A stretch of 36,954 nt of DNA from Candidatus Woesearchaeota archaeon (lineage in GTDB: Archaea > Nanobdellota > Nanobdellia > SCGC-AAA011-G17 > JAGVXY01). Position 1 is the stretch's first letter, and every line of letters begins with the position of its first letter. The position numbers were made by a program, and so were the translations under genes. The notes beneath the pieces were generated by a model that saw only the letters and a list, made by a program, of their open reading frames with translations, ran no database searches and was not told the DNA's origin. The stretch spans positions 1-36,954 of the forward strand of contig JAGVXY010000015.1 in NCBI GenBank assembly GCA_018303545.1, written 5' to 3'. Below are positions 1 through 36,954 of this stretch, in pieces.

Positions 1-273
1 AGAAAAAATATAATTTCTATCCACTTGCTCAATTAAAGATCTCATATCATTGAGCCAATTTGTATTCAATAAGTACTTCTTTTTTTCAGCCAAAAGACTA
101 CCATTACAGACAAGTTCCTTAACGGCCTTATGCACTGCCTGATAAGTAACTTTAGTTCTAAGTTCCTTATTTATCACCCTATAAATATCGTTCACGGAAA
201 GCGGCCATCTTACGCTTAGAAGGGTTATAATCAGCTTTTTTACAGTCTTGCCATTTTTAAATAAATATTCCAT
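1..273 (-). CDS. Hypothetical protein, winged-helix-like, truncated at window edge
   Basis: Open minus-strand frame from ATG (cat at 271-273) to the window edge: MEYLFKNGKTVKKLIITLLSVRWPLSVNDIYRVINKELRTKVTYQAVHKAVKELVCNGSLLAEKKKYLLNTNWLNDMRSLIEQ. HTH-like pattern. Not in the supplied ORF track. Confidence 0.55.
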   Translation of the reverse strand, partial: MEYLFKNGKTVKKLIITLLSVRWPLSVNDIYRVINKELRTKVTYQAVHKAVKELVCNGSLLAEKKKYLLNTNWLNDMRSLIEQVDRNYIFS

Positions 274-386
274 TTTGTAGTAACTATTCAGTTATAACTA
301 TTATTTAAACCTTTTGGTTTAAAACTTTCTCAACATTGATTTAATATACTTTTACGGTTAAATGAGTAATATTTACGGAAGATAAA

Positions 387-1055
387 ATGATACGCAAAGC
401 ACTACAACTAGGCAACAAAACTCTAGTAATATCAATACCTAAGCAGTACGTGGACAAGCACAACATAAAGAAAGGAGATGAATTAGAGATAGAAGAAAAA
501 GACAACGCCTTAAAAATAACCTCAAACAGAGAAATAATAAACAAAGATATCAGTATCACAATAAACAATCCAAAAGCAGCAAGACAAATCTTAAATTCGA
601 TCTACGCGGGAGGAATAAACGAGGCAAGAATATTCCACAGTTCAGAAAGCGTATTAAGAGAAATAGAAAGCGCAATATGCACTGATACGCCAGAATTAGA
701 GATTTTTGAAAAAAACCAAAAATTCTGCATAATAAAACCGGTGAATAAAGACGAGCTGGAAAACTTCCCTGCTCTATTAAGAAGATTATTTTTAGTGTGC
801 ATATCAGAAGACAATTCTGAAACAAGAACAATAACAAGAAAACGCTTAGCAAAAACGTGCAAGAGATTATTAAGCAAAGGCGAATTCAAAGACTACAGGA
901 AATCTCTAATACTTTATTCAATAATAGACGACTTAGAAAATAATATAATAACAAATGAAATCTACGAGCTTTTCTATAACTTTGAAATGAACAAGGCGCA
1001 GAAGATGGAAGAGACAAACTTGCTAAGAAAGGTGATTGCTTTCAATCTTGGATAG
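387..1055 (+). CDS. AbrB-like N-terminus plus PhoU-like regulator
   Basis: N-terminal MIRKALQLGNKTLVISIPKQYVDKHNIKKGDELEIEE is a SpoVT/AbrB swapped-hairpin pattern; helical PhoU-like remainder. Confidence 0.65.
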   Translation: MIRKALQLGNKTLVISIPKQYVDKHNIKKGDELEIEEKDNALKITSNREIINKDISITINNPKAARQILNSIYAGGINEARIFHSSESVLREIESAICTDTPELEIFEKNQKFCIIKPVNKDELENFPALLRRLFLVCISEDNSETRTITRKRLAKTCKRLLSKGEFKDYRKSLILYSIIDDLENNIITNEIYELFYNFEMNKAQKMEETNLLRKVIAFNLG

Positions 1056-1082
1056 CAGCCACCATTTAATCTAAACAGCAAC

Positions 1083-1092
1083 CTTTATAAAA
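1083..1092 (+). promoter_or_regulatory. Putative archaeal TATA box of aIF2-gamma
   Basis: ctttataaaa about 25-30 bp upstream of ATG 1115. Confidence 0.5.
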
Positions 1093-1114
1093 GAAATACA
1101 TTTCTTTTAGTTCT

Positions 1115-2356
1115 ATGGTCAAAGACGCAAAGAAAGAGCAGCCAGAAGTGAATATAGGCATGATAGGCCACGTAGACCACGGCAAAACCACCCTATTGCA
1201 GGCATTATCAGGAAAATGGGCTGATCAGCATTCTGAAGAGATGAAGAGAGGCATCACGATTAAATTAGGCTATGCAGATGTAATGATTTACAAATGCAAA
1301 AAATGCAAAGAACCGGAGTGCTACTCAATAAAACCTGATTGCTCAGTGTGCAAGAAAAAATCAGAATTAATAAGAAAAATCTCTTTCGTAGATGCACCGG
1401 GGCATGAAACCTTAATGGCAACAATGCTTTCAGGCGCGGCAATAATGGACGGCGCATTATTACTAGTTGCAGCAAATGAAGAATGCCCGCAGCCTCAGAC
1501 TAAAGAGCATCTAATTGCCTTAGAAATAGCCGGAATAAAAAATGTAATTGTCGTCCAAAATAAAATTGACTTAGTCACAGAAGAAGATGCGATGAAAAAC
1601 CAAGAGCAAATCAAAGCATTTTTGAAAGGAACTTTTGCTGAAAATGCGCCAATAATTCCAATTTCAGCGCAGAATAATGTTAATATTGATTTATTACTAA
1701 AAACAATTCAAGAGGTAATACCAACGCCAAAAAGAGACTTAAAAGCTGAACCATTGATGTACATCGCAAGATCTTTTGATGTTAACAAGCCAGGTTCAGA
1801 AATTGAAAAACTTGTAGGCGGAATCTTAGGCGGAGCATTAAAAAGAGGGCTGATAAAAGTTGGTGAAAAAATTGAAATAAGGCCTGGAGTGAAAAAAGAA
1901 AAAGAAGGCAAAGTTTTCTGGGAGCCAATAGTTACAAAAATAATCTCTTTAAAGACAGGCGGAACAGATGTAAAAGAAGTCGGGCCCGGAGGCTCAATAG
2001 GAATTTTAACTGACTTAGATCCTGCAATAGTCAAGGCAGACACATTATCGGGAAATATTGCCGGATTGGAAGGAAAACTTCCCGAGATAATTTACAATTT
2101 AGACTTAAAAGTTAAACTACTAGAAAGGGTCGTAGGCTCAAAGAAAGAAACAGAAGTTGATCCAATAAAGAAAGGCGAAGTTTTGATGATAAATGTAGGA
2201 AGCACTGCAACAGTAGGAGTTGTAACAGAAATAAGCAAAGACTCGGTGAAAATAATTCTTAAAAAGCCGGTATGCGCAACTAAAGAGGATAACTTTGCGG
2301 TCTCTAGAAGAATAGAAAACAGGTTCAGATTAATCGGACAGGCAAAGCTGAATTAA
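1115..2356 (+). CDS. eif2g: Translation initiation factor aIF2 subunit gamma
   Basis: GHVDHGKTT, zinc-knuckle CKKCKEPECYSIKPDCSVC, DAPGHE, NKID motifs. Confidence 0.95.
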   Translation: MVKDAKKEQPEVNIGMIGHVDHGKTTLLQALSGKWADQHSEEMKRGITIKLGYADVMIYKCKKCKEPECYSIKPDCSVCKKKSELIRKISFVDAPGHETLMATMLSGAAIMDGALLLVAANEECPQPQTKEHLIALEIAGIKNVIVVQNKIDLVTEEDAMKNQEQIKAFLKGTFAENAPIIPISAQNNVNIDLLLKTIQEVIPTPKRDLKAEPLMYIARSFDVNKPGSEIEKLVGGILGGALKRGLIKVGEKIEIRPGVKKEKEGKVFWEPIVTKIISLKTGGTDVKEVGPGGSIGILTDLDPAIVKADTLSGNIAGLEGKLPEIIYNLDLKVKLLERVVGSKKETEVDPIKKGEVLMINVGSTATVGVVTEISKDSVKIILKKPVCATKEDNFAVSRRIENRFRLIGQAKLN

Positions 2357-2423
2357 TTTCTTTATAAATAATGATTATAGCATATAGAAATCCTTATAAA
2401 AAGCCAAGCTTTAGCGGGAATAA

Positions 2424-3800
2424 ATGAAAAATCCTAAAGGAAATAATTCTAAAGATACGGTTATCAATCTATTAAAAGAGGGAAAGTTCAGCAAAAAAAA
2501 TATAGACGGAATAACTGTGCTATACAACCGGGCGAGTTCGGACTGGATGCAGGAAGCGAGGGTGTGCTTTATCACAAAATATAAAACTGAAGCTGAAGCG
2601 AAAAGACAAGCAGAACTTATAGGATTCTACAGGCAAGCAGTGCAGGAAGGAACGATTAATAATACAAGCTCAGATGCTCTGGAAAGAGCGATGATTGAAG
2701 CAGGGGCAAATCAGGACTTTTTTGGAATAGACCAAGTAAAAGATAGAATATCCCTATGTCTCCCAATTATAATGCCTTCGGGAACAACAGGACTAACGGC
2801 TGCAAATAAAGGGTTAAAATTTATTGACGAAATAATCAAAGACTCGCTTGCATTCTCTGAAAAGGGCAATGAGATAATTGAAAATACAAGAAGACAGTGC
2901 ATCATTGATGTAAAAGGCCTTATCAGAAATCATAGGTATATGGGAATTAATGCATTTAATAAGAAATTCTTTCCTGGCTCTGAAGATTTAAGCATCGAGG
3001 AGATAGTGAAGATAGTAAGCGAAGCTAAAGCAGATGATTTAAAAAATTCATTTGAAAATCATATGGCTAATTCTTTCCCGATAGTAATATTTTCAGGAAA
3101 TTCAAAATTAGAGAAATGCTTAAGCGCAATTTTACCCTTTGTAAAAAAATACGCAGGAAATGGAAAAGAAAAAGAGGTATTGGAGGATATTGAAATAACA
3201 TCAATTAAAAAAAGAGAAAAACTATACGAAGTTTACGGGCCATCGGAGCAAATGATATTTCTGTGCGCTTATCCATTTGCCCAAACTCCAAAAGAGAAAA
3301 GTGAAATAGCCTCATTGATAATAGCAAACAGGATTTTTGGCGCAGGATGGGACTCAAATTTAATGAATGCATTGAGACATGAAAACAATCTTGTGTACTC
3401 TGCAGATTCACAGTTTTACATGACAAAAAATATGTTTTTTGTACAAATACAGCACAATCCAAAATACCTAAGGCGAGTAATTGAACTGACAGATAAATCA
3501 CTTGAGAAAATGCTGAAAGGGATAAGTCAAATTAAATTCAACAACGTAAGAGATGAGATAACTGAAGAGGTCTTGGTGCACTACAGCTCGAACGATTTGC
3601 TGTGCTGCAATCAGCCTGGATTCAGAGTAAGTGCGGCATATAATGATTTAATAAAAAGTGAGAATAAGCTGACAAGCGAAGAAATGATTGAGGAAATTGA
3701 AAAACTAAGCAAAGGGGATATTGAAAAAACAGCAAGAAAATATTTAGATAAAGAAAGAAAACAAATATTAACTTACTCTTCAAAAGGTGAAAAGAAATGA
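2424..3800 (+). CDS. M16-family peptidase-like protein, HxxEH not evident
   Basis: M16-like architecture and tandem position with the next M16 gene; no HxxEH seen, resembling the non-catalytic partner of YmfF/YmfH-like pairs. Confidence 0.7.
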   Translation: MKNPKGNNSKDTVINLLKEGKFSKKNIDGITVLYNRASSDWMQEARVCFITKYKTEAEAKRQAELIGFYRQAVQEGTINNTSSDALERAMIEAGANQDFFGIDQVKDRISLCLPIIMPSGTTGLTAANKGLKFIDEIIKDSLAFSEKGNEIIENTRRQCIIDVKGLIRNHRYMGINAFNKKFFPGSEDLSIEEIVKIVSEAKADDLKNSFENHMANSFPIVIFSGNSKLEKCLSAILPFVKKYAGNGKEKEVLEDIEITSIKKREKLYEVYGPSEQMIFLCAYPFAQTPKEKSEIASLIIANRIFGAGWDSNLMNALRHENNLVYSADSQFYMTKNMFFVQIQHNPKYLRRVIELTDKSLEKMLKGISQIKFNNVRDEITEEVLVHYSSNDLLCCNQPGFRVSAAYNDLIKSENKLTSEEMIEEIEKLSKGDIEKTARKYLDKERKQILTYSSKGEKK

Positions 3801-5104
3801 AAATTGAGCACAATATTTTAAAATCAGGATTGAATGTTTATTTGATTAATGTCAGCAGCCCGCTATCTATGTTTCAGCTGTTCACCCCTTTTGGAGGAGA
3901 TACAATAGAATATTATGATTCTGTTCAAGATAAAAAAATAAATCTGCAGCCAGGCAGTGCGCATTATTTTGAGCACGTGCTTTTTGCAATGAAACCTAGA
4001 AAGAAAAATGAACTATGCTCAGATGGGATGAAACTCCTACAAAACAACAAAGGAATAAATGTAAATGCTTACACTTCCCATGATATAACTAATTTTCATT
4101 TTAGCTCAAGATTAAAACAGAAAGAAAATCTTAAAATATTAACCGAGATGGTCTTTGTGCCCTATCTGCCGGAAGAAAGATTCAAAAAAGAAACTGGCGA
4201 TATACTTGATGAAATTGCGGGAAGTGAAAATAGAAGTAGAAGTGTGCATTTAACTACATTGATGGGCCAGCTGTTCAAGAAACACGGAGCAAAATATCCT
4301 ATCCTGGGAACTGCAGAAACAATAACACAAATAAAATTAGAAGATTTACTTTCTATGCATGAAATGTTCTACAGGCCTTCGAATATGACTTTGATAGTTG
4401 TCGGCAATGCAAGCATGAAAGATATTACTCAAGTTGTGGAAAAAGAGCTGAAAGCGATAGGAAAGGGAGATTATCAAGAACCCCCAAAATATGAAAATCC
4501 TGGTGAAACTGACGGTGTTGTGAAATTTAATAATTTTGAAGATTCACTAGTCCGGAAAGATGTGGCAAATAAAACAATTTATGGCGCGTGGAAGTACCTT
4601 ATTGACCCGATGAGCATGCCCATTGATGAACTGATTGACAGACGCCTGGCAATGGATATAATCGCTACCGCAATTTTTGGCTCTGGCTCGAGAATCAGAG
4701 AATATTTTGTGAACCAGGGGATGAACAGCACGATGTTCGGAGGCAGGACAATGGCGTTCAAAGATCATAGCGAAATAATCTTTGCAGATAATGTTGAGGA
4801 TCCTGAAAAATTTCAGGATGTCATTGTTAAAAAGCAGAATGATATTCTTAGAACAGGATTATCTGAAAGAGAAATAGATTATGCAATAAAATACCTAAAA
4901 TTAAAAGAAGATTACGGGATAAATTCCTTAGAGAATCTGGGAACTATTCTGATTGACTGGTGCAGATTAACCGGAAATCCTGAAAATTATTTTAAAGTAA
5001 TGAAGAGAATGAAAACGATAGAAACTGGAAGGGTAAATGAGCTGATGCAGGAAATAATTAAAACAGATAATTTATCTTTCTGCTTGATGAAACCTGAAGA
5101 ATAA
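3797..5104 (+). CDS. M16-family zinc peptidase
   Basis: GSAHYFEHVLFAM contains HxxEH; overlaps the upstream M16 gene by 4 bp. Confidence 0.85.
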   Translation: MKIEHNILKSGLNVYLINVSSPLSMFQLFTPFGGDTIEYYDSVQDKKINLQPGSAHYFEHVLFAMKPRKKNELCSDGMKLLQNNKGINVNAYTSHDITNFHFSSRLKQKENLKILTEMVFVPYLPEERFKKETGDILDEIAGSENRSRSVHLTTLMGQLFKKHGAKYPILGTAETITQIKLEDLLSMHEMFYRPSNMTLIVVGNASMKDITQVVEKELKAIGKGDYQEPPKYENPGETDGVVKFNNFEDSLVRKDVANKTIYGAWKYLIDPMSMPIDELIDRRLAMDIIATAIFGSGSRIREYFVNQGMNSTMFGGRTMAFKDHSEIIFADNVEDPEKFQDVIVKKQNDILRTGLSEREIDYAIKYLKLKEDYGINSLENLGTILIDWCRLTGNPENYFKVMKRMKTIETGRVNELMQEIIKTDNLSFCLMKPEE

Positions 5105-5110
5105 TTATTT

Positions 5111-8100
5111 TTAATAAACTTTTACTCTAGTTAAAGTCGTGACCTTATCGTCTTCTCTCATCCGCATTATTCTCACGCCTTGGGTGTTCCTGCCAATTGT
5201 AGAAATCTCCTGCGCAAGCATCCTTATCATTATACCCTGCTTTGAGATCAGCATAATCTCATCCTCATCCATAACTGTTTTGATGCCGACAACATTTCCG
5301 TTGCGTTCAGAAGTCTTAATATTAATCACACCTTTTCCGCCCCTGTTAATTAACCTGTAATCTGAAACAATAGTCCTCTTGCCGTAGCCATTCTCAGTTA
5401 TTGTCAATAAAGTTCCTGTCTCAACAGCGACTTCCATGCCGACAACATAATCATCTTTTGACAACCTTATTGCGCGAACGCCAGTTGCTGCACGGCCCAT
5501 TGCACGAACCTGAGATTCATTAAACTTGACAGCCATCCCTTTAGCAGAAGCGATAACCATATTTAGTGTTCCAGGAGTTAATTTGACTTCAACGAGCTTG
5601 TCATTTTCTCTCAAAGTCAAAGCAATTATGCCTCCTTTTCTTGGCCTTGAAAATGATTCTAAAGGCGTTCTCTTGATTGCACCAAGTTTTGTGACCATCA
5701 AAAGATAATGATCCGAGTCAAATTTAGGTATTGGAATCATTGCGGTGATTTTTTCATTTTCAGCAAGAGCCAATAAATTGATTATTGCCTTTCCTTTTGA
5801 ATATCTTGAAGCCTGTATAATTTCATATCCCTTGAGCCAGTAGACTTTTCCTAAATCAGAAAAGAATAAAAGGTAATTGTGGCTGTTCATGTTGACCATA
5901 TGCTCTACTGTATCTTCTTCTTTTGTCGCAGTGCCTTTGACGCCAACTCCTCCACGCTTCTGCTGCCTATATTCATCTAATGTAGTTCGTTTAATGTAGC
6001 CTGAATGTGTAAGTGTAACTATTGAGGATTCTTCAGGAATAAGATCTTCATCTAGAATCTCGGCATCTTCTTCAGTACCTGAAATTTCAGTTTTACGAGA
6101 GTCCGAATATGATGCAATAATCTCTTGTGTGTCTTTCTTCATCAGGGCGTAAACTTTTGAATCATCTGCTAAAATTGATTTTAAATCCTCTATTGTTAAT
6201 AATAAATCTTTATATTCCAGCAGTAATTTATCTTTTTCCAATGAGGTTAATTTCTGCAGCTTCATATCTAAAATTGCACGGGCCTGAATTTCAGTCAATT
6301 CAAAACGAGCCATCAAAGATTCGCAAGCTTCATTAGGCCCTTTTGAAGATTTTATTATTTTAATTGACTCATCAATATTTTCCAAGCAGATTTTCAAACC
6401 TAATAAAATATGAGCCCGCTCTTCTGCTTTTCTCAAGTCAAACTGTGTTCTACGGGTAATGACATTTTTTCTGTGCTTGATGAAATGCACAATGCAATCT
6501 TTCAAATTTAAAATTCTTGGCTGATTATTAACCAAGGCTAAATTAATTATGCTGAAAGTAACCTGCAAAGGAGTATGAGTATATAATTGATTTAAAACAA
6601 CATCTGAATTTGCATCTTTTTTCAATTCAATTACAATTCGCATTCCCTGCCTATTGGACTCATCTCTTAAATCTGAAATGCCTTCAACACGCTTATCACG
6701 AACTAAGTCTGCGATATTTTCTATGAGCATTGATTTATTTACCTGATAAGGAATCTCAGTAATAATTAGACTTTCACGGTCTTTCTTTTCTTCTTTCTCA
6801 ACTTTTCCTCTCAAGCGGATCTTTCCACGGCCGGAAGCGTAAGCATTTTTTATTCCGGAAGTGCCGCAAATTATACCTCCAGTAGGGAAATCAGGGCCAT
6901 GAATGATATCCAATAATTCATTGATAGAAATATCTGGATTGTCAATTACCTTTATTACGCCTTCGCAGACTTCACGCATGTTGTGCGGAGGAATACTAGT
7001 TGCCATGCCTACGGCAATACCTGAAGAACCATTAATTAATAAATTTGGGATTCTTGATGGAAGAACTGAGGGTTCCTGTCTAGTATTATCATAGTTGTCG
7101 ACAAAGTCTACAGTTTCTTTTTCTAAGTCTAAAAGAATTTCATCTGCAATCTTTGTCATTCTTGCTTCCGTATTATGATTGATAAAACCGTTTGCAACAA
7201 ATGAATGGCATTTGCTGTTTACCCTTATTGAATAAACATTTTCTTTTTCTTTCGGTTTCTTGACTGAAGCAATGTGATCAAACAAATATCTCTGTTTCAG
7301 CAAAAGCGCTAAAAAAGACTTATCTTTTGAATCAAGAATATCCAATAGTTTTTTAAAATATTTTTCAAGTTTATTATATCTGTCAACATTATATCTCTTG
7401 ATAAATCCGGAACCATATTTTTTTCGCAGATATTCCCCAAGATAAGGAATGAAATCAGTCTTGCTCATCCTATCTGGATTTATGCTGTTTATTTTTGAAA
7501 GAATTCCTTTTTTTCGGTCTGAAAAAAATCCAATATTCGTATTGAACCTCTTTATTGAATCATGGCCAGAAATTATCAATTTAAAGCAACTGTTTCTCTT
7601 ATCCTGGTAAGGTTTTGTTGAAATAATCCCAAAATTCAATAAAATGACTTTCAGCTGATCAATGAGCTTATTACTTTTAGAATTATAGTTTAGAGCCATA
7701 CTTTTTCCATTATGCCTTTTATCTAAGATGTATTTAACGGATCCGTCACCTTCAAATAATGCCCTTAAGAAATGCTGAATGTTTTTCTCAGTGGACATTA
7801 AAACAGAGAAAGGCATCTCTTTTTGTGCGGATTTAACTTGAATTAAACCAATGTTCTTAAGGAATAGAACCACTTTCTGCTCATATATGCTTAATTCTTT
7901 GCAATTTCCTTTTATTTCCCTCTCGTATAGTCTTACACCCACAAACTGAGAGAGGATAATTGATTTTACCTTATCGTAAAAGTTTTTGTCTTTATTATTA
8001 AACAATATTTGATTATTATGGAAACTCCCCTCGCTGACTAAAGCACCCAATAAAAATGCCAGGTTATCATTCATCTTGCTAGGAAGTACAATCTCATTCT

Positions 8101-9999
8101 TGAAACCTTTATTTGGATAATATTTTCTTAGATCTAAACTTGTTTTTGAAAATAAACTTTTGCCCCTGCTCAAAATAACTACATCTTCTTTTCTAATATG
8201 CTCTAATAGTTTCCATTCTATCTGCGGGACTTCGCCCTTAATTGTCCAGCACATTAATGGATGATTATGAGATCCTTTAATCTTGTAACCTAAGTTAGTC
8301 TCTAGCTCTATAACACTATGTTTTCCTGAATTAAAAAACTTAGATGCCTTGTTTTTCTTTTGGTCAAAAGACATTATTCTAAAATTAATTTTTGATTCTA
8401 ATTTATTTGAAATTTCTTTTATGGGCATTATGCCCTTATCAGTTAACATTAAAGAATCGCCAGAAATACAATACCTCATTGCAGCTGCATTATCTCCATC
8501 AACAGAGTTGTGCACAAAGACTCCTGAAGCCAATGCAAAATTATGGGTATCGTCGATAGTTAAATCGTAGACATCAGCATATTCATGGATAAACTCTATT
8601 TTTGAAACCTTGTGATTTCCGTTCAATTCACATAATATTAAATTTGAATCATTCGAAAAATATTTTTCAAATCCATTATCCCAAGTTGTAAAACATTTTC
8701 CACCAAAGACAACCTTTCGAACTTTTTCGTAGTAATCTCTTTTTATTGGCAACTCATTCTTTTGAAGAAATTTGCATATGTTAATAAATTTCCTTTTTCC
8801 GGTTAAATTAGTCTTTCTTCTTTTATTTGAAGCGATAATTTTTTCATTAAATAATTCTTTATATTTCGGAATTGACCACATCCTTTTCATGGTTGATGAG
8901 GCCAACTTACGACTGCGTTCAATAACTTCTGGATGCGCAATAATATATCTCTTGCTAATTTCACTTAACTTTGCGCTCATCTCTTTTTTATATTCTGGAT
9001 TCTTCCAATTTGCGAGATTTCTTTCTCTTAACCTTTCTGAATAAGCTTTTCTATTTTCTGAATTTGCCCAGAACTTTTTTCTCCCTTCGATTAATTTATT
9101 CCTAAATGATTCATCTGTTTTGTGCTTAAAAGATGTTAAATTGTGATGAAATTGCCAATGTTCTTTATATCCCATACGTTTTATATTATCTGGATTATTA
9201 TTGCATTTGTCAAAATTAATATGGTGCCTCACTCTTCCTGCAGCTTTCAGATAGACTGCGTTTTTGATGTTCCAATTGTCAGCTAAATAATGAACAAAAT
9301 CCCAAGAACAGCTTTTTGGCTGAAAAATCATATCGTAACCGATCATTTCAGGATTGATTTCTTTTGTGGCTTTCTTGAAATACGCCGGCATTAAAGAATC
9401 TCCTGGTTTTAAATATTGAGCTTCTTTGTATTCCTTGTTTTTTAACATAAACTTATGGTTAAGAGTGCATTTAATTTCTTCATTATTGTCCAAGATAATT
9501 TTCATGACTTCTGCATTTTTCTTGGTTAATCTTGGTTTCTTTATTTCGGTAATGTGTATTTTTCCATTATCCTCAATAGTGTATGTGAAATTTCTTTTAC
9601 CTTCTTGGAATTCCTTAACTAATTCAATAAAAGGTAAATCTCTTCCATCGGTCAATTTAACTTTGGTTTCACCTGTAAAACAACCAAAATTTCCCTGACC
9701 ATCAACTAATGTGTATCTTAAAGAAAAGTCCTGGGCCATACGAACCAATGAAGGGTAGACTATTGCTTCACCATGAGGATGATAGTTACCGCTTACGTCA
9801 CCGCAAATCTTTGCGCATTTTCTATATTTTGCCTTATGATCCAAAGAAAGATCATTCATAGCAACCAAGACTCTACGATGAACTGGCTTCAGACCATCTC
9901 TGACATCAGGCAATGCCCTGGAAACTATGACACTCATAGCATAGTCTAGATAAGATTTCTTCATCTCATCTTCCACTAATTTATGGATTATTTCTTTGG

Positions 10000-10003
<4 letters not shown>
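5111..10003 (-). CDS. gyrA: DNA gyrase subunit A with two inteins
   Basis: GyrA motifs (ALPDVRDGLKPVHRR, AMRY/TEARM) and C-terminal beta-pinwheel repeats. Removing 392 aa and 433 aa of inteins leaves about 805 aa. Confidence 0.96.
7172..8470 (-). mobile_element. GyrA intein 2 with LAGLIDADG endonuclease, about 433 aa, at the catalytic Tyr
   Basis: AAAMRY|CISGDSLMLTDKG...SFVANGFINHN|TEARMTK. LAGLIDADG-like LLGALVSEGS and LRALFEGDGS. Confidence 0.95.
8507..9682 (-). mobile_element. GyrA intein 1 with HNH-like homing endonuclease region, about 392 aa
   Basis: GQGNFG|CFTGETKVKLTDGRDLPF...[19 protein letters not shown]. Cys1, terminal HN, Ser+1; HHINFDKCNNNPDNI HNH-like block and NUMOD3-like repeats. 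Confidence 0.93.
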
Positions 10004-13819
<3,816 letters not shown>

Positions 13820-14050
13820 TCAGAATAGTGTATGAAATGCATTTTTTTATTTATAAAAGTTGTGTTTTTTATTTTTGTATAATGCATTTGTATGGTCTGT
13901 AAGTGGTGAATTCTAACGTTTAGAAGTTATGAATTCTTTGCTTAAAACGGCTGTAGATTAGGTTTAGAAATTTATTTTATTTTTGATACGGATGAGTAGG
14001 AAAAAATGAGAAAAAATTATTTATTATTCTTTAAAAAATTTTAGAACAAT

Positions 14051-14059
14051 CTTTATAAA
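14051..14059 (+). promoter_or_regulatory. Putative TATA box of the PIN/rpoE1/spt4/S24e/S27ae cluster
   Basis: ctttataaa about 29 bp upstream of ATG 14084. Confidence 0.45.
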
Positions 14060-14083
14060 CTTTAACTACCAATGAAACTACCA

Positions 14084-14467
14084 ATGAAAGTAATATTAGA
14101 CACAAACTTTTTAGTTGAAGCTGTGAAAGCTAAAATTGATGTAATCCAAGAAATAACTAAAGTGGTTGATTTCAAGCCTGAAATTTGCATTCTAGATAAA
14201 ACAAAAGGCGAATTGGAAAAGCTTATAAAGGGCAAGAAATATTTTGACAAGTTAACAGCTAAAATAGCCCTAAATCTCATAGATGTAAAGGGAATTGAGG
14301 TTTTAGAAACAAAAGAAGATAAAAGTGTTGATAGGTTGCTTATTGATCTTGCGGACAAAGAAAAGTTTGTTATTGCAACGCAAGATAAAGAATTAAAAAG
14401 GGCGCTTAAGGCCAAAGGCATAAAAAGAATAATTATAAGACAAAAAAAATATATAAAGGTAGAATAA
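14084..14467 (+). CDS. PIN-domain protein, Fcf1/Utp24-like
   Basis: MKVILDTNFLVEA and later acidic residues (ATQDKELKRALK). Start 14084 preferred over 14072 from TATA spacing. Confidence 0.8.
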   Translation: MKVILDTNFLVEAVKAKIDVIQEITKVVDFKPEICILDKTKGELEKLIKGKKYFDKLTAKIALNLIDVKGIEVLETKEDKSVDRLLIDLADKEKFVIATQDKELKRALKAKGIKRIIIRQKKYIKVE

Positions 14468-14469
14468 AA

Positions 14470-15024
14470 ATGTATTATGAAATGACAATTCAAGGGCACA
14501 TAAGGGTTCCTCCAAATTTATTCCAGCTTGAACTTAAAGAGTCTGTAAAAAAGACCTTAGATGGGATGTATGAGGGATTTATTTCTAAAGAAATGGGCAT
14601 TGTTGTGGCCGTAACGGATGTAACCGAGATAGGCGATGGATTATTAATTCCAGAGGATGGAGCAGCTTATTATGAAACAAAGTATAAGCTGATAACTTAC
14701 AAACCAGATATGTTTGAAATAGTTCCAGGAAAAGTAACAGACATACAGGAATTTGGTGCTTTTATGGAAATAGGTCCTATAGATGGAATGATTCACGTTT
14801 CACAAACAATGGACGATTATGTTTCGTTTTCTAAATCTAATGTTTTAACTGGGAAAGAATCAAAAAGAGTTTTGAAAGTCGGAGATAAATGCAGGGCAAG
14901 AATTGTTGCTGTAAGTTTTAAGGACCCTTCAAATCCTAAGATTGCTTTGACTATGAGACAACAGATGCTTGGAGCAGAGCACTGGATTGATGAAGAAATC
15001 AAGAAAAAGGCGGAGAAGAATTAA
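14470..15024 (+). CDS. rpoE1: RNA polymerase subunit E' (RpoE1/Rpb7)
   Basis: MYYEMTIQGHIRVPPNLF and S1 domain GKVTDIQEFGAFMEIGPIDGMIHVSQ. Confidence 0.93.
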   Translation: MYYEMTIQGHIRVPPNLFQLELKESVKKTLDGMYEGFISKEMGIVVAVTDVTEIGDGLLIPEDGAAYYETKYKLITYKPDMFEIVPGKVTDIQEFGAFMEIGPIDGMIHVSQTMDDYVSFSKSNVLTGKESKRVLKVGDKCRARIVAVSFKDPSNPKIALTMRQQMLGAEHWIDEEIKKKAEKN

Positions 15025-15025
15025 G

Positions 15026-15211
15026 ATGGTCAAAAAGGTATGCAAACGATGTAAGATTTTTGTTTCTGGTGATCAATGCCCAATATGCAAAAACAGCAAT
15101 TTTTCGGAAAGTTGGAAAGGCAGAGCGTTCATATTGAATCCTGAAAAATCGGAAATAGCAAAGAAGATAGGCGCGACAGCAAAAGGCGAATATGCGCTAA
15201 AGGTGAGGTAA
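15026..15211 (+). CDS. spt4: Transcription elongation factor Spt4 / RpoE2
   Basis: MVKKVCKRCKIFVSGDQCPICKNSNFSESWKGRAFILNPEKSEIAKKIG; start trimmed from ORF 14969 because of the upstream rpoE1 stop. Confidence 0.93.
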   Translation: MVKKVCKRCKIFVSGDQCPICKNSNFSESWKGRAFILNPEKSEIAKKIGATAKGEYALKVR

Positions 15212-15212
15212 A

Positions 15213-15521
15213 ATGGAAATTACAATTTTAAAAGAAGTAGAACAACCATTATTGAATAGGAAGAGATATATATTTAATGCAGATTTTCCTGAAAAGGCAA
15301 CTCCTGCAAGAGCTATTTTAGTTGAAGAAATTGCCAAGAAGGTAAAAGCTAAACCTGAAGGTGTTGCTGTAAGGCATGTTTACACTAAATATGGTGTTGC
15401 CAGTGCTAAAATAATCTCTCATATTTACAAGAGCGCAGAAGATCTGAAAAAGATTGAAATTGTAAATAAAAAAGTTGCTGCTGGCGCGGCAAAGAAAGCA
15501 GAAGCGCCTAAAGGTGAATAA
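15213..15521 (+). CDS. rps24e: Ribosomal protein S24e
   Basis: MEITILKEVEQPLLNRKRYIFNADFPEKATPARAILVEEIAKKVKAKPEGVAVRHV; gene order after spt4. Confidence 0.9.
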   Translation: MEITILKEVEQPLLNRKRYIFNADFPEKATPARAILVEEIAKKVKAKPEGVAVRHVYTKYGVASAKIISHIYKSAEDLKKIEIVNKKVAAGAAKKAEAPKGE

Positions 15522-15523
15522 TT

Positions 15524-15700
15524 ATGGCAAAGAAAAAAGTAAAAAATAAAGTGCCAAGCACAAAGTACAAGAAATTTACTATTTCTGATGGCAAGGTAAC
15601 AAGGAAGAAATACTGCCCTAAGTGCGGTCCGGGAATTTTCATGGGTGAGCATAAGGACAGATACTACTGCGGAAAGTGCCATTATATGGAAAAAAAGTAA
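15524..15700 (+). CDS. rps27ae: Ribosomal protein S27ae
   Basis: 58-aa frame absent from the ORF track: MAKKKVKNKVPSTKYKKFTISDGKVTRKKYCPKCGPGIFMGEHKDRYYCGKCHYMEKK*; CxxC...CxxC zinc ribbon. Confidence 0.93.
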   Translation: MAKKKVKNKVPSTKYKKFTISDGKVTRKKYCPKCGPGIFMGEHKDRYYCGKCHYMEKK

Positions 15701-15747
15701 TCATTTTAAAATAATTAATTTACATATTTTTTACTGTCAAATAGAAA

Positions 15748-15759
15748 CTTTTATAAATT
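15748..15759 (+). promoter_or_regulatory. Putative TATA box upstream of the candidate structured RNA
   Basis: cttttataaatt about 30 bp before the structured region. Confidence 0.35.
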
Positions 15760-15779
15760 CCAAGTTAATCCTTAAGATT

Positions 15780-15862
15780 TCCACCTCTTTTTCCTTGGAA
15801 AGAAATCGCAAGGTTTCTTCTCCAAGGTTTACTACCTTTAGGTTGGAGACTGCTATTTTTTA
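15780..15862 (+). ncRNA. Candidate structured small RNA or attenuator-like element
   Basis: Hairpin 15793-15827: ccttggaaagaaa / tcgcaagg loop / tttctt-c-tccaagg. A competing hairpin tctccaa (15819-15825)/ttggaga (15843-15849) is followed by a T-run (15855-15861). Confidence 0.4.
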
Positions 15863-15937
15863 TATTTATAGTAACTTATTAGTGGTTACAATAGAAAGAT
15901 TTATAAAGGTTAAACCCATATTTACAGAACAAGACGT

Positions 15938-16747
15938 ATGTTAAGCGAACAATACCCACCATTGAATGAAATAATACAAGATTTAGAATGTATTCATAGT
16001 CTGGATTATGAAAAATTTTATATATTAAAAAATAGGATAAACAATCCATTTGATCATGTTGAATTCTATTCTAGAATAATGGAAAAAGAGGAATTAAGCG
16101 AAATTGTTCTGAAAAATGGATTAAGATTGACAATTATACAGGAAATTAAAGAGTCAAACAAATTAGGTAGGAATTTATCCACGATAGATCCAATGACAGG
16201 TCTGCAAAACAAGGGTGGATTGAGCGATAAGATAAATGAATGCTTAAGCAGAGAGAATAGAGAAGACTATGAAAGAATAAACAAAAGACTAGTTTTGACT
16301 TTTTGCGATTTAAATAAATTTAAAGAAGTTAATGATATATATGGGCATCCTATTGGAGACGAGGTGATAAAATATTTTGCTGAAGCGATAAAGAAATATA
16401 CCCGACCTATAGATCATAAGTTCAGATTTGGCGGAGATGAATTTGTCATAATTTTTGATGCTGTAGAAAAAAATACAAATTTAGATGAAATGCTCATTAG
16501 ACTAAATTTAAAAATAAATGATTTTGTAGCAGAAAAAATAAAGCAATATTATCCAGGGAAAAAAATAAATACTGGAATAAGTTTAGGTGCATCAATATAT
16601 AAAGGGGATGCATTCAATAAAGAGGACTGGTTAAGCCATGCAGATGATGCTGTTTACCATGCAAAAGAAAATACAAGATGGGTTGATGAACCTCTTAAGA
16701 GGGTAAATGTTTGTGTTTATGATCCTGAAAGAAAAGAATTATATTAA
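15938..16747 (+). CDS. GGDEF-domain protein (putative diguanylate cyclase)
   Basis: DPMTGLQNKGG, FCDLNKFKEVNDIYGHPIGDEV, RPIDHKFRFGGDEFVIIF, with RxxD five residues before GGDEF. Confidence 0.9.
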   Translation: MLSEQYPPLNEIIQDLECIHSLDYEKFYILKNRINNPFDHVEFYSRIMEKEELSEIVLKNGLRLTIIQEIKESNKLGRNLSTIDPMTGLQNKGGLSDKINECLSRENREDYERINKRLVLTFCDLNKFKEVNDIYGHPIGDEVIKYFAEAIKKYTRPIDHKFRFGGDEFVIIFDAVEKNTNLDEMLIRLNLKINDFVAEKIKQYYPGKKINTGISLGASIYKGDAFNKEDWLSHADDAVYHAKENTRWVDEPLKRVNVCVYDPERKELY

Positions 16748-16759
16748 AAAATAAAAAAT

Positions 16760-17362
16760 TTAACTAGATAATCTTTTGTTTGCTCTCAAGCTAGGTCTTA
16801 TTTTCTCGAAGCCTTTACCCTTGCCTCTTAAACCTCTAGACTTGCGACCAGCTGAAGTCAATCCACGCAATACGCGCTTCTTTGAATTAGCAATCCAGTT
16901 ATAATGCCTATCTGCCTTGATTACTGGATGATTCGGATCAATCATAATAATCTCATACCAGCGATAGACTCCATCTTTAGCAATTTCATATGAGTTCAGA
17001 ACTTCCAAATTATGGAACCAGCGCTGAGCACGCTCTTCAGCAACCACCTGGTAGCTTTTTGAAACTATCTTATTTAATCTTGCATTTTTAGACTTTCTCG
17101 CCATGCAGTGCTTCTTTCTCTTTCTTCCGCCCCTTAAAAGGCGAACACGAACCATAAGAAATCCTTCTTTAGCCTTGTATCCTAAAGAACGAGCACGATC
17201 AATTCTTGTGGGCCTATCAAGCTTTATAATAACGGGCTCACGCCTCATCTTAACTAACCTTTGCGTCCAAAGTTCTCCTAAGTTTTCCTTAGGATTTTTG
17301 TAAATTTCTCTTAATCTTTTGTAAAAACCCATTTTATATCTCCTTATCCAAGATTCGGGCAT
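16760..17362 (-). CDS. rpl15e: Ribosomal protein L15e
   Basis: GFYKRLREIYKNPKENLGELWTQRLVKMRREPVIIKLDRPTRIDRARSLGYKAKEGFLMVRVRLLRGGRKRKKH. Confidence 0.93.
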   Translation of the reverse strand: MPESWIRRYKMGFYKRLREIYKNPKENLGELWTQRLVKMRREPVIIKLDRPTRIDRARSLGYKAKEGFLMVRVRLLRGGRKRKKHCMARKSKNARLNKIVSKSYQVVAEERAQRWFHNLEVLNSYEIAKDGVYRWYEIIMIDPNHPVIKADRHYNWIANSKKRVLRGLTSAGRKSRGLRGKGKGFEKIRPSLRANKRLSS

Positions 17363-17437
17363 GCTTTGGGTTAAAGCCTAAAGTCCCACATTTCTAGGAA
17401 TAGAAACTAAAAGAACAACTTTGATTTATAAAGTTTT

Positions 17438-18658
17438 CTAAACAAGAAGGTAAAAGAATGAAAAAACACCCGTTATTATGAATCCATAAATCATCTGTGT
17501 AAAAATATCTGCATTAAGAAAAGTCAAACCGAAAATAATTAACAGCATTAAAGCACGACCGAATGTCAGGAAAAATTCCCTTGAAATCAAAACCTCGATG
17601 CCTTTCTCATTTTTTGCAGCAACATCATAGGCGAGAACTGTCAGTGGAACACTGATTAAGGTATAAGTAATAGTCTCCAAGGAAGTGATAATACCCAATG
17701 CAATCATACCGAACTTTGCAAAAATCCAACCGAAGAACCAGACTAAGGCATCGGTTATACCCCCAATTTTCATGACTTTAATTTTAAATCCATGGTCTGC
17801 GAATTTGCCAACAGCGTAAGACCAAAAGGCAGCAATTAATGTGGCTATTGAACCTATTGCACCTAATTGAATATATGCCCCTAAAATTATGAAGATAAAA
17901 ATTGGCCATAATACAACAATTGTTGAATACCTGATACCATCTGAAAAATATGCCGGCGCAAACTGCAAGTATTTTTTATCAAAGACTCTGCTAATTTTGA
18001 AATCACCATCTGATTTTGTATCTTTTGTGAAAAATAAAGGAATCATACTGCAAAATAATAATGCGCCAACAATGAAGAATAATATCTGAAAATTAAAAAA
18101 TAAGAGAATTAAACCGCCAACAAAAGGACCGATGATGCCTGCTATATATGACGTAAAGAACCAAATGCCCACCTGCTTCCCGCGATTATTACAGTCGCTG
18201 CATTTGGTGAATGCCGTGTTAAAAGCAATCCAGAACCATGCGGAACCAAAGGAATAAACAATTGCCGGAACCATATAAGACATATCTGTTGTCTTTAGAA
18301 AATCCATCAAAAAGAAATAAGCCACTGTAAATGGCATACTAAAAAGCATTGAGTGCTTAATGCCGAATTTATGGGAAAGTTTTGCACAGATGGGTGTAAA
18401 AATACCCATGCCGATAGTCCAGGTTAAATAAAATAAAACAACAGACCTTAAAGGCAAACCTAAATCCGAATAAAGATACAATGGAACAAATAATCCGGCC
18501 ATTGAGAATGCAAAATTTCTTATGAACATAGAAATGTAAAGTTCTAACAATTCCTTCTTGGCCGCGTATTCTGCAACTAAATGCTGCTGATAACTGAATT
18601 GACTCTGAACCATATTATTCAAAATGGAATATGACTTTATAAACATTTTTATATCCAA
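17438..18658 (-). CDS. MFS-type transporter
   Basis: Multiple TM segments with MFS-like loop AKLSHKFGIKHSML. Confidence 0.75.
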   Translation of the reverse strand: MDIKMFIKSYSILNNMVQSQFSYQQHLVAEYAAKKELLELYISMFIRNFAFSMAGLFVPLYLYSDLGLPLRSVVLFYLTWTIGMGIFTPICAKLSHKFGIKHSMLFSMPFTVAYFFLMDFLKTTDMSYMVPAIVYSFGSAWFWIAFNTAFTKCSDCNNRGKQVGIWFFTSYIAGIIGPFVGGLILLFFNFQILFFIVGALLFCSMIPLFFTKDTKSDGDFKISRVFDKKYLQFAPAYFSDGIRYSTIVVLWPIFIFIILGAYIQLGAIGSIATLIAAFWSYAVGKFADHGFKIKVMKIGGITDALVWFFGWIFAKFGMIALGIITSLETITYTLISVPLTVLAYDVAAKNEKGIEVLISREFFLTFGRALMLLIIFGLTFLNADIFTQMIYGFIITGVFSFFYLLV

Positions 18659-18691
18659 AAATTAATAAACAAAAAGCCTGATTGAAAAGCT

Positions 18692-19882
18692 ATGGATATA
18701 TGTAAAACCTGCAAGAACAAGCTTTACTGCGGAAAAAAAGGCTGTTTAATCTATTCTAAATTACTTGGCCTAAAAACTAACAAATTAATAGAAGGCAACA
18801 AGGATTTCTTCGGTGATGTGCCCAATATCTTTGTAGGAAGATATGGTTACCCAGATATACGCGTTGGAATGCTTTCTACCGAAGAATATATGGGCAATGA
18901 TAATACTAAACTTTGGATTGAAAAGAAATTTGATATTGATAAAATAATCTCATTGAGATCATTAATGATTAATTCTACATTCAATGTTTCTGTAAAAACT
19001 AAAAATAACCGTTTTTTGGAAACATCTCAGGAAATAGCTTTATCCAAAAAACCTGTTGATGTTGAAATTAATTTAGACAAGGTACCTAAATTCGGAATTG
19101 TCAATCCACAGAGGGAAGCGATACCTTTCGGACCATCGGTAAAATTGATGAAGGCTTCAATATGCGAAAATCCTAAAATCCCTATGAAAGTAGAGAAAGT
19201 AGTTTCGGATTCTGATTTAAAAGCGGTTGATGCAATGAGTTATTTATCTAAAAATGGGTATGATGAGCATTACTTGACAAAGATATTAAGCTCTGGTTCG
19301 GTGGGTGTGAAAACGCAAAGAAAATTGGTACCTACGAGATGGGCAATAACAGCTGTCGATGATACCCTGGGAAAGGGAAAAATAAGAAAGATTAAAGATT
19401 TTAGAAGTTCTGCTTTCAAGATTCACTTCGGAGGCTATATGGGAAATTATTACATTGCTTTATTTTTTCCAGGCGTCTGGAGTTATGAGTTATTTGAGAC
19501 TTATGTTCACAGTTCTGAGTACTGCACAGATTATGAAAATTATGATGGTAGAAAAGAATATGCCTCTGCTACAGCAGGGGGATATTATGCTGCAAGAATA
19601 GGTTTATTAGAAAAGATGGAGCTTAGTAAAGAACAGGCCTCTGTCTTATTGTTGAGATTTATCACAGATGAATATTATGCCCCATTAGGGGTCTGGGTTG
19701 TTCGCACGGCTGTAAGAAAATGCATGGAATCTGACGTTTTGGAATTCGACTGCAGGGAAAAGATGATTGAACATGCTTTAAACTTTATTAAACAAAGATT
19801 TACGTATGATGCTCAAGAAATGATTAAAAACAGCCTTTTAATAAAAGAAATTAAAGAGCAACGAAAGCTGTTTGAATTTTAG
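18692..19882 (+). CDS. NreA-like archaeal DNA repair protein
   Basis: N-terminal CxxC...C cluster, GRYGYPDIRVGML, conserved NreA-like core; C-terminus QRKLFEF resembles a PCNA-interacting motif. Confidence 0.7.
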   Translation: MDICKTCKNKLYCGKKGCLIYSKLLGLKTNKLIEGNKDFFGDVPNIFVGRYGYPDIRVGMLSTEEYMGNDNTKLWIEKKFDIDKIISLRSLMINSTFNVSVKTKNNRFLETSQEIALSKKPVDVEINLDKVPKFGIVNPQREAIPFGPSVKLMKASICENPKIPMKVEKVVSDSDLKAVDAMSYLSKNGYDEHYLTKILSSGSVGVKTQRKLVPTRWAITAVDDTLGKGKIRKIKDFRSSAFKIHFGGYMGNYYIALFFPGVWSYELFETYVHSSEYCTDYENYDGRKEYASATAGGYYAARIGLLEKMELSKEQASVLLLRFITDEYYAPLGVWVVRTAVRKCMESDVLEFDCREKMIEHALNFIKQRFTYDAQEMIKNSLLIKEIKEQRKLFEF

Positions 19883-19995
19883 AAAGTTTGAATCGGATGG
19901 AATTTATTTCAGATATAAACATAAGAAATAAGACTTTCAATGCAAGGTCTAGGTTTTAGAAAGATTTTTATACAATTAAGTTTAGTTCTAAAGGT

Positions 19996-20571
19996 ATGGT
20001 CTTATTCACATTACCTGAACTTGGAGCATTAATTGTATTAACGGTCTCTTTAGGCTACATTTTCATGGATTTTGTTTCAATGCACAGGCCAAAAACAATT
20101 GAAGAATTATACAAAAGAAGCATATTCAATAAGAATGATTTCTATTTTGCAATGATGGTAACAGCACCTGCTGTTGTATTGCACGAACTAGGGCATAAGT
20201 TTGTTGCGATGGCCTTGGGATTCCAATCAACATTTCACATATGGCCTTTTGGATTGGGACTTGCAGTGTTTCTAAAATTAATAGCTTCGCCTTTCTTAAT
20301 AATTGCTCCAGGATATGTAAGCATACCCTCTAATGTACCAGTGGTAACGCAGGGAATAATTGCTTTTGCTGGACCTTTGGTTAATGCAATCCTATACGGG
20401 GTCTCTTTTTTAGTAATGAATTACCAAAGATTAAGCAGAAGGACATATATGTTTTGGGCAATAACAAGAAGAATAAACGGAATACTATTTATATTCAACA
20501 TGCTGCCTTTTTGGGTATTGGACGGAAAGAAGGTTTTGAATGCAATACTATATATATTCGGATGGGGTTAA
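19996..20571 (+). CDS. M50-family membrane metalloprotease
   Basis: VVLHELGHKFVAMALG (HExxH), multiple TMs, NMLPFWVLDGKKV (second M50 motif). Confidence 0.85.
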   Translation: MVLFTLPELGALIVLTVSLGYIFMDFVSMHRPKTIEELYKRSIFNKNDFYFAMMVTAPAVVLHELGHKFVAMALGFQSTFHIWPFGLGLAVFLKLIASPFLIIAPGYVSIPSNVPVVTQGIIAFAGPLVNAILYGVSFLVMNYQRLSRRTYMFWAITRRINGILFIFNMLPFWVLDGKKVLNAILYIFGWG

Positions 20572-21791
20572 ATTAATCTTTTACTGCCTCTAAATAAACG
20601 CTTTAGAATGCTTGGAGGCCTTCTGATTGGAATATCTGAAATGGATCTTGGCTGAAGCTCTTTCTTTTCTATAACTACGGGAGATTCTTCAAGCTTAATT
20701 CCTTTTTTCTCTTTATGGGGCTTTTTTGGAGATTGTTTCTTTTTAATTGGTTTTTTTATTTCTGGTTTTTTAACAGATTTTGGTTCAATCTTTTTTTCAA
20801 TGGGCTTTTTAGGTTCAATCTTTTTTTTCTCAATTTTCTTGATAATTGGTTTTTTTATTTCTGGTTTTTTAACAGATTTTGGTTCAATCTTTTTTTTCTC
20901 AATTTTCTTAATAGCCGACTTATGTACCAGTTTATTTTGTATCATCTTTTTTGCGAGAAGTTTTTTCTTAGCCTCTTCCAACTTTTGCTTTTTGAGGGCC
21001 ATTTTAATAGCTAAAATTTTCTTCTTTTCCATCAGTTTTTTCTTTGCCACAAGCTTCTTTTCCATCAGTTTTTTCTTTATTAGGGCTTTTTTCTTGGCTA
21101 TTATTTCCCGCTTAGCTCTTTCTTTTGCGGATTTTTCCTGCGCAATCCTCTTCTTCTCTAATGATTTTAATTGACTCTCGTGTAACTTCTTTGCAGCTAA
21201 CCTAGCTTCTTCTTCAGCTTTCTTTTTCTCTATCAGTTGCTCTTTCTTGCGTTCAATATCCAATTCTTTATCAATTAGAACAGCTTCTTCTGTAACTTCC
21301 TGCTCAAGCCTTTCAATTTCTGATTTAATGAATTTTATCTTATCTTTAGAAGCAACTTCTTGAGACATTATTGATTCGCATTCTGGACATTTAAACTGCG
21401 AATCTAATGCATCCTCATAATTAAGCCGCATACACTCATTAGGACAAACAAAAAAATTGGATGTATTCTCCCGCTCAAGCCATAAACGTAAACGCTGAAC
21501 TTTGTTCTTTTTGTAATCATAAAGCAAATGCATAATATGCTTTCTGTTTAAAGTCCAGAAATAAATGTACCATCCTTTCTGCTTATCTTTTTTCCGTGTA
21601 AAAAAAACAAAATTAGAACCATTTAATTTGTATAACATATTACGGACAATGTTAATATTCAACTTCAACTTATCTGCAAGCTTAAACTCGCTGATATTAT
21701 CTTCTTTCTTAAGCAAATCAACTAATGGGACAAGTTCCTGACCGAACATGTCTGCAATCATTTCATCAACGAGTTTATCGGTTAACTTCAT
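20568..21791 (-). CDS. TFE-alpha-like transcription factor with long Lys-rich C-terminal extension
   Basis: N-terminal winged helix, zinc-ribbon CPNEC...CPEC, then about 240 aa of low-complexity K/E/I/P sequence. Confidence 0.7.
   Translation of the reverse strand: MKLTDKLVDEMIADMFGQELVPLVDLLKKEDNISEFKLADKLKLNINIVRNMLYKLNGSNFVFFTRKKDKQKGWYIYFWTLNRKHIMHLLYDYKKNKVQRLRLWLERENTSNFFVCPNECMRLNYEDALDSQFKCPECESIMSQEVASKDKIKFIKSEIERLEQEVTEEAVLIDKELDIERKKEQLIEKKKAEEEARLAAKKLHESQLKSLEKKRIAQEKSAKERAKREIIAKKKALIKKKLMEKKLVAKKKLMEKKKILAIKMALKKQKLEEAKKKLLAKKMIQNKLVHKSAIKKIEKKKIEPKSVKKPEIKKPIIKKIEKKKIEPKKPIEKKIEPKSVKKPEIKKPIKKKQSPKKPHKEKKGIKLEESPVVIEKKELQPRSISDIPIRRPPSILKRLFRGSKRLI
20746..20910. repeat. Imperfect direct repeats in the TFE-like tail coding sequence
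   Basis: attggtttttttatttctggttttttaacagattttggttcaatcttttttt occurs twice, starting near 20746 and 20845; encodes KIEPKSVKKPEIKKPI. Confidence 0.8.
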
Positions 21792-21935
21792 TTGGGCCTT
21801 GTGATAGAAAGAGAAGTCTCTGTTTTTAAACTTATTGATTTTTTTTTACAACTACCTAATGAATAAAAACGTTTTTATATTTTGATTGTTTTTTAAAGAG
21901 TATTCTAATCATATAGTCATAGGAGGAAATAAAGG

Positions 21936-22490
21936 ATGGGACTTTTTGAAAAGAAGGAAAAAAAAGAGTTGCCTGCAATGGAACTGCCAGATTTTCCTAG
22001 TTACGAGGGTGGTTTTTCTAGCAATGAGGCCTCAAATATAAAACAAGCAGTAACCAATAATGAAGAATCGCCGATAACTGATCTTGATATACCCGAACCG
22101 ACAGAAAAAAAGTTTGAGCCTATTAGAGTAAAGGATGAAAGGTTTGAAAAAAGAAAGATGCCGCAGGAGATTAAAATCCCGGATTTCAAATCGAGCACGA
22201 AACCTTTGAGATTTGATAGGCCTAGCGAAATGCCAATTTTTGAGGAAAAGCCAATGGAAAGAGTTATGCCTGTGAGCAATGAAAAAACATTGTTTGTGAA
22301 AATAGACCAGTATAATTATGCGATAGAGACCATACATAAAGTTAAGTCAAAACTTGAAGAGGCCAAAGAGATACTCAGAAATATAGAAAAGGTAAGAGAA
22401 CAGGAAGATGCTGAACTTAAGCTTTGGCAAAGGGATCTGGAGGAGATTAAAAATAAGGTCATGAATGTTGACCAATCTTTATTCGGTTAA
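21936..22490 (+). CDS. Hypothetical protein with C-terminal coiled coil
   Basis: Intact ORF preceded by aggaggaaat; heptad-like C-terminus. Confidence 0.6.
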   Translation: MGLFEKKEKKELPAMELPDFPSYEGGFSSNEASNIKQAVTNNEESPITDLDIPEPTEKKFEPIRVKDERFEKRKMPQEIKIPDFKSSTKPLRFDRPSEMPIFEEKPMERVMPVSNEKTLFVKIDQYNYAIETIHKVKSKLEEAKEILRNIEKVREQEDAELKLWQRDLEEIKNKVMNVDQSLFG

Positions 22491-22491
22491 A

Positions 22492-22872
22492 ATGGTTTTA
22501 AAAAAAGATTCAAGCAGGGCAATGGGAGATGCGGTATACGCACAAATCAGCAATCCTCTACTGGTAAAAAAAGAAATGCTTCTTGTAGTTTTAGAATCCG
22601 CAAAGATGATGAAACATTACAAGGAGCATATTAAATTGCAGGAAAGAAAAGACAAGCTGAGAAAAAAACTCGGGGCTATCGGAGAGGAACTGAAAGTTTT
22701 GCTTGATGACCTAAAACTAAAAGGTTTACCACATGTGAAAAGCGAAAATAAAATAATCCCTCCTGAGGGGCATAAGAAAATCTTGATTGAAGAGTCAGAT
22801 ATACCTTCAGCTGAAGAAGATGTAATTGAAAAAGAAATTCGAGATATTGAAGAAAAGATAAGAAATCTTTAA
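22492..22872 (+). CDS. Hypothetical coiled-coil protein
   Basis: Start at ATG 22492 (MVLKKDSSRAMGDAVYAQ) directly after the upstream stop; probable operon partner of the previous gene. Confidence 0.6.
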   Translation: MVLKKDSSRAMGDAVYAQISNPLLVKKEMLLVVLESAKMMKHYKEHIKLQERKDKLRKKLGAIGEELKVLLDDLKLKGLPHVKSENKIIPPEGHKKILIEESDIPSAEEDVIEKEIRDIEEKIRNL

Positions 22873-23033
22873 TTCTTTTTATTTGATTTTTCTAATTTTA
22901 ATAAAGATAGGGGAATAAAAAATTGTCTCAAAAAAGAGATTAAACTAAAAATATTGCTTATTTGTCCCTTTAAAATAATTAATTTTAAAAAAGAAACCTT
23001 TAAATATGGATTATTGTTCCCCGTAAGTGAAAA

Positions 23034-24053
23034 ATGAGCATAGAGCTTATATTGAAAACGCATATGTATATTGCAGGAATTATATTCCTTATAGCTGCAT
23101 TTTTTGTGTTTTGGGGCAAAATAAAGACAGATGGGTTCAATAATAAAATTTTTGTTAGACTGGTGGTTCTATTGGGCGTGCCATATTTTATAAAAATATT
23201 TATGTTTGTCAATGATCCCCATTATATAAGAGAATTTTTTCAGAATATAATGTTCTTTTGTATTACGCTAATGCTGGCTTATACAGTAATCTACACCTTT
23301 AAATATTCTGTAATAAAGAAACGTGAGTTTTTGGCTAAATTCTTTGAAGGAGACAGCAAATACACAAGAATTAAGGAAGATCTTTATGTTTGCCATGTGA
23401 AACCCTTGGTTAAAGAGCTTGATGCAAAAAAGAAATATTTAGATAAGCTGAAAGAAGAAATTGATAAAATAAATCAGAGTGTTTCTGAAAAAGAAAAAAA
23501 TATTGAAAACTCGAAAGATTATATCAAAAATACGAAAAAATACATACACCAGAAGGAAAATGAATTAAGTGTAATTGACAACCATAATACCAAGGAATCA
23601 AAGGCATTAGAAAAAAGGAAGAAAGAGCTTAAAGATAAAGAAAAGGATTTGATGAAAAGAACTGAGACTGTGCTTCTTAAAGGTGATGAAGTAGAGATAA
23701 TAGAAAGAAAGATTAAAAAATTAAGACCTGAACTCGAAAGGAAAGAAATTGACCTAAAAAATAAAGAGCAGAAGCTGAAAGAAAATGAAAAAAGATTAAA
23801 ACAGGTGGCTGATGATTTAAACATAAAAGAAGGGAGATTAGACAGACGGGAAATCGATATAATTGAAGCTGAGGAAGACCTCAATGGCATGAAGGATAAT
23901 ATTGAATTGCAGAGAAGAAAACTTGAAGATTTAAAAGTAAAAATAGATAATAAGCATAAGGAATTAAAGACGTGGGAAGAAAGTCTGATGATACTAGATG
24001 AAACATTGACAAAGAAAGAAAACAAATATGGGAGAAGAAAATGGGTAAGGTAA
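23034..24053 (+). CDS. Membrane-anchored long coiled-coil protein
   Basis: N-terminal TM segments followed by about 220 aa of charged coiled coil. Confidence 0.6.
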   Translation: MSIELILKTHMYIAGIIFLIAAFFVFWGKIKTDGFNNKIFVRLVVLLGVPYFIKIFMFVNDPHYIREFFQNIMFFCITLMLAYTVIYTFKYSVIKKREFLAKFFEGDSKYTRIKEDLYVCHVKPLVKELDAKKKYLDKLKEEIDKINQSVSEKEKNIENSKDYIKNTKKYIHQKENELSVIDNHNTKESKALEKRKKELKDKEKDLMKRTETVLLKGDEVEIIERKIKKLRPELERKEIDLKNKEQKLKENEKRLKQVADDLNIKEGRLDRREIDIIEAEEDLNGMKDNIELQRRKLEDLKVKIDNKHKELKTWEESLMILDETLTKKENKYGRRKWVR

Positions 24054-24355
24054 TGGTATTCTTAAATTTATGTTCGGTACTGCTATTACTGCTATCTATG
24101 CTATATCTAGCAAGAGGAATAAAATATGAAAAACCGATTATGCGAAAGAGCGTCAAGCTTGCGATATTTGCGCTTTTTATGCTAGCCTTAGACAGGGCAG
24201 TCTATGTGATAAGCAATGCGCCATTTGTGAGCAAGGTTCCAGAAACGGTGGTGAATTATTCACTTATTGCAGCCAACTTTGCGTTCTTGCCTCTAGCAGC
24301 AGGAGCGATAATAATATTTGCAGTAAGCCTCAAGAATCAAACAGGATCAATATGA
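24041..24355 (+). CDS. Small membrane protein
   Basis: Three hydrophobic segments; overlaps the upstream gene by 13 bp. Confidence 0.55.
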   Translation: MGKVMVFLNLCSVLLLLLSMLYLARGIKYEKPIMRKSVKLAIFALFMLALDRAVYVISNAPFVSKVPETVVNYSLIAANFAFLPLAAGAIIIFAVSLKNQTGSI

Positions 24356-25185
24356 ATAAAAGCATAGCCTACATCTTTTAATGATTCTAATTTTTTCTGA
24401 ACTTCTTTTCCTATGCTATGGCTTTTCTTGAAATTAAGTTTTTTATCCATCTCAATATGCACTTCAATGTGGATAACTGTGCCGACAAAATGCGCCCTTA
24501 AATCGTGGAACCCTTTAATTCCCCTGACTTTTAAAATTGTTTTTTTAGCCTGATCTAAAAATTGTTTATCTGGTGCTTCTCCCATCAAATATTTTACGCT
24601 TTCACGGCCAAGAATCAAAGAACTGTAAATTATCCATAATCCCAAAAAGATTGCGGCAATATTATCAAAAATTAACAACCCCTTAGAGGCAAGAATTAAT
24701 CCGACTAAAACAAACAACGAAATTAAAATATCATTCTTATGATCGTAAGCCATGGCTTTCAGGGCGATATTATTCTCTTTATTTGCAAAATAGGTCATAA
24801 GGAAGAGTATAATTTTTGTGAATATCACGATTAATGCTATTACTGCAGGAATATAACTTCTAATAATTGTTTCACCGCTGATAAACCGCATCATCGTCTT
24901 TGAGAGCACGTTAAAACCTAAAACGGCAATCATCGTCGCAACAATCAAAGAGGCAATCGGTTCAGCGCCATGATGACCAAATGGGTGCCCTTTGTCTGGC
25001 TTTTTGCCAGATATTTTCATGCAGTATAAAACTGTGGACGTAGAGAATAAATCGAGAAATGAATTTACCGCTTCTGATAAGAGAGCTATTGAATTGAACA
25101 ATATGCCAAAAATAAGCTTTAATATAAACAATAAAAAGTTTGCTATTAAAGCAACAATTACCACCCAAATCTTTTTTGCTGGCAT
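24337..25185 (-). CDS. Cation diffusion facilitator transporter
   Basis: ALLSEAVNSFLDLFSTSTVL, DKGHPFGHHGAEPIASL, AYDHKNDILIS. Confidence 0.88.
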   Translation of the reverse strand: MPAKKIWVVIVALIANFLLFILKLIFGILFNSIALLSEAVNSFLDLFSTSTVLYCMKISGKKPDKGHPFGHHGAEPIASLIVATMIAVLGFNVLSKTMMRFISGETIIRSYIPAVIALIVIFTKIILFLMTYFANKENNIALKAMAYDHKNDILISLFVLVGLILASKGLLIFDNIAAIFLGLWIIYSSLILGRESVKYLMGEAPDKQFLDQAKKTILKVRGIKGFHDLRAHFVGTVIHIEVHIEMDKKLNFKKSHSIGKEVQKKLESLKDVGYAFIHIDPV

Positions 25186-25256
25186 GTAGATAAATATGTT
25201 TTTTTATTATTTAAATCTTCTGCACAGCAAAATATTAAGAGCATGGATAGCTAAAA

Positions 25257-25370
25257 TTAATCTCTTTTAGGCGCACAATCGTCACAAAATTTAGAAATTG
25301 CGTAATCCTCAAACTGCAGTGTTTGGAACTCTTTTCCGCAAGTTAAACACTTTTTTTTCGTTATTTTCAT
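25257..25370 (-). CDS. Small zinc-ribbon protein, 37 aa
   Basis: MKITKKKCLTCGKEFQTLQFEDYAISKFCDDCAPKRD*; CxxC...CxxC. Not in the ORF track. Confidence 0.55.
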   Translation of the reverse strand: MKITKKKCLTCGKEFQTLQFEDYAISKFCDDCAPKRD

Positions 25371-27343
25371 TACAAATTTAAAATAGAATTACTGGTTAAT
25401 AAAGCTTACGATTAGGGGTTGCCACGAGCTATATTAAGCAATAACTTGCGTTCTGCTTTAGCAACGACTGTACGAATTGTATGAACTGCATCGGGATTTG
25501 CAGAAATACTATCTATCCCACATTTAACCAAAAATTCTGCCATCTCCGGTCTTGAACCAGCTTGGCCACAGATGCTTGTATTAACCCCATATTTTTTGCA
25601 GACTTTTATTACGCTTGCAATTTGCCTTAAAACTGCTGGATGCATTTCATCATAAAGATTTTGAACGCGAGCATTGTTTCTATCTATTGCTAAAGTGTAC
25701 TGTGTAAGATCATTTGTTCCAAAACTTACAAAATTTATGCCCTCCCTACAAATCTCATCTATTATCTGAACTGCAGCAGGAGTCTCAACCATAATTCCAA
25801 ACTCAATATCTTTGCATGGCTCGAACCCGCACTGTCTAATTAAATCTTTTGATTGTTTAATCTGATCAAGATGAGTAACTAGTGGAATCATTACGCCTAC
25901 ATTTGTAAGGCCTGCTTCATGAATCTGTTTAATAGCTTCTATCTGTGTCTTGAAAAGTTCAGGTTCACCAAGATCTCTTCTTATTCCTCTAAAACCCATC
26001 ATGGGATTATCTTCAATAGCTTCATCTTGGCCGCCTTCCATATTTCTGAATTCATCAGTTGGAACATCTAAAAGCCTAACCCAAACTTTTTTGCCCTGAA
26101 AAGCTCTTGCAATAGTAGTCATACCTGAAACTAAATCGCTTAAAAGCTCTGCCTTTCTGCCAGACTTAATTAGAAATGATGGATGAGCCTTGCCAGAGAG
26201 CATCATATGCTCAACCCTTAAAAGACCAACTCCATCAGCACCTGTCTGTGCTGCATGCTCTGCAAACTTAGGAAGGTCCATAACTACCTTAACCTCCGTT
26301 GCGGTTTCTATCTCAAAATGCTCTGCAGACTCAGCACGTAATGAAGCTTCTTCCGTCTTTTTTGAACCTAAATCTAATCTACCCTTGTAAACTTTTCCGT
26401 TTGTAGCATCTACTGTGATTAGCTCATTATCTTTTAGAATTTTTGTGGCATTATTAGTACCGACAATAACAGGAATTCCCATTTCACGGCCAACTATTGC
26501 TGCATGACTTGTTGAACCGCCTTTATCTGTAACAATTGCGCAGGCTTTTTCCATTGCGCTGACATAATCCGGATCTGTCATCTCAGCTACGAGAACATCG
26601 CCTTTTTCAATCTTAGTTAATTCGTCGGCATTGCGGATAATCTTTACAGGACCGATGCCCACACCCGGAGAAGCTGGAAGACCTTCAACAATTGGCTCTG
26701 CGTGATCCCCGTTGGAAATGTTCTCTTCCTTGCTTAACTGCTCTTTCTCTGAATAAGGCTTCTTCAAGGTAGTTATTGGTCTTGATTGTACAACGAAAAT
26801 TCTTGAACCTTCAATTGCAAATTCAATATCTTGTGGTTTAGTATAATGCTTTTCTATCTTAACTGCGAGCTCTGCTAATTTTTCTATTTCAAATTGAGAA
26901 AGCTTCTGTGTTTCCTGCTTATCTGCAGAAATATCCTTCTTAATATTTGCGCCTGTATTAATATCAAGAGTAATCATCCATTCCTGCCGGTTAATCTTTT
27001 TTGATTTCAAAGATAAATTATTTTTGTCAATAATGTATTGATCTGGATTAATGGCGCCAGAAACAACAGCTTCGCCTAGACCAAACCCTGCTTCGATTTC
27101 TATTTCAGAATCATCGCTGTTCATCGGATTTACTGAGAACATTACGCCTGACTTGTCCGACTTAACCATTTTCTGAACTATCACTGAAATTAAAACCTTG
27201 TTGTGATCAAAATTATTTTTAACCCTGTAATAAATTGCCCTTGCTGTATATAAAGAGGCCCAACATCTTTGAACTGCATCTAGCAGACGTTTATTACCTT
27301 TAATATTCAGAAAAGTTTCTTGCTGCCCTGCAAATGAAGCAGT

Positions 27344-28937
27344 ATTATGCGTTATTATTCCGCCTACGCCTGCTGCGAAGTTTTGCGTTCCTGGAACCAC
27401 AAAATCGTAAACATCTCCTTGATATTCAATTTCTTCAACTCTTTTTATTGGATCCCACATAACATCTGCATTTGCAATCTCTAATAATTCCGGAGAATTC
27501 AATCTTTGCGCAATCTTATTGAAGTAATTTAAACCATAAGTTTGAAGCAGTTTACGGTTCCCTTTATTCCAAGGGGCTGCGTTCTTTGTGAATCTTCCTG
27601 AAATATCATAATTAATTAGCTTATTGACGGATTTTTCCTTTAGGTTACCGTTATCTGAAACGGATTTATTGCAATCCTCGCATACGTACCTCTGCTTTAG
27701 ACTTGAAGATTTGCCACCTTTTTTCATAATGCCTGAGCAGAACGGGCATTCCATTACATCAATTAAATCAAAATTAATGTCTTTTTTAAGATACTTTTCC
27801 ATTAATTCAGAGATTTTTTGGCTTGGTGGCAAAGTGTCAATATAATTATACTGTTTAGTCCTATTACTGTAATTTTTTATAAGGGTGTTTAATCTCTTAA
27901 TTTTTGCATCTTCAGTCAAACCAATCTTTTCCTTAAATAATTCTGCTTCATAGATGGGTATTGCAACTGTGTGATTCTTTGTGAGATAGCATCTAATGCC
28001 CAGCATTTCAATCAATTTTATTACTCCACTAAGCAGTTCCTTTGACACAGAAGTATATTGAATGCCCTTTTCAAAGATATAACCATCTCCATCAAAGCAA
28101 CCCTTTAAAAATGAGCCTATTTTCTCCTCATTGAGGTTGAATATCAAATTTGGAACTTTCTTAATTCTTGCAGATCTCCCTTTTCCTTTAACATTTGTTG
28201 AAGGACTACCAAATAATTCGTGTAGCAATTCAACGAGAACCTTATTGAAAATTCGAACATTCCCTAATTTCGGTTTGGCCAATTTGCATTTTTTTTCAAA
28301 ATATTTTTCAACTTTTTCTGCCAATTCTTTTGATTCACAGGAAAAATCAACGCAATTGTCCTCATAAGTAGAACCTTCTGCAGCAATCAACGCAATTGTC
28401 CTCATAAGTAGAACCTTCTGCAGCGTACAATCCTAAAACATAAGCCAATTCGTTATCCACCTCTAATTTTAATGGAAAATCATTTTGAATTGAATGTTTT
28501 TTGCTATTTATCTTTACTCGGTTGTCTTTAATTAAAATTGGCTTTTTGATTATATCTGAAACTATTATCTCTTTAATTTCTTTGGTATTAGGCAGAGGTA
28601 TCCTTTTAATGACTGGAACACGGGTGTTTTTTGTGATATCTTTAGAATTTAAAACATCTAATTGAAATGTTTCAGGATTAAGAGCAAGCAAAGAGTGCTG
28701 CGGAGTTATTGTAATATGCCTGCCTGTTTTTGTAAGGATCTTGATTAATTTTGCCCCATTTGCAGGATGTTTGTATATTTCTGAAGCGCGAATCCATTCT
28801 AATTTATTATTTTTTAAGGAAGGAATAAATATCTTTGCATCTTGATCTTTTTCATAAATCAACCATAATTTCTCCATGCTTGTATGAACTACTTCATTAT
28901 CGATTTTAACAAGCACAAACTCGTCCTTGCCTATACT
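27344..28937 (-). mobile_element. PEP synthase intein with LAGLIDADG endonuclease, frame disrupted
   Basis: AEDLP|SIGKDEFVLVKI...GVGGIITHN|TASFAGQQ; LGLYAAEGS and LKGCFDGDGY motifs. 1594 nt minus 40 = 1554 nt = 518 codons. Confidence 0.88.
28345..28424. repeat. Perfect 2 x 40-bp tandem duplication
   Basis: Copies 28345-28384 and 28385-28424 are identical: aatcaacgcaattgtcctcataagtagaaccttctgcagc. Confidence 0.97.
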
Positions 28938-29415
28938 GGGCAAATCCTCGGCAGTTGCTGAAGACCTCACTGCAACTAAAGGAGCATCTCTACCTGCTTT
29001 GATTAAATCCATCGCTTTTTTGTTCTTTGTTTCAAAAACGCTATCATCTATGTTAAGATTTTCATATGCCTCCAAAATGTCATCTCTTATGTTTAGGGGC
29101 ATTGGTTGACTTAAAATTATTTCTTTAATTTTTCTTGATGCCGCCTGCAACTCTTCATTATCATCAACGTTTACTCTTGCTAAAATTGTGAAAATATCAC
29201 TGCCTACGCCTGTATCTAAAAACTTCTTAAAAGCGTTTGCGGAAATTGCAAAACCGGGGGGAATGGGAAAACCTGCGTTGTACATCTCGCCTAAAGAGGC
29301 ACCTTTGCCGCCGGCTATAGCTATATCTTCCTTGAAAAGCTCCTTGAACCAAACGACATTATCTGACAAACCGCATCACCCCTTTGATACAAATTTATAA
29401 GTAATATTACTTTTT

Positions 29416-29504
29416 AAAGGTTTCTGAAGCGGATTAGAAATTTGTTAAAAATGAGTTAAGCGCGTTCATTCTTTGATTATACGTATTTGCGTGAGATGCA
29501 TAGG
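29416..29504 (-). pseudogene. Relic of an RT gene 3' end (direct repeat A)
   Basis: Minus-strand translation YASHANTYNQRMNALNSFLTNF* versus intact RT end YASHANTFNQRRSVLNSFLTNLFQKP. Confidence 0.8.
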
Positions 29505-29530
29505 CAAATATAAAACAGACAATTTAAATG

Positions 29531-30064
29531 CTATTTACACAAGTCATTTGGGACTTTAAAGTCCTTATTAGAGAAAACTATTTCTTCGGCCTGAGAAATT
29601 GCTTTCATGCAAACTTTTGTCATATACTCAAATTTTCTTTCGATATCTTTACTAGTTATGGATGAGCCATATCTTGCTGTTTCTCTTTCATCCACATCTG
29701 ATTTTTCTCCTTTAGCAGCATAAACGGTTATTCTATCAATAAATTCATCATCATATTCCATCAATTTATTGTCTTTGGCGTATCTAAGAAAAGCAGCTGT
29801 GCATTTTTGGCTTCTGCTCTCAATTCCAAATTTGGACAAAATGGCAAGGGCACAATAATACAGGGTATAAAACCATTCTTCTGGAATCTTATAATCATAC
29901 CCCTGTGATTTATACAATTCGCAAAGCTGTAAATTAATTTTCGCCTTAGCGAGATATTCTTTGGCAAGCTTACTATCAGACTTGACAATTAGGAGACCTT
30001 TATGTTTTTTGCCCTTTTCCTCATCTTTCTTTGCAAGAACAAAACATTCCCTTACTTCTTTCAT
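29531..30064 (-). CDS. HEPN-domain-like protein, partner of the adjacent MNT nucleotidyltransferase
   Basis: All-helical, AKINLQLCELYKSQGYDYKIPEEWFYTLYYCALAILSKFG; overlaps the MNT gene by 4 bp. Confidence 0.65.
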   Translation of the reverse strand: MKEVRECFVLAKKDEEKGKKHKGLLIVKSDSKLAKEYLAKAKINLQLCELYKSQGYDYKIPEEWFYTLYYCALAILSKFGIESRSQKCTAAFLRYAKDNKLMEYDDEFIDRITVYAAKGEKSDVDERETARYGSSITSKDIERKFEYMTKVCMKAISQAEEIVFSNKDFKVPNDLCK

Positions 30065-30660
30065 CTTTGAGCTATGAGTCGCATAAACTTTATAAATTTT
30101 TCCTGCCCGAATGAAATTATTCCTTTTTTAACTGCATCAATCAGCGCCTTATTTGCCGCTTTAAGCTCTTTTTTGAATTCAGATTGAGTAAAGTTGATGG
30201 CATGAATCTTCTTTATCTGGGTCTTTTGGATTTTTCCAATAGATTTTTCAATCTCTAAAAATTTGTTCTCATTGGCCACGATTAAAATATCTATATCATT
30301 TGCCTCTTTTGGAGAATGAATTATGCTCCCGTAAATCAAGAGAAAGTCTACTTTACCTTCTAATTCTGCAAAATTGCTCATCCATCTTTGGTTATTTAAG
30401 GCATCTTTAGTTAATATTAGAGAAAGCGTTTTTTCTACAAGGGGGTTATTCCAATTCAAGCTTATGCTGAACGCGCTTGTTTTTCCAGTTCCAACTGGTG
30501 AAATTATAATGAATGTATCATTATCTAACTTTTTTATTACTTTCCATGCTCCGACTCTACTCATGCCAACCTCTTTAGCTAAAGATGTTACCGTCTGGCT
30601 TGCTGTGAAATCTTTTAATAAGATCTTCAGGATTCTGCTATCTGGCTTTTCTGTTTCCAT
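30061..30660 (-). CDS. HTH plus minimal nucleotidyltransferase (MNT)
   Basis: N-terminal HTH TVTSLAKEVGMSRVGAWKVIKKL; NTase motif LLIYGSIIHSPKEANDIDILIV (GS...DxD). Confidence 0.8.
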   Translation of the reverse strand: METEKPDSRILKILLKDFTASQTVTSLAKEVGMSRVGAWKVIKKLDNDTFIIISPVGTGKTSAFSISLNWNNPLVEKTLSLILTKDALNNQRWMSNFAELEGKVDFLLIYGSIIHSPKEANDIDILIVANENKFLEIEKSIGKIQKTQIKKIHAINFTQSEFKKELKAANKALIDAVKKGIISFGQEKFIKFMRLIAQR

Positions 30661-30678
30661 TTTGTTAATAATTATTAA

Positions 30679-31773
30679 TTAAATGTTAATAGTTATATTT
30701 AAAGGTTTCTGAAACAGATTTGTTAAAAACGAGTTAAGAACGCTCCTTCTTTGATTAAATGTATTTGCGTGAGATGCGTAAGCGAGCCATCCCTGCAAGG
30801 AATCGTATATCTGACTGTAAGTTGTATAATCTGATTCGTAATCGGATAATAATGAAGCTAGGTGATTATTGAAATTTACTAGATTTGCTTTTCTTAATAA
30901 TTTATAATGATAAAAAATTCTGTAGCCTAAAAAAGCAATTCCTTTTTTTAAAGGAATAATTTTCGACTTATCTGGATGAAGCTCAAGTTTTAATTCATCT
31001 TTCAAGAAATTTGTGATTTCTTTTTTATAATTTCTAAGAATTAAACTTTGATTATCTAAAATAACGAAATCATCTACATATCTTATGTAGTATTTTGCTT
31101 TTAATTTGTGCTTTACAAAGTAATCAAGCTCGTTCAAGTAAACATTCGCAAAAAATTGCGAAGTTAAATTTCCCAATGGCATGCCTTTGCCGTTTGTTTT
31201 TGAATCAAAATTGCTTATTATCTGATTTATCAGCCATATTACTTTCTCGTCTTTTATTTTCTTATTTACTATTTTTAATAGTATTTCATGATCGACTGCC
31301 TCAAAATAATGCTTTACATCTGCCTTTAAAACATAGCCTTTTACCGAGTTATTGCTGTATGGCTCATTAATCAATTTGCCGTTGCTGGAGACAATTCTCT
31401 TAAATTTATCAAATCTTAACAAGGCGTTTATTGTGCCTTTATTTATTCTGCTTGCGTAGGAATCGCAGATGAATATCTTTTCATAAATCGGATCTAAGAT
31501 GTTTACAAGTGCGTGATGGACAACCCGGTCGCGAAAGGCAGACTTATGAATTTTTCTTGTTTTCGGATCGCGTATGGCAAACTCTTTCAAGGGCTTTGGC
31601 TTGTAGCTTAATAATTCTAACTCTTGCTTTAAGTTTGCTAATTCTGCTTTAAGATTTTTTTCAAATTCTATAACGCAAGATTTATTTGTTTTTCTTTTTC
31701 TTGCCTTCTTGAACGCTTTTTCGAGGTTCTCTTGAGAGCAGAGAGAAAGATATAGATTCTTGTAAGTTTTCAT
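30679..31773 (-). CDS. DGR-type reverse transcriptase
   Basis: KADVKHYFEAVDHEIL, GKGMPLGNLTSQFFANVYLNELD, YIRYVDDFVIL. Start placed at ATG 31773 because the ORF extension to 31902 runs through the template repeat. Confidence 0.93.
   Translation of the reverse strand: MKTYKNLYLSLCSQENLEKAFKKARKRKTNKSCVIEFEKNLKAELANLKQELELLSYKPKPLKEFAIRDPKTRKIHKSAFRDRVVHHALVNILDPIYEKIFICDSYASRINKGTINALLRFDKFKRIVSSNGKLINEPYSNNSVKGYVLKADVKHYFEAVDHEILLKIVNKKIKDEKVIWLINQIISNFDSKTNGKGMPLGNLTSQFFANVYLNELDYFVKHKLKAKYYIRYVDDFVILDNQSLILRNYKKEITNFLKDELKLELHPDKSKIIPLKKGIAFLGYRIFYHYKLLRKANLVNFNNHLASLLSDYESDYTTYSQIYDSLQGWLAYASHANTFNQRRSVLNSFLTNLFQKPLNITINI
30701..30780 (-). repeat. RT 3' end (direct repeat B)
   Basis: About 56 of 65 core positions match repeat A by hand alignment; shared aaaggtttctgaa at the distal end. 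Confidence 0.8.
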
Positions 31774-31801
31774 TTTCAGGCCTAGAAAAACTTGGGTTAT
31801 T

Positions 31802-31882
31802 CCGAGCTCAGCATTCGAATTGCCAGGAGTCCTATTGCAATTGAGGTTAGCCCTGTCCGAATTCGCCCTGAACCTAGCGACG
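31802..31882 (-). other. DGR template repeat (TR), about 81 bp
   Basis: Coding-strand match to both VRs with differences only at TR adenines; Asn-rich if translated (FRANSDRANLNCNRTPGNSNAELG). Confidence 0.93.
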
Positions 31883-32042
31883 GCCATTTGTAGCAAATCC
31901 ACTGACTATGCACCATGATTTTAGCATTCACTCAAAACTTCCCCAAGGTTTTTCATCACTACCAACTATTATCATTGAATTTTATGGCATAAACCTATAT
32001 TTATGCACTAATGGATTTACGTGTAGCCCAAGTATTTTGTCT

Positions 32043-32058
32043 CTTGATGGGCATCAAG
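32043..32058. promoter_or_regulatory. Palindrome in the TR upstream region
   Basis: cttgatg-gg-catcaag perfect inverted repeat between target 1 and the TR. Confidence 0.35.
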
Positions 32059-32137
32059 AAACTTTTCTAAGGCAAATTGATACTTTAGATTGAGTTTTAA
32101 TATATTTATATATTTTAACTATTATTTTCTAATACCT

Positions 32138-32977
32138 TTATTTCCTGTGGAAAAACGCGTGACGTACCCCGAGCTCAGCACTCGAATTGCCAGGAGTCCA
32201 ATAGCAAACGAGGTAAGCCCAGCCCGAATCCGCCCTGAACCCAGCGACGCTGTTGTTGTCGTCTCTTGGATAATAATGATAAAAGTTACTTCCTTGGACG
32301 TAATTCTGTACGCTTGATTCTGTTGTTGGCATACCTTGATTGTTGAAATCTAAGTTTACGTAGCAGTCTTTCTTTATTGGCCAAATTAAATCTTCTATAT
32401 TATCTGGGACTAAAACACCATTGACTAATTTATGATTGTAATTGATAATCAATTTTCCCAAAGCCTTATTTTTGACCTTGAAATCTGCATCGAGCCATTC
32501 TGCCCTCCAGGGATCTCTTTTTTCTGTGATTTCGTTGTAAATATTTCTTATTTCTTCTTTGAGGATTTTATTTCCTGCGCCGTCATAAATATCTTCTCCT
32601 GAATTCAAGAACATAATAAAATCTGTAAACTGCTTCAAATTCAATGTGAAACCATTTAATTCCAAGTTTAGTTTCAATGCATCAAACCAATCTATATTTC
32701 CGATGTAATTCCTGCCGTTCTGCTCTTGTTTTGTGTTGCTTAGGCTTAAACTTAAAGAATTGGCTGCTTCTTGGACTTTGTTATCCAAGCTTAATCTGTA
32801 TTTTGAAACTAGAATAATATCGCTGCCTTGAGGAAGCTGAATATAATCTTCCGGCTTTCCTACTTGCGAAACACTAACGAGGGGTTTATTTGGATCTTCT
32901 TTTGGAGCTTTAGGCTTCTCTTTGTCCAAGCCAAGGTATTCAATCATTCTTTTATATTCTTCTTCTGTGTAAGGCAT
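32138..32977 (-). CDS. DGR target protein 1, C-terminal variable C-type-lectin-like region
   Basis: Ends SVAGFRADSGWAYLVCYWTPGNSSAELGVRHAFFHRK; VR at the 3' end; paralogue of 34751..35590; preceded by gaggtaattaaaATG. Confidence 0.9.
   Translation of the reverse strand: MPYTEEEYKRMIEYLGLDKEKPKAPKEDPNKPLVSVSQVGKPEDYIQLPQGSDIILVSKYRLSLDNKVQEAANSLSLSLSNTKQEQNGRNYIGNIDWFDALKLNLELNGFTLNLKQFTDFIMFLNSGEDIYDGAGNKILKEEIRNIYNEITEKRDPWRAEWLDADFKVKNKALGKLIINYNHKLVNGVLVPDNIEDLIWPIKKDCYVNLDFNNQGMPTTESSVQNYVQGSNFYHYYPRDDNNSVAGFRADSGWAYLVCYWTPGNSSAELGVRHAFFHRK
32141..32153. other. Short inverted repeat downstream of VR1
   Basis: tttcc-tgt-ggaaa; same position after VR2; absent after the TR. Confidence 0.5.
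32169..32249 (-). other. DGR variable repeat 1 (VR1)
   Basis: 10 substitutions relative to the TR, all at TR adenines on the coding strand. Confidence 0.93.
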
Positions 32978-32978
32978 T

Positions 32979-34736
32979 TTAATTACCTCTCCTGTAAAGC
33001 GAATTAGTCACATGCAATAAAGACGCGGGCAGGTTATTGATATTTTCAACCTTATGAGCAACTACAAATTTGTCCCTGTTTCTATCGCTGTAATTCTTAA
33101 TAGCATTATAAATATCAGACTCATTGCCTATCTGAATCCAAATCAGCGGACCATTATGATTTAACAAAGCATTAATAGCCTCTAATGAATTGTCTATCTG
33201 GCCATCGCTTATGCCCACCAATGCGCATCCGGCTTTGTCCGCGGATTTCAAAAGATTTATTGGCATTGAAGTCTCGCCGCCAAAATTATCATTCTCAATA
33301 GTGTTATAAAAGACTCTTTCTAAACGATCAATATCACTGCACCATCCTGACCAGGACTGGTTTGCCTTGGAACTGAACTGCAGCAAGCCATACTGCAATA
33401 AGTGAGCTTTTCTCTCCTGCTTCAAACCTTCAAATATTGCATAAACTGTATCTATCATCAGTGAATATTCATAGCCCTTCATGCTTCCTGAATTGTCACA
33501 CACCAAAAGCAAATCTGCCAGACTGCCTTCACTAGACTTGCTTCTTGGAGGCAATACCAAAGGAATCATTTTTTTCTTAAACTGCAGACCGCCGCCAACT
33601 TTAGCTCTTGTCTTGCCTAAAGATGCCTTAGCAATATTATCGGTCTTTCCTGAAGAGAGATGCGCATAAGGCAGAGAATACTGCGAAGAATTGTCTTTGC
33701 CAGATCCGAATATATCGTGCCTTATCTTTTTTCCAGCCATCTTATGCTTCTCTTTAAAAACTTCAAAACTATCCATGTAAGGCGAAGGATCGTGGCTCTT
33801 CTGCAGCGCAATCTGTATCAGCTGTGATCTGAATCCAGGATCATTCTTTAACTTTGAAAAGAAAGGCGTCATCGGCAGATTCATATTTGATTCCAAGTGT
33901 GCGGTAAGCTTTGCATAATCATAAGCTAACTGCGACCAATTTTCAGGATTCTTGAGATGATTAATTAATTCTAAAATTTCTTTTTCATTCAATTCGCCTT
34001 TTATTGAAGCTGGACCTAACTGCAGTTCTTTTCCGAAAGCCATAAGCACCGAATCAATTATTGGCTTGGCTTCCTTATTATAATTAGGGCAGTAATCTTT
34101 TGCAAAATCCGCTTTTGGATTGAATATCTTCATCTGAATATCTGCGAAGACTGCATAGGATGAATTTAAATTTGGTTTCTTTTCATCTAAAAATACTTCT
34201 CTTAAATATTTCAGACTTCTGCCTTTTATTGTTTCTTTGTGGTCTATGGCTAATGAGCAATTATCAACAATATCTTCAAACTCGTTTGCTGTTCTATAAA
34301 TCTTCTGCTTTATCTTTGATTCATCAAGACCTGCATCTTTCAAGCCTCTTGAGACAGCATCAAGAATCATTTCAAAATGATTTTTATCATACGGACAGTA
34401 GCGCCAGTGGCCATGCTCATGCAGTGTTACAGATTTCAGAACATCCTCGGGTGTGCCGTATGTTTCATTGAATTCAGAGGCGTTAATTCTTGATTCTTTT
34501 CTGAATATTTTAAAAATGCTTTTTTTCTTTCTTGAAAGGTGAGATGCTTTTGCCCTTTCAAACATTCCTCTCCAATCTGGATCATATTCTATGTTTACTT
34601 CATAGGTATCATTTAATATTGCCGCTTCAAGTCCATGAGCTGTTTGTTTTTCTATGCACTTTAACTGGAATTGTGAGTAGCCAATCTCGTCTAAATGCAT
34701 TCTTGCTTCTTTTTCAATATTAACTTTTGTCCTCAT
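32979..34736 (-). CDS. HExxH metallopeptidase-like plus VWA-domain protein, DUF2201-like
   Basis: SVTLHEHGHWRYCPYD (HExxH), TANEFEDIVDN; LLLVCDNSGSM (MIDAS DxSxS). Confidence 0.8.
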   Translation of the reverse strand: MRTKVNIEKEARMHLDEIGYSQFQLKCIEKQTAHGLEAAILNDTYEVNIEYDPDWRGMFERAKASHLSRKKKSIFKIFRKESRINASEFNETYGTPEDVLKSVTLHEHGHWRYCPYDKNHFEMILDAVSRGLKDAGLDESKIKQKIYRTANEFEDIVDNCSLAIDHKETIKGRSLKYLREVFLDEKKPNLNSSYAVFADIQMKIFNPKADFAKDYCPNYNKEAKPIIDSVLMAFGKELQLGPASIKGELNEKEILELINHLKNPENWSQLAYDYAKLTAHLESNMNLPMTPFFSKLKNDPGFRSQLIQIALQKSHDPSPYMDSFEVFKEKHKMAGKKIRHDIFGSGKDNSSQYSLPYAHLSSGKTDNIAKASLGKTRAKVGGGLQFKKKMIPLVLPPRSKSSEGSLADLLLVCDNSGSMKGYEYSLMIDTVYAIFEGLKQERKAHLLQYGLLQFSSKANQSWSGWCSDIDRLERVFYNTIENDNFGGETSMPINLLKSADKAGCALVGISDGQIDNSLEAINALLNHNGPLIWIQIGNESDIYNAIKNYSDRNRDKFVVAHKVENINNLPASLLHVTNSLYRRGN

Positions 34737-34750
34737 ATTTCCTAATACCT

Positions 34751-35590
34751 TTATTTCCTGTGGAAAAACGCGTGACGTACCCCGAGCTCAGCATTCGAAT
34801 AGCCAGGAGTCCAATTGCAATTGAGGCCAGCCCTGCCCGAATCCGCCCTGAACCCAGCGACGCTGTTGTTGTCGTCTCTTGGATAATAATGATAAATGTT
34901 ACTTCCCTGCTGATAATTTTGTACGCTTGATTCTGTTGTTGGCATGCCCTGGGCGTTGAAATCTAAGTTTACGTAGCAGTCTTTCTTTATTGGCCAAATT
35001 AAATCTTCTATATTATCTGGGACTAGGATGCCATTTTTCAACTTATGATTATAATTTATAATTAAGTTCTTCTTGCTTTGACCTTTAGTCTTGAAATCAG
35101 CGTCGAGCCATTCTGCCCTCCAAGGATCTCTTTTTTCTGTGATTTCGTTGTATATATTTCTTATTTTTTCTCTTGATATAAGACTTCCTGCACCATTGAA
35201 AATGTCTTTATTTGAAATTAATAATTCTAATAAATCTTCGAATTGTTTTAAATTTAAAGTAAAACCGCCTAGAGTTAAGTTCATTTTTAATGCGTCGAAC
35301 CAAGTTATGCTGCCAATGTATCCTCTGCCGTTCTGCTCTTGCGAGGAATTATTTAAACTTAAACCTAAAGATACAGCTGCTTTTTCTACTTGGTCATCCA
35401 AGCCTAATCTGTATTTTGAGACCAGAATAATATCACTGCCTTGAGGAAGCTGGATGTAATCTTCTAATTTTCCTACTTGGAAAGCTTTAATACTGGGTGC
35501 AATTGGATCTATTTTTGGAGCTTTTGGCTTCTCTTTGTCCAAGCCAAAGTATTCAATCATTCTTCTGAGCTCTTCTTCTGTGTAAGGCAT
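34751..35590 (-). CDS. DGR target protein 2, C-terminal variable C-type-lectin-like region
   Basis: Ends SVAGFRADSGRAGLNCNWTPGYSNAELGVRHAFFHRK; same length as target 1 and alignable throughout. Confidence 0.9.
   Translation of the reverse strand: MPYTEEELRRMIEYFGLDKEKPKAPKIDPIAPSIKAFQVGKLEDYIQLPQGSDIILVSKYRLGLDDQVEKAAVSLGLSLNNSSQEQNGRGYIGSITWFDALKMNLTLGGFTLNLKQFEDLLELLISNKDIFNGAGSLISREKIRNIYNEITEKRDPWRAEWLDADFKTKGQSKKNLIINYNHKLKNGILVPDNIEDLIWPIKKDCYVNLDFNAQGMPTTESSVQNYQQGSNIYHYYPRDDNNSVAGFRADSGRAGLNCNWTPGYSNAELGVRHAFFHRK
34754..34766. other. Short inverted repeat downstream of VR2
   Basis: tttcc-tgt-ggaaa, identical to the VR1 copy. Confidence 0.5.
34782..34862 (-). other. DGR variable repeat 2 (VR2)
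   Basis: 7 substitutions relative to the TR, all at TR adenines on the coding strand. Confidence 0.93.
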
Positions 35591-35595
35591 TTTAA

Positions 35596-36918
35596 TTACC
35601 TCAGACCTTTATACTGAACTGGAACGCTTTCAAAATCCCTTAATCCAACGCTCCAAGGATCTTCCTCAGAATACTTTTTAATCTGCGCAAGCTCGTCAGG
35701 GGTATAATCCTTCTTGAGCATTAATTTACCCAATGATTTAACCTTGCTCATAATCTTCTGCTCAATATTTATAGTAAGTGCTTTTGCAGCTTCAAATGGC
35801 TCTCCTGATGCAAACGATTTTTCAAGCCATGCCGGATCAAGACCCATTTTGGTCGCGCATACAAATGGAAATGACTGCAAAACATCAGCGAACGAAACTT
35901 CTAAAGATTTTGGCATCTTGCCGCTGGAAGCTGCAATATGATGCGCCCTAACTAAAGCGAATCCTCTTGCAACATTTGCGATATCTTCATGGGGCGCTTC
36001 CGGAGCGTAAACATTTCCGCAAAAATTCTCCTTGCCTGCGAGGCCTCTCGCGTGGCAGCCATCGCATTTCTCAACCGAAAATCCGCGTTCACGTTTGGTC
36101 TTAAAAACCGCTTTTATACAATTATCCATTCTACCAAGATAAGCCAGAAATTCATTTGCAACTGGATGAAAAGATATCTTATTCAAATTAGTATGAATCT
36201 CTTTTATATCTTCAAAAACTCCTTCAGATTGAGAGACGTATAAACCTGTGCCAGTTCTTGCCGCCTTGCTTCTTTGCTCCATATCATATTGATTTGGCGC
36301 AAAAAGATTCAATGAAATTTCAATCGGCCACCTTCTCCTGAAAGCAGGATCTATATTAAAAGTCCCTTCGTCAAATTCCTTGCCTTCATTGCAAGTGCCT
36401 ATCTTGAACTGATAAAACCCTATTCCTGGAATTTCAATTCCGACTTGCCTTGAACCCCCACCGGAAGGGGTCACTGCCTGATTATTCATATAAGCTTGCA
36501 ATATATTTAATATCGCCTGCGGAGCCCTCATAACTTCATCAAGAAGAACGCCTGGAGAAGTTATTAACTTTGTATTTTTGATAGCCTCAGAAAGCAATCC
36601 TTGCTGCAGCTTTTCACCATCCAAATCAAATAATTTTTCAGCTTCAAGAGAAGGATCTATCTGCAAAATACCAAAATTATCGCGGCCATAAAGACCTGTC
36701 AGGCAAGCTAATGCCAAGTGAGTTTTTGCAATACCTGTAGAACCATTTAGAAGAATGTTCCTCCCTGTGCTCGGACCTATAACTCCAACAATATCCTTCA
36801 AATCCAATTGCGGGCCTTTACTATAAGCAGTCATAGGTGTGCTATGGTAAATAAAAGAACTAGCATTTCTAATGGATGATTCAATATTATCTACTTTTTC
36901 AATCAAATTGTCTATCAT
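35596..36918 (-). CDS. MoxR-type AAA+ ATPase
   Basis: Walker A-like NGSTGIAKTHLA, Walker B-like GVLLDEV, sensor-like IGTCNEG, DPAFRRRWPIEI; Cys-rich CDGCHARGLAGKENFC insertion. Confidence 0.85.
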   Translation of the reverse strand: MIDNLIEKVDNIESSIRNASSFIYHSTPMTAYSKGPQLDLKDIVGVIGPSTGRNILLNGSTGIAKTHLALACLTGLYGRDNFGILQIDPSLEAEKLFDLDGEKLQQGLLSEAIKNTKLITSPGVLLDEVMRAPQAILNILQAYMNNQAVTPSGGGSRQVGIEIPGIGFYQFKIGTCNEGKEFDEGTFNIDPAFRRRWPIEISLNLFAPNQYDMEQRSKAARTGTGLYVSQSEGVFEDIKEIHTNLNKISFHPVANEFLAYLGRMDNCIKAVFKTKRERGFSVEKCDGCHARGLAGKENFCGNVYAPEAPHEDIANVARGFALVRAHHIAASSGKMPKSLEVSFADVLQSFPFVCATKMGLDPAWLEKSFASGEPFEAAKALTINIEQKIMSKVKSLGKLMLKKDYTPDELAQIKKYSEEDPWSVGLRDFESVPVQYKGLR

Positions 36919-36954
36919 TTTAAATAAGCCCCCATAAATATAATTTAGTCATTA

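Follow-up and report, generated by a model that had tools for sequence, protein, structure and literature searches.

Tagged target proteins of a DGR in a MoxR/HExxH-VWA operon: a candidate modular recognition machine of DPANN archaea

The locus studied here raises the question of why two proteins diversified by a DGR are encoded inside an operon for a MoxR-type AAA+ ATPase and a HExxH-VWA protein, and what they might do there. It lies on contig JAGVXY010000015.1 of a Candidatus Woesearchaeota archaeon; the whole stretch analysed, 36,954 nucleotides, is referred to below as the window. An earlier note on this DNA had proposed that the targets are variable sensors or adaptors feeding an ATP-dependent, possibly proteolytic machine.

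The locus and its recurrence

All genes of the locus (positions 30679-36918) lie on the minus strand, in the order MoxR, target 2 (T2), HExxH-VWA, target 1 (T1), template repeat (TR) and reverse transcriptase (RT). The gaps are 5 bp between MoxR and T2, 14 bp between T2 and HExxH-VWA and 1 bp between HExxH-VWA and T1, bearing out the order and the spacing of about 1-15 bp among the first four genes that the earlier note had given. MoxR (35596..36918) is a predicted protein of 440 amino acids, followed by T2 (34751..35590; 279 amino acids), the HExxH zincin-like and VWA protein (32979..34736; 585 amino acids) and T1 (32138..32977; 279 amino acids), which is 78% identical to T2.

The RT (30679..31773, minus strand; 364 amino acids) matches RVT_1 (1e-17) and the reverse transcriptase family phrog_1423 (1e-114); in the phage record collection it comes closest to the RT of the ANMV-1 virus, with 43% identity. 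The adjacent TR (31802..31882) was found by blastn as a repeat of VR1 in T1 (32169..32249) and of VR2 in T2 (34782..34862), all three on the minus strand. Over these 81 bp all 17 mismatches (10 in VR1 and 7 in VR2) fall at TR adenines and none at the 62 non-A positions, so that the window has an RT with an adjacent TR and VRs, and changes confined to TR adenines, as is characteristic of a DGR. Changes at A alone were seen in most TR-bearing loci; pooled, the loci had 437 of 962 A positions changed versus 112 of 2312 non-A positions, counts that take in some matches in loci L097 and L116 which are probably other targets rather than TRs. The possibility that the TR is an in-frame part of the RT open reading frame was dropped; this arrangement was seen in about one-third of loci, which is the chance expectation. 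Next to the window RT lies a nucleotidyltransferase/HEPN-like pair, which is also found beside some related loci.

Besides the window, the order MoxR - target - HExxH-VWA - target is present in L033, L034, L036, L037, L042, L045, L053, L064, L116 and L121, which makes about twelve loci in archaea of the Woesearchaeota/Pacearchaeota type; the loci were drawn from 371 genomes of the phylum together with named Woesearchaeota, Pacearchaeota and Nanoarchaeia records obtained by a MoxR alignment search. The core proteins of these archaea are only about 20-30% identical to those of the window, with about 17-24% for MoxR and VWA of the loci listed, and a TR and RT often follow or flank the operon. In L033 the place of the final target is taken by further tagged ORFs beyond the VWA gene; in L041, L046 and L120 MoxR and a target were found with no VWA gene seen. 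The targets are thus genuine, repeated parts of MoxR/HExxH-VWA operons across genomes, which supports the earlier note on this point. The target family occurs in 34 of the 371 genomes and the HExxH-VWA family in 31, and the two are found together in 14 genomes where 2.8 would be expected (p about 2e-8).

Genome G074, a single contig of 829 kb, was considered as a case of an orphan target; this was ruled out by a divergent core at the junction of the contig ends, which join in an operon AAA - target - HExxH-VWA - target - TR - RT. Both core proteins are very divergent and were missed by the profiles, being found by a motif scan. Because the contig ends fit together as one operon, the contig is probably a closed circle.

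The earlier note had also named, as an outcome that would speak against it, the finding of homologous targets mostly without MoxR/VWA neighbours. The outcome is mixed. By number this is the case, with roughly 48 ORFs of the CLec target family outside recognised MoxR/VWA operons and about 30 inside; however, the outside members mostly lack the N-terminal tag described below, and the few that have one share it with an operon elsewhere in their own genome.

The core proteins and the binders

The window MoxR matches Pfam AAA_5 (3e-7) and has Walker A GSTGIAKT, Walker B LLDE, sensor-1 N177 and Arg finger R196, residues that are retained with few exceptions in its relatives; a match to bpMoxR (PF20030; 3e-4) is sub-threshold. 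In the HExxH-VWA protein the HEHGH motif (amino acids 106-110; 34407..34421, minus strand) is followed by a candidate third zinc ligand, D155. Among 30 aligned family members the HExxH is present in 29 and the downstream Asp in all 30, within an invariant N..(E)D. The MIDAS motif DNSGS (amino acids 414-418; 33483..33497, minus strand) has the form DxSxS in nearly all of the 30 and DxSxT in one. The Pfam VWA match is sub-threshold (1e-4), and the structural model returns a VWA fold match with a probability of 1.0 at a whole-model pLDDT of 53, usable for the VWA domain alone. A HExxH with a conserved downstream ligand candidate, as in zincins, is thus present by sequence; the model of the HExxH half is too poor to assign a fold. 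The DUF2201 metallopeptidase label given earlier fell away, with no DUF2201 Pfam match in 10 family members at E<=0.1. At the level of sequence, the MoxR AAA+ ATPase and the predicted zincin-VWA protein make up a conserved core.

Searches with the window MoxR, VWA and target proteins gave no match in PADLOC or NCBIfam; PHROG gave no family for VWA or target and a weak ATPase match for MoxR. A viral origin was rejected, as MoxR/T2 relatives are absent from IMG/VR and VWA relatives are absent from phage and plasmid records. All-against-all clustering of neighbours revealed neither a further gene broadly conserved near the core nor a hidden additional effector; no linked nuclease, TIR or pore effector was found, and a nucleotidyltransferase recurs in three to four loci. 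No Pfam domain for VMAP, iSTAND, FtsH or a vWA-fused beta-propeller was detected in the scanned window genes. The window therefore has the MoxR and vWA core of the MoxR-vWA ternary conflict systems, with no third conserved component.

The AlphaFold2 model of T2 (mean pLDDT 83) has a short helix at residues 5-14, a low-confidence, apparently disordered linker at about residues 19-40 and then a CLec-like body with the VR near the C-terminus. Its best fold match in the PDB is Mtd (1yu3; E 8e-3, probability 0.82), followed by formylglycine-generating enzyme (FGE), with none below 1e-3. As these matches are moderate, a CLec fold of the T2 body is likely rather than proven. Pfam scans of T1 and T2 returned nothing convincing, and the targets have no convincing sequence relatives in the PDB. 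No signal peptide, hydrophobic segment or membrane segment was found in T1 or T2, and of 52 operon binders two have a 19-residue hydrophobicity window above 1.4, in both cases within the body. T1 and T2 thus look cytosolic, and this probable location agrees with the earlier suggestion that, lacking an obvious signal peptide, they could act inside the cell. A member of the target family outside the operons (L039) bears a lipoprotein signal.

VWA relatives without the CLec target family sit among proteins of about 200-370 residues with an operon-shared N-terminus. In L090 and L091 these binders have PMP-type beta-helix repeats (Pfam 1e-9 for L090) and in L098 they are LRR proteins (2e-39); L092 has propeller repeats in a single gene (weak match, 6e-5), and L100 and L102 have probable propellers with no convincing Pfam match. 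L097 encodes a second family of DGR targets along with an RT and a TR of its own, and each of three targets is changed at 10 of about 36 A positions and at none of 56 non-A positions. Across related HExxH-VWA operons, then, the tags are attached to binders of predicted unrelated folds.

An operon-specific N-terminal tag

Targets of one operon begin with nearly identical stretches of about 25 residues and a disordered linker, and then diverge. In the window the T2 tag (MPYTEEELRRMIEYFGLDKEKPKAP; 35516..35590, minus strand; including the helix at 5-14) is an 88% match over 25 amino acids to that of T1 (MPYTEEEYKRMIEYLGLDKEKPKAP; 32903..32977, minus strand). For target pairs within operons (n=28) median identity is 80% in the tag and 32% in the body; between operons (n=378 pairs) the values are 24% and 36% respectively. 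In a comparison of 12 operons, the more alike the VWA proteins, the more alike the tags (Mantel r 0.71, p 2e-4), also with the bodies controlled (0.64, p 6e-4). Shared descent of whole operons adds to this correlation, and the bodies were the only control for it. The correlation of tag with body falls to 0.01 once VWA is controlled in the same 12 operons.

A profile built from the tags of L033, the DGR operon of genome G057, retrieved from 2317 ORFs only the L033 binders, the N-termini of the L090/L091 beta-helix proteins and the L096 binders, with E from 3e-7 to 3e-3. Tags are also shared between separate loci of one genome (L051 with L050, L085 with L064, and L089 with the G074 operon); the L089 target lies 123 kb from the G074 operon and yet has the tag of that operon. 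By eye, a hydrophobic-G-polar motif precedes a helix-like stretch in several tagged proteins (IIGDK, VLGQR, FMGKP and LFGKS).

At identical residues, the median synonymous codon difference is 25% in the tag versus 43% in the body (25 divergent pairs, p 0.008). The tags hence look younger at the DNA level, and part of their identity could stem from recombination or gene conversion rather than from selection for docking; so it appears that tags have been partly homogenised by recombination, or that the bodies following them were exchanged. In G254, L096 and part of G170, the tag protein stays conserved although synonymous changes are many, an indication that selection acts too. Taking these comparisons together, we infer that the tag mediates docking on the core, and consider this well supported.

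A proposed mechanism and its relation to known systems

Our preferred reading, held with moderate confidence, is of a modular intracellular AAA+/zincin-VWA recognition machine of DPANN (Nanoarchaeota-type) archaea, with tagged, swappable binders and a purpose in conflict. Each binder would be built as an operon-specific N-terminal tag, a disordered linker and a variable body. The tag would dock it on the VWA/MoxR core, perhaps at the metal site of the MIDAS or in the AAA+ pore, while the body captured a partner protein inside the cell; MoxR would then spend ATP to pull on or remodel this partner, and the HExxH domain would cleave it or a regulatory segment. The purpose would most likely be conflict, namely defence against viruses or other invaders, and in the window the DGR would supply new specificities while leaving the docking tag unchanged. 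Of the machine first proposed for this locus, the adaptor part is supported, in that an operon-specific tag tracks the VWA protein as expected of an adaptor that feeds an ATPase; with HExxH and MIDAS motifs kept throughout the family, the machine may be proteolytic, and anti-invader proteolysis is plausible but unproven.

The main rival reading is that the core is a maturation or export machine, in which the tag is a leader removed by the cognate HExxH peptidase and MoxR-VWA, as chaperones, assemble the variable binders on the surface for host-cell attachment. An N-terminal tag tracking a peptidase-VWA protein would fit a leader and its processing enzyme too; known MoxR-VWA pairs mature other complexes (PMC9976466), PMC5006420 and PMC10907252 propose host interaction for DPANN DGR proteins, and L039 offers one target relative with a lipoprotein signal. 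We nevertheless consider it unlikely, as T1 and T2 have neither signal peptide nor membrane segment, the two hydrophobic windows among the 52 operon binders lie inside the body, and no secretion gene is conserved near the core.

Improbable, and more so than surface maturation, is a sensor-triggered switch, in which ligand-bound binders activate MoxR/VWA and the protease or an unlinked effector kills the cell or stops its growth. This would parallel the bacterial MoxR-vWA-DGR systems of Kaur 2020 (PMC7159879) and Dore 2024 (PMC10907252), and could draw on the nucleotidyltransferase/HEPN-like pair beside the window RT and some related loci; but that pair occurs in a minority of loci, and no conserved VMAP, TIR, caspase, trypsin or EAD gene is nearby. 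That a DGR cassette merely landed beside an unrelated MoxR/VWA operon would account for the many target-family members that occur without MoxR/VWA. The repetition of the architecture refutes it, leaving it a negligible probability: the order recurs in genomes of different families whose cores are about 20-24% identical to that of the window, and in the highly divergent G074 locus, and targets flank the VWA gene on both sides with gaps of a few bases.

That the loci form an undescribed archaeal immune-like system with constant and variable parts, in which a short operon-specific docking tag on binders of unrelated folds (DGR-diversified CLec, LRR, beta-helix, propeller repeats) steers one shared AAA+/zincin-VWA machine, is put forward tentatively and with more doubt than the machine itself. 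In such a system binding specificities would be free to change, and the docking part would co-evolve with the core. That hypervariable binders encoded with an ATP-driven machine in these tiny uncultured archaea share a short N-terminal tag suggests an intracellular tool with a recognition part that can be swapped or mutated. The loci tie DPANN DGRs directly to such a machine, and the location of the targets is probably cytosolic. Through the tag the reading becomes testable, since the tag allows the pairing of binders with cores to be predicted, including pairings in trans; and if it is a docking peptide, the system would be a platform, provided by nature, on which an AAA+/protease-like machine could be equipped with new binders.

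Among the papers listed by full-text searches that combined MoxR and Woesearchaeota, or MoxR/VWA and DPANN, none describes such loci, although an earlier mention is possible. For archaeal targets that lack membrane domains, Roux et al. 2021 (PMC8144416) could not decide whether they really are non-membrane proteins. According to Dore et al. 2024 (PMC10907252), clade 5F DPANN DGRs have no link to conflict domains (the window RT may or may not belong to this clade). The ANMV-1 DGR and archaeal variable proteins such as AvpA (Handa et al. 2016; PMC5006420) share with the window an archaeal DGR, a related RT (43% for ANMV-1) and a CLec fold, which is likely for the window, but the descriptions consulted name no MoxR/VWA partner or tag, and the VR position differs. 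In NorQ/NorD, CbbQ/CbbO and RavA/ViaA (PMC9976466) a MoxR ring likewise has a VWA adaptor partner, and in NorQD the VWA protein binds the client via its MIDAS while the ring remodels it (PMC9976466); these systems differ in having one fixed client and no variable binders, tag family or DGR.

The general idea is not new, since bacterial MoxR-vWA systems with DGR-diversified CLec domains are known from Kaur et al. 2020 and Dore et al. 2024. Those ternary conflict systems (PMC7159879, PMC10907252) couple MoxR and vWA to DGR-diversified CLec/FGS domains, include cytosolic variants and have been proposed to provide hypervariable recognition. In the VMAP class the vWA protein usually carries the variable domain as a fusion, the third component being a VMAP with a peptidase, TIR or EAD, whereas in the window the binders are separate tagged ORFs, the host is a DPANN archaeon, the VWA is fused to a HExxH domain and no VMAP was found. 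The MoxR-vWA-beta-propeller systems (bpMoxR, PF20030) show weak MoxR similarity (3e-4, below the cut-off), but there the propeller is fused to the vWA, while here propellers are separate binders found in some relatives only. EADs (Kaur et al. 2020; PMC7159879) are also N-terminal modules that recruit interchangeable modules to a core; they have been described to act by homotypic interaction, whereas the tag in these operons is a peptide of about 25-45 residues which its profile finds on binders and not on MoxR or VWA. Novel features are the archaeal host group, separate tagged binders in place of a fused sensor, a predicted zincin-VWA fusion, the absence of VMAP and the apparent exchange of unrelated folds on one tag.

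Target-family proteins outside the operons and further variable binders

Members of the CLec-like DGR target family were also encountered with other N-termini. One of these (L039, 9531-10535, minus strand) has a signal peptide resembling those of lipoproteins, together with an additional domain at the N-terminus; as its genome also carries two tagged operons, a single genome may hold both surface and cytosolic members of the family. Seven non-operon members (L057, L058, L065, L066, L070, L074 and L075) share another N-terminal region that is conserved across genomes, for example MAIQIIGRKIEARPNEV.

At L116, a different target (5305-5922, plus strand) lies upstream of the MoxR operon, and its variable repeat (VR) region resembles those of the targets inside that operon. 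L093 encodes a pair of binders (8078-11668, minus strand) with 87% identity, and because these differ close to the C-terminus (AAWLGC...ARGVR), a DGR is suggested at this locus with its reverse transcriptase (RT) outside the stretch read.

A subtype of the MoxR operon

Three loci (L101, L106 and L107) have the order MoxR - X - HExxH-VWA, in which X is conserved and lacks the tag design, that is, the operon-specific N-terminus of binders; in L101 and L106 genes for GHKL-type ATPases follow. This subtype may represent an earlier version of the machinery.

Inteins and the neighbourhood of the RT in the window

An intein splits the PEP synthase gene (25412-29369, minus strand), and the intein's own reading frame is disrupted near 28362-28405 by a frameshift or an assembly error. 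Inteins also appear to interrupt both GyrA and GyrB (5111-10003 and 10655-13780, minus strand), with seemingly two in GyrA.

Immediately downstream of the RT are an HTH-nucleotidyltransferase and a small HEPN-like protein (29531-30660, minus strand). Past this pair, the 3' end of the RT gene recurs as a short, degenerate copy (29430-29510, minus strand), as though either the two genes were inserted here or the end of the RT was duplicated. Genes resembling this pair adjoin the related loci L093, L045 and L092, and the nucleotidyltransferase of the window matches PDC-M05A in PADLOC (2e-12).
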